Translations under genes and position numbers: made by a program | Notes under the pieces: model-generated | Told to the model about the DNA's origin: nothing | The model's database searches: none | Seen by the model: only the letters and a program-made list of their open reading frames with translations | From: Stutzerimonas stutzeri RCH2 | Lineage (GTDB): Bacteria; Pseudomonadota; Gammaproteobacteria; Pseudomonadales; Pseudomonadaceae | NCBI RefSeq assembly: GCF_000327065.1 | Contig: NC_019936.1 | Location: forward strand, 1-64,000 | Length of the DNA stretch: 64,000 nt | Direction: 5' to 3' | In this document: piece by piece, positions 1-64,000 of the stretch | Numbering within the stretch: the first letter of the stretch is position 1 | Layout of the letters: every line of letters begins with the position of its first letter

Positions 1-11
1 CTGTTCCGATG

Positions 12-146
12 TCAGACGGTCAGACGCTTACGGCCTTTGGCGCGACGACGCGACAGAACTTGACGACCGTTCTTGGTGGCCATGCGGGCACGGAAGCCAT
101 GGGTACGAGCGCGCTTGATGGTGCTGGGTTGGAAAGTGCGTTTCAT
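12..146 (-). CDS. rpmH: 50S ribosomal protein L34
   Basis: The reverse strand encodes a 44-residue, very basic protein that starts [18 protein letters not shown] and ends GRKRLTV, which is L34 along its whole length. L34 is a component of the large ribosomal subunit. The gene lies divergently from dnaA across the origin, as in other pseudomonads, and rnpA would follow just beyond the left edge. A near-perfect sigma-70 promoter lies at 206-234. The length and both ends match the family exactly. Confidence 0.98.
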
Positions 147-205
147 GGTGCGGTTACCTGGTGATCCATTGCGGGCCGGAATGGCCCCCTTTTAAGAGAC
201 CGGCG

Positions 206-234
206 ATTGTAGAGAAGCCGTCAGGCCAGGTCAA
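206..234 (-). promoter_or_regulatory. sigma-70 promoter of rpmH
   Basis: Read on the minus strand, TTGACC (229-234) and TACAAT (206-211) are separated by exactly 17 bp, close to the sigma-70 consensus. Transcription would begin near position 199 and give a leader of about 50 nt before the rpmH start at 146. This is a prediction from sequence only. Confidence 0.7.
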
Positions 235-660
235 TTTCCAACCAGTCCCATCTGGCTGAAAAAAAATAAAAGGAAAAGAAATATAAGCTCTTAAGATGTA
301 GTGCTTATGTATGTACAAGCCGTTTTCTGTGGATAGCAGGCTGTAGCGCAATGCTCACGCGGCTTTCGAGAGCCTTGAACCAGGTGGGTAAGCGGTGCCT
401 ATTGCGTGCAGAGCATCTGCGTAAGCTGGGGATTAAATTGACAGATATCCACAGCGGCAGCGGCCAACCGCTTTTCAACAGCCTTAGACACTGCCCTTAC
501 GGAGGGTTATCAACAGATCTCCTGCAGACTGCGATTGTTTCCACAGCAGGCTGATGTGCTCGGCGATCTAGTGCGGAGGGGCCGAGTTGTTGTGGATAAC
601 CAGAGGTCGCGCGGCTACAATGGCCGCCGTCTTACCTCGACAGAGTCGATAGGAGTTTCC
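235..660. other. oriC: chromosomal replication origin region (oriC)
   Basis: The rpmH-dnaA intergenic region is the known site of oriC in Pseudomonas. It holds an A-rich stretch (about 258-300, including AAAAAAAATAAAAGG) that could act as the unwinding element. DnaA-box-like 9-mers are TGTGGATAG (328-336), ATATCCACA (445-453), TTATCAACA (507-515) and a perfect box on the minus strand, TGTGGATAA (591-599). Weaker matches are TTTTCAACA (472-480) and GTTTCCACA (537-545). No protein-coding gene is supported here. The limits given are those of the gene gap, not a measured minimal origin. Confidence 0.85.
591..621 (+). promoter_or_regulatory. candidate dnaA promoter overlapped by a consensus DnaA box
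   Basis: A TACAAT -10 hexamer at 616-621 lies 40 nt upstream of the dnaA start. There is no good -35 hexamer. The region where it would be is covered by the perfect DnaA box TGTGGATAA at 591-599. That layout would let DnaA repress its own gene, as is known for dnaA in other bacteria. The promoter call is inference. Confidence 0.45.
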
Positions 661-2109
661 GTGTCGGTGGAACTTTGGCAGCAGTGTGTTGAGCTTTTGC
701 GCGATGAACTGCCTGCTCAGCAATTCAACACATGGATTCGTCCTCTCCAGGTCGAAGGTGACGGTGAGGAGCTGCGGGTCTACGCGCCCAACCGTTTCGT
801 ACTCGACTGGGTCAACGAGAAGTACCTGTCACGTCTGCTGGAATTGCTCTCCGAGCGCTCCAGTGGTCTGGCGCCCGCGCTTTCTCTGTTGATAGGGAGT
901 AAACGTACTTCGTCGGCGGCATTGCCCTCTGCTGCTGCCGCACGTGCTCAGCCTCAGCCAACGGTTGTCAGTACCCCGGCGCCGGCAGCACCTTCTCCAG
1001 CGCGCTTCGAGCCATTGTCGGCCGATACCAGCGAGCCGGAGCAGCCCCGAGTGGAGCGCAACGTACAGGTCGAAGGTGGCCTCAAGCACACCAGCTACCT
1101 GAACCGTACGTTCACCTTCGAGAATTTCGTCGAGGGCAAATCCAACCAGCTGGCTCGCGCGGCCGCTTGGCAGGTCGCTGACAATCCCAAGCATGGCTAT
1201 AACCCGCTGTTTCTCTATGGCGGCGTGGGCCTCGGCAAGACCCACCTGATGCATGCGGTGGGCAATCACCTGCTGAAGAAGAATCCGAATGCCAAGGTGG
1301 TGTACCTGCATTCCGAGCGCTTCGTGGCGGACATGGTCAAGGCGCTGCAGCTCAATGCGATCAATGAATTCAAGCGCTTCTACCGTTCCGTGGATGCGCT
1401 GCTGATCGACGACATCCAGTTCTTCGCCAAGAAGGAGCGCTCCCAGGAAGAGTTCTTCCACACCTTCAATGCACTGCTCGAGGGCGGCCAGCAGGTCATC
1501 CTCACCAGTGATCGTTACCCGAAAGAGATCGATGGTCTCGAGGAACGTTTGAAATCGCGTTTTGGCTGGGGTTTGACGGTGGCGGTCGAGCCGCCTGAGC
1601 TGGAGACCCGGGTCGCCATTCTGATGAAGAAGGCCGATCAGGCGAAGGTCGATCTGCCTCACGATGCAGCTTTCTTCATCGCCCAGCGCATTCGCTCGAA
1701 TGTCCGCGAATTGGAAGGCGCACTGAAGCGCGTTATCGCCCATGCGCACTTCATGGGACGCGATATCACCATCGAATTGATTCGCGAATCGCTGAAGGAC
1801 TTGCTGGCGTTGCAGGATAAACTGGTCAGCGTCGACAATATCCAGCGCACCGTCGCCGAGTACTACAAGATCAAGATTTCCGATCTGCTGTCGAAACGGC
1901 GTTCCCGTTCGGTAGCGCGTCCGCGCCAGGTAGCCATGGCGTTGTCGAAAGAGTTGACCAATCACAGCCTGCCGGAAATCGGCGATGCGTTCGGTGGGCG
2001 CGATCACACCACGGTTCTGCATGCCTGCCGTAAGATCGCCGAACTGCGGGAAACTGACGCGGATATCCGCGAAGATTACAAGAATTTGCTGCGAACTTTG
2101 ACAACCTGA
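661..2109 (+). CDS. dnaA: chromosomal replication initiator protein DnaA
   Basis: This 482-residue AAA+ initiator binds DnaA boxes and melts oriC. The GTG start at 661 is chosen because it follows AGGAG (651-655) and gives the typical N-terminus MSVELWQQC. The frame is open further upstream but that part is not family-like. Domain I is at about 1-90, a Pro/Ala-rich linker at about 90-150, Walker [10 protein letters not shown] at 187-195, Walker B LLIDD near 247, and the DNA-binding signature GRDHTTV near 445. dnaN follows after 33 bp, so the two are probably co-transcribed. DnaA boxes upstream suggest autoregulation. Confidence 0.98.
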
Positions 2110-2142
2110 GTGCGACCTAATCTATAGGCAAGGGACCAGACC

Positions 2143-3246
2143 ATGCATTTCTCCATTCAGCGCGAAGCCCTGTTGAAACCCCTGCAGCTGGTTGCTGGCG
2201 TCGTCGAGCGCCGTCAGACCTTGCCGGTTCTGTCCAACGTTCTCCTTGTTGTGCAAGGTCAGCAGCTGTCGCTGACCGGTACCGACCTGGAGGTCGAACT
2301 GGTGGGCCGTGTTGCACTCGAGGATGCCGCCGAGCCGGGTGAAATCACCGTTCCGGCACGCAAGCTCATGGATATCTGCAAGAGCTTGCCGAGCGACGCC
2401 CTGATCAGTATTCGTCTGGATGATCAGAAGATCGTTATCAAATCCGGCCGCAGCCGATTCACCCTGTCGACCCTTCCGGCCAATGATTTCCCGACCGTGG
2501 AAGAAGGACCTGGATCGCTTTCCTTCAGCGTCGAGCAAGGCAAGCTGCGCAAGCTTATCGAGCGCAGCAGTTTCGCTATGGCGCAGCAAGACGTCCGCTA
2601 TTACCTCAACGGCATGCTGATCGAGGTGTCCAACGGCATGCTGCGCGCGGTAGCAACCGATGGTCATCGCCTGGCGATGTGCTCGATGCAAGCGGGTATC
2701 GAACAGCCCGATCGTCATCAGGTCATCGTGCCGCGCAAGGGTATTCTGGAGCTTGCCCGCCTACTCAACGATCAGGATGCTGAAGTCAGCATCGTCCTGG
2801 GGCAGCATCATATTCGCGCGACAACCGGCGAGTTCACCTTTACCTCGAAGCTGGTGGATGGCAAGTTCCCGGACTATGAGCGCGTGTTGCCGCGTGGCGG
2901 TGACAAGCTGGTAGTCGGCGACCGCCAGTTGCTGCGCGAGGCTTTCAGCCGTACCGCGATTCTGTCCAACGAGAAGTACCGCGGTATTCGTTTGCAGCTG
3001 GAAAGCGGCTTGCTGAAAATCCAAGCCAACAACCCTGAGCAGGAAGAAGCCGAGGAAGAAGTTGCAGTCGACTATAACGGTGGCTCGCTGGAGATCGGCT
3101 TCAACGTCAGCTACCTGCTGGATGTGCTTGGTGTAATGACTACCGAGCAGGTTCGCCTGATTCTCTCCGATGCGAACAGCAGTGCGCTGGTTCAAGAGTT
3201 CGACAACGACGACTCAGCGTACGTCGTGATGCCGATGCGCCTGTAA
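2143..3246 (+). CDS. dnaN: DNA polymerase III subunit beta (sliding clamp)
   Basis: The protein has 367 residues, the normal length for the beta clamp, and opens [17 protein letters not shown] as expected for pseudomonads. The clamp is a ring-shaped homodimer that tethers polymerase III to DNA and also receives other repair and regulatory proteins. The C-terminus ends YVVMPMRL, the family's typical end. AAGGGA lies about 10 bp before the ATG. It sits between dnaA and recF in the standard replication operon. Confidence 0.98.
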
Positions 3247-3259
3247 CCCTGCTGTTTTA

Positions 3260-6783
<3,524 letters not shown>

Positions 6784-6830
6784 TTTTTTTCGGATTTCTA
6801 GATCAGCAGACATTAGCCAATGCGGCACCA

Positions 6831-6862
6831 AAACCCCGGCCCCTCAAAGGTCGGGGTTTTTT
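6831..6862 (+). terminator. rho-independent terminator after gyrB
   Basis: A 10-bp stem, AACCCCGGCC paired with GGTCGGGGTT (one G-U pair), encloses the loop CCTCAAA and is followed by a run of Ts. It closes the dnaA-dnaN-recF-gyrB unit, 50 bp after the gyrB stop. Confidence 0.9.
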
Positions 6863-7008
6863 GTTATTGGAAGATAGGCTGCGTAAATCGTCTCGACTGG
6901 TTTAATCAATTTCGAAATAGTCCCTTACCGGCGTAAGGTTGCTCCATTCGAGATTCATCATCCTTGCCGAGCCCTCGCGGGCCACCAATTTCATGAGGAC
7001 AGTTGCCA

Positions 7009-8571
7009 ATGTTGGACACCAATCTCAAGACCCAGTTGAAAGCCTACCTGGAGAAGGTCACCCAGCCCTTCGAGATCGTCGCGTCCCTCGATGACGGCGA
7101 GAAGTCCCGAGAAATGCTGAGCCTGCTGCAAGACATCGCCGGCCTCAGCGACAAGATCACCCTCAAGACCGACGGCGACGATGCGCGCAGGCCGTCGTTC
7201 TCGCTCAACCGCATCGGCGGCAACATCAGCCTGCGTTTTGCCGGCATCCCCATGGGCCACGAGTTCACCTCGCTGGTACTGGCGCTGCTGCAGGTCGGCG
7301 GCCACCCGTCGAAGACCGCGCCGGAAGTGATCGAGCAGATCAAGGCGCTGGAGGGCGACTACCGCTTCGAAACCTACTTCTCGCTGTCCTGCCAGAACTG
7401 CCCGGACGTGGTCCAGGCGCTGAACCTGATGGCCGTGCTCAACCCGAACATCCAGCACGTCGCCATCGACGGCGCGCTGTTTCAGGACGAGGTCGAAGCG
7501 CGGCAGATCATGTCGGTGCCGAGCATCTACCTCAACGGCGAACTGTTCACCCAGGGCCGCATGAGCGAGGAAGAGATCCTCGCCAAGCTCGATACCGGCT
7601 CCAGCGCCCGTGACGCCGAGAAGCTCAAGGCCAAGGACGCCTACGACGTGCTGGTCGTCGGTGGTGGCCCGGCAGGCGCCGCAGCGGCGATCTACGCCGC
7701 GCGCAAGGGCATCCGCACCGGTGTCGCCGCCGAGCGCTTCGGCGGTCAGGTGCTCGACACCATGGCCATCGAGAACTTCATCTCGGTGAAGGAAACCGAA
7801 GGCCCGAAACTGGCCCGCGCGCTGGAAGAGCACGTGCGCGAGTATGACGTCGACATCATGAACCTGCAGCGCGCCAGCCAGCTGATTCCGGCTGGCGACG
7901 ACGGCCTGCACCGCGTGCAGTTCGAGAACGGCGGTGAGCTCAAGGCCAAGACCCTGATTCTCGCCACCGGCGCGCGCTGGCGCGAAATGAACGTGCCGGG
8001 CGAGCAGGAATACCGCGGCCGTGGCGTCGCCTACTGCCCGCACTGCGACGGCCCGCTGTTCAAGGGCAAGCGCGTGGCGGTGATTGGTGGCGGCAACTCC
8101 GGCGTGGAAGCGGCCATCGACCTGGCTGGCATCGTCGCCCATGTGACGCTGCTGGAATTCGGCGAGGAGCTGCGCGCCGATGCCGTGCTGCAGCGTAAAT
8201 TGTTCAGCCTGCCCAACGTCCGCGTGCTGAAGATGGCGCAGACCACCGAGGTCAAGGGCGACGGCCAGAAGGTCACCGGACTGGTCTACAAGGACCGCAC
8301 CAACGACGAGGTGCACAGCGTCGAGCTGGAAGGCATCTTCGTGCAGATCGGCCTGCTGCCCAACAGCGAATGGCTCAAGGGCACCCTGGAGCTGTCGCGC
8401 TTCGGTGATATCATCGTCGACGCCAAGGGCCAGACCAGCCTCCCCGGCGTGTTCGCCGCCGGTGACGTGACCACGGTGCCGTACAAGCAGATCGTCATCG
8501 CCGTCGGTGAAGGCGCCAAGGCCTCGCTGAGCGCCTTCGATCACCTGATCCGCAGCTCCGCGCCGGCCTGA
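7009..8571 (+). CDS. ahpF: alkyl hydroperoxide reductase subunit F
   Basis: The 520-residue protein aligns from its first residues ([17 protein letters not shown]) with AhpF, the flavoprotein disulfide reductase that passes electrons from NADH to the peroxiredoxin AhpC. An N-terminal thioredoxin-like domain carries CxxC at 128 and 131. An FAD-binding GGGPAG is near 218, the second redox CPHC at 343-346 and the NAD-binding GGGNSG near 361. A TTG two codons upstream is in frame, but the ATG is the family start and GAGGA precedes it. No ahpC is beside it, which is unusual because ahpCF is normally one operon. It has its own terminator. Confidence 0.95.
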
Positions 8572-8587
8572 TCGAGGCGCAAAAAGA

Positions 8588-8620
8588 AAGGGGAGCAGCC
8601 GCGAGGCTGCTCCCCTTTTT
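8588..8620. terminator. bidirectional terminator between ahpF and the diguanylate cyclase gene
   Basis: AAGGGGAGCAGCC pairs perfectly with GGCTGCTCCCCTT around the loop GCGA. A T run lies on the plus-strand side and an A run on the other, so it can stop transcription from both convergent genes. Confidence 0.92.
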
Positions 8621-8641
8621 GCTTTGTAGCGACGTGTTGGA

Positions 8642-10012
8642 TCAGTCCTGATGCAGCACGCAGCGATTGCGGCCGCCGTTCTTGGCCTGGTACAGCGCGC
8701 GATCGGCCTGCTGTAGCAGACGTTCGTAGTCCGGATGGCCGTCGTGCACCGCCATACCGACGCTGACAGTCACCTGCAGCACGTCACCACTGGAAAGACG
8801 GAAGTGCTCGCGGGCGATGCGTTCGCGCAGCTTCTCGGCAGCCGCCAGCGCCTTGCTGGCATCGATGTCGACCAGCACCAGCAGGAACTCCTCGCCGCCC
8901 AGGCGGAAGGCGTAGTCGCCGCCACGGGTGTTGCTGGCCAGCAGTGCGCCGACCTGTTGCAGGACCTGATCACCGGCTTCGTGGCCGTAGGTGTCGTTGA
9001 TGCGCTTGAAGTGATCGACGTCGATGGCCAGCACGCCGAAGGCGTTGTTCGACTGACGCGCGTAAAGCACTTCCTTGGCCATTACCACTGGCAGAAATTT
9101 GCGATTGAGCAAGCGTGTCAGCACGTCACGGCCGGCTTCCAGATCATTGGCCTGCTCGAACAAGCTGTCGAGCAGGAATTTGATCGAGCGAGTCTGTTCG
9201 CGAATGTGATGCAGCTTGGCCAGGCGCTCGCCTGTTTCCTGCAGCGTAGCGATCGCCTTGAGTTCTGCGTCGATGCGCTCTATGTAATCGAGAATGCTCG
9301 CGCTTTCCGGCGAGCCTTGGAACGCGTGGGACGCCTTGTGGCGAAACCAGAGGCCGAACTCGGAACCGGCCAGCTGCGGCAGTGCTCCGCTCAGGTTGCC
9401 GATCGCCAGATCGAACATCAGCTGGTTTTCCCAATCGAGCAGCGCTGCGCGCTGACGTTCCTTCTCGACGCCGATGTTCTGTGACACGGAGAACAGTCGA
9501 TAGGCTTCCTCCGCGCGGGAGTTGCGGTCGTGGGACTGGGAATAGGCGAAGCAGATGATTTCCACCGCGAGGTCGATCAGATCGGCACCCATTCGCGCGG
9601 CCTTGCGCCGCACTGGTTCGCCGAGATCGCGCTGTTCGAGCAATTCGCGCAGCCTGCCCTTCAGCGAGCGCGCGCCGCGCAGCACCAGGCTGACCGGGAT
9701 TTCGATACGCGCATGGATTTCACCGACCTTGCGCTGCAGGTCGACCACGGCGTCGAGGTCGCTGTGGGCGGTCGAGGAGCACACCGTGACGATCCACTTC
9801 TGCATCGACTTGCCGAGGCGGTTCTTCACCTGGTCGTGGGACAGGAAACTGGCCGAGTGCGGGTCGGCTAGCATCTGCGAATAGAAATGCTCGGCCAGTT
9901 CGGCGCTTTTTTCTTCGGCAACGGCGTTCAGCGCGGCAGCCGCTTCGGCAGGGTAGCCGTCGAGCAGGCGCAGCCATTCGGTGACCAGCTGGTGGTTTGG
10001 TATTTGCTGCAT
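8642..10012 (-). CDS. globin-coupled diguanylate cyclase (DosC-like)
   Basis: The 456-residue protein joins a globin-coupled sensor domain (about 1-160), a helical middle region (160-290) and a GGDEF domain (about 295-456). The sensor has His100 in the motif VGEIHARIEIP, which matches the heme-proximal histidine region of oxygen-sensing DosC. The active site is GGEEF at 372-376, a functional variant. RGGD at 363-366 lies five residues before it and forms the inhibitory site for c-di-GMP. Together these predict a heme-based gas sensor that makes c-di-GMP and is subject to product inhibition. The protein is cytosolic, with no membrane segment. Confidence 0.88.
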   Translation of the reverse strand: MQQIPNHQLVTEWLRLLDGYPAEAAAALNAVAEEKSAELAEHFYSQMLADPHSASFLSHDQVKNRLGKSMQKWIVTVCSSTAHSDLDAVVDLQRKVGEIHARIEIPVSLVLRGARSLKGRLRELLEQRDLGEPVRRKAARMGADLIDLAVEIICFAYSQSHDRNSRAEEAYRLFSVSQNIGVEKERQRAALLDWENQLMFDLAIGNLSGALPQLAGSEFGLWFRHKASHAFQGSPESASILDYIERIDAELKAIATLQETGERLAKLHHIREQTRSIKFLLDSLFEQANDLEAGRDVLTRLLNRKFLPVVMAKEVLYARQSNNAFGVLAIDVDHFKRINDTYGHEAGDQVLQQVGALLASNTRGGDYAFRLGGEEFLLVLVDIDASKALAAAEKLRERIAREHFRLSSGDVLQVTVSVGMAVHDGHPDYERLLQQADRALYQAKNGGRNRCVLHQD

Positions 10013-10062
10013 AGAGGACTCGCTAAGATGGGCGGACGTCCCTGCCCTGCCCCGGCGTGTGA

Positions 10063-10812
10063 TCAGAGGGTCGAACGACGCTGAGCTTCGAGCTCGCTGA
10101 CCTGTGCGTTGATCCAGTCTTCGGCGCGCTGGTTCAGCTCGGCGATGGCGCGCGGACTTTCGCTGTCAGCGAACATGGGCTGGCCGATAACGACCTGAAT
10201 GGTGCCGGGTCGCTTGCCCCAGCCGGCCTTCGGCCAGAACATGCCGGCGTTGTGCGCAATGGGCAGAACCGGCAAACCGGCATTGACCGCCAGTGCGGCG
10301 CCGCTGCGCGAGAACTTGCCCTGCTGGCCGACCGGTACACGGGTGCCTTCGGGAAAGATCAGCACCCAGGCGCCCTGCTCCAGACGCTCGTGACCCTGTT
10401 TGGCAACCTGGCGCAGCGCCGCCTTGGGGTTGTCACGGTCGATGGCGATGGGCTTGAGCAGCATGATCGCCCAGCCGAAGAACGGCACGCGCAGCAGCTC
10501 GCGCTTGAGCACCTGGGTCAGCGGCTCGAAGTAGGCCGAGAGAAAGAAGGTCTCCCAGGTGCTCTGATGCTTGGCCAGGATCACGCAGGGGCGCGCTGGT
10601 ACGTTCTGCGCGCCGTGCACCTCGTAGCGCAAGCCGACCAGCGTCTTGCCCAGCCAGACGGCACAGCGGCACCAGTTCTGTACCACGAAGCGATAGCGCG
10701 CGCGGAATGCCATAAACGGGGCGAACACCAGGCTCACCAGGCACCAGGCGAACGCGGTGAACGCCAGCAGAAAATAGAACAGGGCGATACGAACGGGAAA
10801 CAGGAGGCTCAT
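10063..10812 (-). CDS. plsC: 1-acyl-sn-glycerol-3-phosphate acyltransferase (PlsC family)
   Basis: This 249-residue membrane-associated acyltransferase belongs to the PlsC/LPLAT family, which adds the second acyl chain in phosphatidic acid synthesis. Two hydrophobic segments lie near the N-terminus (about 8-35). The catalytic block is KHQSTWE at 81-87, an HX4E variant of the usual HX4D, followed by the substrate-binding FPEGTR at 153-158. Its start overlaps the gmhB stop by 4 bp (ATGA). The position downstream of gmhB matches the origin region of P. aeruginosa. Confidence 0.88.
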   Translation of the reverse strand: MSLLFPVRIALFYFLLAFTAFAWCLVSLVFAPFMAFRARYRFVVQNWCRCAVWLGKTLVGLRYEVHGAQNVPARPCVILAKHQSTWETFFLSAYFEPLTQVLKRELLRVPFFGWAIMLLKPIAIDRDNPKAALRQVAKQGHERLEQGAWVLIFPEGTRVPVGQQGKFSRSGAALAVNAGLPVLPIAHNAGMFWPKAGWGKRPGTIQVVIGQPMFADSESPRAIAELNQRAEDWINAQVSELEAQRRSTL

Positions 10813-11351
10813 CGAGAACTCTCGAGTAGATGATCGACAACAGCGGCCAGGTCGTCGAAGACCTGGGTACCTGGCGGCAACGTACCTTCCAGGGTGCGCA
10901 GGCCTTTGCCGGTTCTGACCAGGTAGGGCACGCCGCCGAGCAGCATGCCGGCATGCAGATCGCGGTGGCTGTCGCCAACCACCGGCACACCCTTCAGGTC
11001 CGCCAGGCCGAAGTGCTCGGCAATGCTGCGAAACATTCCAGGCTTCGGCTTGCGGCAGTTGCAGCCATCGTCAGGACCGTGCGGGCAGTGCACGATCAGA
11101 TCGATACGTCCGCCCTGCTCCATCACCAGCTGCTGCATCTTGAAATGCATATCGCCGAGGGTGCTGAGGTCGAACTTGCCGCGCGCGACGCCAGACTGGT
11201 TGGTGGCAACCGCCACCGTCCAGCCGGCCTTGCACAGCCGCGCGATGGCTTCCAGCGACCCGGGAATGGGAATCCACTCCGCCAGCGATTTCACGTACTC
11301 GTCGGAGTCCTCGTTGATCACGCCATCGCGGTCCAGCACGATCAGCTTCAC
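10809..11351 (-). CDS. gmhB: D-glycero-beta-D-manno-heptose 1,7-bisphosphate 7-phosphatase
   Basis: A HAD-superfamily phosphatase of 180 residues for making the LPS inner-core heptose precursor. The catalytic DRDGV is at residues 7-11, and a zinc-site pattern of Cys89, His91, Cys97 and Cys99 is typical of GmhB. I take the GTG at 11351 because the family begins just before DRDG and it lies 4 bp after the glyS stop, suiting reinitiation. A TTG at 11387 preceded by AGAGGA would add 12 residues inside glyS and is a real alternative. Confidence 0.88.
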   Translation of the reverse strand: MKLIVLDRDGVINEDSDEYVKSLAEWIPIPGSLEAIARLCKAGWTVAVATNQSGVARGKFDLSTLGDMHFKMQQLVMEQGGRIDLIVHCPHGPDDGCNCRKPKPGMFRSIAEHFGLADLKGVPVVGDSHRDLHAGMLLGGVPYLVRTGKGLRTLEGTLPPGTQVFDDLAAVVDHLLESSR

Positions 11352-11355
11352 GGGC

Positions 11356-13410
11356 TTAGCCAAGTGCGGAAATATCGGCAACGCCAAGGAACAGTCCTCT
11401 CAGCCGGGCCAGCAAGGCATAACGGTTGGCGCGTACCGAAGCATCTTCGGCATTCACCAGCACCGCCTCGAAGAAGGCATCCACCGGGCCACGCAGGTGC
11501 GCCAGACGCTCCAGTGCCTCGCGGTACTGACGCGCCGCGGCGAGCGGTTGTACCGCCTGCTCGGCCTGCTGGATCGCCGAGTACAGCGAGAACTCGGTAG
11601 CGTTGTCGAACCAGCGTGGCTCGACCGCTTCCGGCAGCTTCGCATCGAACTTGCTCAGCAGGTTGGAGACGCGCTTGTTGGCCGCGGCCAGCGCAGCGGC
11701 TTCGGGCAGCGTACGGAAGGCCTGTACCGCCTGCACACGCTGGTCGAAGTCCAGCGCCGAGCCCGGCTGCACGGCACGCACCGACAGGTAGGCGGCAACA
11801 TCGACGCCTTCGTCCTCGTAGCGGGCGCGCAGGCGATCGAAGATGAACTCGAGAACCTGATCGGCCAGCCCGGCCGATTTGACCTGCGTACCGAACTGGC
11901 CGATGGCGAAGTTGACCGCCTCGACCAGATTCAGATCCAGACGCTTCTCGATAAGGATACGCAGCACGCCGAGAGCCGCACGGCGCAGGGCGTAGGGGTC
12001 CTTGGAACCGGTCGGCAGCATGCCAATGCCGAAGATGCCGACCAGGGTGTCGAGCTTGTCCGCCACCGCCACGGCCGCGCCGGTGAGCGTACTTGGCAGT
12101 TCGCCGCCCGCACCGCGCGGCATGTACTGCTCGTTCAGCGCCAGTGCCACGTCTTCCGGCTCGCCGTCGTTGAGTGCGTAGTAGTAACCGGCAATGCCCT
12201 GCATTTCCGGGAATTCGCCGACCATCTCGGTGGCCAGGTCGCATTTGGACAGCAGCCCGGCGCGCGCGGCACGCTGCTTGTCGCCACCGGTACGCTCGGC
12301 GATCAGCCCGGCCAGGCGCGAGACGCGCTCGGCCTTGTCATAGACGGTGCCGAGCTGGGCCTGGAACACCACGTTCTTCAGGCGCTCGTTGAAGCTGTCG
12401 AGCTTCTGCTTCTTGTCCTGCTTGAAGAAGAACTCGGCATCGGTCAGACGCGGACGCACGACCTTTTCGTTACCGGAAACGATCTGCGCCGGGTCCTTGG
12501 ATTCGATGTTCGCCACGGTGATGAAGCGCGGCAGCAGCTTGCCGTTGGCATCCAGCAGGCAGAAGTACTTCTGGTTGTCCTGCATAGTGGTGATCAGCGC
12601 TTCCTGCGGCACTTCGAGGAAGCGTTCCTCGAACGAGCAGACCAGCGGCACCGGCCACTCGACCAGCGCAGTCACTTCATCGAGCAGCGCCGGCGGCACG
12701 ATGGCCGTGCCGTTCTGTTCGGCAGCGAGCTGCTCGACGCGCTTGGCGATCAGCTCGCGACGCTCGGCGAAGTCGGCGATCACATGGGCGCCACGCAGGT
12801 CTTCCAGATAGCTGGAAGGCTTGGAAATATGCACCTGGCCCGGGCTGTGGAAGCGGTGGCCGCGGGATTCACGGCCGGCACGCTGGGCGAGGATCTCGCA
12901 ATCGATTACCTGCTCACCGAAGAGCATCACCAACCACTGGGTCGGGCGGACGAATTCTTCCTTGCGCGCGGCCCAGCGCATGCGCTTGGGGATCGGCAGG
13001 TCGTTCAACGACGCTTCGACGATACCCGGCAGCAGCTGGCTGGCCGGCTGGCCTTCGATGGTGCGGCTGAACTTGAGTTTCGGCCCGCTGCGATCAATCT
13101 CGGCCAGATCCACGCCGCACTTGCGGGCAAAGCCCAACGCGGCCTGGGTCGGCTCACCGTCGGCGTCGAAGGCGGCCTGCATCGGCGGGCCGTCGAGGTT
13201 GATGCTGCGATCGGGCTGCTGGGTTGCCAGCTGTTCGACCAGCACGGCCAGGCGCCGCGGCGCGGCATAGGCCTGCGTCTTGACGAAGCTAAGGCCGGCG
13301 TCCTTCAGGCCCTTCTCGATACCGGCGCAGAAGGCTTCGGCCAGCTTGGCGAGCGCCTTCGGTGGCAGCTCTTCGGTACCCAGTTCGACGAGGAAATCCA
13401 GTGCACTCAT
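11356..13410 (-). CDS. glyS: glycine--tRNA ligase subunit beta
   Basis: The 684-residue beta subunit of the alpha2beta2 bacterial glycyl-tRNA synthetase begins [20 protein letters not shown], the family's characteristic opening. It has the usual HD-type central region and the C-terminal DALR-like anticodon-binding part. The start overlaps the glyQ stop as ATGA, so the two subunits are translationally coupled. The gmhB gene follows directly. Confidence 0.97.
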
Positions 13411-14354
13411 TCTGCAGCCTCCAGCTTGGCCAGCACTTCGTCACGCAGTTCGGGGGTGGCCATGGGGAAGCCGAGTTTGGCGCGGGCCAGCAGGTAGCTC
13501 TGGGCGATCGAGCGCGCCAGGCTGCGTACGCGCAGGATGTATTGCTGGCGCGCGGTGACCGAAATGGCGCGGCGGGCATCGAGCAGGTTGAAGGTGTGCG
13601 AGGCCTTGACCACCATCTCGTAGGCCGGCAGCGGCAGCTCGGCAGCCATCAGCCGGTTGGCTTCGCTCTCGTAGAAATCGAACAGTTCGAACAGCTTCGG
13701 CACATTGGCGTGCTCGAAGTTGTAGGTCGACTGCTCCACCTCGTTCTGGTGGAACACGTCGCCGTAGGTCACGGTGCCGAACGGGCCATCGGCCCAGATC
13801 AGGTCATAGACCGAGTCGACGCCCTGCAGGTACATGGCCAGGCGCTCGAGACCGTAGGTGATCTCGCCGGTGACCGGATAGCACTCGACGCCACCGACTT
13901 GCTGGAAATAGGTGAACTGGGTGACTTCCATGCCGTTGAGCCAGACTTCCCAGCCCAGGCCCCAGGCGCCGAGGGTCGGCGATTCCCAGTTGTCTTCGAC
14001 GAAACGTACGTCGTGCACCGAGGTGTCGACGCCGATGCGGCGCAGCGACTCCAGGTACAGATCCTGGATGTTGTCCGGATTGGGCTTGAGCACGACCTGG
14101 AACTGGTAGTAGTGCTGCAGACGGTTGGGGTTCTCGCCGTAGCGGCCATCGGCCGGGCGACGCGAAGGCTGAACGTAGGCGGCGTTCCAGGTCTCGGGAC
14201 CGATGGCGCGCAGGAAGGTGGCGGTGTGGAATGTACCGGCGCCCATTTCCATGTCATAGGGCTGCAGGACCACGCAACCCTGCTCGGCCCAGTAGCTTTG
14301 CAGGGCGAGGATCAGGTCTTGGAAGGTGCGCACGGCAGGCGTAGTCTGGCTCAA
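13407..14354 (-). CDS. glyQ: glycine--tRNA ligase subunit alpha
   Basis: The 315-residue catalytic class II subunit contains the blocks [18 protein letters not shown] and [19 protein letters not shown]. The start is a TTG at 14354, giving [15 protein letters not shown], which matches the family's normal start and length. The frame is open for 38 more codons upstream but those residues are not conserved. It is the first gene of a glyQ-glyS-gmhB-plsC unit with two ATGA overlaps. It is divergent from tag, about 107 bp away. Confidence 0.95.
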
Positions 14355-14461
14355 AATTTCACCTGTGCTGGGCTTCGACAGAAAGCCTCGAAGTATACCC
14401 CCCGCATGGTCGCGCTTGCGATGGTTTCGGCCATCGGACGAGGCCTGCGCAAGGAGACCAC

Positions 14462-15019
14462 ATGCCACGTTGCGCCTGGTGCGGCACGGACCCGCTGTAC
14501 ATCGACTACCACGATCGCGAATGGGGCGTGCCGACTCGTGATCCGCAGGTGCTGTTCGAATTCCTCCTGCTGGAAGCTTTCCAGGCCGGTCTCTCGTGGA
14601 TCACCGTGTTGCGCAAGCGCGAGCGCTACCGGCAGGTGCTGTTCGGCTTCGATGCGGAGCGTCTGGCGCGCATGAGCGATGCCGAGATCGACGAACGCAT
14701 GCAGGACCCCGGCATCATCCGCAACCGGCGCAAACTCGAGGCGACGCGCAGCAACGCACGTGCCTGGTTGCAACTGGAAGACCCGGTGGACTTCATCTGG
14801 TCCTTCGTCGACGGCGAGCCGAAGATCAACCGCTTCGAGCGCATCGCACAGGTCCCGGCCGTCTCGCCCGAGGCCGAGGCGATGAGCAAGGGGCTGAAGA
14901 AGGCCGGCTTCAGCTTCGTCGGGCCGACCATCTGTTATGCCTACATGCAGGCATGCGGCCTGGTCATGGATCACGTCACCGACTGCGAGCGGTATGCCGT
15001 GCTGGCTGGCACCGAATGA
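14462..15019 (+). CDS. tag: DNA-3-methyladenine glycosylase I
   Basis: Tag removes 3-methyladenine from alkylated DNA. The 185-residue protein opens [22 protein letters not shown]. Cys4 and His17, together with the His and Cys of DHVTDC near the C-terminus, form the zinc site known from E. coli Tag. The substrate-pocket segment [10 protein letters not shown] is intact. AAGGAG lies about 7 bp before the ATG. Divergent from glyQ, as in P. aeruginosa. Confidence 0.95.
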
Positions 15020-15127
15020 TCCACCGCAGGGTTACGTTGCCAAGATGCAGGGCATTGCGACGGCTGCGCCTGAAAGCTGACTGCGGTTGCAGGTAGACTA
15101 GGCGACCTGAAAATTTCGGAGTGCGGT

Positions 15128-16015
15128 GTGGAAAAGCTCAAAGGTGCCATCGTCGTCGGCTCCCTGCGACTGTTCGCTCGACTGCCCTGGGGCATGGTCC
15201 AGGGTCTGGGCGCGATGATCGGCTGGCTGATGTGGAAGCTGCCGAACCGCTCGCGTGAGGTGGCGCGGATCAATCTGCAGAAGTGCTTTCCCGAACTGAG
15301 CGCCGCGGAGCTCGAAGCGCTGCTCGGCCGCACGCTGCGCGAAACCGGGATGACCTTCACCGAAAGCGCCTGCGCCTGGATCTGGCCGGCGCAGAAGACC
15401 CTCGGTCTGGTCCGCCAGGTCGAAGGCCTTGAAGTGCTGCAGGCGGCGCTGGCATCCGGCAAGGGCGTGGTCGGCATCACCAGCCACCTGGGCAACTGGG
15501 AAGTGCTCAATCATTTCTATTGCGACCAGTGCAAGCCGATCATCTTCTATCGTCCGCCGAAGCTGAAGGCAGTGGACGAACTGTTGCAGCAACAACGTGT
15601 GCAATTGGGCAACCGGGTTGCGCCGTCGACCCGCGAAGGCATTCTCAGCGTCATCAAGGAAGTCCGCCGTGGCGGCGCGGTGGGTATCCCGGCCGATCCG
15701 GAACCGAGCGAAGGCAGCGGCATATTCGTGCCTTTCTTTGCCACCCAGGCGCTAACCAGCAAGTTCGTGCCGGGCATGCTCGCCGGCGGCAAGGCGGTTG
15801 GCGTTTTTCTTCACGCGTTGCGCCTGGAGGACGGTTCGGGCTACAAGGTGGTGCTCGAGGCAGCGCCCGAAGGGATGTACAGCGAGGATGCCGAAACCGG
15901 CGTTGCGGCGATGAGCGCAATGATCGAGAAGTACGTGCGCGCCTATCCCAGCCAATACATGTGGACCATGAAGCGCTTCAAGAAACGCCCCGCTGGCGAA
16001 AAGCGCTGGTACTGA
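15128..16015 (+). CDS. lpxL: lipid A biosynthesis lauroyl acyltransferase (LpxL/HtrB family)
   Basis: This 295-residue inner-membrane enzyme adds a secondary acyl chain to lipid A. It starts at a GTG with GGAG 7 bp upstream. A hydrophobic segment near the N-terminus anchors the protein, and the catalytic HX4E motif is seen in SHLGNWE. The late block PADPEPSEGSGIFVPFFA is typical of the family. Family member choice (LpxL, LpxM or a Pseudomonas HtrB paralogue) cannot be settled from sequence alone. Confidence 0.9.
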   Translation: MEKLKGAIVVGSLRLFARLPWGMVQGLGAMIGWLMWKLPNRSREVARINLQKCFPELSAAELEALLGRTLRETGMTFTESACAWIWPAQKTLGLVRQVEGLEVLQAALASGKGVVGITSHLGNWEVLNHFYCDQCKPIIFYRPPKLKAVDELLQQQRVQLGNRVAPSTREGILSVIKEVRRGGAVGIPADPEPSEGSGIFVPFFATQALTSKFVPGMLAGGKAVGVFLHALRLEDGSGYKVVLEAAPEGMYSEDAETGVAAMSAMIEKYVRAYPSQYMWTMKRFKKRPAGEKRWY

Positions 16016-16041
16016 CGAATAACAACGACAAGGACGATCGT

Positions 16042-16308
16042 ATGCGCAATCAGCGACAGCATCCGCGTACCAACATGAAGTGCCGCATCCGCATTGCGCA
16101 TCCGGCGTTCGGCGAGGTTTTCGCCCATACCCGTGATCTGTCGGACGGCGGTGTCTACGTGCGACATCCCGAACTGGTGGTACTGCAGCCGGGTGCGATG
16201 GTTACGGGGCAGGTGCAGGACCTGCCGATCCCGGCGCCGGAACTGCGGATGGTGGTGATGCGGGTCGATGCCGAAGGGGTCGGCCTGCAGTTCGTGCGCG
16301 AGGACTGA
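16042..16308 (+). CDS. PilZ domain protein
   Basis: An 88-residue single-domain PilZ protein. The c-di-GMP-binding signature is present as RQHPR (RxxxR) near residue 5 followed by DLSDGG (D/NxSxxG) near 34. AAGGA precedes the ATG. It directly follows lpxL, as in P. aeruginosa. It probably acts as a c-di-GMP effector, and a globin-coupled cyclase is encoded 6 kb away, but no link between the two is shown. Confidence 0.9.
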   Translation: MRNQRQHPRTNMKCRIRIAHPAFGEVFAHTRDLSDGGVYVRHPELVVLQPGAMVTGQVQDLPIPAPELRMVVMRVDAEGVGLQFVRED

Positions 16309-16333
16309 TTCCGCGGCGCGCGACGCTGCCGGT

Positions 16334-16651
16334 TCAGTCAGGCGTCAGCCGGTCGAGCCGACGCAGAAACACGCTCATTTCCTTTTCCGCCTGCTTGTCG
16401 CCCTGGGCGTTCGCCGCGGCAATGCCGCGCTCCCAGGCCTGGTGGGCGCCCGGCTTGTCGCCATCGGCCTGCAGCGCCTTGCCCAGCAGTTTCCAGGCGG
16501 CGGAATATTTCGGATCGAGTTCGACGCAGCGGCGCAAGTGCTCTGCCGCCCGGCCCGGCTGCCCGGCGTCCATGTAACCCTTGCCGAGGCCGAAGCGCAG
16601 CATCGGATTATCCATGCCTTGGGAGAGCATCTTTTCCAGTGATTCGAGCAT
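16334..16651 (-). CDS. small tetratricopeptide repeat protein
   Basis: The 105-residue protein consists mainly of two TPR-like helix-turn-helix units with the typical spacing of Gly, Ala and Pro (LRFGLGKGYMDAGQPGRAAEH, then SAAWKLLGKALQADGDKPGA). There is no signal peptide. TPRs mediate protein contacts and no partner can be named. It is convergent with the PilZ gene, 25 bp apart. A similar protein sits at this place in P. aeruginosa. Confidence 0.8.
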   Translation of the reverse strand: MLESLEKMLSQGMDNPMLRFGLGKGYMDAGQPGRAAEHLRRCVELDPKYSAAWKLLGKALQADGDKPGAHQAWERGIAAANAQGDKQAEKEMSVFLRRLDRLTPD

Positions 16652-16720
16652 TTTCGGACCTTTTTGCAGCGCGGCGCCCAGGGAAGTTTCCTCACTTTAG
16701 TGCAAAGCGATTACCGGGCA

Positions 16721-16778
16721 AGGCTGCCAGCATACGCCATTGGTCTTAGCCGTTGCGCCCGTATCGTGCTGGCAGCCT
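16721..16778. repeat. 12-bp inverted repeat downstream of the ehu operon
   Basis: AGGCTGCCAGCA (16721-16732) and TGCTGGCAGCCT (16767-16778) are perfect inverted copies separated by 34 nt. They lie between the ends of two minus-strand genes. The hairpin could stabilise or end the ehuA transcript, but there is no T run, so I do not call it a terminator. Confidence 0.5.
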
Positions 16779-16797
16779 GTGACGGCGGTGTGGCGTC

Positions 16798-17634
16798 TCA
16801 GTGGGCTTCGTTGACCGCGCTGAGAAACTCCCGGGTGCGCTCCTCCTGCGGGTTGTTGAACAGCTCATCCGGACTGCCCTGCTCGTGAATCCGGCCCTGA
16901 TGGAAGAAGCACACTCGGTCGGCGAACTCGCGGGCGAAGCCCATCTGGTGGGTGACCATGAGCATGGTCAGGTTGTGCGCCTCGCCAAGGCGGCGAATCA
17001 CGTTCAGCACCTCACCGCAGAGTTCCGGGTCGAGCGCCGAGGTCACCTCGTCGAACAGCATCACCTTCGGCCGCATGGCCAGCGCACGGGCAATCGCCAC
17101 GCGCTGTTGCTGGCCACCGGAGAGCTGGGCCGGGAAGTGTTCCAGCTTGTCTTCCAGGCCGACCATGGCCAGCAGTTCTTCGGCACGTCCGCGGGCTTCG
17201 GCCTTGCTCAGACCGAGCACCTGCACCGGCGCTTCCATGACGTTCTGCAGAGCATTCATGTGCGGGAACAGGTTGAAACTCTGGAATACCATGCCGACCT
17301 TGCCGCGCACTCGTCGCAGATGACGGGCATTGGCCGGGACCAGCTGGCCACTGGCGTCGGGCATGTGCGTCAGTGGCTCGCCGTCGACCTCGATCACGCC
17401 TTCGTCGATGCCCTCTAGCGTCATCAGCACCCGCAGCAGCGTTGACTTGCCCGAGCCGCTGGGGCCGATGATTGCAACCTTCTCGCCTTCCTCGATTTGC
17501 AGATCAAGCCCGTCGAGCACGGTCAGCTCGCCGTAGCGTTTGGTCACGCCGGCGAAGCGCACCAGAGGCTGCGCCTGCTCTGGCTGCTGTGGTGTCGGGT
17601 TCAGGGTATCCGTGGATTGCATCGGCGTAGTCAT
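16798..17634 (-). CDS. ehuA: ABC transporter ATP-binding protein, probable ectoine/hydroxyectoine importer EhuA
   Basis: A 278-residue nucleotide-binding subunit. Walker A GPSGSGKST, the Q-loop FQSFNLFPHM, the signature LSGGQQQR and Walker B VMLFDE are all intact. The stretch LRVLMTLEGIDEGVIEVDGE and the late LVPANARHLRRVRG recall EhuA rather than generic glutamine-type subunits, but this is from memory. The ATG at 17634 overlaps the permease stop as ATGA. It is the last gene of a four-gene importer operon. A general polar amino acid importer is the alternative. Confidence 0.75.
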   Translation of the reverse strand: MTTPMQSTDTLNPTPQQPEQAQPLVRFAGVTKRYGELTVLDGLDLQIEEGEKVAIIGPSGSGKSTLLRVLMTLEGIDEGVIEVDGEPLTHMPDASGQLVPANARHLRRVRGKVGMVFQSFNLFPHMNALQNVMEAPVQVLGLSKAEARGRAEELLAMVGLEDKLEHFPAQLSGGQQQRVAIARALAMRPKVMLFDEVTSALDPELCGEVLNVIRRLGEAHNLTMLMVTHQMGFAREFADRVCFFHQGRIHEQGSPDELFNNPQEERTREFLSAVNEAH

Positions 17635-18290
17635 CGGGTCAGCTCCATGCGGTTTTCCAGACGGCGCACGCACCAGGCGAGGCCGAGGCTGAGAATGAGG
17701 AAGAAGATGCCGACCATGGTGATCGGTTCGAGATAGCGGAAGCTTTCGGAGCCGATGTTCTTGGCCCGTTGCATGATTTCCACCACGGTGATCGCCGAAA
17801 GAACGGGCGTGTCCTTGAGGATCGAGATCAGGTAGTTGCCCAGCGCCGGCAGCACCGGACGCAGCGCCTGCGGCAGGATCACGTCGCGGTAGGCGGTCCA
17901 GGGCTTCATGTTCAGCGCGGTGACCGCCTCCCACTGCGAGCGCGGCACTGCGTCCAGGCCGGCGCGGTAGACCTCGGCGGTGTAGCAGGCGTAGTGCAGG
18001 GCGATGCCGATGATCCCCGCCTGCATCGCGCTGAGGTTGAGGCCGTAGTTGGGGAATACGTAGAACAGGAAGTACACCTGGATCAGCAGCGGTGTGCTGC
18101 GGATGAACTCGATCAACCCGGTGATCGGCCAGGAAAGCCAGCGCAGGCGGCTGCGCCGGCCGATGGCGAGGAACAGGCCGAGCACCACGGCGATGGCGAA
18201 GCCGGCCAGGGCAATGCCGATGGTGGTCAGCGAGGCATCCAGCAGGCGCGGCAGGATCTCGCGGGCGAACTGCCAGTCGAAAAAGTTCAT
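17631..18290 (-). CDS. ehuD: ABC transporter permease, probable EhuD
   Basis: A 219-residue inner-membrane permease of the His/Glu/Gln/Arg type with about five hydrophobic segments. The EAA loop is seen as QWEAVTALNMKPWTAYRDVILPQA, the contact site for the ATPase. Both ends overlap neighbours by 4 bp, with ehuA downstream and ehuC upstream. The substrate is inferred only from the operon's overall similarity to the ectoine system. Confidence 0.75.
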   Translation of the reverse strand: MNFFDWQFAREILPRLLDASLTTIGIALAGFAIAVVLGLFLAIGRRSRLRWLSWPITGLIEFIRSTPLLIQVYFLFYVFPNYGLNLSAMQAGIIGIALHYACYTAEVYRAGLDAVPRSQWEAVTALNMKPWTAYRDVILPQALRPVLPALGNYLISILKDTPVLSAITVVEIMQRAKNIGSESFRYLEPITMVGIFFLILSLGLAWCVRRLENRMELTR

Positions 18291-18946
18291 GACAGGCCCC
18301 CGCGCATCCGTCCGCGGGCCAGGCGCCGCTCCAGTTGGCGCATGCCGAAGTTTATCGTCTGGGCCAGAACGAAGTAGATGACCAATGCCAGACCGAAGAT
18401 CTCCATGGTCATCAGCGTCGCCTGATCCAGCTGGCGGGCACGGAAGGCCAGGTCGGAAAGGGTGATCAGCGAGACCAGCGAAGTGTTCTTCAGCAGTTCG
18501 ATCAGCAGGTTGGTGCCAGGCGGGATCGCCGCCAGTAATGCCTGCGGCAGGATGATTCGGCGCATGCGTGTCAGTGGCGTCATGTTCAGCGCCTGACAGG
18601 CTTCATGCTGGCCCCGGTGCACCGAGCGGATCGCGCCGCGCAGCACCTCGGCGCCGTAGGCACCGATATTCAGGCCGAGGCCGACCACGGCCACGGCGAA
18701 GGCGCTCATTTCGATATTGAACGGCGGCATCGGCAGCACGAAGTACAGCCAGAACAGCTGCACCAGCAGCGACGAGCCGCGGAAGACCTCGATATAGGTG
18801 ATGGCCAGCCAGCGCAATGGCGCCACTGGCGAGAGCCGGGCCAGCGCGGCGATCAGCGCGCAGGCGATGGCCAGCAGGGAGCCGAAGAAGGTCACCTTGA
18901 CGGTGACCCAGGCACCCTGCAGCAGCAGAGGAAGCAGTTCGATCAT
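18287..18946 (-). CDS. ehuC: ABC transporter permease, probable EhuC
   Basis: The second 219-residue permease of the importer. It has the HEACQALNMTPLTRMRRIILPQA EAA loop and the segment VEVFRG-like YIEVFRGSSLLVQLFW typical of this permease family. It probably pairs with the EhuD subunit to form the channel. The gap to ehuB upstream is 120 bp. Confidence 0.75.
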   Translation of the reverse strand: MIELLPLLLQGAWVTVKVTFFGSLLAIACALIAALARLSPVAPLRWLAITYIEVFRGSSLLVQLFWLYFVLPMPPFNIEMSAFAVAVVGLGLNIGAYGAEVLRGAIRSVHRGQHEACQALNMTPLTRMRRIILPQALLAAIPPGTNLLIELLKNTSLVSLITLSDLAFRARQLDQATLMTMEIFGLALVIYFVLAQTINFGMRQLERRLARGRMRGGLS

Positions 18947-19066
18947 GATGCGCTATCCGGTTTTCCGGAGCGCTGAGCGAGGCTGCGCAAACAGCGGCGC
19001 AGCCTTGGTCAGCGTTCACGGGCGGAACAGCGGGTCGGCGGTGCCGACCCCCCGCCCGCCGGGCTG

Positions 19067-19924
19067 TCAGGCACCGCAGAGTTCGGCGGCGGTCTTGTCG
19101 GTGACGTTGGAGCGATCGAAGCCGAATGGCTCAATGGTCTTCAGATGCTCCTCGCTACCCAGCCATTGCTTGAGCTCGGCATTGATCGCGTCACGCAGCG
19201 CCTTGTCCTGTGGACGGAAGGCCAGCGCACCGTAGCCGGCACGGGACGGGTCGTCCTTGAAGTCAGCGATGGCTTCGACATCGTCACCGGCCTTGTCCGC
19301 CAGCCCTTTCATGGTCAGCTGGGTGCCGATGGCGGCATCGGCGCGACCGCTGCGTACGGCCTGCAGCTGCGAGGTGGTGTCGGGCACCTGCAGAATCTGC
19401 GAATCCTTGATGCCGGCCTTGCGCGCATAACCGAGGTTAACGGTGCCGGACATGATGGCGATCTTCACCTCGGGGTTGCCGGCGATGTCCTCGTAGCTGC
19501 GCAGGTTCTTCGGGTTGCCTTCGGCCACCAACAGGGTGTCGAGCAGGCGGTAGTGCGGATCGGTGAACAGTACCTGCTTGCAGCGCTCAGGGGTGATGTA
19601 CATGCCGGCGGCGATCAGATCGAAGCGCCCTGCGCGCAGCCCGGGAATCAACGAGCCCCACTCGGTGAGCACCGGCTTGATGGTGTCGATCTCCATGCGC
19701 TCGAAGACCTTGCGTACGATCTCCGGCGATTCACCGGTGACACTGCCGTCGAGGGCGGTGTAGGCGAACGGTGTTTCATTGGCGTAACCGATGCGGACGC
19801 TGCTGCTGTTCTTGATCTTTTCCAGGGTATCGGCCTGGGTGATGCTGGCGAAACCGAGGCTGGCCAGGGCGGCGCAGCCGATCAGCAGCCGGCGGGAGCG
19901 TGTCGGGATGGTGCTGTTCCTCAT
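19067..19924 (-). CDS. ehuB: substrate-binding protein, probable ectoine/hydroxyectoine-binding EhuB
   Basis: A 285-residue periplasmic binding protein of the SBP type 3 family. The ATG at 19924 follows AGGAG and gives a signal peptide that ends near ASITQA. The motifs WGSLIPGLRAGRFDLIAAGMYI and the C-terminal IEPFGF plus LC recall EhuB. Ectoines are compatible solutes used as osmoprotectants or nutrients. No ectoine breakdown or synthesis genes are in the window, so uptake for osmoprotection is the simplest reading. Substrate confidence is moderate. Confidence 0.75.
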   Translation of the reverse strand: MRNSTIPTRSRRLLIGCAALASLGFASITQADTLEKIKNSSSVRIGYANETPFAYTALDGSVTGESPEIVRKVFERMEIDTIKPVLTEWGSLIPGLRAGRFDLIAAGMYITPERCKQVLFTDPHYRLLDTLLVAEGNPKNLRSYEDIAGNPEVKIAIMSGTVNLGYARKAGIKDSQILQVPDTTSQLQAVRSGRADAAIGTQLTMKGLADKAGDDVEAIADFKDDPSRAGYGALAFRPQDKALRDAINAELKQWLGSEEHLKTIEPFGFDRSNVTDKTAAELCGA

Positions 19925-20035
19925 GGGAGTTTCTCCTGTTCCTTGTAGAGACCCGAGGAATCGGATCGTTATTTGTCTAGGAGGGGCATTGCTCATGCTC
20001 AGGTTGAGAACGTTTTCGGCGCGGCCTGGTAAAAC

Positions 20036-20061
20036 CGATTGACGATAGTTTCGTTCAATCG
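20036..20061. promoter_or_regulatory. inverted repeat upstream of ehuB, possible operator
   Basis: CGATTGA (20036-20042) and TCAATCG (20055-20061) are perfect inverted arms about 110 bp upstream of the ehuB start. The rest of the 330-bp gap between ehuB and the trkA terminator shows no gene. A regulator binding here is a guess based on symmetry and place. Confidence 0.3.
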
Positions 20062-20208
20062 ACCGGTTAAACCAGCGTCAAGCTTGGAGAGTACAAAAGC
20101 TGGCCATAAAATGGAAATCGGAAGGCATTGGAGGCGAATGGATGCAATTGGAGGGGATGGTGAAAATCGCGAGGAAGCAGACGCAAGGGTTTCCTGATTG
20201 ATAAAACA

Positions 20209-20236
20209 AAACGACCCGCCAGTTGGCGGGTCGTTT
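20209..20236. terminator. terminator downstream of trkA
   Basis: AAACGACCCGCC and GGCGGGTCGTTT form a perfect 12-bp stem with loop AGTT. On the minus strand it is followed by TTGTTTT, so it ends the def-fmt-rsmB-trkA direction. Confidence 0.88.
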
Positions 20237-20254
20237 ATTCGGCGGTAACCAGGA

Positions 20255-21628
20255 TTAAAAGAAGGTCAGCCCGGCCTGGAACAGGCGCTCCACATCGCGA
20301 ATGTGTTTCTTGTCGACCAGGAACAGGATGACGTGGTCGCCTGATTCGATACGCGTATCGTCGTGGGCAATCAGCACCTGATCGTCGCGGATCACCGCGC
20401 CGATAGTGGTTCCCGGTGGCAGTGCGATCTGCTCGATGGCGCGACCCACTACCTTGCTCGAACGCGGGTCGCCGTGGGCGATCACCTCGATGGCTTCGGC
20501 TGCCCCACGGCGCAGCGAGTGAGCGCTGACGATATCGCCGCGGCGGACGTGGGTCAGCAACGTGCCGATGGTCGCCAGCTGCGGGCTGATGGCGATGTCG
20601 ATCTCGCCACCCTGGACCAGGTCGACGTAGGCCGGGTTGTTGATGATGCACATCACCTTGCGCGCGCCGAGGCGCTTGGCCAGCAGCGAGGACATGATGT
20701 TGGCCTCGTCGTCGTTGGTCAGCGCGAGGAAAACGTCCGCTTCGTTGATGTTCTCCTCGACCAGTAGATCGCGGTCCGAGGCGCTGCCCTGCAGGATGAT
20801 GGTGCTGTCCAGGGTGTCGGAGAGGTAGCGGCAACGCGCCGGGTTCATCTCGATGATCTTGACCTGGTAACGGCTTTCGATTGCCTCGGCCAGTCGCTCG
20901 CCGATGTGACCGCCGCCGGCGATGACGATGCGCTTGTAGTTCTCGTCGAGGCGCCGCATCTCGCTCATCACCGCGCGGATGTGGCCTTTGGCAGCGATGA
21001 AGAACACTTCGTCATCGGCCTCGATCACCGTGTCGCCCTGCGGCAGGATCGCGTGGTTGCGGCGGAAGATGGCCGCGACGCGGGTGTCCACGTTGGGCAT
21101 GTGGCGGCGTAGCTGGCGCAGTTCCTGGCCGACCAACGGGCCGCCGTAATAGGCGCGCACTGCGACCAGCTGGGCCTTGCCGCCAGCGAAGTCGATCACC
21201 TGCAGCGAACCGGGATGCTCGATCAGGCGCTTGATGTAGTTGGTGACCACCTGCTCGGGGCTGATCAGCACGTCCACCGGAATCGCTTCGTTGTTGAACA
21301 GGCCTGAATGGACCAGATACGCCGATTCACGCACGCGGGCGATCTTGGTCGGCGTATGGAACAGCGTGTAGGCGACCTGGCAGGCAACCATGTTGGTTTC
21401 GTCGCTGTTGGTCACCGCCACCAGCATGTCGGCATCGTCCGCTCCGGCCTGGCGCAGCACGGTGGGAAACGAGCCGCGGCCCTGGATGGTGCGGATGTCC
21501 AGGCGATCGCCGAGATCGCGCAGGCGCTCGCCGTCGGTGTCCACCACGGTGATGTCGTTGGCTTCGCTGGCAAGGTGTTCGGCGAGCGTGCCGCCGACCT
21601 GACCGGCACCGAGAATGATGATCTTCAC
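20255..21628 (-). CDS. trkA: Trk system potassium transporter peripheral subunit TrkA
   Basis: The 457-residue protein is a tandem RCK protein. An N-terminal Rossmann motif [13 protein letters not shown] and a second [13 protein letters not shown] near 240 each bind NAD(H)/ATP, and each half ends in a TrkA-C domain. It gates the potassium channel subunits TrkH/TrkG at the inner membrane. Neither is encoded here. It follows rsmB by 74 bp, the conserved Pseudomonas arrangement. Confidence 0.96.
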
Positions 21629-21702
21629 GCGATCACTCCTGAAAGGCGGACGACTGCCGCCGCTTCCATGTTGGGCCCGCGCGCACTGCGCCGGGGTTCG
21701 GC

Positions 21703-23025
21703 TTAGGCATCTCGGCCACGTGGCTGCGCCGCGATCTTGATCAGCTTGGCATAGTAGAAGCCGTCGTGGCCGCTCTCCTGCGGCAGCAGCTGGCGCCCGT
21801 GCATCTGGGGCAGGCCGAAGCCGCCCGCTAGATCCAGTTCACGGGCGCCCGGTGTGCGTTCGAGGAAGGCGGCGATCACTTCACGGTTCTCGGTCGGCAG
21901 CACCGAGCAGGTGGCATAGAGCAGCACGCCGCCGACCTCCAGCGTCGGCCACAGGGCATCGAGCATCTCGCCCTGCAGTGCGGCCAGCGGAGCGATGTCG
22001 TCGGCCTGGCGGGTCAGCTTGATGTCCGGATGGCGACGGATCACGCCGGTGGCCGAGCAGGGCGCATCGAGCAGGATGCGCTGGAACGGCTTGCCATCCC
22101 ACCAGCGCTCGGTGGCACGGGCGTCGTCGGCGACCAGTTCGGCCTGTAAATGCAGACGCTCGAGGTTTTCACGAACTCGCAGCAGACGCTTGGGTTCCAG
22201 ATCCAGCGCAACCAGCCCGGCCAATTGCGGCTCGCGTTCGAGCAGGTGACAGGTCTTGCCACCCGGTGCGCAACAGGCGTCCAGCACACGTTGGCCCGGC
22301 GCCAGGTCGAGCAGCGAGGCGGCCAGCTGCGCGGCCTCGTCCTGCACGCTGACCCGCCCTTCGGCAAAGCCTGGCAGCTGGTGCACGTCGCACGGCGCGG
22401 CCAGGCGGATGCCATCCTCGCTGAATTCGCAGGGATGAGCTTCGATACCGGCGCCTTGCAGCTCGGCCAGGTATCCGTCCCGGCTGACCTGACGGCGGTT
22501 GACCCGCAACATCATCGGCGGATGGGCATTGTTCGCCGCGCAGATGGCTTCCCAGTGCTCCGGCCAGTGCGCCTTGAGCGCCTTCTGCAGCCAGCGCGGA
22601 TGGGCGACGCGGATCACCGGGTCGTGTTCGAGTTCGGCCAGCAGGGCTTCGCCTTCGCGCTGGGCGCGCCGCAATACGGCGTTGAGCAATCCCTTGGCCC
22701 AGGGCTTCTTCAGCTTGTCGACGCAGCCGACGGTTTCGCCGATGGCCGCATGCGCCGGAATGCGGGAATAGAACAGCTGGTACAGGCCCACCAGCAACAG
22801 CGCCTCGACATCGCGATCGGCCGCCTTGAATGGTTTTTGCAGCAGCTTGTCGGCCAGTCCGGCCAGGCGTGGCTGCCAGCGCGCAGTGCCGAACGCCAGG
22901 TCCTGGGTCAGGCCGCGATCACGCGCGTCCACCTTGCCGAGCACCTCGGGCAGGCTGCTGCCCAACGAGGCCTTGCCCGAGAGCACGACGCTCAGCGCAC
23001 GGGCGGCGGCCAGGCGCGGGTTCAT
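21703..23025 (-). CDS. rsmB: 16S rRNA (cytosine967-C5)-methyltransferase
   Basis: RsmB (Sun, Fmu) methylates C967 of 16S rRNA. The 440-residue protein has the N-terminal NusB-like domain (about 1-140) and the SAM-dependent domain with [15 protein letters not shown]. Two cysteines, in PCSATG and [15 protein letters not shown], match the release and catalytic cysteines. The start overlaps the fmt stop as ATGA. Confidence 0.96.
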
Positions 23026-23966
23026 TGGCCGAGCACCTGGCCGGGCGCGAACTGCTCGCGCCGGCTGTTGTACAGGTCGCCGAAGCCAAGCGGCTTGCCT
23101 CCTGGCAGCTGCAGACGAGTCAGCGACAGAGCGCCTTCGCCACAGGCTACGGTCAGCCCGTCCTTATTCGCTTCGAGGATCCGGCCCGGCTCGCCCTGCC
23201 CTTCAGCTAGACGAGCGGCATGGATCTTCAGAGCCTCGCCAGCGAGCGTGCTATGGCAGATCGGCCATGGGTTGAACGCACGGATAAGCCGCTCCAGATC
23301 GACGGCCGGGCGGGTCCAGTCGACGCGCGCCTCGTCCTTGCTCAGCTTGTGCGCATAGGTGGCCAGGCTGTCGTCCTGGGCTTCGGGCACCAGCGAACTG
23401 GCAGCCAGTGCGTCGACCGCCTGCACCACCGCCTGCGAGCCGAGCTCGGCGAGCCGGTCGTGCAGCGTGCCGCCGGTATCCTCGGCGGATATTGGCGTAT
23501 GGACCTTGAGCAGCATCGGCCCGGTGTCGAGGCCCGCCTCCATCTGCATCACGGTGACGCCGGACTCGCTGTCGCCGGCCTCGATCGCGCGCTGGATCGG
23601 CGCGGCGCCGCGCCAGCGTGGCAGCAGCGAGGCGTGGCTGTTGATGCAACCCAGGCGCGGCAGGTCGAGTACTGCCTGCGGCAGGATCAGGCCATAGGCG
23701 ACCACTACCATCAGGTCCGCCTGCAGTTCTGCCAGCTCCGCCTGGGCCGCCGGGTCCCGCAGGGTCTGCGGCTGGAAAACCGGGATGTCGTGCTGCACGG
23801 CGAGCTGCTTGACCGGGCTGGGCATCAGCTTCTGGCCGCGACCGGCAGGGCGATCCGGCTGGGTGTAGACGGCAACGATCGATTTGCCGGCATCGAGCAG
23901 GGCCTGCAGGTGTTGAGCGGCGAATTCCGGGGTGCCGGCGAAAACGATGCGCAAGGGCTGGGTCAT
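23022..23966 (-). CDS. fmt: methionyl-tRNA formyltransferase
   Basis: The 314-residue enzyme formylates Met-tRNA for translation initiation. It opens [20 protein letters not shown]. The catalytic signature [16 protein letters not shown] holds the key Asn and His, and the catalytic Asp is in GLDTGPM. def lies just upstream, but a hairpin terminator separates the two. rsmB is translationally coupled downstream. Confidence 0.97.
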
Positions 23967-23983
23967 GAGGGCTCGCTAACAAA

Positions 23984-24006
23984 AAAGGCTTGCGTAGCAA
24001 GCCTTT
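23984..24006 (-). terminator. intrinsic terminator between def and fmt
   Basis: AAAGGCTTGC and GCAAGCCTTT form a perfect 10-bp stem with a 3-nt loop. On the minus strand a six-T run follows. It sits in the 55-bp space between def and fmt, so part of the def transcripts should stop before fmt. Confidence 0.8.
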
Positions 24007-24021
24007 GGGATTCGGGAATGA

Positions 24022-24528
24022 TCAAGCCTGCTGGCGATGGATCTTTTCCAGCTTCTTCTTGATCCGGTCGCGCTTGAGGCTGGAGAGGTAGTCGACGAAC
24101 AGCTTGCCGTTGAGATGATCGCACTCATGCTGGATGCATACCGCGAGCAGGCCTTCGGCGACCAGTTCGTATGGCTTGCCATCACGATCCAGCGCCTTGA
24201 TCCGCACTTTCTGCGGACGGTCGACGTTCTCGTAAAAGCCCGGGACCGACAGGCAGCCTTCCTGGTACTGGTCCATCTCGTCGGTCAGCGATTCGAATTC
24301 GGGATTGATGAAGACTCGCGGCTCGGACCGGTCTTCGGACAGGTCCATCACCACCACGCGCTTGTGCACATTGACCTGCGTTGCAGCCAGGCCGATGCCC
24401 GGAGCCTCGTACATGGTCTCGAACATGTCGTCGATCAGCTGACGAAGCTCGTCATCGACCACATCCACCGGTTTGGCGATGGTGCGCAGCCGCGGATCGG
24501 GAAATTCAAGGATGTTCAGAATGGCCAT
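24022..24528 (-). CDS. def: peptide deformylase
   Basis: The 168-residue metalloenzyme removes the formyl group from nascent proteins. All three signatures are present: GIGLAATQ (44-51), EGCLS with metal ligand Cys92, and HECDH (134-138) with the two His ligands and the catalytic Glu. Divergent from the LysM gene. fmt follows after a terminator. Confidence 0.97.
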
Positions 24529-24676
24529 ATGCGTTTGTGATGCACTTATGGAATAAAGTCAAAAGCCGCTGCTAAGATGCCGAGCAGCATGGAAAACGGC
24601 TTAATGCCGCGATCCAAAAGGGTTCCGCGGCGCTAGGGCGCTTTACGTGAAGGCACATAATAAAGGGATTCACCAC

Positions 24677-25702
24677 ATGAGGAAATCACTACTCGCCCTG
24701 CTGCTGGTGGCCGTCGGCGGGCTCGCCCAGGCCGCGGTGCAGCTCAAGGACAATCACCCGGAGCGGTATACCGTGGTGAAGGGCGACACACTCTGGGACA
24801 TTTCCGGCCGCTTCCTGCGCGAGCCGTGGAAATGGCCGGAGCTGTGGCACGCCAACCCTCAGATCGCCAATCCTCATCTGATCTATCCCGGTGACACCCT
24901 CAGCCTGATCTATGTCGACGGCCAGCCGCGCCTGGTACTCGACCGCGGCGCCTCGCGCGGCACCATCAAGCTGTCGCCGACCGTGCGTACCACACCCATG
25001 GCCGAAGCCATCCCGACCATTCCGCTGGAGGCGATCAACAGCTTCCTGCTGAGCAACCGCATCGTCGACACCGCCGAGCAGTTCCAGGGTGCTCCGTACA
25101 TCGTCGCCGGCAATGCCGAGCGGGTGATCAGCGGCGCCGGCGATCGCATCTACGGCCGCGGCAGCTTCGAAGCGAACATGCCGGCCTACGGCATCTTCCG
25201 TCAGGGCAAGACCTACGTCGATCCGGACACCGGCGAGTTCCTCGGCATCAACGCCGATGACGTTGGCACCGTCGAGATCGTCGAAATCGAAGGCGACATC
25301 GCCACCATGCAGCTGACCCGTACCACTCAGGAAGCGCGCATCGGCGATCGCCTGTTCCCGGGCGAAGAGCGTGCGGTCAACTCCACCTTCATGCCCAGCG
25401 CGCCGTCGACCGATGTCGAAGGCGTGATCCTCGACGTACCGCGCGGCGTTACCCAGATCGGCCAGTTCGATGTGGTCACGCTGAACAGGGGCGCACGCGA
25501 CGGGCTGAAGGACGGCAATGTGCTGGCCGTCTACAAGACCGGTGAAACAGTGCGTGACCGTGTGACTGGCGAAAACGTGAAGATTCCGGACGAGCGTTCC
25601 GGCTTGCTGATGGTGTTCCGCACCTACGACAAGCTCAGCTACGGCCTGGTGCTGCAGGCGACCCGCTCGCTGTCGGTGAAGGACAAAGTCCGTAACCCCT
25701 GA
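24677..25702 (+). CDS. secreted LysM peptidoglycan-binding protein
   Basis: A 341-residue exported protein. The ATG at 24677 gives the signal peptide MRKSLLALLLVAVGGLAQA; a GTG at 24647 is in frame but would put charged residues ahead of it. A LysM domain near residues 36-90 starts YTVVKGDTLWDISGRFL and ends IYPGDTLSLIYV, so it probably binds the glycan. The rest has no recognised catalytic motif. It occupies the same spot, between def and dprA, in P. aeruginosa. Confidence 0.88.
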   Translation: MRKSLLALLLVAVGGLAQAAVQLKDNHPERYTVVKGDTLWDISGRFLREPWKWPELWHANPQIANPHLIYPGDTLSLIYVDGQPRLVLDRGASRGTIKLSPTVRTTPMAEAIPTIPLEAINSFLLSNRIVDTAEQFQGAPYIVAGNAERVISGAGDRIYGRGSFEANMPAYGIFRQGKTYVDPDTGEFLGINADDVGTVEIVEIEGDIATMQLTRTTQEARIGDRLFPGEERAVNSTFMPSAPSTDVEGVILDVPRGVTQIGQFDVVTLNRGARDGLKDGNVLAVYKTGETVRDRVTGENVKIPDERSGLLMVFRTYDKLSYGLVLQATRSLSVKDKVRNP

Positions 25703-25708
25703 AGCAAG

Positions 25709-25734
25709 AAAGCCCCGCGAATGCGGGGCTTTTT
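25709..25734 (+). terminator. terminator after the LysM gene
   Basis: AAAGCCCCGC and GCGGGGCTTT pair perfectly around GAAT and run into TTTTT. It lies 6 bp after the stop codon. Confidence 0.92.
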
Positions 25735-25746
25735 CATGCTGCGATA

Positions 25747-25766
25747 ACACCGCAAGGATGCGGTGT
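25747..25766. repeat. short hairpin in the dprA leader
   Basis: ACACCGCA and TGCGGTGT form an 8-bp stem with loop AGGA, ending 23 bp before the dprA ATG. It could affect dprA mRNA stability or initiation. There is no T run. Confidence 0.5.
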
Positions 25767-25789
25767 AATGAGACAAGGAGTACTCGCCC

Positions 25790-26887
25790 ATGCCTGCCAT
25801 TTCCCCTGCCGAGCTCGAAGCCCGGCTGCGTCTGCATCTGCTGCCCGAACTCGGACCGCGTCGCCTGCGCAAGCTGGTCAGTGCGTTTCCCGATGCCGCT
25901 TCGGCGCTGAGTGCGCCAGCCAGTGCCTGGCGCTCGCTGGGGTTGCCCGCCAGTTGTGCCGAGCCGCGGCGCAGTGCCGAAATCCGTGAACGTGCCAGCG
26001 CCGCCCTCGCCTGGCTGGAGCAGCCGGAGCGGCATCTGCTCTGCTGGGACGACCCCAACTACCCTGCTCTGCTCGCCGAACTGCCTGATGCGCCGCCGCT
26101 GCTGTTCATTGCCGGCGACCCGTCACTGCTCGAGCGACCGCAGCTGGCGATGGTCGGCAGCCGCCGCGCTTCACGCAATGGCCTGGACAACGCCAGGGCC
26201 TTCTCCCGCAGCCTGGCCGGAGCAGGTTTCATCATCACCAGTGGACTGGCCCTGGGCATCGACGGCGCGGCTCATCAGGGCGCGCTGGACGCCGGTGGCA
26301 AGACCATCGCGGTGCTCGGCACCGGGATCGAGCGGCTGTATCCGCAGCGCCACGTCGCACTCGCGCGGCAGATCGTCGAAGGCGGCGGTGCGCTGGTGTC
26401 CGAACTGCCGCTGGACTGCCCGCCGCAGGCGAGTAATTTCCCGCGACGCAATCGGATCATCAGCGGCCTGTCGCTGGGCGTGCTGGTGGTCGAGGCGAGT
26501 CCGTCCAGCGGCTCGCTGATCACCGCGCGCCTGGCCGCCGAGCAGGGTCGCGAGGTGTATGCGATTCCCGGTTCAATCCATCATCCCGGCGCCCGTGGCT
26601 GTCATCAGCTGATTCGCCAGGGCGCGGCGCTGGTGGAATCGGTCGAGGATGTGCTCGAAGCGCTGCGTGGCTGGCAGTGCGTTGCTCCGGCGGCTGGCGA
26701 AACACGAACGCAGACCCGGCCGGACAACCCGCTGCTGCGCGAGCTGCTGGCCGCTCCGCGGAGCAGCGAAGCACTGGCCGTGGCGCTCGATCAGCCGCTG
26801 GGGCAGGTGCTGGCGCAGCTGACCGAACTGGAAGTTGACGGGCTGGTGGCCAGTGACAACGGCCTGTGGGTGGTGATCTCCCGCTAG
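25790..26887 (+). CDS. dprA: DNA-processing protein DprA
   Basis: DprA protects incoming single-stranded DNA and loads RecA during natural transformation, a trait well known in P. stutzeri. The 365-residue protein has an N-terminal SAM-like region, the Rossmann core with MVGSRRAS, GLALGIDGAAHQGAL and FPRRNRIISGLS, and a C-terminal winged helix (about 300-365). ACAAGGAG precedes the ATG. No frameshift is visible. Confidence 0.95.
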   Translation: MPAISPAELEARLRLHLLPELGPRRLRKLVSAFPDAASALSAPASAWRSLGLPASCAEPRRSAEIRERASAALAWLEQPERHLLCWDDPNYPALLAELPDAPPLLFIAGDPSLLERPQLAMVGSRRASRNGLDNARAFSRSLAGAGFIITSGLALGIDGAAHQGALDAGGKTIAVLGTGIERLYPQRHVALARQIVEGGGALVSELPLDCPPQASNFPRRNRIISGLSLGVLVVEASPSSGSLITARLAAEQGREVYAIPGSIHHPGARGCHQLIRQGAALVESVEDVLEALRGWQCVAPAAGETRTQTRPDNPLLRELLAAPRSSEALAVALDQPLGQVLAQLTELEVDGLVASDNGLWVVISR

Positions 26888-27042
26888 ATGGAGCTGCCAG
26901 CCTGCGGTGCGTGCCTGCCAATCCAGGCCCCGCGGTTTGCGGGGGTCTGTTGCAGCTTGTTGCGAATCAGTATGAGGCCCCTCTGCTCGGCAACAGGCGC
27001 CTTGGGTAAACTGCCGCTTTTTTCATCCAGGCAGAGGTCGGC

Positions 27043-27600
27043 ATGATCGGCGATTGGCGTGTGCAGCAGGTAGCGCGGGTAGTCCGGGCCGGCGGAGTGA
27101 TCGCCTACCCGACCGAAGCGGTCTGGGGAGTTGGCTGTGACCCTTGGGACGAAGACGCGGTGCTGCGACTGCTGGCGCTCAAGGAGCGGCCGGTGGAGAA
27201 GGGCCTGATCCTCATTGCCGACAGCATCGAGCAGTTCGATTTCCTCTTGGAGGATCTGCCCGAGCGCTGGCTCGATCGTCTGGCCGGCACCTGGCCGGGG
27301 CCGAACACCTGGCTGGTGCCGCATCGCGGCCGGCTGCCGGAGTGGATCACCGGGCGGCACGACAGCGTTGCGCTGCGGGTAACCGATCACCCGCTGGTCA
27401 AACGTCTCTGCGCGCTGACCGGGCCGCTGGTATCGACCTCCGCCAACCCTGCCGGCCGTCCCGCAGCGCGCTCGCGGCTGCGGGTGGAGCAGTATTTCCC
27501 ACGGCAGCTCGACGCGGTGCTCAACGGCCCGCTGGGTGGACGACGCAACCCCAGCGTCATTCGCGATCTGCGCACGGGCGAGGTGATTCGCCCGGCCTGA
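27043..27600 (+). CDS. tsaC: L-threonylcarbamoyladenylate synthase
   Basis: TsaC (YrdC, RimN) makes threonylcarbamoyl-AMP for the t6A37 tRNA modification. The 185-residue single-domain form has the YrdC motifs [27 protein letters not shown] and [11 protein letters not shown]. It lacks the extra Sua5 domain, as expected for the short form. Between dprA and the convergent qor. Confidence 0.95.
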
Positions 27601-27652
27601 GCCAGCGCGTCGACGGCTGCGCGGCTGCCTGTAGCGGCGGCCGCCGTCGTGT

Positions 27653-28630
27653 TCAGGGCAGCAAAATGGTCGATCCGGTGGTTTCCCCTGCCGCCAGCCT
27701 GCGCTGGGCTTCGGCCGCTTCGCTGAGCGAATAGCGCTGGCCGATCTCGACCTCGATCTTGCCGCTGCCGATCATCTCGAACAGTTCGTCGGCCATGGCC
27801 TGCAAGCGCTCCGGCGTATCGGCGTAGCCAGCCAGAATCGGTCGAGTGACGAACAAAGAGCCCTTCTGCGCCAGCACACCCAGGTTCACCCCGGTGACGG
27901 CACCGGAGGCGTTGCCGAAGCTCACCAGCAGGCCGCGCGGGGCAACGCAATCGAGGGAAACCTCCCAGCTGTTCTTGCCCACCGAGTCGTAGACCACCGG
28001 GCATTTTTTGCCTTCGGTCAGCTCCAGCACACGCTGCACTACATCTTCACCGGTGCGATCGATGGTAGCCCAGGCGCCCAGGGCCTTGGCCCGCTCGGCT
28101 TTGTCCGCGGAACCGACCACGCCGATCAATTGCGCGCCCAGTGCGCGCGCCCACTGACAGGCGATGGAGCCGACGCCGCCGGCCGCGGCATGGAACAGCA
28201 CGGTTTCGCCGGCCTGCAATGAATGGACCTGGCGCAGCAGATATTGGCAGGTCAGGCCCTTGAGCATCACCGCGGCAGCCTGCTCGAAGCTGATCGAATC
28301 CGGGAGTTTGACCAGATGCCGCGCCGGTAGCGTGTGGTGTTCGCCGTAGGCGCCGAGCGGCCCGGTGGCGTAGGCGACGCGGTCACCCGGTTGCAGATGG
28401 TCGACGCCCTCGCCCACCGCATCGACCACACCGGCACCCTCGGTGCCCAGCCCGGATGGCAGGCTCGGCGGCTGGTACAGACCGCTGCGGAAATAGGTGT
28501 CGATGAAGTTCAGACCGATGGCGTGATTGCGCACGCGCGCTTCGCCTGCAGCCGGCGCGCTGAGCGGTGCATCGACCTGTTCCAGGACTTCGGGACCGCC
28601 GTGCTGGCTGAATTGGATGCGCTGGGACAT
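27653..28630 (-). CDS. qor: NADPH:quinone oxidoreductase (zinc-independent alcohol dehydrogenase-like)
   Basis: A 325-residue medium-chain dehydrogenase. The NADPH-binding motif AAAGGVGSIACQWA is present and the structural and catalytic zinc cysteines of alcohol dehydrogenases are absent, which fits the QOR class. The ATG at 28630 follows a GGAG and gives the family start MSQRIQFSQHGGPEVL. Divergent from hemF by about 150 bp, as in P. aeruginosa. Confidence 0.93.
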   Translation of the reverse strand: MSQRIQFSQHGGPEVLEQVDAPLSAPAAGEARVRNHAIGLNFIDTYFRSGLYQPPSLPSGLGTEGAGVVDAVGEGVDHLQPGDRVAYATGPLGAYGEHHTLPARHLVKLPDSISFEQAAAVMLKGLTCQYLLRQVHSLQAGETVLFHAAAGGVGSIACQWARALGAQLIGVVGSADKAERAKALGAWATIDRTGEDVVQRVLELTEGKKCPVVYDSVGKNSWEVSLDCVAPRGLLVSFGNASGAVTGVNLGVLAQKGSLFVTRPILAGYADTPERLQAMADELFEMIGSGKIEVEIGQRYSLSEAAEAQRRLAAGETTGSTILLP

Positions 28631-28698
28631 GTCTGGCTCCTGGTCGTTTGAAAGAGCGCCTATCCAACCCGCCGGGGCTGCGTTCGTCAATCGGCTGA

Positions 28699-29700
<1,002 letters not shown>

Positions 29701-29743
29701 CCTTCGACGGCTTCTGCATCCCACATTGCGCAAGGATTCACCC

Positions 29744-30556
29744 ATGGACCGCTACGGCGTCTTCGGCAACCCCATCGGCCACAGCAAATCACCGCAGATT
29801 CACGCCCTGTTCGCCGCGCAGACCGGCCAGGTGTTGCGTTATGAAGCCTTGCTGGCGCCACTGGATGATTTTGTCGGGTTCGCCCGGGCGTTTTTCCAGG
29901 ATGGGCTTGGCGCCAATGTCACCGTGCCGTTCAAGGAGCAGGCCTACCGGATGACTGATCAGCTCACCGAGCGTGCTCGGCGTGCCGGTGCGGTGAACAC
30001 GCTGAAGAAGCTCGAAGACGGCCATCTGCTCGGTGACAACACCGACGGCGCCGGGCTGGTGAGCGATCTGTTGCACGCCGGTGTGGCGCTGCGTGGCCGG
30101 CGTATCCTGCTGCTGGGCGCCGGCGGTGCGGTGCGCGGCGCACTCGAGCCATTGCTGGCGCAGCGGCCCGCCGCGCTGATCATCGCCAACCGCACCGTGA
30201 GCAAGGCCGAACAGCTGGCACAGGAATTTGCCGAGCTCGGTCCGCTGTCGGCCAGCACCTTCACCGATCTTGCCGAACCGGTCGACCTGATCATCAATGG
30301 CACCTCGGCCAGCCTCGGCGGCGAATTGCCTCCGCTGGCCGACAGCCTGATCCAGCCAGGCCATACCTTCTGCTACGACATGATGTACGCGGCCAAGCCC
30401 ACGGCGTTCTGCCAATGGGCGGCAGCATTGGGTGCGGATACCCGTGACGGGCTCGGCATGCTGGTGGAGCAGGCTGCGGAGGCGTTCGAACTCTGGCGTG
30501 GCGTGCGTCCGGATACCGCGCCGGTGCTGGCCGAACTGCGTCGGCAGCTTAGCTAG
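29744..30556 (+). CDS. aroE: shikimate dehydrogenase (NADP+)
   Basis: AroE reduces 3-dehydroshikimate in aromatic amino acid synthesis. The 270-residue protein has the shikimate-binding [10 protein letters not shown], catalytic Lys in NVTVPFKEQ and the NADP motif GAGGAVRG with NRT after it. AAGGA precedes the ATG at 29744. Together with hemF it repeats the P. aeruginosa order. The stop overlaps the end of the next, convergent gene by 4 bp. Confidence 0.96.
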
Positions 30557-31164
30557 CCGCTGAAGTGGATGCGCTGATGGATGTGCTGGGGATTTTCCAG
30601 TTCGTCGACGATGCCGGCGGCAATACGCTGCAATTCCCGATAGGGATTGGCGTCGCCCTTGCCCGCCGCTTCGGCCAGCGTCTCGATGGTCAGCTGATTG
30701 CCGGCTGATGGCGCATCCACCAGCGTCCAGCGCAGCGGATGCTTGGCCAGTCGCTGCAGCGCCGCCTCGACCTCCGGCTGCAATTCGATCGCCGGGTAGT
30801 CGGCAACCAGCAACAGGCGCTCGACCCTGGCGCGTTCCAGCCCGAGCAACAGCGCCTCGACCGCCTGATAGAAATCACGCTGGGGTGACTCGCCAGTGAT
30901 TCTGCCCGGACCAGGCAGACGCGGCGTCTGGAACAGGCAGATCACCGCATCCATCCCGGCCACGCTCTCGCTTACGCTCATCGCATCGAACGGATCGCCC
31001 GGTTTGGTCCGCAGGCCAGGCCGGGCGGAAATCGAGTTGAGGTCGTCAAGCAATGCCACGGCCTCGTGCTGGCGGCTGAGCAGCTCCACCAGCAGCGCAC
31101 TGCCAAGGTCGTCGTGCGCACCGTAGAGGGCGAACTTCAACCGCGGCGTTTCGGCATTGAGCAT
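30553..31164 (-). CDS. Rossmann-like (NmrA/SDR type) conserved hypothetical protein
   Basis: A 203-residue protein that opens [22 protein letters not shown], which resembles the dinucleotide-binding start of NmrA-like proteins. The glycine pattern (GAHDDLG) deviates from the usual GATGxxG, so cofactor binding is doubtful. No catalytic Tyr-x-x-x-Lys is evident. It lies 12 bp after the DUF883 gene on the same strand, probably as one unit. Function unknown. Confidence 0.65.
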
Positions 31165-31176
31165 GACGACTGCCGA

Positions 31177-31485
31177 TCAGCGACGGCTGATCAGGTAGCC
31201 GATCACGGCAAAGGCGCCTGCGGCCAGAGCCAGGGTGCCCAGCGGGTGCTCCTTGGCGCAGTCACGCGCAGCGCGGCTGGCCTCGCGGGTACGCTTGGAC
31301 AGGTCGGCGTAGTGCTCGTCCCAATCCTGATCGTGCCAGAGTGATTCGGCACGCGAGCGCAGGGCGCTGAGGCGCTTGCGTGAATCGCGGGCGGCGTCGT
31401 GCTTCAGTTCATCGAGCGCGCGCATCAGGCTGTCGATCTCGTGCTGGACTTCTTCGCGGGTGGTGGACTTGCTGAAACGGGACAT
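31177..31485 (-). CDS. DUF883 (ElaB/YqjD-type) membrane-anchored protein
   Basis: A 102-residue protein with a long charged helix (about 8-75) and a C-terminal hydrophobic segment (about 82-98) ending ISRR. This is the layout of the ElaB/YqjD/YgaM family, which in E. coli is tail-anchored in the inner membrane and associates with ribosomes in stationary phase. The role here is inferred from the family. A GAGG ribosome site precedes the ATG. Confidence 0.85.
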   Translation of the reverse strand: MSRFSKSTTREEVQHEIDSLMRALDELKHDAARDSRKRLSALRSRAESLWHDQDWDEHYADLSKRTREASRAARDCAKEHPLGTLALAAGAFAVIGYLISRR

Positions 31486-31731
31486 GGCGGGACCTCCCCT
31501 CGGTAAGTGTCAGTGTTTGACTCCAAAAAGGCCGAGAGGTGCAGCCGATCGCGGACTGCCGTGTGGTGATACACATCAGCATGTGTCCGCCGTGCCGGCA
31601 GCAAGCGGGCTGCTTCCGACGAACCGTTCATCGGGAACAGGCGGGCCGTCTGGCGATTCCCTATACTGGCGTAACGTCTACCACGTCGCATTCAGCGCAT
31701 TTCGCCCTTTCATCGCGGGGAAAAACCTATC

Positions 31732-32670
31732 GTGAACTTTCGTCGTACCCTGGCCAGTCTGTTCGTCGTTTGCCTGGCCTCGTTGCCGGTTCTTCATGCC
31801 CAGGCCGCCAAGCCGGCCGTTCAGGAGCTCGCTTCCGGCAGTGCGCTGCTGGTCGACCTGAATACCAATGAAGTGCTGTATTCCAGCAATCCCGACATGG
31901 TGGTGCCGATCGCCTCGGTGACCAAGCTGATGACGGCGATAGTGGCGCTGGATGCCAAGCTGCCACTGGACCAGGTGCTGCCGGTGACCATCCGCGACGC
32001 CAAGGAAATGCAGGGCGTGTTCTCCCGCGTGCGCATCGGCAGCGAAATCAGCCGCCGCGAGCTGCTGCTGCTGACCCTGATGTCTTCGGAGAACCGCGCC
32101 GCGGCGAGCCTCGCCCACCACTATCCGGGCGGTTACTCGGCGTTCATCCAGGCGATGAACGCCAAGGCGCGCGCGCTGGGCATGAGCCGCACGTACTACG
32201 TCGAGCCGACTGGCCTATCCGAGCGCAACGTCTCCAGCGCCAATGACCTGGTCAAGCTGATCCGCGCCAGCCGCCAGTACCCGCTGATCCAGCAGTTCAG
32301 TACCACCGACGAGAAGACCGTCGCCTTCCGCAAGCCCAACTACACCCTCGGCTTTCGCAACACCAACGCCCTGGTGCGCAAGAACAACTGGGACATCCAG
32401 TTGAGCAAGACCGGCTTCACCAATGCCGCCGGCCATTGCCTGGTGATGAGCACTACCATGAAGCAACGGCCGGTGGCCTTCGTGGTGCTCGATGCGTTTG
32501 GCAAGTACACCCATATGGCCGACGCCAACCGCCTGAAAAAGTGGCTGGAAACCGGCACGGTGACGCCGGTGCCGGCCGCGGCGCTGGCCTACAAGCAGCA
32601 GAAGCAGGCCCAGCGCCAGCTGGCCGGCCAGCCTGCCGACGCGGCGCAGGCGCTGCTCGACGCTCGCTGA
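31732..32670 (+). CDS. pbpG: D-alanyl-D-alanine endopeptidase (penicillin-binding protein 7)
   Basis: PbpG is a low-molecular-mass PBP that cuts peptidoglycan cross-links. The 312-residue protein starts at GTG and has a signal peptide ending near LHAQA. The serine-acylase motifs are SVTK (62-65), SEN (119-121) and KTG (226-228), all intact and properly spaced. It is periplasmic. Confidence 0.93.
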
Positions 32671-32819
32671 GGGGTTGGTTCGCTGCGTGGCGATGACTTC
32701 GCGCAGCGAGCCTGACCAGCAGGCCTATCGGCGGATATTCTTGAGTTTGCGCAACTCTTTTTGCTGAGAGTCGTTCCTATCATGAACGCCATTCGCACCT
32801 GCGCCTGATCGGATCGCCG

Positions 32820-33233
32820 ATGACACGCCGCCGCCTTCCTGCCTGGCTCGCCAGCCTGGCCCTGCTGATCCATCTGCTGAGCATGCCGCTGTCGGGTCTG
32901 TTGCCGACCGATGCCAAGCGGCTGCTTGGCTGGAGCGGACATTGCACGCTGATGCAGGCGCAGGCGCAGGCGCAGGCGCAGGCGCAGCAGCACTCGCACG
33001 CGCTGCACGAGTCGACGGCCCATGGCGAGCATGAGCCGAGCGCCCATGGCGGGATGCCGCCTTGTTGCTGTTGCGCCGGTTCGGTGGGGCTGGCGGCGCT
33101 GCCCGGAGCATCGCCGCAACTGCCGCAACAAACCGCCGGGCACTTGACCCGGGTCGCCGAAGCAGGCGCCCATCGGCCGTCGCCACGGCAACAATGGCCA
33201 GCCCTCAACCCGCGCGCCTCACCCCTCGCCTGA
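32820..33233 (+). CDS. DUF2946-type small His/Cys-rich protein
   Basis: A 137-residue protein with an N-terminal hydrophobic segment (about 8-28). A QA repeat (46-56) encoded by five CAGGCG units is followed by a His-rich stretch (HSH, H, H, H within 58-76) and CCCC at 82-85. This resembles DUF2946 proteins, often found beside metal-uptake genes. The His and Cys clusters suggest metal binding at the membrane or periplasm. It lies 125 bp upstream of a TonB-dependent receptor on the same strand, so joint regulation is likely. Confidence 0.65.
   Translation: MTRRRLPAWLASLALLIHLLSMPLSGLLPTDAKRLLGWSGHCTLMQAQAQAQAQAQQHSHALHESTAHGEHEPSAHGGMPPCCCCAGSVGLAALPGASPQLPQQTAGHLTRVAEAGAHRPSPRQQWPALNPRASPLA
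32955..32987 (+). repeat. CAGGCG hexanucleotide tandem repeat
   Basis: Five perfect CAGGCG units plus a partial CAG lie inside the DUF2946 gene and encode alternating Gln-Ala. Because the unit is six bases, copy-number change alters length but keeps the frame. Confidence 0.9.
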
Positions 33234-33358
33234 CGCCGCTGGCGTCACTCCTCGTTGCTACTTCTGAACTGACCTGCACCCGCCAATGGCCGGCGTGCGG
33301 GCATCTGTCGCCGGCTATTCGCCGTGCGGCCCTGTCTGTTGCACAAGGAAAATGCGAG

Positions 33359-35407
33359 ATGCTCGATCATCCTGCGCACCTGTCGCGGCGCTCTGCGCTG
33401 CCTCGTCTTGTTATCGCGGCCCTGGCCGCTGCCTATCTGCCGGCAAGTCTTGCCGATACCGCCGCCTCCGCGCTGTCGCTGGGCAGCAGCACCGTCACTG
33501 CGAGCCAGTCGGGTGGCGGCCTGCCGACCAGCAGCGTGATCAGCTCGGTCGATCTGCTCGGCGGCGACATCCTCGAACAACAGCCGGTGCTCTACAGCTG
33601 GGAGCTGTTTCGTCGCGCGCCGGGGGTGATGCTCACCGAATTCGGCCAGGGCACCAGCTCCGGCAAGCTGTCCTTCCGCGGCTTCAATGGCGAGGGCGAG
33701 GTCAACGCGGTCAAGCTGCTGATCGACGGCATCCCGAGCAACAGCAACGACGGCAACATGCCCTATCTGGACATGCTGTTCCCGCTGGAGATCGACGGTA
33801 TCGAGGTGGTGCGCGGCACCAACGACCCGCGCTACGGCCTGTACAACATCGCCGGCAACGTCGCCGTGCAGTCTCGTATCGGCGGTGACTACGGCAAGGC
33901 GCGGCTCCGCTACGGCAGCTACGACACCCAGGAGCTGCAGCTGGCCAAGGGCATCGAAAGCGGCAACTGGACGCAGAACTACTTCATCGGCCAGCAGAAG
34001 AGCGATGGCTATCGCGACCATGCCGGCAGCGAACGCACCAGCCTGTCCGGCAAATGGTTCTACACGCCGGATGCCGGTAATTGGCGCCTCGGCCTGATTG
34101 CCCGGCATTACGAGGCCGAGGCCGACGAGCCGGGTTACCTGTCGCGTGAGGATGCCCGCCACTCGCCACGCCAGTCTTACGCGCTGTCGGCCAGCGACAT
34201 GGGCGAGCGACGCATGAACCAGCTCAGCTTGCATCTGGACAGCCCGCTGGCCAGCGATCTCAGCTGGGCGACCAAGGTCTGGCTCAACACCCTGGACGAC
34301 GACCGCTGGGTGCGTTTCTCGCAATCGGCGCCACAGCAGCGGCGTACCAGCGAGGAGAAGCACTACGGCGCACGCACCTCGCTGACCTATCGCCCGGACG
34401 TGTCCTGGCTGTACGACCTGGCTCTCGAAGGCGGGCTGGACACCGAACAGCAGCGCAACCGCAGCGAGCGCTACACCACCGTCGAGCGCCAGGTCGTGAC
34501 TCAGACCCGCGACCAGCGCTTCGACTACGACAGCTACGGCGCCTACCTGCAGGCGGTGATCCAGCCGGTCGAGTCGCTGAAGATCATCCCGGCGTTTCGC
34601 GTCGACCGCATCCGCGGCGACTTCACCGATGAGCTGAGTGGCAACGATTACGCGATCAACGACTACGGCAGCATCGAGCAGCCGAAGATCAGCCTGATCT
34701 ACACGCCTATCGAGCAGCTGAGCCTCTACGGCAACTGGGGCCGGACCTTCCAGATCGGTACCGGCGCGGCCGCCTACAAGGTGCCGCCGCGCACCAGCGA
34801 CCTCTCGCCGTCGATCAACGATGGTTGGGAAACCGGCATCAAGTTCAGCCCGGCGCACTGGATCGATGGGCGCATCGCCTACTGGGAGCAGGTGGCCACC
34901 GACGAGGTGCGGCGCCGGCTCAACGACCCCAGCGGCGAATCGGAAAACCTCGGCCAGACTCGCCGCTGGGGCTACGACGCCCAGCTCAACCTCTACCCCG
35001 CCAGCGATCTGAATCTCTGGCTGGCGCACTCCTGGCAGTTCTCCGAAATCGAGAAGGCCGACCCGAGCCTGCCGGCCAGCCAGGGCCAGCAGATCGATCA
35101 CGTGCCGCAGCGACTGTACTCGGCCGGCAGCACCTATCAGGCAACGCCGGACCTGCAGCTCAGCGCCTGGCTCAACGGCCAGACCGACTACTACCTCGAA
35201 CGCGAGAACACCCAGGGCAAATACGGCGGCTACGTGCTGTTCAACCTGGGCGCCAGCTACCAGCTGACCGAGCAGCTGGCCGTCGACCTGCAGCTGAAGA
35301 ACCTCACCGACCGCTACTACGAGTACGTCTGGTACGACGGTGTCCAGTCGCTGCATGCGCCGGGCGATGGCCGCGCGCTGTATGCCGCCGTGACCCTGGA
35401 CTTCTGA
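33359..35407 (+). CDS. TonB-dependent outer-membrane receptor
   Basis: A 682-residue receptor. A signal peptide precedes a plug domain (about 45-165, with RRAPGVMLTEFGQGTSSGKLSFRGF and VKLLIDGIPSN) and a 22-strand barrel ending in the C-terminal Phe of TLDF. TonB receptors import siderophores, vitamin B12, some metals or sugars with energy from TonB-ExbBD. The partners, a His/Cys-rich DUF2946 protein before it and a PepSY membrane protein right after, point to a metal or metallophore. Whether copper or iron cannot be told. AAGGA lies 10 bp before the ATG. Confidence 0.88.
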   Translation: MLDHPAHLSRRSALPRLVIAALAAAYLPASLADTAASALSLGSSTVTASQSGGGLPTSSVISSVDLLGGDILEQQPVLYSWELFRRAPGVMLTEFGQGTSSGKLSFRGFNGEGEVNAVKLLIDGIPSNSNDGNMPYLDMLFPLEIDGIEVVRGTNDPRYGLYNIAGNVAVQSRIGGDYGKARLRYGSYDTQELQLAKGIESGNWTQNYFIGQQKSDGYRDHAGSERTSLSGKWFYTPDAGNWRLGLIARHYEAEADEPGYLSREDARHSPRQSYALSASDMGERRMNQLSLHLDSPLASDLSWATKVWLNTLDDDRWVRFSQSAPQQRRTSEEKHYGARTSLTYRPDVSWLYDLALEGGLDTEQQRNRSERYTTVERQVVTQTRDQRFDYDSYGAYLQAVIQPVESLKIIPAFRVDRIRGDFTDELSGNDYAINDYGSIEQPKISLIYTPIEQLSLYGNWGRTFQIGTGAAAYKVPPRTSDLSPSINDGWETGIKFSPAHWIDGRIAYWEQVATDEVRRRLNDPSGESENLGQTRRWGYDAQLNLYPASDLNLWLAHSWQFSEIEKADPSLPASQGQQIDHVPQRLYSAGSTYQATPDLQLSAWLNGQTDYYLERENTQGKYGGYVLFNLGASYQLTEQLAVDLQLKNLTDRYYEYVWYDGVQSLHAPGDGRALYAAVTLDF

Positions 35408-35412
35408 GCCGC

Positions 35413-36939
35413 ATGAAGCGCTATCTGTACCTCGCGCACCGCTGGCTGGGCATCGGACTGGGCCTGTTCGTTCTGCTCTGGATCGTCAGCGGCGTGGTGA
35501 TGCTCTTCGTCGCTTATCCCAAGCTGACGCCGGAGGAGCACCTGTCACGCCTGCAGCCGCTGAGTGTCGATTGCTGCATCGCACCGGGCGCAGCGCTTGC
35601 CGCCAGCAAGGTCCCGCGCACGCCGCTCAGCCTGCGCCTGACCGGCGCCGGTGGCTCGCCGCGCTATCTGCTGGACTACGGCGACGGCCCGCTGTTGGCG
35701 GTCGATGCGCGTAGCGGCAAGCGCATCGAGCACATCGGCGCTGCCGAGGCGCTGGCCAGTGCGCGGCAGTTTGCGGACGGTGCCGAGGTGCGCTTGCTCG
35801 ATCGGGTCGAGGAAGATGCCTGGACGCGCAACCACGCCCTGGCCCGCGAGCGACCGCTGTATCGGGTGCAGGCGGACGATGCCGAAGGTCGGCTGCTGTA
35901 CGTCTCCAGCCACAGCGGGCTGGTGGTGCGCGACGCCACCGCCCACGAGCGCGCCTGGAACCTGCTCGGCGCCTGGCTGCACTGGCTCTACCCGTTGCGC
36001 GAGGTCATGCCGAAGACGCTCTGGTCGGTGGCGCTGGTCTACGGTGCGCTGCTTGCCGCGGTGCTGGTTCTGCTGGGCATGCTGATCGGGCTAATGCGCT
36101 GGCGCTTCGCCGGTCGCTACCGCAACGGCTCGCACTCGCCCTACCCGGTCGGCGCCGGCCGCCTGCACCACGTCGGCGGCCTGCTGATCGGCGTGGTGCT
36201 GCTGGTCTGGCTGGGCAGCGGCATGCTGTCGATGGAGCCCTGGGGGCTGTTCGAGAAACGTTCGACCATCGATGCCGCCGCGCTGCGGCAAGCGCCGCTG
36301 CTAAATGCCGAGGCGCTGGATACGGATCTGGCCGCTGCACTGGCTCGATTGCGCCAGGCTGGTATCGAACCGGTGGAGCTGCAGTGGCACGTGCTCGGCG
36401 ATCAGCCCTATCTGCTCGGTATCGATGCCGGGGGTGAAACACGCATTCTGCCCGCCACCCATTCCGAGCCGGCACAGGAACGCCTTGAGCGCGCCCTGCT
36501 GGAGCGCGAGGTCCGCCAGGCCTGGCCCGAACAGCAGCTGCGCTTCGAATGGCTGGAACGGGAAGACTTCCACTACTACGCCCGTAGCGAACCGAGCCTC
36601 TACAGCCATCTGCCGCGACGCTTGCCGCTGCTGCGGGTGCGTTTCGACGATCCGGCGGCGACCTGGCTGCATCTCGATCCGTACAGCGGCACCGTCATCG
36701 AACAACTCGACCAGCGCCGGCGTGCGGTGCGCTGGGTGTTCAAGCTGCTGCACAGCTGGGACTGGCTGCCCTTGCTGCAACGTCCGCTGCTGCGTGACGG
36801 CCTGCTGCTGGCATTCAGCGCCGGCATGCTGCTGATCGCCATCAGCGGCGTGCTGTTGGGCTGGCGGCGGCTGCGCGGTCGACCACGGCGAGCCCGGGAG
36901 AGGACAGCACGCGCCGCTCAGCCGCCACGGTTGCCGTAG
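35413..36939 (+). CDS. PepSY-associated transmembrane protein
   Basis: A 508-residue inner-membrane protein with four main hydrophobic segments (about 10-35, 195-225, 255-275 and 475-495) and PepSY-type periplasmic loops. The first segment HRWLGIGLGLFVLLWIVSG is the PepSY_TM hallmark. Family members commonly accompany TonB-receptor genes and some act in ferric-siderophore reduction. The gene begins 5 bp after the receptor stop, which supports co-transcription. A reductase role is inference. Its last 22 bp overlap the end of the convergent gene. Confidence 0.8.
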   Translation: MKRYLYLAHRWLGIGLGLFVLLWIVSGVVMLFVAYPKLTPEEHLSRLQPLSVDCCIAPGAALAASKVPRTPLSLRLTGAGGSPRYLLDYGDGPLLAVDARSGKRIEHIGAAEALASARQFADGAEVRLLDRVEEDAWTRNHALARERPLYRVQADDAEGRLLYVSSHSGLVVRDATAHERAWNLLGAWLHWLYPLREVMPKTLWSVALVYGALLAAVLVLLGMLIGLMRWRFAGRYRNGSHSPYPVGAGRLHHVGGLLIGVVLLVWLGSGMLSMEPWGLFEKRSTIDAAALRQAPLLNAEALDTDLAAALARLRQAGIEPVELQWHVLGDQPYLLGIDAGGETRILPATHSEPAQERLERALLEREVRQAWPEQQLRFEWLEREDFHYYARSEPSLYSHLPRRLPLLRVRFDDPAATWLHLDPYSGTVIEQLDQRRRAVRWVFKLLHSWDWLPLLQRPLLRDGLLLAFSAGMLLIAISGVLLGWRRLRGRPRRARERTARAAQPPRLP

Positions 36940-38621
36940 GCGGCTTCCTCGCTGTCCTCCTCACTGGCGCGGGCCAGTTCGTGGGCCAGATGCTGCTTCA
37001 GACGCTGCAGCGCGGCGTCGCTCCAGCCTGCCGGGGCGCTGACGATCCGCCAGGCATCGACGTAGTCGGCCGGTGCATAGACATGCCCGTAGCCGGGCGG
37101 CGTCGGTGTGGTCACCGCCATGTCCACCGCCAGCTGCAGCATGGTCACCAGCGGAAACCAGCGCAGCGACGGCGACACGTCCGGCCCGCGCGGCTCGGCC
37201 AGCCAGTCCGGGCGACGCCAGGCGTAGCGATGGTCGAAGAAGGTGATCGGGTCGCTGGCGTACTGCAGATAGAGCAGGCGCATCGGTCCCCAGGGGGCAT
37301 CGGCGGGCTCCGGTGTGCCCTGCTGGTTCATGAAGCGCACGAAGCGGCCATCACGGAACTGCGGACGCCACTCCGGGCTGCCTTCGTTGCGACTGTCGGT
37401 GAGTGAGCGCCACAGATCGCTGCGAAACGGCGGCCCGCTCCACAGCGCGCCATGAATGGGATCGCCGAGCAGCTCGTGCAGCTCCCATGAACGTTGCGAA
37501 TGCAGGGCACCGAGGCTCAGCCCGTGCAGATACAGGCGCGGCCGGCGCTCCGGCGGCAGCCGCGTCCAGTAGGCGTAGATTTCCGCGAACAGGGCGCGGG
37601 CCACGTCGCGGCCGTAATCCGCCTCCACCAGCAACGCCAGCGGGCTATTCAGGTAGGAGTACTGCAACGCCACGCTGGCGATGTCGCCGTGGTGCAGGTA
37701 CTCCACCGTGTTCATCGCCGCGGGATCGATCCAGCCGGTTCCGGTCGGCGCCACCACCACCAGCACCGAGCGTTCGAAGGCGCCGCTGCGCTGCAATTCA
37801 CTGAGCGCCAGGCGGGCACGCTGGCGCGGCGTCTCGGCGGCGCGCAGACCGACATAGACGCGGATCGGCTCCAGCGCCGGCTCACCGCTCACCGCCGAAA
37901 TCTCTGCCGCGGAAGGACCGGAGCCGATAAAGCCGCGACCGGTGCGCCCCAGTTCTTCCCAGCGTAGCGTGGAGGCGGCACTGCCGCTTTTCAGCGGTGA
38001 AGCGGGCGGCGCCGTTTCCGGCTCGATCAGCGCATCGTACTGGGCGAACGAGGCATCCAGCGCCCGCAGCGCCTGTGCGACCAGCACGTCGGTGGCCAGC
38101 GACCAGAACAGCGCCAGCGCCACCAGCACACCAATGACATTCGCCACCCGGCGCGGCAGGATGCGGTCGGCATGTCGCGAGACGAAACGCGACACCAGCC
38201 GATACAGCCGTGCCAGCGTCAGCAGGATGAGAAAGGTCGCCAGCGCGGTGAGGACTACCTCGATCAGATGCGCACTGCTCACCGGCTCCATGCCCATCAG
38301 CGCGCGGACGGCGTTCTGCCAGCCGGCAACCTGGCTGAGAAAGAAACCCGCCAGCGGTACGCACACGGCGGCAATCAGCAGATTGACCCGTTCGCGCAAG
38401 TGCTCGGGGCGTTCCGGCAGGCCCAGATAGCGCCACAGCCAGCGCCAGAGCACGCCGATGCCGTAGCCGACCGCCAGTGCCGCGCCGGCCAGCACACCCT
38501 GGCTCAGCGTCGAGCGCGGCACCAGCGAGGGCTTCAGCGCCGCGCAGAAAAACAGCGTGCCCAGCAGCAGACCGAAGCCGGACAGCGAGCGCCACGCGGA
38601 CAGCAGAGGGAGACGCAGCAT
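36918..38621 (-). CDS. alpha/beta-hydrolase family membrane protein (Abhydrolase_9-like)
   Basis: A 567-residue protein with five or so N-terminal membrane segments (to about 210) and a C-terminal hydrolase-like domain. The motif HGLSLGALHS gives a GxSxG nucleophile. The domain layout matches the Abhydrolase_9 family with its N-terminal membrane part. I choose the ATG at 38621 because GGAG lies 7 bp before it; an ATG at 38633 would add four residues. Substrate unknown. Confidence 0.75.
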   Translation of the reverse strand: MLRLPLLSAWRSLSGFGLLLGTLFFCAALKPSLVPRSTLSQGVLAGAALAVGYGIGVLWRWLWRYLGLPERPEHLRERVNLLIAAVCVPLAGFFLSQVAGWQNAVRALMGMEPVSSAHLIEVVLTALATFLILLTLARLYRLVSRFVSRHADRILPRRVANVIGVLVALALFWSLATDVLVAQALRALDASFAQYDALIEPETAPPASPLKSGSAASTLRWEELGRTGRGFIGSGPSAAEISAVSGEPALEPIRVYVGLRAAETPRQRARLALSELQRSGAFERSVLVVVAPTGTGWIDPAAMNTVEYLHHGDIASVALQYSYLNSPLALLVEADYGRDVARALFAEIYAYWTRLPPERRPRLYLHGLSLGALHSQRSWELHELLGDPIHGALWSGPPFRSDLWRSLTDSRNEGSPEWRPQFRDGRFVRFMNQQGTPEPADAPWGPMRLLYLQYASDPITFFDHRYAWRRPDWLAEPRGPDVSPSLRWFPLVTMLQLAVDMAVTTPTPPGYGHVYAPADYVDAWRIVSAPAGWSDAALQRLKQHLAHELARASEEDSEEAAYGNRGG

Positions 38622-38804
38622 CGATAACTCCATGATTGGTCCGCAGTCGGATGAGCAAAGCTTATCGCCTGGGCCTTTCGAGGCATCGCTGCCGCCACGG
38701 TTCCCGTCTGCGCCAGGCTGGCGGCGATCAATTCGATGCAACGATGGCCGAGCGGCCGACTCAAACGACTACATTTCCCTTAGCACAGCGGGAACCGACG
38801 TCGA

Positions 38805-40874
38805 ATGAGCACCCCAGACAATAGCTATATCCAGTGGCTGGTCGAGCAGTCCATGTTGCATGCGGCCCGCGAACGCGCGCGCCTCTACGCCGGCCAGGCG
38901 CGGCTCTGGCAGCGGCCCTATGCCCAGGCGCGGCCGCGCGATGCCAGTGCCATCGCCTCGGTGTGGTTTACCGCCTACCCCGCCGCCATCATCACCCCCG
39001 AGGGCAGCTCGGTGCTCGAAGCGCTGGGTGACGACCGGCTGTGGAGCGCGCTCTCCGAACTGGGTGTGCAAGGCATTCACAACGGCCCGATGAAGCGCTC
39101 CGGCGGCCTGCGCGGGCGCGAATTCACGCCGACCATCGACGGCAACTTCGACCGCATCAGCTTCGATATCGACCCGGCCTTGGGCACCGAGGAGCAGATG
39201 CTCCAGCTCAGCCGGGTCGCCGCCGCGCACAACGCCATCGTCATCGACGACATCGTCCCGGCGCACACCGGCAAAGGCGCCGATTTCCGCCTCGCCGAGA
39301 TGGCCTACGGCGACTACCCCGGGCTCTACCACATGGTCGAGATCCGCGAGGAGGACTGGGAGCTGCTGCCCGAGGTCCCGCCGGAGCGCGACGCGGTCAA
39401 CCTGGAGCCGCCGGTGGTCGACCGGCTGAAGGAAAAGCACTACATCGTCGGCCAGCTGCAGCGGGTGATCTTCTTCGAACCCGGGATCAAGGACACCGAT
39501 TGGAGCGTCACCGGCGAAATCACCGGGGTCGACGGCAAGGTGAGGCGCTGGGTCTACCTGCACTACTTCAAGGAAGGCCAGCCGTCACTGAACTGGCTCG
39601 ACCCGACCTTCGCCGCGCAGCAGCTGATCATCGGCGATGCCCTGCACGCCATCGACGTGGCCGGTGCCCGCGTGCTGCGCCTGGATGCCAACGGCTTTCT
39701 CGGTGTCGAGCGGCGTGCCGAGGGCACCGCCTGGTCCGAAGGCCATCCGCTGTCGGTCACCGGCAACCAGCTGCTCGCCGGGGCGATCCGCAAGGCCGGC
39801 GGTTTCAGTTTCCAGGAACTGAACCTGACCATCGACGATATCGCCGCCATGTCCCACGGCGGCGCCGACCTGTCCTACGACTTCATCACCCGCCCGGCCT
39901 ACCACCACGCGCTGCTCACCGGCGACACCGAGTTTCTGCGCATGATGCTGCGCGAGGTGCACGCCTTCGGCATCGACCCGGCCTCGCTGATCCATGCGCT
40001 GCAGAACCACGACGAGCTGACCCTGGAGCTGGTGCATTTCTGGACCCTGCACGCCTACGACCATTACCACTACAAGGGCCAGACCCTGCCCGGCGGGCAT
40101 CTGCGCGAGCTGATCCGCGAGGAGCTGTACGAGCGGCTGACCGGCGAGCACGCGCCCTACAACCTCAAGTTCGTCACCAACGGCGTGGCCTGCACCACCG
40201 CCAGCGTGATAGCGGCGGCGCTGAACATCCGCGATCTGGACGCCATCGGCCCGGCCGAGGTCCAGCAGATCCAGCGTCTGCATATCTTGCTGGTGATGTT
40301 CAATGCCATGCAGCCCGGCGTGTTCGCCCTCTCCGGCTGGGATCTGGTCGGCGCCCTGCCGCTGCCAGCCGAACAGGTCGAGCATCTGATGGGCGACGGC
40401 GACACGCGCTGGATCAACCGTGGCGCCTACGACCTCGCCGAGCTTGCACCGGACACCGCCGTGTCCGCCGAAGGCCTGCCGAAAGCCCGCGCGCTGTATG
40501 GCAGCCTGGTGCAGCAGCTGCAGGACACCGGCTCCTTCGCCTGCCAGCTCAAGCGCATCCTTAGCGTGCGTCAGGCTTACGATATCGCCGCGAGCAAGCA
40601 GATCCTGGTTCCGGACGTGCAGGCGCCGGGCTTGCTGATCATGGTTCACGAACTGCCGGCCGGCAAAGGCGTGCAGATCACCGCGCTGAACTTCAGTGCC
40701 GAGACCATCAGCGAAACCGTCTGCCTGCCCGGCGTCGCACCCGGCCCGGTGGTGGACATCATCCACGAGCGGGTGGAAGGCGACCTCACCGAAAACTGCG
40801 AGCTGACCTTCAACCTCGACCCCTACGAAGGCCTGGCCCTGCGCGTGGTGAGCGCCGCGTCGCCGGTGATCTGA
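38805..40874 (+). CDS. treS: trehalose synthase (maltose alpha-D-glucosyltransferase), P. stutzeri type
   Basis: The 689-residue protein closely resembles the maltose-to-trehalose isomerase described from P. stutzeri, which is divergent from the common TreS. GH13 landmarks are the [11 protein letters not shown] block, the nucleophile in RLDANGF (Asp294), a probable acid/base Glu338 in SFQELN, and QNHDE (Asp403). No C-terminal maltokinase is fused. It makes trehalose, an osmoprotectant, from maltose. A phosphoglucomutase gene lies 0.7 kb downstream on the other strand. Confidence 0.9.
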
Positions 40875-40885
40875 AGGTCCTCTTC

Positions 40886-40932
40886 GCGAGCCCCGGGCGC
40901 ACGGCTATAGTGCGCACCGGCCCGGGGCTCGC
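40886..40932. repeat. long inverted repeat after treS
   Basis: GCGAGCCCCGGG (40886-40897) and CCCGGGGCTCGC (40921-40932) are perfect inverted 12-mers, with GCGCAC and GTGCGC nested inside. The hairpin begins 12 bp after the treS stop. It lacks a T run, so it may act in RNA stability or partial termination. Confidence 0.6.
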
Positions 40933-40953
40933 CCTCGCCTTCGAGGATTTCGC

Positions 40954-41574
40954 GTGTCGTTCACCCCGCTTCTTCGCCGTCTTACTCTGTTGCTCGCATG
41001 CTTGGCATGGGCCGGCGCTCCGGCTCTGGCGCAGATCGCCTGCCCGCCCGGCCAGCAACCGATCTGCCTGGCTGGCAACTGCCTCTGCGTGCCCGGTTCG
41101 GCAAGCGATACCCAGGCCGTGTATGAGCGCGTGCAACGCATGACGGCGCTGGCGCTGCAGAACTGGATCCAGCAGTCGCGCGATCGGCTGGTGGTCGGCG
41201 GTGTCGAGCCGATGCCGCTGCATATCCGCTCGCAGCTCGAAGCCTTTTTCGATCTCGCCGTGCTGGAGAGCGCGCACTACCGCGTCGGCGACGAGGTGGC
41301 GCTGAATGCCGGCAACACTCTGCTGCGCAACCCGGACGTCAACGCCGTCACCCTGATCGACGTCATCGTCTTCCGCCACGCCAGCGACGCGCAGGACAAC
41401 GTCGCGCTCTGGGCCCATGAGCTCAAGCACGTCGAACAGTATCTGGATTGGGGCGTCGCCGAGTTCGCCCGGCGCTATACGCTGGATTACCGCGCCGTGG
41501 AGCAGCCGGCGTATGCGCTGGAGCTCGAGGTGGAAAAGGCGCTGGGCGAGCCCGCTGGCACGAACTCGCCCTGA
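40954..41574 (+). CDS. secreted DUF4157-like protein with HELKH motif
   Basis: A 206-residue protein with a signal peptide ending near APALA. Mature Cys residues (CPPGQQPICLAGNCLC) follow at about 30-47. The C-terminal half has ALWAHELKHVEQYLDWG, resembling the HExxH-like motif of DUF4157 (eCIS core) domains. The motif here reads HELKH and keeps both His and the Glu, so a metal-dependent peptidase is possible but unproven. The GTG start lies 79 bp after treS. Confidence 0.65.
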   Translation: MSFTPLLRRLTLLLACLAWAGAPALAQIACPPGQQPICLAGNCLCVPGSASDTQAVYERVQRMTALALQNWIQQSRDRLVVGGVEPMPLHIRSQLEAFFDLAVLESAHYRVGDEVALNAGNTLLRNPDVNAVTLIDVIVFRHASDAQDNVALWAHELKHVEQYLDWGVAEFARRYTLDYRAVEQPAYALELEVEKALGEPAGTNSP

Positions 41575-41590
41575 TTGCGACCGCGGCTGA

Positions 41591-43255
<1,665 letters not shown>

Positions 43256-43503
43256 CGGTCAATCCTGTGCGAAAAGGCGGTACGCCGGCCCTGGCGGGCG
43301 CAGCGCGAAGCGAATGAAACGCCAGTTGGCGCCATTTATCCAGAGCTAAGACCGCACCAGCGGCGGCGGTTCCATGCGCGGCGTTATCCAGCCTGCGACG
43401 TTTTGGCCAAGCGCGCTCGTCGCCCCGCCGGAACCTCCTCTGCGCCACCCTTTCCACTGCTTAGCGGCTCGCGTTCGCGAGCCCGTCCCCAGGAGGTTGT
43501 CAC

Positions 43504-43701
43504 ATGAACGTCGACGAACGCATCCGCCAGCGCGCCTATGAGATCTGGCAAGCCGAAGGCCAGCCGGACGGCAAGGAAAGCGAGCATTGGCAACAGGCTC
43601 GCGAGGAAATGGAGCCCTTCTACAAGGAAGGCAACGCCGAGGCCGGCAGTGTGGAAAGCAGCGTGGCGATACCCATGCCGAAATCGGACAACATGCATTA
43701 A
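43504..43701 (+). CDS. DUF2934 small protein
   Basis: A 65-residue acidic protein. The N-terminal half (RIRQRAYEIWQAEGQPDGKE) matches the short DUF2934 motif common in pseudomonads and rhizobia. A very strong ribosome binding site, AGGAGGT (43491-43497), precedes the ATG, and a hairpin GGCTCGCG/CGCGAGCC lies just upstream. Function unknown. Confidence 0.82.
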   Translation: MNVDERIRQRAYEIWQAEGQPDGKESEHWQQAREEMEPFYKEGNAEAGSVESSVAIPMPKSDNMH

Positions 43702-43885
43702 CCACGCAGGCAGGGCGGCGAAGGCGCAGCAGGCGCCGTCCCGCCCGAATCTGTTGTCACGTTCTCACCCTTCCCATCCTGCGCCCCGGCGCGCTGGAGC
43801 CTGTCGTTACGCGCTGCTAGAGTGCCGCCGCTTGCCAACTACCGGCTGACAGGACGTCTGCCCAGCCGCCGCACAGGATGCTCAC

Positions 43886-45367
43886 ATGAAAAAGCTCGCA
43901 CTCGCCGTTGCCGTACCTCTGGCCCTTTTCGGGGCCGCCACCGTCTACACCAGCACCCAGGTCGAATCGACCGCCCGTGATGCCGTCGACCAGGCCAACA
44001 CCAAGTTGCGCGAAATGAGCGCCGGCCCCGGAGCCGATGTCAGCATCGCCCTGCTCAGCTTCGAGCGCGGCCTGCTCTCCAGCGCCGCGCGCTACCAGAT
44101 CGACTTCAACATTCCGGATGACGAAGGCAACGACCGTCAGTACAGCCTGCTGCTGAACGATCGCCTCGAACACGGCCCCTTCCCCGTCTCGCGCCTGGCC
44201 CGCGGCCAGCTGATGCCGGTCGCCGCGCAGAGCCACTTCGAACTCGAACGCACCCCGCTGACGCAGAACCTGTTCGATGCCGCCGCCGGCGCAGTCCCGC
44301 TGGTGGGTGATGTCACCATCGGCTACGACGGTCGCCAGTACGGCGACCTGCGCTCGGCCGCCTTCGATCTCAAGAGCGAAGACGGCAGCGTTCGCGTTGC
44401 GCCCGGCACCATCAGCTTCGAGGCGAGCGAAGACGGCAGCGACGTGCGCATGGATGGTCAGCTGGCTGAGGTCGATCTCGACCTGCAACGCAGCGACAGT
44501 GGCCAGCCGGTGCGCATCAGCCTGCGCGGCATCGACCTGACTGCCGACAAGCAGGACTATGCCAATGGCATCGGCTTTGGCCCTTCGGCCTTCAATCTCG
44601 CACGCATGGAAATCCAGCTGGGCGACGAACCCGCCGTGGTTCTGCAGAACGCCTCGGTCGACGAAAAGCTGAGCCGTGGCAGCCGCGGCCTCGACCAGAG
44701 CATCGCCTACCGGGTGGGTGAAGTGACCGCCAAAGGCCAGAGTTTGCGCAACCTCGCCCTGGCCTTCAGCCTGCGCAACCTCGAGGAAAACAGCCTCAAG
44801 GCACTGGTCACCAGCTACCGGGAAATCCTCGACAGCGGAGCCACCCCGCAGGAATCCCTGGCCGGTATCACCCGCGCCCAGCAGCAGGAACTGCAGACCC
44901 GCGCCCTGCAGCTGCTCGAACACAAACCCACCCTGGCCCTCGACGAGTTCGGCTTCGAAACCGCCCACGGCGCCGCCCGCCTGTCCATCGTGCTCGATCT
45001 GCAATCGCCGAGCGCAGAAGCCTTCACCCCGGACGCGATGATCACCAGCATGCTCGCCTCGCTCAAGGCCGACGCCGGCATCGACAAGAACCTGGTGCGC
45101 GACATTGCCGGGCTGGTCGCGCAGAACAACGCGCGTGACGGTCAGCTCGATCCGGTGGCGCTGCAGCAGGAAACCGACGCCGCCACCGAGCTCTTCAGCG
45201 GCATCGCGCTGGACACCGGCTGGTCGCGTCTGGAAGGCGAACGCCTGGTCAGTTCGCTGCACTACGCCAACGACAAGGTGACCTTCAACGGCCGCGAAAT
45301 GAGCGTGCCGGAGTTCATGGGCTTCGCCTTCGGCTCGGCGCAAAACGCAGGTCTGCTGGGGCAGTAA
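43886..45367 (+). CDS. YdgA-like DUF945 protein
   Basis: A 493-residue protein with an N-terminal hydrophobic signal/anchor (about 3-22). The repeated beta-rich layout (ERGLLSSAARYQIDF, then HGPFP) is that of the DUF945/YdgA family, thought to be envelope-located. No catalytic motif is known. A terminator follows at 45396. Confidence 0.82.
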   Translation: MKKLALAVAVPLALFGAATVYTSTQVESTARDAVDQANTKLREMSAGPGADVSIALLSFERGLLSSAARYQIDFNIPDDEGNDRQYSLLLNDRLEHGPFPVSRLARGQLMPVAAQSHFELERTPLTQNLFDAAAGAVPLVGDVTIGYDGRQYGDLRSAAFDLKSEDGSVRVAPGTISFEASEDGSDVRMDGQLAEVDLDLQRSDSGQPVRISLRGIDLTADKQDYANGIGFGPSAFNLARMEIQLGDEPAVVLQNASVDEKLSRGSRGLDQSIAYRVGEVTAKGQSLRNLALAFSLRNLEENSLKALVTSYREILDSGATPQESLAGITRAQQQELQTRALQLLEHKPTLALDEFGFETAHGAARLSIVLDLQSPSAEAFTPDAMITSMLASLKADAGIDKNLVRDIAGLVAQNNARDGQLDPVALQQETDAATELFSGIALDTGWSRLEGERLVSSLHYANDKVTFNGREMSVPEFMGFAFGSAQNAGLLGQ

Positions 45368-45395
45368 ACGACGCTCCTCAAGAAACAGCAGCGTG

Positions 45396-45435
45396 CGGCC
45401 CTGCTCATCGGAGAACCGATGGGCAGGGCCGTTTT
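45396..45435 (+). terminator. terminator after the DUF945 gene
   Basis: CGGCCCTGCTCATCGG pairs with CCGATGGGCAGGGCCG (one wobble) across a 4-nt loop and is followed by TTTT. It is 28 bp after the stop. Confidence 0.85.
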
Positions 45436-45485
45436 GCTTCCAGCCGGCAGCACAGCAGTGGTTGCCCAGGCATCAATCGCCGTAC

Positions 45486-46388
45486 TCAGTCGTGCGAGGC
45501 GCCAGCCCCAAGGCGCTCACTCAGATAATCCAGAAAGCAGGTGATGCGCGAGGCCAGCGCGCTGTTGCGGTAGTACACGGCGTTGATCGGCTGGCGCACG
45601 TCGACCCGCTGCGCCGCCAGCACCTCGACCAGCTCGCCGCGCTGGCGATCCCGGCCGGTCATGAAATCGGACAGGCACGCCAGCCCCTCGCCGGCCAGCG
45701 CCAGCTCGCGCACCGTATCGCCGCTGGAAGCACGCAGCGCCGGGTTGATTCGCCAGCTCTCGCCCAGCGCATGGCGCAGCGGCCAGTCGTTGAGGCGATC
45801 CGGCTCGGTAAAGCCGATCAGGCTGTGCTCCGCCAGCTCCTCGACCTGCTGCGGCGTGCCATGCCGCGCCAGATAGGCCGGGCTCGCCAGCACCCGGCGC
45901 ATGGTGTGACACAGCGGCCGTGCATGCAGGCTGGAATCCGGCAGCGGGCCGATGCGGATGGCCAGATCGATGCGCCGCTCCAGCAAATCGACGATGCGGT
46001 CATCGCTGTGCAGCTCCAGCTCGATCAGCGGGTAGCGTGCACGGAAATCGCCGATCAGCGGCACGATCACATGCAGCATGAACGGCGACGCGGTATTGAC
46101 CCGCAAGCGCCCCGCCGGCGCCTGCCGCCGCAGCGCCATCTGCTCCTCGGCTTCCTCGACGCTGGCCAGAATGCGCCGCGCCTGGACGAGAAATGCCGCG
46201 CCCTCCTCGGTCAGCTCGAGGCGGCGCGTGGTACGCCGCAACAGCGTCACCGCCAGCTTGTCTTCCAGCCGACTCAACGCCCGGCTGACGCCCGAGGCGG
46301 TCTGTTCCAGCTGCGCGGCCGCGGCGCTGATCGAGCCACTGTCGACCACGCTGACAAAGGCGAGCATTTCGTCGAGGTTGGTTTTCAT
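45486..46388 (-). CDS. LysR family transcriptional regulator
   Basis: A 300-residue regulator. The N-terminal winged helix-turn-helix (about 4-63, with SISAAAAQLEQTASGVSRALSRLEDKL) is typical, followed by a type 2 periplasmic-binding fold for the effector. The ATG at 46388 gives the normal LysR length; the frame is open 49 codons further upstream but not family-like. There is no divergent neighbour, so its target is unknown. A DUF421 gene lies upstream on the same strand. Confidence 0.88.
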   Translation of the reverse strand: MKTNLDEMLAFVSVVDSGSISAAAAQLEQTASGVSRALSRLEDKLAVTLLRRTTRRLELTEEGAAFLVQARRILASVEEAEEQMALRRQAPAGRLRVNTASPFMLHVIVPLIGDFRARYPLIELELHSDDRIVDLLERRIDLAIRIGPLPDSSLHARPLCHTMRRVLASPAYLARHGTPQQVEELAEHSLIGFTEPDRLNDWPLRHALGESWRINPALRASSGDTVRELALAGEGLACLSDFMTGRDRQRGELVEVLAAQRVDVRQPINAVYYRNSALASRITCFLDYLSERLGAGASHD

Positions 46389-46531
46389 CGGTGGAAATCG
46401 CATCGAAGGCTTGGCGGGGGAAAACGAGTCTGGCGGCACGGCCGCGTGGCAGCAACCGGATCGGGGTTGTTCAGGTGAGGACGCCCGGCGGCTGGCCTGT
46501 CGATCAGTCGCCGCCGAATCCTGCCACGACC

Positions 46532-47083
46532 TCAAACGCCCTTTTCATTCGGCCCCGGCACATTCACCCCGTCCAGCGTGGAACGGCTGTCGCCGGCACC
46601 ATCGGCGATCACGCTGAAACTGCCATCGGTCTCCAGCACCACCGCTTCGATGCCATCCAGCGCGGCCAGCCCCTGACTGCGCGCGGCGGCCCGCACCTCA
46701 TCCTCGGTCACCCGCGCCACGCGCATGGCATCGTCGAGAAAACGCCCGCGAAAGAACAGCAGCGCCGGCTCGCCCGTCACCGTCCGCCGCACCCACGCCA
46801 CCCGCACGCTGGACCAGGTGACCACATACTGCAGTCCGATCAACAGCGCCAAGGCCAGCACCCCCTCGGCCAGCGACACATCGCGATTGAGCAGAATCGT
46901 CGCGAACGTCGAACCCAGCGCCACCGTCACCACCAGATCGAACGCATTCATCTTCGACAACGTCAGCCGCCCGGACAGGCGCAACAACAATACCAGGCTG
47001 ATATAGGCCAGCACGCCCACCACCAGAGTGCGTATCAATGTCGTTCCGTTGCTGAAAAACATGCCTTCCACGAGCACCTCCAT
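46532..47083 (-). CDS. DUF421 (YetF-like) membrane protein
   Basis: A 183-residue protein with three hydrophobic segments (about 17-38, 47-65 and 70-90), then a cytosolic domain. The sequence RLSGRLTLSKMNAFDLVVTVALGS is the DUF421 signature, and FFRGRFLDDAMRVARVTEDEVRAAARSQG belongs to the YetF C-terminal fold. Function unproven. Confidence 0.85.
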   Translation of the reverse strand: MEVLVEGMFFSNGTTLIRTLVVGVLAYISLVLLLRLSGRLTLSKMNAFDLVVTVALGSTFATILLNRDVSLAEGVLALALLIGLQYVVTWSSVRVAWVRRTVTGEPALLFFRGRFLDDAMRVARVTEDEVRAAARSQGLAALDGIEAVVLETDGSFSVIADGAGDSRSTLDGVNVPGPNEKGV

Positions 47084-47307
47084 AACTGACCTATGCAGGG
47101 GTGGACAGGGTAGGTGGGCGGAAAGTGCATACGGCGCGAGTGACCGCGCGTCAGGCGACAGTGTGAAAACTGAGGGATTAATCCATCGTCTGCTTTACCC
47201 ATACGGAAGCAGTGGCTAATGTGCCAGCACGCGCAGCAACTGCGCACTCGATCACGGTTCCGCTGCGACGCACCATCTGCACCGGCCCGCTACCAAGGAA
47301 GGTACAG

Positions 47308-47583
47308 ATGGCGCGCTTTTTCCCTGTCCGCTCGCAATGCCTGTTCGACACACCCGGCGAGCGGCGCCTTGCCGAGCGGCTGGAAAAGCTGCTGGAAGAT
47401 GATTACTTCTGCTGGAGCAACGTCCCGGTCGGCCCCAAGGCGCGCTATCCCGACTTTGCGGTGCTGCATCCGCCGCGCGGCATCCTCGTTCTGAAGGTCA
47501 AGGAGCTCGCCAGCCTTCAGAGTATGGGTATCTATGGCTCTAAAGCACCGAAAATAAATCTGTCTCCTTTTCCCCAGGATTGA
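47308..47583 (+). pseudogene. 3'-truncated NERD-domain (nuclease-related) gene
   Basis: The first 65 or so residues (MARFFPVRSQCLFDTPGERRL to ILVLKVKE) match the start of NERD-domain nuclease/helicase proteins, which usually continue for several hundred residues. After VKE the sequence turns into about 25 unrelated residues in AT-rich DNA and stops. AAGGAAGG precedes the ATG. The rest of the gene is missing, apparently replaced by the cassette-like region that begins near 47510. Confidence 0.7.
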
Positions 47584-47586
47584 ACA

Positions 47587-47910
47587 ATGGAATCGATATC
47601 TTCAGATCAAAAAACAAAGCAGAAAGGAACCTGCCCGTTTTGCACAAAAAACGTGGCAGCAGTTTTAGTCGAAGACAACAAAGTTCGGCGGGACAAATGC
47701 CAATGTCCTGAGTGCAATGAGTTCATATTTCTGTGTCGTTCCCCGGGCTGCCATGACTATGCAAAAGGAACGCAGGTCTACGATCACGAGCTATGCCCAT
47801 CATGCACGGAAACAGTTTCAGACGGACTTAAAGTAATTGGTAAATCAGCACTAACTCTTGCCACCACTGTAATTGGCGGACTCATACTCGCAGCAGCCAA
47901 AAAAAAGTAA
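47587..47910 (+). CDS. cassette-like gene 1: zinc-ribbon, tail-anchored small protein
   Basis: A 107-residue protein with Cys pairs CPFC, CQCPEC, C..GC and CPSC at about 16-72 that look like zinc-binding knuckles, then a C-terminal hydrophobic segment (about 84-102) and KKK. It may be a membrane-anchored zinc-ribbon protein. AGGA lies 7 bp before the ATG. GC content is clearly lower than in neighbouring genes. An attC-like site begins 2 bp after its stop. No family could be recognised. Confidence 0.65.
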   Translation: MESISSDQKTKQKGTCPFCTKNVAAVLVEDNKVRRDKCQCPECNEFIFLCRSPGCHDYAKGTQVYDHELCPSCTETVSDGLKVIGKSALTLATTVIGGLILAAAKKK

Positions 47911-47912
47911 CG

Positions 47913-47990
47913 ACCTAACAATGCGTTCAAATCGCTCGCTCCGCTCGCTGGGACGTCCGCAATTGGCCGCCCCTTAACCAAACGGTAGGA
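47913..47990 (+). mobile_element. attC-like recombination site 1
   Basis: ACCTAAC at 47913-47919 fits the RYYYAAC core, and an imperfect palindrome extends to about 47990 through GCGTTCAA, CGCTCGCT and CTTAACCAAACG. The far core reads GGTAGGA instead of GTTRRRY. The same layout occurs at 48370. Sites of this look follow gene cassettes in integrons. Confidence 0.6.
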
Positions 47991-47994
47991 AAAA

Positions 47995-48375
47995 ATGATG
48001 GATGAACTGAAAACCATCGAACAAGAGCTAAATAGTTGGAGTGATATTTTAAACATAGCCGTTGGGGCACCATCTTTAGCTTTTGCACTAGCTTGCGCCT
48101 CGCTACCCGAATATATAAATCTTATTGGCTGCGCAATATCAATCGCCATGTGGATTTCCCTAATGGCTTACGCCAGACCATCGTTTTCTAGAAAACTGCA
48201 AGAGCTAAGGCTGAGGCAAGATAAAGACGAAAGAGCAAGAGAAATAATAAAATTCTCTGAAGAAAACTTTCTGAGCAACTACAAATTCAGTCCGTACCTT
48301 CTAGGTAGCCTCAGTTTGGTTCTGGTCGCTGGCTACAGTTATTTGTCTGTATTACTCAAGTTGCTTTTCCCCTAA
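47995..48375 (+). CDS. cassette-like gene 2: small membrane protein
   Basis: A 126-residue protein (125 if the second ATG at 47998 is used, which has better spacing to AGGA). It shows two hydrophobic segments (about 20-38 and 40-58), a charged loop (KLQELRLRQDKDERARE) and a third at about 98-124. It is AT-rich relative to the chromosome. Its stop codon lies inside an attC-like core. No family recognised. A cassette-borne membrane protein is the best description. Confidence 0.6.
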   Translation: MMDELKTIEQELNSWSDILNIAVGAPSLAFALACASLPEYINLIGCAISIAMWISLMAYARPSFSRKLQELRLRQDKDERAREIIKFSEENFLSNYKFSPYLLGSLSLVLVAGYSYLSVLLKLLFP

Positions 48376-48447
48376 CTAGCGGTCCAAGCCACTCGCTTCG
48401 CTGTCTGGGACAGGCTAAACCCGTCCCGTTATCCAAACGCGAGAAAC
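48370..48447 (+). mobile_element. attC-like recombination site 2
   Basis: CCCTAAC at 48370-48376 differs from RYYYAAC at one base. The following GCGGTCCAAGCC, CTCGCTTCGCTG, GGGAC/GTCCC stem and TTATCCAAACG repeat the layout of site 1. The far core (GCGAGAA) is degenerate. Boundaries are approximate. Confidence 0.55.
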
Positions 48448-48450
48448 AGT

Positions 48451-48513
48451 ATGGCCACCAGTGAGCACGCATACGCAGATAACTGGCTAGAACTAACACT
48501 ACTGATTGAATAA
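48451..48513 (+). other. 20-codon open frame after attC-like site 2
   Basis: ATG at 48451 begins a 20-residue frame (MATSEHAYADNWLELTLLIE) that ends TAA at 48513, right at the junction with the DUF1993 fragment. It may be the cut 5' end of a third cassette gene. Coding is not supported beyond that. Confidence 0.35.
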
Positions 48514-49013
48514 AGAAGGCGCAGGCCCAGCTACCGGAAGCTGAGGCGCAGGCGTTGTTATCCGCGCGGCTGGCGCCGGATATGTTTCCGCTGTCGACTC
48601 AGGTGCGCTTTGCCTGCGTGCACGCGCGGGAGGCCGTTTGCCGGCTGAGAGGCGAGGCATTCCCGGCTGCGATCAACGAGCTGCTGGACGAGGGGCGGCA
48701 TGCGGGTGAGCGGCCGGGCACGCTGGCTGATGCCTATGCCCCGATCGATGAGACGGTGGCGTTGCTCGACGGCCTCGCCGCCGATGCGCTGGATATGGAC
48801 GCGGACAAGCCAATCGCCCATGAGCTGGCAAACGGGATGATTTTCGACCTGACCGCGGAGCAGTACGCCCGTGACTGGACACTGGCGCAGTTCTATTTCC
48901 ATGTGATGACCGCGTATTCGATCCTGCGTAGCGAAGGGATCAATCTCGGCAAGGCGGATTACGTGGCGCATATGCTGCCGTATCTGCGGCGGGAATCGAT
49001 TCCGAAGGGGTAG
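48510..49013 (+). pseudogene. 5'-truncated DUF1993 gene
   Basis: The frame from 48510 reads KKAQAQLPEAEAQALLSARLAPDMF, entering the DUF1993 family about 30 residues late, and then continues to a normal end (NLGKADYVAHMLPYLRR). TGA closes the frame at 48507-48509 and there is no ATG or GTG start with a ribosome site. The only start is a TTG at 48555. The lost start coincides with the right edge of the AT-rich cassette region, so the gene was probably cut by that event. Confidence 0.65.
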
Positions 49014-49128
49014 CGGCCGCGCTTTCGTCGGTTACCGAAGGGATGTTTCGGTAGCCGCGCAGCCCGCCAAAATTCGGATTACGCCTTCGGCCAGTCCAGG
49101 CTTGGGGCACGCCGGGCCCTTCGAGCAG

Positions 49129-49275
49129 CGAGGTAGCCTGGACCTGACGCGTGGAAAAGGCTTCGCCGTTTTCCACCCTACCCATACCCATGCCCATGCC
49201 CATGCCCGTGCCCGGGCCTTGGCGGAGTAGGCGGGGTTGGTGGCGTAGGGTGGACAACGCTTCGCTTGTCCACGC
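49129..49275. repeat. compound palindromic repeat, copy A
   Basis: Left arm GTGGAAAAGG...TTTTCCAC (49151-49176) and right arm GTGGACAA...TTGTCCAC (49250-49273) are hairpins, joined by a stem CCACCCTAC/GTAGGGTGG. About 50 bp of the left part is nearly identical to copy B at 52807. The loop holds CCCATG hexamers. It fills most of the 280-bp gap between the DUF1993 fragment and the patatin gene. Confidence 0.75.
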
Positions 49276-49297
49276 GAAATCCGGTACTTGCTTACTG

Positions 49298-50521
49298 CTA
49301 ACCGCTGAAGACGCTCTGTGCGTTTGGCGAGAGCTGCTGGCTCCGCTGCTCTGGCTTTTCGAGCCTGAGAAAGGCCCTGAGCTCGGCTTGCTTGGCCATG
49401 GCATCCTGATAACCCAGTTCGATCAGTTCACTGCAGTAGCCGGGTTCGAACAACAGGTAACTCAACAGCCCGCCGCCGCCTTCGCGCGTGCCGCCAGGGC
49501 CGCGCAGGAACAGGCGCATGGCGGCGGGCAGCTCTCGCCGATGGCGGGCGGCGATCCTGTCCAGCGGCTGGCTGGGGGAAATCACCAGCACCTCGACGGG
49601 CGTCAGGCCGTAGGCGCGCTTGCGTTGTTCGGCAGGCACCAGTCGCCCCAGCTGGTTGAGGCGTTCCAGCAGCTCGATGTCAGTCTCGACGTTGTCGATG
49701 AAGGTGCTGTTGAGCATGTGCCCGGAGATTTGCGCCAGGCTGGGGCTGGCGCCGGTCGGCCTCGGTGTTGGAGCGATCTCGCTCTGGTCATCCACCGGGT
49801 TGCCACTGACCCCGACCACCAGCACACGTGTGGCGCCCAGGTGCAGGGCAGGGCTGATCGGTGCGGTCTGGCGTACCGCGCCATCGCCGAAATACTCGCG
49901 GTTGATCTTTACCGGCTCGAAGAGCAGCGGGATGGCAGTGCTGGCCAGCAAATGGGGTATTCCCAGGCGGGTCGGCACACCCACCCGACGATGGCGCAAC
50001 CATGGGTCGATGGCCGCATGCCCCTGATAGAACGTCACCGCTTCGGCCGACTCGTAGCCGAATGCCGTCACCGCTATCGCACGCAGTTGCTGTTGGCGCA
50101 GTGCTGCGGCGATGCCGGAAAAATCCAGTTCACGCTCGAGCAGCCTGGCCAGTGGCGAACTGTCGAGCAGCGCAACGGGCACCTGCTTGCCGATACCGAA
50201 CATGCTGTGACCGAGGAAACGGCTGGCCTGGCGCAACACGCCCGGCCAGTCACTGCGGTACACCTGATCGGTATGGAAACTGCGCCAAACGCTGCTCAAG
50301 CGCCGCACCGCCTCGCGAAAATGCAGGGCGCCACAGGCAAGGCTGACGGCATTGATCGCGCCCGCCGAGGTGCCGACGATCACCGGAAACGGATTGCCCG
50401 CCGGGTCAGGCAACAGATCGGCAATGGCCGACAGCACACCAACCTGATAGGCCCCACGCGCGCCGCCGCCCGAGAGGATCAGCCCTGTGGTACCTGGATT
50501 TTTTACAGCGTCCTCGGTCAT
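49298..50521 (-). CDS. patatin-like phospholipase
   Basis: A 407-residue cytosolic patatin-fold hydrolase. The oxyanion hole GGGARGAYQ, the nucleophile GTSAG and the catalytic Asp in DGAVRQ form the Ser-Asp dyad. ATG 50521 is chosen because the family homology starts shortly after; the frame stays open upstream and includes a hydrophobic stretch (LDWWRIALLIISVAFA), so a longer signal-bearing form is possible. Its lipid substrate is unknown. The 3' end abuts repeat copy A. Confidence 0.85.
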   Translation of the reverse strand: MTEDAVKNPGTTGLILSGGGARGAYQVGVLSAIADLLPDPAGNPFPVIVGTSAGAINAVSLACGALHFREAVRRLSSVWRSFHTDQVYRSDWPGVLRQASRFLGHSMFGIGKQVPVALLDSSPLARLLERELDFSGIAAALRQQQLRAIAVTAFGYESAEAVTFYQGHAAIDPWLRHRRVGVPTRLGIPHLLASTAIPLLFEPVKINREYFGDGAVRQTAPISPALHLGATRVLVVGVSGNPVDDQSEIAPTPRPTGASPSLAQISGHMLNSTFIDNVETDIELLERLNQLGRLVPAEQRKRAYGLTPVEVLVISPSQPLDRIAARHRRELPAAMRLFLRGPGGTREGGGGLLSYLLFEPGYCSELIELGYQDAMAKQAELRAFLRLEKPEQRSQQLSPNAQSVFSG

Positions 50522-50928
50522 CGTCGATTCCAGTTCGAGGTATTCGGTAGTGCCTGGGCTCGCCGCAAGACCAACAGGGTCGGTCGCCTCGCTGGCGAAG
50601 GCGACAGAGATTATCAACAGGGCAATACGCCACCAATCTAAACATGCCGCGGTGTCTCGCCGCTGGGTTTCATGGGTGCGCTGTGTTGCGAGCTTTCAAC
50701 CAAGGCATCGAAGACGGCAGCCCTTGCAGTTAGAGCTTTCGGCGAGGTTGTTAAGCACGCCATGCGCCTCCCATCTTGCTAACCTCGTTCTGTAACCCGC
50801 GTGCCAGAGCATGTGGGTTCGCCTTCGCACACAGCACCTGCCCCTCAGGGCGCTATTCCATCGGCCGGCTACGCCTGTCGACCGCTACACGCCAAACGCC
50901 CGCCCACTCGCCAGAGCAGACCGTTGCC
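50522..50928. other. divergent intergenic region, patatin and ABC exporter genes
   Basis: These 407 bp separate the patatin gene from the ABC exporter. I see no credible gene and no clear promoter hexamers or repeats. The left part may code for an N-terminal extension of the patatin protein. Confidence 0.5.
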
Positions 50929-52764
50929 ATGTTGTTCCGCCGTTTCGAAAACCTCATCGATGTCTTCAAGCCCAGCCCGGACGTCGCGCCGCCGGCCGGG
51001 ATGCTGCGCTTCTATGCGCATTATCTGAAGCAGGTCTGGCCATTGATGACCGCCGTGCTGGTGGTCGGCTTCTTCGCGGCGCTGATCGAGGTGGCGCTGT
51101 TCAGCTTTCTCGGCCAGTTGATCGATATGGCCCAGGCGACCGATGACGCGCGGACCTTCTTCGCCGAGCACCGCAACGAACTGCTGTGGATGGCGGCGGT
51201 GGCGCTGATCATCCGGCCGCTGGTGTTCGGTCTGCACAACCTGCTGACGCATCAGGCGATCAACCCGGGGCTGACCAATCTGATTCGCTGGCAGAACCAC
51301 CGCTACGTGCTCAAGCAGAGCCTGAACTTCTTCCAGAACGACTTCGCCGGGCGCATCGCCCAGCGCGTCATGCAGACCGGGCCATCGCTGCGCGATTCGG
51401 CCATGCAGGTGATCGATGCGCTGTGGCATGTGGTGGTCTATGCCGGCAGCGCGCTGTATCTGTTCGCCGCCGCCGACCTGCGCCTGATCGTGCCCTTGCT
51501 GCTGTGGATCGTCGGCTACAGCGCCGCGCTCTGGTACTTCGTGCCGCGTATCCGCGCGCGTTCGGCGGCGGCGTCCGCGGCGCGTTCGAAGGTGATGGGG
51601 CGGGTGGTGGACGGCTACAGCAACGTCGCCACGCTCAAGCTGTTCGCCCATTCGCGGGAGGAGGAGAGCTACGCCCGCGAGGCGATGCAGGAGCTGCTCG
51701 GCAAGTTCCGCCTGCAGTCGCGGGTGATCACCAGCCTGGATTTCCTCATCACCTGCATGAACGGCCTGTTGATCGTCGGCACCGGCGCGCTGGCGCTGTG
51801 GCTGTGGAGCGAGGCGCTGATCACCACAGGCGCCATCGCCCTGGCGCTGGGCCTGGTGATCCGTATCAACAACATGGCCGAGTGGATCATGTGGGTGGTC
51901 AACGGCATCTTCGAGAACGTCGGCACCGTGCAGGACGGCATGAAGAGCATCGTCCGGCCGCGGGATGTGCTCGACCCCGAGGACGCCGAGCCGCTGCAGG
52001 TGGAGCAGGGCGGCGTGCGCTTCGAGGATGTGCATTTCCACTATGGCAAGCAGGGCGGGGTGATCAGCGGGCTGAGCATCGACATTCGCCCGGGCGAGAA
52101 GATCGGCCTGGTCGGGCCATCGGGTGCGGGCAAGTCGACGCTGGTCAACCTGCTGCTGCGCCTCTATGACCTGGAAAGCGGGCGCATCCTCATCGACGGG
52201 CAGAACGTCGCCGAGGTCAGCCAGGAAAGCCTGCGCGCCAATGTCGGCGTGGTCACCCAGGACACCTCGCTGCTGCACCGCTCGATCCGCGACAACCTGC
52301 GCTACGGCAAGCCCGACGCCACAGAGGAAGAACTCTGGGCCGCGGCGCGTAAAGCCCGCGCCGACGAATTCATCAAGGCCCTGGACGACAGCCAGGGCGG
52401 CCTGGGCTTCGAGGCGATGGTCGGCGAGCGCGGCGTGAAACTCTCCGGCGGGCAACGGCAGCGCATCGCCATCGCCCGGGTGCTGCTCAAGGACGCGCCG
52501 ATCCTGGTGCTCGACGAAGCCACCTCGGCGCTGGATTCGGAGGTCGAGGCGGCGATTCAGGAGAGCCTGGATACCCTGATGGAAGGCAAGACGGTGATCG
52601 CCATCGCCCACCGGCTGTCGACCATCGCCCGTATGGATCGGCTGGTGGTGATCGATGGCGGCCAGGTGATCGAGACCGGCACCCATGCCGAGCTGATCGC
52701 CCGCGGCGGCCTCTATGCGCGGCTGTGGCAGCACCAGACGGGTGGGTTTGTCGGGGTGGATTGA
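50929..52764 (+). CDS. ABC exporter (fused membrane and ATPase domains)
   Basis: A 611-residue half-transporter of the multidrug/lipid exporter type. Six hydrophobic segments lie in about 30-330. The ATPase domain follows with Walker A GPSGAGKST, signature LSGGQRQR, Walker B ILVLDEATS and the switch His in AHRLS. It should act as a homodimer. The ATG at 50929 gives the family start; the frame is open upstream but not conserved. Substrate unknown. Confidence 0.88.
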   Translation: MLFRRFENLIDVFKPSPDVAPPAGMLRFYAHYLKQVWPLMTAVLVVGFFAALIEVALFSFLGQLIDMAQATDDARTFFAEHRNELLWMAAVALIIRPLVFGLHNLLTHQAINPGLTNLIRWQNHRYVLKQSLNFFQNDFAGRIAQRVMQTGPSLRDSAMQVIDALWHVVVYAGSALYLFAAADLRLIVPLLLWIVGYSAALWYFVPRIRARSAAASAARSKVMGRVVDGYSNVATLKLFAHSREEESYAREAMQELLGKFRLQSRVITSLDFLITCMNGLLIVGTGALALWLWSEALITTGAIALALGLVIRINNMAEWIMWVVNGIFENVGTVQDGMKSIVRPRDVLDPEDAEPLQVEQGGVRFEDVHFHYGKQGGVISGLSIDIRPGEKIGLVGPSGAGKSTLVNLLLRLYDLESGRILIDGQNVAEVSQESLRANVGVVTQDTSLLHRSIRDNLRYGKPDATEEELWAAARKARADEFIKALDDSQGGLGFEAMVGERGVKLSGGQRQRIAIARVLLKDAPILVLDEATSALDSEVEAAIQESLDTLMEGKTVIAIAHRLSTIARMDRLVVIDGGQVIETGTHAELIARGGLYARLWQHQTGGFVGVD

Positions 52765-52806
52765 GGGCGGTGGCGAGGCGCTGCAACTTGTCCGCCAAGG
52801 GAGGGT

Positions 52807-52930
52807 GCGAGGTAGCTTGGAGGTGACGCGTGGAAAAGGCTTCGCCGTTTTCCACCCTACGCAAATATTGAGCGTCGGCGGCGCGGGCTGGGGTTTGCGT
52901 AGGGTGGACAACGCTCTGCTTGTCCACCGG
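52807..52930. repeat. compound palindromic repeat, copy B
   Basis: The hairpins GTGGAAAA...TTTTCCAC (52830-52855) and GTGGACAA...TTGTCCAC (52904-52927) flank a 14-bp stem CCACCCTACGCAAA / TTTGCGTAGGGTGG. It can fold into a three-way junction and is nearly identical in its left 54 bp to copy A. It lies in the 324-bp gap after the ABC exporter, which otherwise shows nothing. Confidence 0.8.
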
Positions 52931-53088
52931 TGCGGGCAACGGGGAGGGGCATGCTGTTAGCGAAACGCCGCCGGGATTTATGGCGCCCAACGAGGCCAAA
53001 CCGGAAGACCGCCTATTCGCGAAAACGAACTACGCTGCTTGCTTTGATCGTTGTACTGCACAAATCAGCGTCCAGCGGGAGTCAGCGC

Positions 53089-53556
53089 ATGAGTGAAAAC
53101 AGAACGTTAACTACGGCAAGAACTCTGCCGTACACGCCAGCCGAGATATATGGCGCTTTTGCCTCAGCCGATCTGCTCGCTGCATGGTGGGGGCCCGAAG
53201 GTTTCAGCAATACATTCGAGATCTTCGAGTTTGCACCGGGCGGTCGCTGGAAGTTTGTGATGCATGGGCCTGATGGGAAGAGCTATAGCAATGAGAGCAG
53301 GTTCGAAGAACTCGTTCCCGATTCAATGCTGGTCATCAGGCATGATTGCCCACCGCACTTTACGCTGACCATCGAGCTCATCCCTGCCGAGGATGGCACG
53401 TGCATGACCTGGAGCCAGGTTTTTGAGGATGCGGAAACCGCGCAAGCGGTCAAGGCAAGAGCGGGTTCCGCGAACGAGCAAAACATTGATCGGCTTACGC
53501 GCGTGCTCGCTGAGTCGACGGGTGGCGCATCACAGTTCCGGCAGCATTCAGGATGA
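53089..53556 (+). CDS. SRPBCC (AHSA1-like) domain protein
   Basis: A 155-residue protein with the START-like fold signature of AHSA1 relatives: LPYTPAEIYGAFASADLLAAWWGPEGFSN and GGRWKFVMHGPDG. The family forms a deep hydrophobic ligand pocket, but no ligand can be named. GGGAG lies before the ATG at 53089. The frame is open upstream, without family support. Its codon use looks less GC-rich than that of the neighbours. Confidence 0.82.
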   Translation: MSENRTLTTARTLPYTPAEIYGAFASADLLAAWWGPEGFSNTFEIFEFAPGGRWKFVMHGPDGKSYSNESRFEELVPDSMLVIRHDCPPHFTLTIELIPAEDGTCMTWSQVFEDAETAQAVKARAGSANEQNIDRLTRVLAESTGGASQFRQHSG

Positions 53557-53711
53557 GCGAGGCGCTCCATCTCGCAGTTCTCACTGCATGCGTTTAATGT
53601 CAGTGGACCGCGCCCGTGATGCACGCCGCTACGACTCGTCGACTCAGCTGAACCCTCATACGGCGTGCTCACTCGTACCTCTAGCCGCCATTAATCGAGA
53701 GGGAGTCCGCC

Positions 53712-53993
53712 ATGAGCGATAGACAAGCCAGCGTTCGTCACGCCGCCGCGCAGCAGCGCTATGAGTTGCTGGTCGACGGCCAGCCACTCGGCTTTGCCGA
53801 GTACAGCGAGCAGGGCGAGCGGATGGTTTTCACCCATACCGAGGTCGACCCCAGCCTGTCCGGGCAGGGGCTGGGCAAGGCCGCGCTCGAAGATGCGCGT
53901 CGCTGCGGCAAGCGGGTGGTGCCGCAATGCGAGTTCCTCGCCAAGTACATCGAGCGCCACGCGGAATGGCAGGATCTGGTCGATCCGGCCTGA
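53712..53993 (+). CDS. small GNAT-like acetyltransferase (YjdJ type)
   Basis: A 93-residue minimal GNAT. HTEVDPSLSGQGLGKAALEDAR contains the acetyl-CoA-binding turn (Q/RxxGxG/A) and VVPQCEFLAKYIERH is the standard end of the YjdJ-like family. GAGGGAG precedes the ATG. Substrate unknown. Confidence 0.88.
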   Translation: MSDRQASVRHAAAQQRYELLVDGQPLGFAEYSEQGERMVFTHTEVDPSLSGQGLGKAALEDARRCGKRVVPQCEFLAKYIERHAEWQDLVDPA

Positions 53994-54111
53994 GCGGTAC
54001 GTCTTGTTCAGCGGGACTTATTGCCGGGGCTGACGCTCTTATCTGAGTGATCGCTGTCGCCGCGCCGGCACGGCATCGCACCCGCAGCAGGTTTCGTCAG
54101 AGGGCAATCGC

Positions 54112-54516
54112 GTGGATGGTCGAGAGTTTGTCTAGGCGCATTTCAAGCTCAATGCCGAGCAGCGCCTGCGTGGCTTCAACTTCTTCGTGGTGCTGGCGAT
54201 CTTTGCCGATGGCGGTGTACTGGCGGCGCTGCAGCGCGGCTTCTCGCCGGGGCTGCTGATTCTGCTGGGCGCTTTTACCATGCTGCTCGCGCAGGTCTTC
54301 TGGCTGGTGGACGCGCGCAGCCGGCAGCTGCTGGAGCTGACCATCGTCGCACTCAAGGAGATGGAAGCCGAGTATCCCGAGAGTTACCGGCTGTTCGCCG
54401 CCGATGCGCTGGGGCAGAGCCGGGTGATCAGCTACACCTTCGCCATCCGTGCGCTGCTGCTGGCGCAGATGGGCTTCGGTCTGGGTGTATGCGGCTACGG
54501 GCTCTACCAGTGGTGA
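54112..54516 (+). pseudogene. small membrane-protein gene with in-frame amber codon 8
   Basis: GTG 54112 has AGAGGG 7 bp upstream. It reads MDGREFV, then TAG (54133-54135), and continues in frame as AHFKLNAEQRLRGFNFF with two hydrophobic segments (by codons, about 25-62) and a third near the end. The post-stop part looks genuine, so the amber probably disrupts the gene. A GTG at 54187 inside the first membrane segment could give a shorter product. Family not recognised. Confidence 0.55.
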
Positions 54517-54526
54517 GGCGCAGTGT

Positions 54527-55279
54527 TCAGTGCGGCAAGGCCAGGCGACGTACGGCGATCGCCGCTTCCCCTTCCGGCTGAGAGACAGGGGCCAGGTCTT
54601 CGCCGGTTTCCCAGGAAAAATCGCGCTTTTTCACGGCCTGGATGAACAGCCGGTCACCAGCCTCGCATTCGGTGCCGATGGCCAGGTCATAGGCGGCGAT
54701 GCGGATCGGGCCGGGGCGATGGGTGAGAAACAGGTAGGTGTGCTTGTTGACCCGCCCAACCGTGCGGCCATCCACGCGGTAATCCACGGCACCGGTATTC
54801 AGTAGCGCTGGCAGCGCCTGCAGGTACAGATAGACCGCGCATTCGTCGTTGCCAGGCCGGTAATTGCGGGCTCTAACCGTTTCGTCGCTGGAAGACGACC
54901 CATCGAAGCACTGGCCGTTGCTGAGGCATTCGTCGAGCTTGGCGGCTTCAGCGAAGTCGACGCGGCCACGCTCGTCGAAATGGACGAGCAGCCAGAAGTA
55001 TTGTTCGAACGCTGTACCGGTTGTGCCTCCGATTACACCGGCGAGCGTGCGGGAGTCGCTGAAGTACCAGTAGCGGTTGGACGCCCGCGTCAGCAACGGC
55101 TCGCCCAGCAGGCGGCGGACCTGGCTCCGATCGGCCTGGTGCAGCTTCTGCAGCAGCTCCGGCCCATATGGCTGCTCGTTGAACAGCCCGACCGGAACTA
55201 CCAGACACGCGCTGCAGAGCGCCGCCAGCAGCGTCAGTACGGCCCATCTTGTCGCCCTCAGGTAGCTCGCTGCCAGCAT
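54527..55279 (-). CDS. envelope protein with lipoprotein-like N-terminus
   Basis: A 250-residue protein. ATG 55279 follows AAGGAGG and gives a signal sequence with LCSAC near residue 25, a weak lipobox. The N-terminal third (LLQKLHQADRSQVRRLLGEP and RYWYFSDSRTLAGVIGGTTG) resembles SmpA/OmlA-like small outer-membrane lipoproteins in style. The rest has Cys residues and no known motif. Convergent with the 54112 gene. Confidence 0.65.
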   Translation of the reverse strand: MLAASYLRATRWAVLTLLAALCSACLVVPVGLFNEQPYGPELLQKLHQADRSQVRRLLGEPLLTRASNRYWYFSDSRTLAGVIGGTTGTAFEQYFWLLVHFDERGRVDFAEAAKLDECLSNGQCFDGSSSSDETVRARNYRPGNDECAVYLYLQALPALLNTGAVDYRVDGRTVGRVNKHTYLFLTHRPGPIRIAAYDLAIGTECEAGDRLFIQAVKKRDFSWETGEDLAPVSQPEGEAAIAVRRLALPH

Positions 55280-55446
55280 GACCGAATCCTCCTTGCAGGC
55301 CGTTTTATCAGTATGGCCCGGATTAAGCCCCGTGATGGCCGGGAGGCTCCTCAACGAGCGAGTGGGGCGGGCCGCCGTTAACGCGTTGCGCGGAACGCTT
55401 GCGGCGGGCTTCCGGTCGGTATTAGCAACCGACGGGAGAACTGACG

Positions 55447-55950
55447 ATGACGACTTCGAGCAATCTGGTATGGGCTGCCCTGGCGATCGGGGCCGTGACG
55501 GGCATGCGCAGCATGCTGGCGCCGACGCTGGTCAGCCGGGCACTGAGCGAGCGCGATGATCTCGCCGGGGCAGGGGAGGCCGCGCACCTGCTGACGTCGG
55601 ATACGGCGCAGACCTTCCTGCCCACGCTCGCGGCCAGCGAGATGATCGGCGACAAGCTGCCCTTTGCGCCGGATCGCACCATCGTGCCGTCGATGATGTT
55701 CCGTGCGCTGTCCGGCGGTTTGAGTGCAGCGGCGCTGGCCGGTGTGCGCCGCGAGCCGATGCTGTTGCCGGCATTGCTCGGCGCGACGGCGGCGCTGGTC
55801 GCAGCCAAGATCGGGCTGAGCCTGCGCAAGCCCTATCAGCCCAGGCCGCTGGTCAACGCGGCGCTGGGTGCGGTTGAGGAATGTCTGGCGTTGACGGTCG
55901 GCAAGGCTGGGTTGCGGCGGGCGCTGGGCGAAGGCGGGCGTAGGCGGTAA
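55447..55950 (+). CDS. DUF4126-like membrane protein
   Basis: A 167-residue protein with GAVTGMRSMLAPTLVSRAL at the start, a DUF4126 mark, and hydrophobic segments near 5-25, 85-100 and 105-125. The ATG follows GGGAGAA. Function unknown. A partial copy of the palindromic repeat lies after its stop. Confidence 0.75.
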   Translation: MTTSSNLVWAALAIGAVTGMRSMLAPTLVSRALSERDDLAGAGEAAHLLTSDTAQTFLPTLAASEMIGDKLPFAPDRTIVPSMMFRALSGGLSAAALAGVRREPMLLPALLGATAALVAAKIGLSLRKPYQPRPLVNAALGAVEECLALTVGKAGLRRALGEGGRRR

Positions 55951-55982
55951 CACGCCACTCGCGCTTCGCGCTGCGGTGATGT

Positions 55983-56022
55983 GGACGCGTGGCAAAGTTG
56001 CCGTTTTCCGCCGTACGGCCGG
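55983..56022. repeat. degenerate copy of the palindromic repeat
   Basis: GGACGCGTGG and GCCGTTTTCC here recall the left arm of copies A and B, but the arms have diverged and no right half is visible. It occupies the short gap between two genes. Confidence 0.4.
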
Positions 56023-56036
56023 TGCTGCCGGGGCCG

Positions 56037-56429
56037 TCACTCAGGCGTGAGCTCGGCCTTGTGCGGATTGCGCTGGAGCAGACGTGCGTGGGCTTCGGGG
56101 TAGCGATAGGCGAAGGTGGCGTGTTGCGCGGCGAGTTCGGCCTGCATGGCCTCGCGTTCATGGGCGGGCAGCTTGGCCAGGTATTTCCGGGTGATCGCGT
56201 ACTTGGCCGCCATCAGCTCGTCCTCGGCTTCCCGTAACTCCGCTTCGTAGGCTCTGGCGCGCCGTTCACGCAGCGCCGCCTGGTCGGTGTGCATGTTGCC
56301 GCCTTCATGCAGGACGAAGGCGCTCTTCGACGCGCCTTCGGTCTGCTCCATGGCGGGCTGCGCGGCCCAGGCGCTCGAAGCGAGAAGACAGAGCATCAGG
56401 CAGGACGAGACGGTTCTCAGCGTAAGCAT
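56037..56429 (-). CDS. small secreted, charged coiled-coil-like protein
   Basis: A 130-residue protein. ATG 56429 gives a signal peptide ending near SSAWA. The mature part is rich in Ala, Glu and Arg (RERRARAYEAELREAEDELMAAKYAITRKYLAKL) and probably helical. No family recognised. It is probably periplasmic. Confidence 0.6.
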   Translation of the reverse strand: MLTLRTVSSCLMLCLLASSAWAAQPAMEQTEGASKSAFVLHEGGNMHTDQAALRERRARAYEAELREAEDELMAAKYAITRKYLAKLPAHEREAMQAELAAQHATFAYRYPEAHARLLQRNPHKAELTPE

Positions 56430-56607
56430 GGCGTGGCCCTCTGCATGCTTGGCAGCGCTCAGGCTGCCTGAAGCGCCAGCATACGCCAGGTGCATCCAGC
56501 ACTCAGCGGTCCGGCCTTGCGCCAATCGTCGCAGCAGCGGGAGCCTATGGCCTTGATGAATCGCAAGTCGTCACGGGGGTGAAAGCCCGGCCGGGGCCTG
56601 ACAGAAA

Positions 56608-56630
56608 ACGGGCCGCATGATGCGGCCCGT
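56608..56630 (-). terminator. terminator after the 56641 gene
   Basis: ACGGGCCGCA and TGCGGCCCGT pair perfectly across a 3-nt loop and run into TTTT on the minus strand, ending the gene that stops at 56641. Confidence 0.85.
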
Positions 56631-56640
56631 GGGACTGCGG

Positions 56641-57462
56641 TCAGCTCGGTCGCTGGATCACGCAGATACGGTCGCGGCTGAGCCCTGCATCTCGGGTGCC
56701 GACGCCCGCTGCGACTTCCGGCATTTCGCTGCTGCTGCCATGGCCGGTCGTGCCTGCGCCAGTCGGAGCAGTGGTGGCGGTGGTGTCCGGGTAGTCGGTC
56801 CCGGCCCGCTTGGCCGCGCTGCCGATGTCATAGCGGCCTGTGTCGGCCGAGCTGCGGTCGTTGTAGTCGGTCGGGTCGGTAGTGTGGCCTACGCCGGCGG
56901 CGGTGTTGACTCCGGTGCCTTCGCCGACACGCTCGCTTGCCGATCGTATCCCGGTAGCCGTCGCAGCGGTGCCCGTTGCGGGGGTGGTGAAATGCTTGTC
57001 CAGATGGCTGTCGCCGCCGGTCGCGCCAGCATAGGGGCTGCTCGGGCCTGGGTAGCCTTCGACTGTGCCAGTGCCGCCGCGCTCGTTTATGTCGATGGCG
57101 CCGTTGTATTCCAGGGCATCGCGCGCCTTGGCCAGCTGGTCTTCATCGTCGACATCCACGGCGATAACCAGGGCGCCGCGGCGCACGGCATCCGGATAGG
57201 CGGTGGCGTAGTGACGGTGCGTTTCGTGCGGCTCATGGCCGAACAGCGATTTGAAGAAATGCGTGACCTTGGATTCGTGATGCGTACGATCCACCGGGAC
57301 GTCGGGAGTGGTGGTGTAGGGCGCGTCGTAGGCATGGATATCGGCGCTTTCGGCGCCAATGGCGTGAATCTGTTCGCGCGCTATGCCCCGCGACATCAGG
57401 TCGCCGCGAGTGCGGTTGGCGTCGGTCAGCGTGGCGAACGCTGCTACCAGTGTGTGTCTCAT
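56641..57462 (-). CDS. stress-response-like protein with low-complexity C-terminus
   Basis: A 273-residue protein. The N-terminal 110 residues (VAAFATLTDANRTRGDLMSRGI, then ALVIAVDVDDEDQLAKARDALEYNGAIDI) resemble bacterial general-stress (YflT-type) domains. The C-terminal 150 residues are Gly/Thr/Ala-rich and likely disordered. GAGGTGG precedes ATG 57462. Similar proteins are stress-induced in other bacteria; the role here is unproven. Confidence 0.7.
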   Translation of the reverse strand: MRHTLVAAFATLTDANRTRGDLMSRGIAREQIHAIGAESADIHAYDAPYTTTPDVPVDRTHHESKVTHFFKSLFGHEPHETHRHYATAYPDAVRRGALVIAVDVDDEDQLAKARDALEYNGAIDINERGGTGTVEGYPGPSSPYAGATGGDSHLDKHFTTPATGTAATATGIRSASERVGEGTGVNTAAGVGHTTDPTDYNDRSSADTGRYDIGSAAKRAGTDYPDTTATTAPTGAGTTGHGSSSEMPEVAAGVGTRDAGLSRDRICVIQRPS

Positions 57463-57790
57463 GATCCACCTCACGTTGTGTTGAACAACCGGGTTGTGAG
57501 CGCTCTGCACCTGTCGCGATGGCAGCGGCCGTGTGCTGATGGCCGCGTCTGTCGCGGATTAACGGCGCTCATGAACATTGGGTCGGAGCGCACCGGCATA
57601 GTTCAGCGTGGAGGATCAGCGGTCGGAGGAGGGCAGCGCGGCCGCTGCGCGAAGGACGTGCGCGTGACGAGGAAGCTCTGAGGCAGAACGCCTCGCCGGC
57701 TACCCGGCGGAAGGGCCGGGTAACCAGCGCGGGCAGGCAGCGGGCGATGGCAGGGGCTTTGCGCTTTCTACCGCCCGCTCGGGTTGCGCT
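57463..57790. other. intergenic region without recognised gene
   Basis: These 328 bp hold a small inverted repeat, TACCCGG (57701-57707) and CCGGGTA (57716-57722), but no T run and no supported gene. The promoter of the stress-like gene should be in its left part. Confidence 0.5.
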
Positions 57791-58633
57791 TCAGTCGAGG
57801 TCGGCGGCGCTGTGGCGCTCGGGCGCCTGCTCGGATTCGTCGCCCCAGGTGCGATTGACCTTGCGTCCGCGGATCACGGCCGGGCGCTCGGCGACTTCCG
57901 CGGCCCAGCGCTGCACATGTATGTAGTCCTGCACGGAGAGAAATTCGCCGGCGTCGTACAGCTCGCCCTTGGCCAGCACGCCGTACCAGGGCCAGATAGC
58001 CATGTCAGCGACCGTATATTCGTCACCGGCGACGTAGCGATTCTCGGCCAGCTGGCGGTCGAGCACGTCGAGCTGGCGCTTGACCTCCATCGCGTAGCGG
58101 TTGATCGGGTACTCGTACTTCTCCGGCGCGTAGGCGTAGAAGTGCCCGAAGCCGCCACCGAGGAAGGGCGCCGAACCCATCTGCCAGAACAGCCAGTTCA
58201 GCGTTTCGGTGCGCGCGCGGATTTCCGTGGGCAGGAAGGCGCCGAACTTCTCCGCCAGGTAGACGAGGATCGAGCCGGACTCGAACACGCGCAGTGGTTC
58301 GCCGTCGACGCTGTGATCGGCCAGCGCGGGAATCTTCGAGTTCGGATTGATCTCGACGAAGCCGCTGCCGAACTGGTCGCCGTCACCGATGTTGATCAGC
58401 CAGGCGTCGTACTCGGCGCCCGTGTGGCCGGCGGCGAGCAGCTCTTCGAGCATGATCGAGACCTTCACGCCATTGGGCGTCGCCAGTGAATAGAGCTGTA
58501 ACGGATGCTTGCCCACCGGCAGCACCTTCTCCTCCCGCGCGCCGGCGGTGGGGGCGTTGATGCTGGCGAACTTGCCGCCCGAGGGCGCGTCGTGGGTCCA
58601 GACCTTCGGCGGGACGTAAGGGGTATCAGGCAT
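57791..58633 (-). CDS. yghU: glutathione S-transferase-like disulfide-bond oxidoreductase YghU
   Basis: A 280-residue Nu-class GST-like protein. It matches E. coli YghU closely (KVLPVGKHPLQLYSLATPNGVKVSIMLEELL, FESGSILVYLAEKFGAF, APFLGGGFGHFY). YghU binds two glutathiones and acts on disulfides and peroxides. GAGGAGG precedes ATG 58633. The gene is alone. Confidence 0.92.
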   Translation of the reverse strand: MPDTPYVPPKVWTHDAPSGGKFASINAPTAGAREEKVLPVGKHPLQLYSLATPNGVKVSIMLEELLAAGHTGAEYDAWLINIGDGDQFGSGFVEINPNSKIPALADHSVDGEPLRVFESGSILVYLAEKFGAFLPTEIRARTETLNWLFWQMGSAPFLGGGFGHFYAYAPEKYEYPINRYAMEVKRQLDVLDRQLAENRYVAGDEYTVADMAIWPWYGVLAKGELYDAGEFLSVQDYIHVQRWAAEVAERPAVIRGRKVNRTWGDESEQAPERHSAADLD

Positions 58634-58773
58634 GAACAACCTCCTCGGTGGCTCTGGGGATGTGCAGGGCATGCTACGCCCTCGGCCGGCGCTGTCGAAA
58701 TCAAGCGGGTCGATATTGGTCATCGATGGGCGATGGTTTGTTCGGGAGTCTCGTTCCTGGCTGCGAAGTGGAG

Positions 58774-59076
58774 CTACGGAGTCATAGGCGGCGGTGTATC
58801 GACCGGCCCGCTCACCATCGCCAGCGATATCCGTATGCCAAATACCTTGAACACCGATTCCAGCGTCTTGAGCGTGGGGTTGCCGTCGCCGTATTCCAGG
58901 TGGTTGAGGGCGCGCATGGAGATCTTGCACATCTTGGCGAAGCGGGCCTGGTTCAACCCGGTGACCTCGACGCGCAGTCGCCTGATCGCGTCCGGCATGC
59001 CCAGCGTGCCGTCGGCGACCTGCTGGCAGATAGAGCGAATCAGCTGATCGCGCTCTTCGATGCTCATGGTCTTCAC
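58774..59076 (-). CDS. hipB: XRE/HipB-like transcriptional regulator (antitoxin candidate)
   Basis: A 100-residue protein with a helix-turn-helix (about 42-85: NQARFAKMCKISMRALNHLEYGDGNPTLKTLESVFKVFG) typical of XRE regulators. It overlaps the end of the HipA-like gene by 4 bp, so the two are translationally coupled. HipB normally neutralises HipA and represses the operon, but there hipB comes first. The symbol is assigned by partner and fold only. Confidence 0.75.
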   Translation of the reverse strand: MKTMSIEERDQLIRSICQQVADGTLGMPDAIRRLRVEVTGLNQARFAKMCKISMRALNHLEYGDGNPTLKTLESVFKVFGIRISLAMVSGPVDTPPPMTP

Positions 59077-60392
59077 AGCAGCCCCCAGCGTTTCAGGTTG
59101 AGCTCCAGCTGGAGCACTGGCAAGCGTCCGGTGGCCTGCTTGATGCCGTCTGGAATATCGCTCAGCAGGTCGGGCAAGGCGAGAAAATCCCTGGCGGCTT
59201 GCCGCAGCCGTTCGTAGGTCGTCTCGGGGTCGGTGAAGGCCTTGAGCTGGTCACAGACGTCTCGCCACTGCGGTTCACCCATCCGCTCCTCGCGCCATTT
59301 GGTGACGCGGCTGATGCCTTCCGGGTCGAGCACCATGGGCGCCAGATCGTAGATGGGCGCGAGCGTCAGACGGCCACCGCTGCGGGTGATCGAAGTGTTT
59401 CTGCCGTGATTGTCGGAGTTGCCGAGGATGCGATTGAGCAGGTCACGCCGAACATACTCGAATACCAGTTCTGGAAGCTCTGCCTGCTGGCCGGCCTCCG
59501 TCCACAGCTGCGCGAGCCTGGCGATAACATCTTCATGCTGCATGTGCGAGCCGGGGCGCGTGTTGTTGCACAGCGAATAGACGGACTCCAGCGCGACGCG
59601 CTCGACCTTGCCACCGCTGACCCGCCGATCGAAGCGCGGCATCCACAGGCTTGGCTTATCGGCCTCTTCCAGCACCAGCCCGTCCGCCGGAATGGTATCG
59701 AGGCCCAGCTGGCGGATGGCCTGGTAGTAGTGATACTCGGTGCGCAGGATGTCGCGGTCCCGCTCGCCGGCCTGGTTGCGCGCAAACTTCACCAGCCAAT
59801 GACGATGGGCCTGCTCATCAGGCAGGGTGGCATCGGCATGCAGGTCGCCGCGGGCGTCTTCGGTCATCAGCAGCTTGGGTGCCTCACCCCCGGCGCCGGT
59901 TGCGCCACCAATGGCCGCACCCTGTTCATAGGCATATTCGAGAAAGGCGCTGGTGCGCTCCACCACGTCAGTGCGGCTGAAGGCGACGCGGCTGTTCGCA
60001 TCGATATGGCTGGCCGCTTCCTTCACCCGCAGATGACCTATAGGTGCGGGCGCGCAGCGTTCGAGCAGGAACAGGTTGAGGTCCATGCCGGCGGGTCGCT
60101 CATGGCCGAAGCGGCGTTCCAGTGACTTTCGCGCTGCACCAGAGGGAATGATGTCGTAGACGAAGGCAGGGAAACCGCTCGTGTACTGGCTATGCCAGCC
60201 GAGGCGGTTGCAGACGCTGACCGACTCGGCGAATGGCGTATCGATCAGATCAAGGTGATCGAGAAGGTAACTCTGCACGTAGCCGCTGGCGCAGCGATGG
60301 CCGTCGACCTGCTCGGGGTTCGCGAACTGCATGATCAGTGCATCGCGCCATTGCTGGTCGATGAAGGCCTGAATGGTCAAGGAATAAGGCAT
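59073..60392 (-). CDS. hipA: HipA-family serine/threonine kinase toxin
   Basis: A 439-residue HipA-like kinase. The catalytic loop NSDNHGRN (near 322) and the metal-binding YDLAPM (near 345) are intact. A Gly-rich loop TGAGGEAPKLLM (near 165) stands where HipA has its regulatory Ser loop. The ATG at 60392 gives the normal HipA length, and the frame is open 63 codons upstream without support. HipA phosphorylates glutamyl-tRNA synthetase in E. coli; relatives have other targets, so the target here is open. Three dyads lie upstream. Confidence 0.85.
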   Translation of the reverse strand: MPYSLTIQAFIDQQWRDALIMQFANPEQVDGHRCASGYVQSYLLDHLDLIDTPFAESVSVCNRLGWHSQYTSGFPAFVYDIIPSGAARKSLERRFGHERPAGMDLNLFLLERCAPAPIGHLRVKEAASHIDANSRVAFSRTDVVERTSAFLEYAYEQGAAIGGATGAGGEAPKLLMTEDARGDLHADATLPDEQAHRHWLVKFARNQAGERDRDILRTEYHYYQAIRQLGLDTIPADGLVLEEADKPSLWMPRFDRRVSGGKVERVALESVYSLCNNTRPGSHMQHEDVIARLAQLWTEAGQQAELPELVFEYVRRDLLNRILGNSDNHGRNTSITRSGGRLTLAPIYDLAPMVLDPEGISRVTKWREERMGEPQWRDVCDQLKAFTDPETTYERLRQAARDFLALPDLLSDIPDGIKQATGRLPVLQLELNLKRWGLL

Positions 60393-60403
60393 GTCGGTAG
60401 GAT

Positions 60404-60502
60404 TTGCAGGAAAGTGCAAATAATCTAGGGCGGAAGTAGAATTATTGCAATACAAAGCAAATTTACCAGAAGGCACCTTTCTTGATTTGCACTTTAGTGC
60501 AA
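60404..60502. promoter_or_regulatory. triple 16-bp operator upstream of hipA
   Basis: TTGCACTTTAGTGCAA (60487-60502) is a perfect dyad. TTGCAGGAAAGTGCAA (60404-60419) differs at one arm base, and TTGCAATACAAAGCAA (60445-60460) is a weaker copy. Starts are 41 and 42 bp apart, about four helical turns, so one protein could bind all three on one face. They lie within 110 bp of the hipA start. HipB-like autoregulation is inferred. Confidence 0.6.
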
Positions 60503-60781
60503 TTTGTCGCGGGGTGCAGTGCTCGATGCAATGTCGCTGATAGGTAAGCGGCAGGGCTGTGCCACTGCCTAGGACTATCAAGCGCTTATCGCCGGGTCGC
60601 CGCGCCGGCGGGATATTGCTGAAGTGAGATTTTGCGAAAGTGGGGCCAACCCATTGTCCGAGATGTATCGATCAGCGGTATTGCCAACAAGCGGTGCTGA
60701 CGGTCCGGCATGCAGGGGTCGCGTTAGACTCCTTCTTTCTGCCCCCTTCGACGCGGGGCCAAACCGTAACAGGACGGCACG

Positions 60782-61153
60782 ATGCTTCTCAGCAAACGCG
60801 ATCAGACCCGTATGGAACGGCAACTCTCCAGCTGCCTGAGCCAGGCCTGCGAAGCGGGCAAGGCGGAGATCGTCGGATTCAGCTGGCTCACCCATGAGGT
60901 CGATTACGCGCGCTTTCCCGAGAGCCTGCAGGTCACCTGGGTATTCGTCACGGAGGCACAGAGGGCGCTGGCGATAGGCCAAGGACAGGGCGCCCGCATG
61001 CAGGCGCTCACCCAAGCGGCGCTGGCTGAGGCGGGTATCGACATGAGTGCGCTTATCGCCCCGGTGCGCTCTGACAGCGAGGAAGCCTGCAAGCGCAACG
61101 ATGGCGGTGACTGGCAACGGCGCCTGGCCCGCCACGCCACGACACGGCACTGA
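60782..61153 (+). CDS. small conserved hypothetical protein
   Basis: A 123-residue soluble protein, alternating helix and strand in style (SCLSQACEAGKAEIVGFSWL, LQVTWVFVTEAQRALA). It has no signal or membrane segment and I recognise no family. It starts at ATG with ACAGG upstream and is followed after 2 bp by the DUF1289 gene, likely one operon. Confidence 0.6.
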   Translation: MLLSKRDQTRMERQLSSCLSQACEAGKAEIVGFSWLTHEVDYARFPESLQVTWVFVTEAQRALAIGQGQGARMQALTQAALAEAGIDMSALIAPVRSDSEEACKRNDGGDWQRRLARHATTRH

Positions 61154-61155
61154 CA

Positions 61156-61338
61156 GTGGCCAAGGACGTCGAGAATCCGTGCATTTCCGCCTGCAAGCTC
61201 AGTGACGAGCTGTGTACCAGCTGCGGCCGCACCAAGGATGAGATCCGCAAATGGAAGCGCATGAAGCGCCCGGACAAGAAGGCCACGGTAGAGCGCGCGG
61301 CGCAGCGGTTGAAGGGACTGAAGAAGAAAAAGAAGTGA
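61156..61338 (+). CDS. DUF1289 small Cys-rich protein
   Basis: A 60-residue protein starting at GTG. CISACKLSDELCTSCGRTKDEIRKW matches the DUF1289 motif, with four Cys that may hold a metal, and the tail is Lys-rich (KGLKKKKK). It lies 2 bp after the preceding stop. Function unknown. Confidence 0.85.
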   Translation: MAKDVENPCISACKLSDELCTSCGRTKDEIRKWKRMKRPDKKATVERAAQRLKGLKKKKK

Positions 61339-61456
61339 TGGCCGGGCGATGGGGCGCCTTCGCTGCCGATGACGGTGTGGTCACCAGCCGTGTGCCTGCC
61401 TCGCAGGCGCTGATTTAGTGCGAAGCGCCTCAGGTTGCAGCGGCTGTCGATTGCAA

Positions 61457-61786
61457 TCAATCCACCACGAACAGCTTCGCCCCCACTTCGGTGGATGAAC
61501 GATGCGGCTCGGCGCCGTCGGCGACCTGGTAGCTCATGCCCGGCGTGAGGACGAAGTGGCGACCATCGGGGAGTTCGGTGTGCAGCTCGCCTTCCAGGCA
61601 CAGCAGGATATGGCCCTTGCTGCACCAATGGTCCGCCAGATAACCCGCGGTGTACTCGACCATGCGCACGCGGATGCCGCCGAACTGGCGGGTGCGCCAG
61701 CAAGCGCTGCCGGTTTCGCCTGGATGCAGGGTGGGTTCAATGGTCGCCCAGTCGGTAGTGCCGAAGGGGAGGTCGTTGATGTCCAT
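61457..61786 (-). CDS. DHCW-motif cupin-fold protein
   Basis: A 109-residue cupin. YLADHWCSKGHILLCLEGELHTELPDG shows the DHWC motif and the His of the small-barrel family named for it. The ATG at 61786 follows GAGG and matches the family start (MDINDLPFGTTDW). It may bind a metal; the substrate is unknown. Confidence 0.85.
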   Translation of the reverse strand: MDINDLPFGTTDWATIEPTLHPGETGSACWRTRQFGGIRVRMVEYTAGYLADHWCSKGHILLCLEGELHTELPDGRHFVLTPGMSYQVADGAEPHRSSTEVGAKLFVVD

Positions 61787-61904
61787 GTCTGACGCCTCTT
61801 GGTGGTCTTGCAGAAAGCAGTGGTGATTGCTGCGGTCCAGTGGCGGACTGAAGCCCACCGGAGTCGCCATGGTCCGATGCAATCGGGACACCCGGTACAT
61901 AAAC

Positions 61905-61943
61905 GAAAAAGCCGCTGACCTCTCACGGGGCAGCGGCTTTTTC
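61905..61943. terminator. terminator after trpA
   Basis: GAAAAAGCCGCTG pairs with CAGCGGCTTTTTC across a 13-nt loop. T runs lie on both sides, so it works for trpA on the minus strand and possibly for the other side. Confidence 0.85.
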
Positions 61944-61961
61944 GGTTGCGGCAACCAGGCC

Positions 61962-62771
61962 TCAGCCGCGGGCGCCACGTACTCCGGCGCTGATCTCGCG
62001 GCACAGGCCGAGCACGCCTTCCACCGCGTCTTGCGGGCTCTTGGCGCTGGCGATCTGGTCGATCAGCGCCGAGCCCACCACCACGCCGTCGGTCAGGCGG
62101 GCAATGGCGGCGGCCTGTTCCGGCGTGCGGATGCCGAAGCCGACGCACACCGGGATATCGGTGTGGCGCTTCAGGCGCGCGACCGCCTCTTCGACGTGTT
62201 CCATGGTGGCGGAACCTGCACCGGTCACGCCGGCGACCGAAACGTAGTAGACGAAGCCCGAGCTGCCGTTGAGCACGGTGGGCAGGCGTTTGTCGTCGGT
62301 GGTCGGGGTGGTCAGGCGGATGAAGTCGATACCCACCGCCTGCGCCGGGTCGCAGAGTTCGTCGTTATGCTCCGGCGGCAGGTCGACGACGATCAGGCCA
62401 TCGACGCCAGCCTCTTTCGCATCGGCCACGAAGCGTTCGACGCCATAGGCAAAGATCGGGTTGTAGTAGCCCATCAGCACCAGCGGGGTGCTGGCGTTGC
62501 TTTCGCGGAATTCGCGGACCATCTGCAGCGTCTTCGGCAGGTTCTGCTTGGCCGCCAGGGCGCGGATGTTGGCCAGCTGGATCGCCGGGCCATCGGCCAT
62601 CGGATCGGTGAACGGCATGCCCAGTTCGATGACATCGGCGCCGGCATCCGGCAGGCCCTTGAGGATGGCCAGCGAAGTGGCGTAGTCCGGGTCGCCGGCG
62701 GTGACGAAGGTCACCAGCGCCGCGCGGTTCTGTTCTTTCAGCTCGGCAAAACGGCTCTGCAGGCGGCTCAT
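61962..62771 (-). CDS. trpA: tryptophan synthase subunit alpha
   Basis: TrpA cleaves indole-3-glycerol phosphate and passes indole to TrpB. The 269-residue TIM barrel has the catalytic Glu in [16 protein letters not shown], the catalytic Asp in VDLPPEH, and the phosphate-binding GFGI. The ATG at 62771 overlaps the trpB stop as ATGA, which helps 1:1 synthesis of the two subunits. It is the last gene of the pair. Confidence 0.97.
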
Positions 62772-63979
62772 GCGTGCGTCTCCTGTTCGCTCATGTGGTG
62801 CATCACGGTCTGCATGTCCTTGTCGCCGCGGCCGGAGAGGTTGACCACCATCAGGTGATCCTTGGGCAGTTTGGCCGCGCGCTTGAAGGCCTCGGCCAGG
62901 GCGTGGGCGGATTCCAGCGCGGGGATGATGCCTTCCAGGCGGCAGCACTGGTGGAAGGCCTCAAGGGCTTCGTCATCGGTGCAGGGCACGTATTCGACGC
63001 GCTTGATCTCGTGCAGCCAGGCGTGCTCGGGGCCGACACCGGGGTAGTCGAGGCCGGCGGAAATCGAATGCGCGTCGGTGATCTGGCCGTCGGCGTCCTG
63101 CAACAGGAAGGTGCGGTTGCCGTGCAGCACGCCCGGCGCTCCGCCGGCCATGCTCGCGGCGTGCTTGCCGGTGTCGATGCCGTGACCGGCCGCTTCGACG
63201 CCGACGATCTGCACGGATTCGTCATCGAGGAATGGGTGGAACAGGCCGATGGCGTTTGAGCCGCCACCGATGCAGGCGACCAGCGAGTCGGGCAGGCGGC
63301 CTTCCTTCTGCATGATCTGCTCGCGGACCTCGTTACCGATCACCGACTGGAAATCGCGCACCATGGCCGGGTAGGGGTGCGGGCCGGCGGCGGTGCCGAT
63401 CAGGTAGAAGGTGTTGTGGACGTTGGTCACCCAGTCGCGCAGGGCTTCGTTCATCGCGTCCTTCAGCGTGCCGGTGCCGGCGGTGACCGGGATCACTTCG
63501 GCGCCCAAGAGCTTCATGCGGAAGACGTTGGCCTGCTGGCGGTCGATGTCGGTGGTGCCCATGTAGACCACGCACTGCATGCCGAAACGCGCGGCCACGG
63601 TGGCGGTGGCCACGCCGTGCATGCCGGCGCCGGTCTCGGCGATGATGCGCTGCTTGCCCATGCGTTTGGCCAGCAGGATCTGGCCGATGCAGTTGTTGAT
63701 CTTGTGCGCGCCGGTGTGGTTCAGGTCTTCGCGCTTCAAGTAGATCTTCGCGCCGCCGAACTGCTCGGTCAGGCGCTCGGCGAAGTACAGCGGGCTGGCG
63801 CGGCCGATGTAGTCGCGCTGGAAGTAGGCCAGCTCCTCGAGGAAGGCCGGATCGCTCTTGGCCTTCTCGTATTCGGCGGCCAACTCGTTGATCAGCGGCA
63901 TCAGGGTTTCGGCGACGAACTGACCGCCGAAGCGGCCGAACAGGCCACGATTGTCGGGACCGGTGCGGTATGAGGTCAT
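62768..63979 (-). CDS. trpB: tryptophan synthase subunit beta
   Basis: TrpB joins indole and serine using pyridoxal phosphate. The 403-residue protein has the PLP-lysine motif [19 protein letters not shown] and the phosphate-binding [13 protein letters not shown] precedes the ATG. In Pseudomonas trpBA is driven by the divergent regulator TrpI, which would be just beyond the right edge. Confidence 0.97.
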
Positions 63980-64000
63980 GTGAGGCTCCTTTCTGGGCTG

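Follow-up and report, generated by a model that had tools for sequence, protein, structure and literature searches.

The NERD/DUF1993 locus of RCH2

In the analysed DNA of Stutzerimonas stutzeri RCH2 (the window, i.e. the whole stretch of 64,000 nucleotides), a foreign stretch of approximately 984 bp (47527-48510) separates a broken NERD-helicase gene from a broken DUF1993 gene (Table 1). In sequence comparisons similarity to relatives stopped at 47526 on the left and resumed at 48511 on the right. The GC content of the insert, determined in 400-bp windows, was 0.43-0.47 and that of the DNA outside 0.585-0.705, in agreement with an earlier note on this DNA, which had described the two genes lying here as AT-rich. 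The flanking remnants were recognized by Pfam models (NERD 3.2e-6; DUF1993 5.6e-37), and among the phage-defence models NERD+UvrD matched the NERD remnant. When the NERD gene of four relatives was translated, the protein was long in three and broken in one. At this locus, designated locus C, the truncation points of the NERD gene differ among many genus genomes and the gene is long in others; the interval between NERD and DUF1993 is variable in length and content across the genus genomes.

The two genes of the insert were found at the positions given in the earlier note (47587-47910 and 47995-48375). The note had them ending at, or 2 bp before, a core resembling RYYYAAC, and this was borne out: the stop codon of gene 1 lies 2 bp upstream of ACCTAAC (47913-47919), and that of gene 2 falls within CCCTAAC (48370-48376). 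Family models yielded no function for either protein, and no phage-defence model matched them. The name zinc-ribbon, proposed for the product of gene 1, is based on CxxC motifs visible by eye; no Pfam model scored above its cut-off. Similarly, the designation of the gene 2 product as a membrane protein is backed by hydrophobic stretches seen by eye, and not by a family match.

The AT-rich tail following the second cassette (48446-48510 if counted from the end of attC2) is possibly the head of a third, truncated cassette, perhaps fused to the DUF1993 gene; it had no counterpart among the locus C stretches compared. The dispersed repeat AATAAATCTGTCCCCTTTTT occurs in four copies in the genome (with up to 2 mismatches), one of which lies where the array is broken on its left side. 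Three further copies are at C1:4086858-4089228, less than 3 kb from a 90-aa open reading frame matching Y1_Tnp (IS200-like transposase). At locus C of one relative (L066) the repeat directly abuts a truncated attC at the broken left end.

Table 1. Positions of the features at locus C and of the third attC site of RCH2. Positions without contig name refer to the window.
Feature	Position	Strand	Evidence
NERD-helicase gene, 5' remnant (NERD+UvrD type)	47308..47526	+	Pfam and relatives
Copy of the dispersed repeat, AATAAATCTGTCTCCTTTTC, where the array is broken on the left	47553..47572	+	genome search
Cassette 1, first ~17 bp missing (left edge approximate)	47574..47984	+	L165 comparison
Gene 1, 107-aa CxxC protein	47587-47910	+	open reading frame
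attC1; R'' ACCTAAC, R' GGTAGGA (expected GTTAGGx)	47913..47990	+	model R1 64.8 bits, E 5.4e-16
Cassette 2, 455 bp	47985..48439	+	attC matches
Gene 2, 126-aa predicted membrane protein	47995-48375	+	open reading frame
attC2; R'' CCCTAAC, R' GCGAGAA	48370..48445	+	model R1 39.5 bits, E 1.4e-8
AT-rich tail after attC2, ATG at 48451, 20-codon open reading frame	48440..48510	+	letters alone
DUF1993 gene, 5'-truncated	48511..49013	+	Pfam and relatives
Third attC of RCH2, single	C1:2849137-2849212		model R1 87 bits

Identification of the two palindromes as genus-type attC sites

A covariance model (R1) was constructed from 57 attC sites of genus-mates, without any window sequence and with a hand-written hairpin structure. 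From the 127 unique sites of 20 relatives' loci 70 were drawn at random; 57 were used and 13 dropped, 11 of the 13 because the extraction pattern began inside the site and the other two inadvertently. Since the extraction pattern required CGTT at the R' end, conservation of R' in the model is partly imposed. The earlier note had proposed an attC covariance search, for example with the model of IntegronFinder; with R1 in its place, both palindromes were matched and nothing else in the 64-kb window at E<=10. The matches span all 76 positions of the model and follow the layout RYYYAAC...L''...L'...GTTRRRY with fitting R'' cores, and the ordered blocks that the note had seen in both palindromes are thus real and follow the layout of attC. 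The two sites are 380 bp apart. An Rfam scan of 16 kb gave two chance-level matches only, and for this reason the attC calls do not derive from Rfam.

Searching with the two window sites by blastn yielded 151 places in 18 of the 20 relatives' loci fetched. Many of the 56 genus genomes carry closely similar sites in arrays, after differing cassettes; the note had named the lack of an attC-model match and of similar palindromes after unrelated genes as observations that would speak against it, and neither was borne out. In 18 genus genomes of 1-5 contigs R1 found 203 matches at E<=1e-4 (70 + 133), G050 being the sole genome of this set with none. By hand count 37 of these 203 scored below attC1 and 8 below attC2; the E-value limit removes still weaker sites, and the window sites are therefore placed no more precisely than in the weaker part of the distribution. 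Among plasmids, the attC1 region was matched by blastn in 20 records, six of which were inspected. Three had an annotated intI1 in the stretch, the fourth was a class 1 integron end with resistance cassettes, the fifth had a chlorite-dismutase cassette gene beside Tni genes, and the sixth showed no integron feature. The plasmid records carry no attC annotation, the label having been assigned in this analysis. We conclude that each of the two palindromes is a genus-type attC.

Occurrence of the cassette genes elsewhere

Among 398 genomes of the family, gene 1 had a match at E<=1e-8 in four, RCH2 included, and gene 2 in RCH2 only. Homologues of gene 2 do exist, one of them labelled Stutzerimonas kunmingensis by its source. 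Compared with 47 array loci (46 from relatives and one own), the cassette bodies of the window showed no match longer than 100 bp.

A homologue of gene 1 with 82% identity was found in another genus (L165). In L165/L159 this homologue occupies the first cassette position after an attI-like site; an attC follows it directly, an intI-like gene lies upstream, and the array of L165 contains several attC sites. The intI-like gene is possibly broken, because the match to it spans two reading frames. Gene 1 is thus a cassette gene elsewhere, and this, together with the attC model, supports the reading of the window genes as integron cassettes put forward in the earlier note. At the other loci with gene 1 homologues (L160, L161, L163, L164) no attC was matched by R1. 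Relatives of the CxxC protein were also seen in 30 plasmid records (e.g. NZ_CP060992.1), 29 of them enterobacterial; the 20 of the 30 records that were listed are 3.6-6.9 kb in size.

Signs of decay in the array

The R' cores of both window sites deviate from G^TT, and we therefore speak of decayed attC sites. The note had called these far cores, GGTAGGA and GCGAGAA, degenerate, and so they are by comparison with relatives: at locus C the far core reads GTT in 40 among the 45 R1 matches listed (hand count). The same GGT change is present in the R' core of one genus-mate site (L099 10086). As single-stranded DNA, attC1 folded no better than chance (z -0.30; 69 of 200 shuffles as good) and attC2 weakly (z -1.53; 16 of 200), and the one genus-mate attC tested for folding gave z -3.58 (2 of 200). 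The word palindrome was in this respect an overstatement.

The homologous cassette of L165 begins with G^TTAGGC, approximately 17 bp upstream of the part shared with the window, and from this earlier start cassette 1 is read as having lost its beginning. An integration point on the left at A^TTGAAC (~47579) was considered and rejected, the L165 cassette showing that ~17 bp are missing there. With mutated R' cores, apparently poor folding, and truncated ends and flanking genes, the array is decayed, as the earlier note had suspected, and it is probably inert now.

No intI gene was detected in the RCH2 genome

The integrase missing from the surroundings of the cassettes, to which the note had drawn attention, was absent from the whole RCH2 genome as searched. 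TIGR02249 gave nine weak matches in this genome (best 80.6 bits, cut-off 265), and at the same loose threshold (E<=0.001) matches were obtained in all 14 control genomes too. At E<=1e-60, intI was detected in 32 of the 56 genus genomes, RCH2 (G000) not among them; the intI genes of G031 and G038 carry stops, and several genomes match only part of intI. The neighbourhood of the intI locus (NYN/OST-HTH gene), located via G048, lies at C1:831-838 kb in RCH2 and contained no IntI match better than E 0.31. In G006 and G029 the corresponding neighbourhood gave no IntI match at E<=1e-10. A tyrosine-recombinase fragment with a stop was noticed at C1:1525120-1525329 (L104) of RCH2; it is approximately 40% identical to genus IntI over 39-46 aa, a weak match with a best E of 7e-7. 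Of the components of a complete integron, the window array has neither intI nor an attI at its head.

Locus C in relatives

The locus C sample consisted of 39 stretches from 37 genomes, fetched around NERD and/or DUF1993, some of which contain one of the genes or do not span the interval. attC sites were present in 14 of the 39 (46 matches at E<=0.1) and absent from 25. In 45 of the 46 matches the orientation was as in the window, the exception being a weak match in L099. An attI core was found in 10 stretches and was missing from 29. Eight of the cores are longer than 60 nt; seven of these end G^TT, and L089 reads G^CT. The query of the first IntI comparison was presumably a class 1 IntI, judging from its appearance, and the comparison at the locus stretches was repeated with genus integrases as queries. 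No intI gene was found in the 39 stretches: the genus queries matched only the translated attI region and, weakly, L072 (~25% identity, best E 0.03). In G031, G036, G045 and G048 the intI locus and an attI core at locus C coexist. Locus C is thus a recurrent cassette locus in the genus, with an attI core in part of the genomes. In the window itself no attI remnant was detected between 47001 and 48600 (111 of 200 shuffles scored as well), and for this reason derivation of the window array from an orphan attI rests on the position and orientation in the relatives.

Orphan attI cores in the genus

The note had also suggested a genome search for related palindromes, and this brought up one further attC in RCH2 (Table 1). 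It closes a 960-bp cassette (C1:2849137-2850163; L125, L183) encoding a 292-aa protein without Pfam family. The cassette is located between HMG-lyase-like and alpha/beta-hydrolase genes (locus B), directly behind an orphan attI core, and starts with G^TTATAT, complementary to its own R'' ATATAAC. In 14 of the 17 locus B stretches fetched (RCH2 included) the cassette is preceded by a conserved sequence ending like CTAATTATAG^TT, and after this end 11 different cassette starts occur in the 14 stretches, with three pairs alike. The conserved sequence is the attI that adjoins intI in genus-mates. Insertion at an attG was considered for the third attC and rejected, the upstream side being the genus attI core. 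Locus B of RCH2 is a candidate for a working platform in a genome without intI.

With 129 bp of the intI-side attI of G048 as query, 37 of the 56 genus genomes yielded 60 matches in total (E<=0.001), a lower bound that omits diverged cores such as those of G029 and G047 (locus B) and of G027 (locus C). No match was obtained at E<=0.01 in the E. coli, plasmid and phage collections. All 20 matches located less than 2 kb from intI cover 92-129 nt, and 19 of them begin at query position 1. Among the 40 situated farther off or on other contigs, 35 comprise the core only (query start 60-74, ~62 bp), two of them (G009, G014) with just 75-76% identity; three extend over nearly the whole query (G002, G012, G039), and in these genomes intI may have decayed or be off the contig; the remaining two are shorter pieces. 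The 35 core-only sites without nearby intI are distributed over 28 of the 56 genomes. Fourteen of these genomes have intI at E<=1e-60 elsewhere and 14 have none at that threshold, counts to be read with the fact that many genus genomes are drafts, in which intI may sit on another contig. In the genomes of 1-5 contigs, 17 of 18 core-only sites (RCH2 included; hand count) are accompanied by an equally oriented attC at a distance of up to 1.8 kb; the one that is not is G033:C1:3273297. The latter and three other sites (G031:C1:4537233, G035:C16:761507, G046:C19:43315) represent a further orphan position, whose flank is 72-74% identical to that of locus B; the likeness of the flanks suggests a duplicated platform.

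Upstream of the core, a weak resemblance between orphan copies and those on the intI side extends to approximately the start codon of intI. The number of shuffles (of 500) scoring as well was 1 and 0 for intI-side/locus B, 2 and 39 for intI-side/locus C, and 3 for B/C. Because of this weak likeness, tempered by the pair with 39 of 500, the orphan attI sites are possibly derived from heads of integrons whose intI was lost. What recurs at the NERD/DUF1993 and HMG-lyase/hydrolase loci is the genus attI core with attC downstream and no intI in the fetched stretches.

Footprint of a putative insertion in trans

In G045 the distance from intI to locus C is 3.7 Mb in contig coordinates, or ~1 Mb on the assumption that the 4.73-Mb contig is circular. 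The block made up of the two cassettes nearest to its orphan attI (L098 3904-4783) shares 98.75% identity with a block inside the intI array (L108 9333-10211), the similarity breaking off on either side at a G^TT junction. Such ends at cassette junctions are expected of attC x attI insertion; the block could also have been moved by homologous recombination. In G033 a 1.4-kb block is common to the intI array and locus B, and both blocks are to be taken as cases among the 47 loci compared and not as a survey.

Origin of the array

We consider it likely that the window contains a decayed CALIN (cluster of attC sites lacking an integron integrase) of two cassettes, which an IntI working in trans built at an orphan attI and which has since lost the attI and its ends. 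The array would have been assembled by attC x attI recombination of the kind that the footprint in G045 suggests. Deletion would then have removed the attI and the ends of the array; the repeat associated with the Y1 transposase lies at the left break. By analogy with cassettes in general, any expression of the cassette genes would depend on outside promoters. The wider proposal, to which we give an even chance, is that of a split integron: one intI-attI locus and recurring orphan attI cores of ~62 bp, present in half of the genomes, are filled in trans by one IntI, or by a visiting or since-lost one, the window being a ruin and locus B of RCH2 a survivor with one cassette. Service in trans needs a lost or visiting integrase in some genomes, because 14 of the 28 genomes with core-only sites lack intI at the threshold used and other intI genes are partial or carry stops.

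Three other explanations were weighed. The array could have entered by attC x attG recombination, i.e. by IntI-mediated insertion at a non-classical genomic site, as reported by Loot et al. 2024 according to citing papers. Such entry would agree with the lack of attI remains in the window, where the entry point cannot be read because both ends of the array are damaged. It is nevertheless unlikely, since repeated chance insertion at attG would bring no attI sequence, whereas eight relatives have an attI core of more than 60 nt at the same locus, seven with the G^TT end, and the attC matches of locus C share one orientation with a single exception. It is also conceivable that the array was split from an ordinary intI-bearing integron by chromosomal rearrangement or transfer and that no separate platform is involved. 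The 14 core-only genomes without detectable intI (E<=1e-60) would fit such a history. We regard it as very unlikely in view of the intI-locus neighbourhood, which is situated elsewhere in RCH2 (C1:831-838 kb) and is devoid of intI, and of the four genomes having both the intI locus and the locus C core.

That the palindromes are transcription terminators or REP-like elements instead of attC sites has next to no probability. They do follow the genes directly and contain GC-rich hairpins, and the fold of attC1 is no better than that of shuffles; but the attC model matched them with E values of 5e-16 and 1e-8 and found no others in the 64 kb, their DNA matches cassette ends in class 1 integrons, and the gene 1 homologue is followed by an attC in an array, which together with the model matches we judged already refuting.

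Relation to known systems

The sedentary chromosomal integron used for comparison is what we take to be the Stutzerimonas (P. stutzeri) type. The attC sites of the window are of its kind and the orphan attI core is the one present in arrays with intI, but the window lacks intI and occupies another chromosomal position than the intI locus. A CALIN, whose definition and two-site default are those of IntegronFinder 2.0 (PMC9024848, as far as its available text goes), is resembled in that two attC sites each follow a small unrelated gene and no integrase was found in the RCH2 genome. Differences from it are the two mutated R' cores, the damaged array ends and the attI core that some relatives retain with an array at two loci, a point on which the definition, in the part of the source available, is silent. 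According to the available part of PMC12444791, about every second Xanthomonas genome has CALINs at places other than the intI locus, with seven such loci in the better-sampled species; these integrase-less arrays at repeated loci are similar to those described here, but no attI is reported in that part of the source, whereas the ~62-bp attI core is found at many loci in the present genus. The third attC of RCH2, closing a single cassette, is like a SALIN (a single attC without integrase, in the portion of PMC9229058 at hand), from which it differs by its position directly behind an orphan attI core. With the attG insertions of Loot et al. (2024), as described in citing papers, the arrays share the location of cassettes outside an integron; the target in relatives is a recognizable attI core and not a non-classical site.

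Further integron literature was covered in part (PMC9892861, PMC3607928, PMC12901181, PMC11023631, PMC11200725). In titles and the beginnings of abstracts, with subscription journals (P. stutzeri integron papers among them) thinly covered, no orphan attI sites were described, and within the same coverage nothing was found on chromosomal integron plus Stutzerimonas. The novelty of orphan attI platforms is thus not proven.

Taken alone, the window is an ordinary decayed array; the interest lies in the genus pattern of intI-free attI platforms. CALINs are common, and the literature, as far as it was accessible, accounts for their origin by degraded integrons or attG insertion. If the proposal is true, a third origin would join these two, a platform without integrase in the form of orphan attI cores at recurring loci, and the repeated occurrence of arrays in the same positions would be accounted for. 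One integrase would then address several chromosomal positions, and attC-based searches that are blind to a local attI would miss such platforms.
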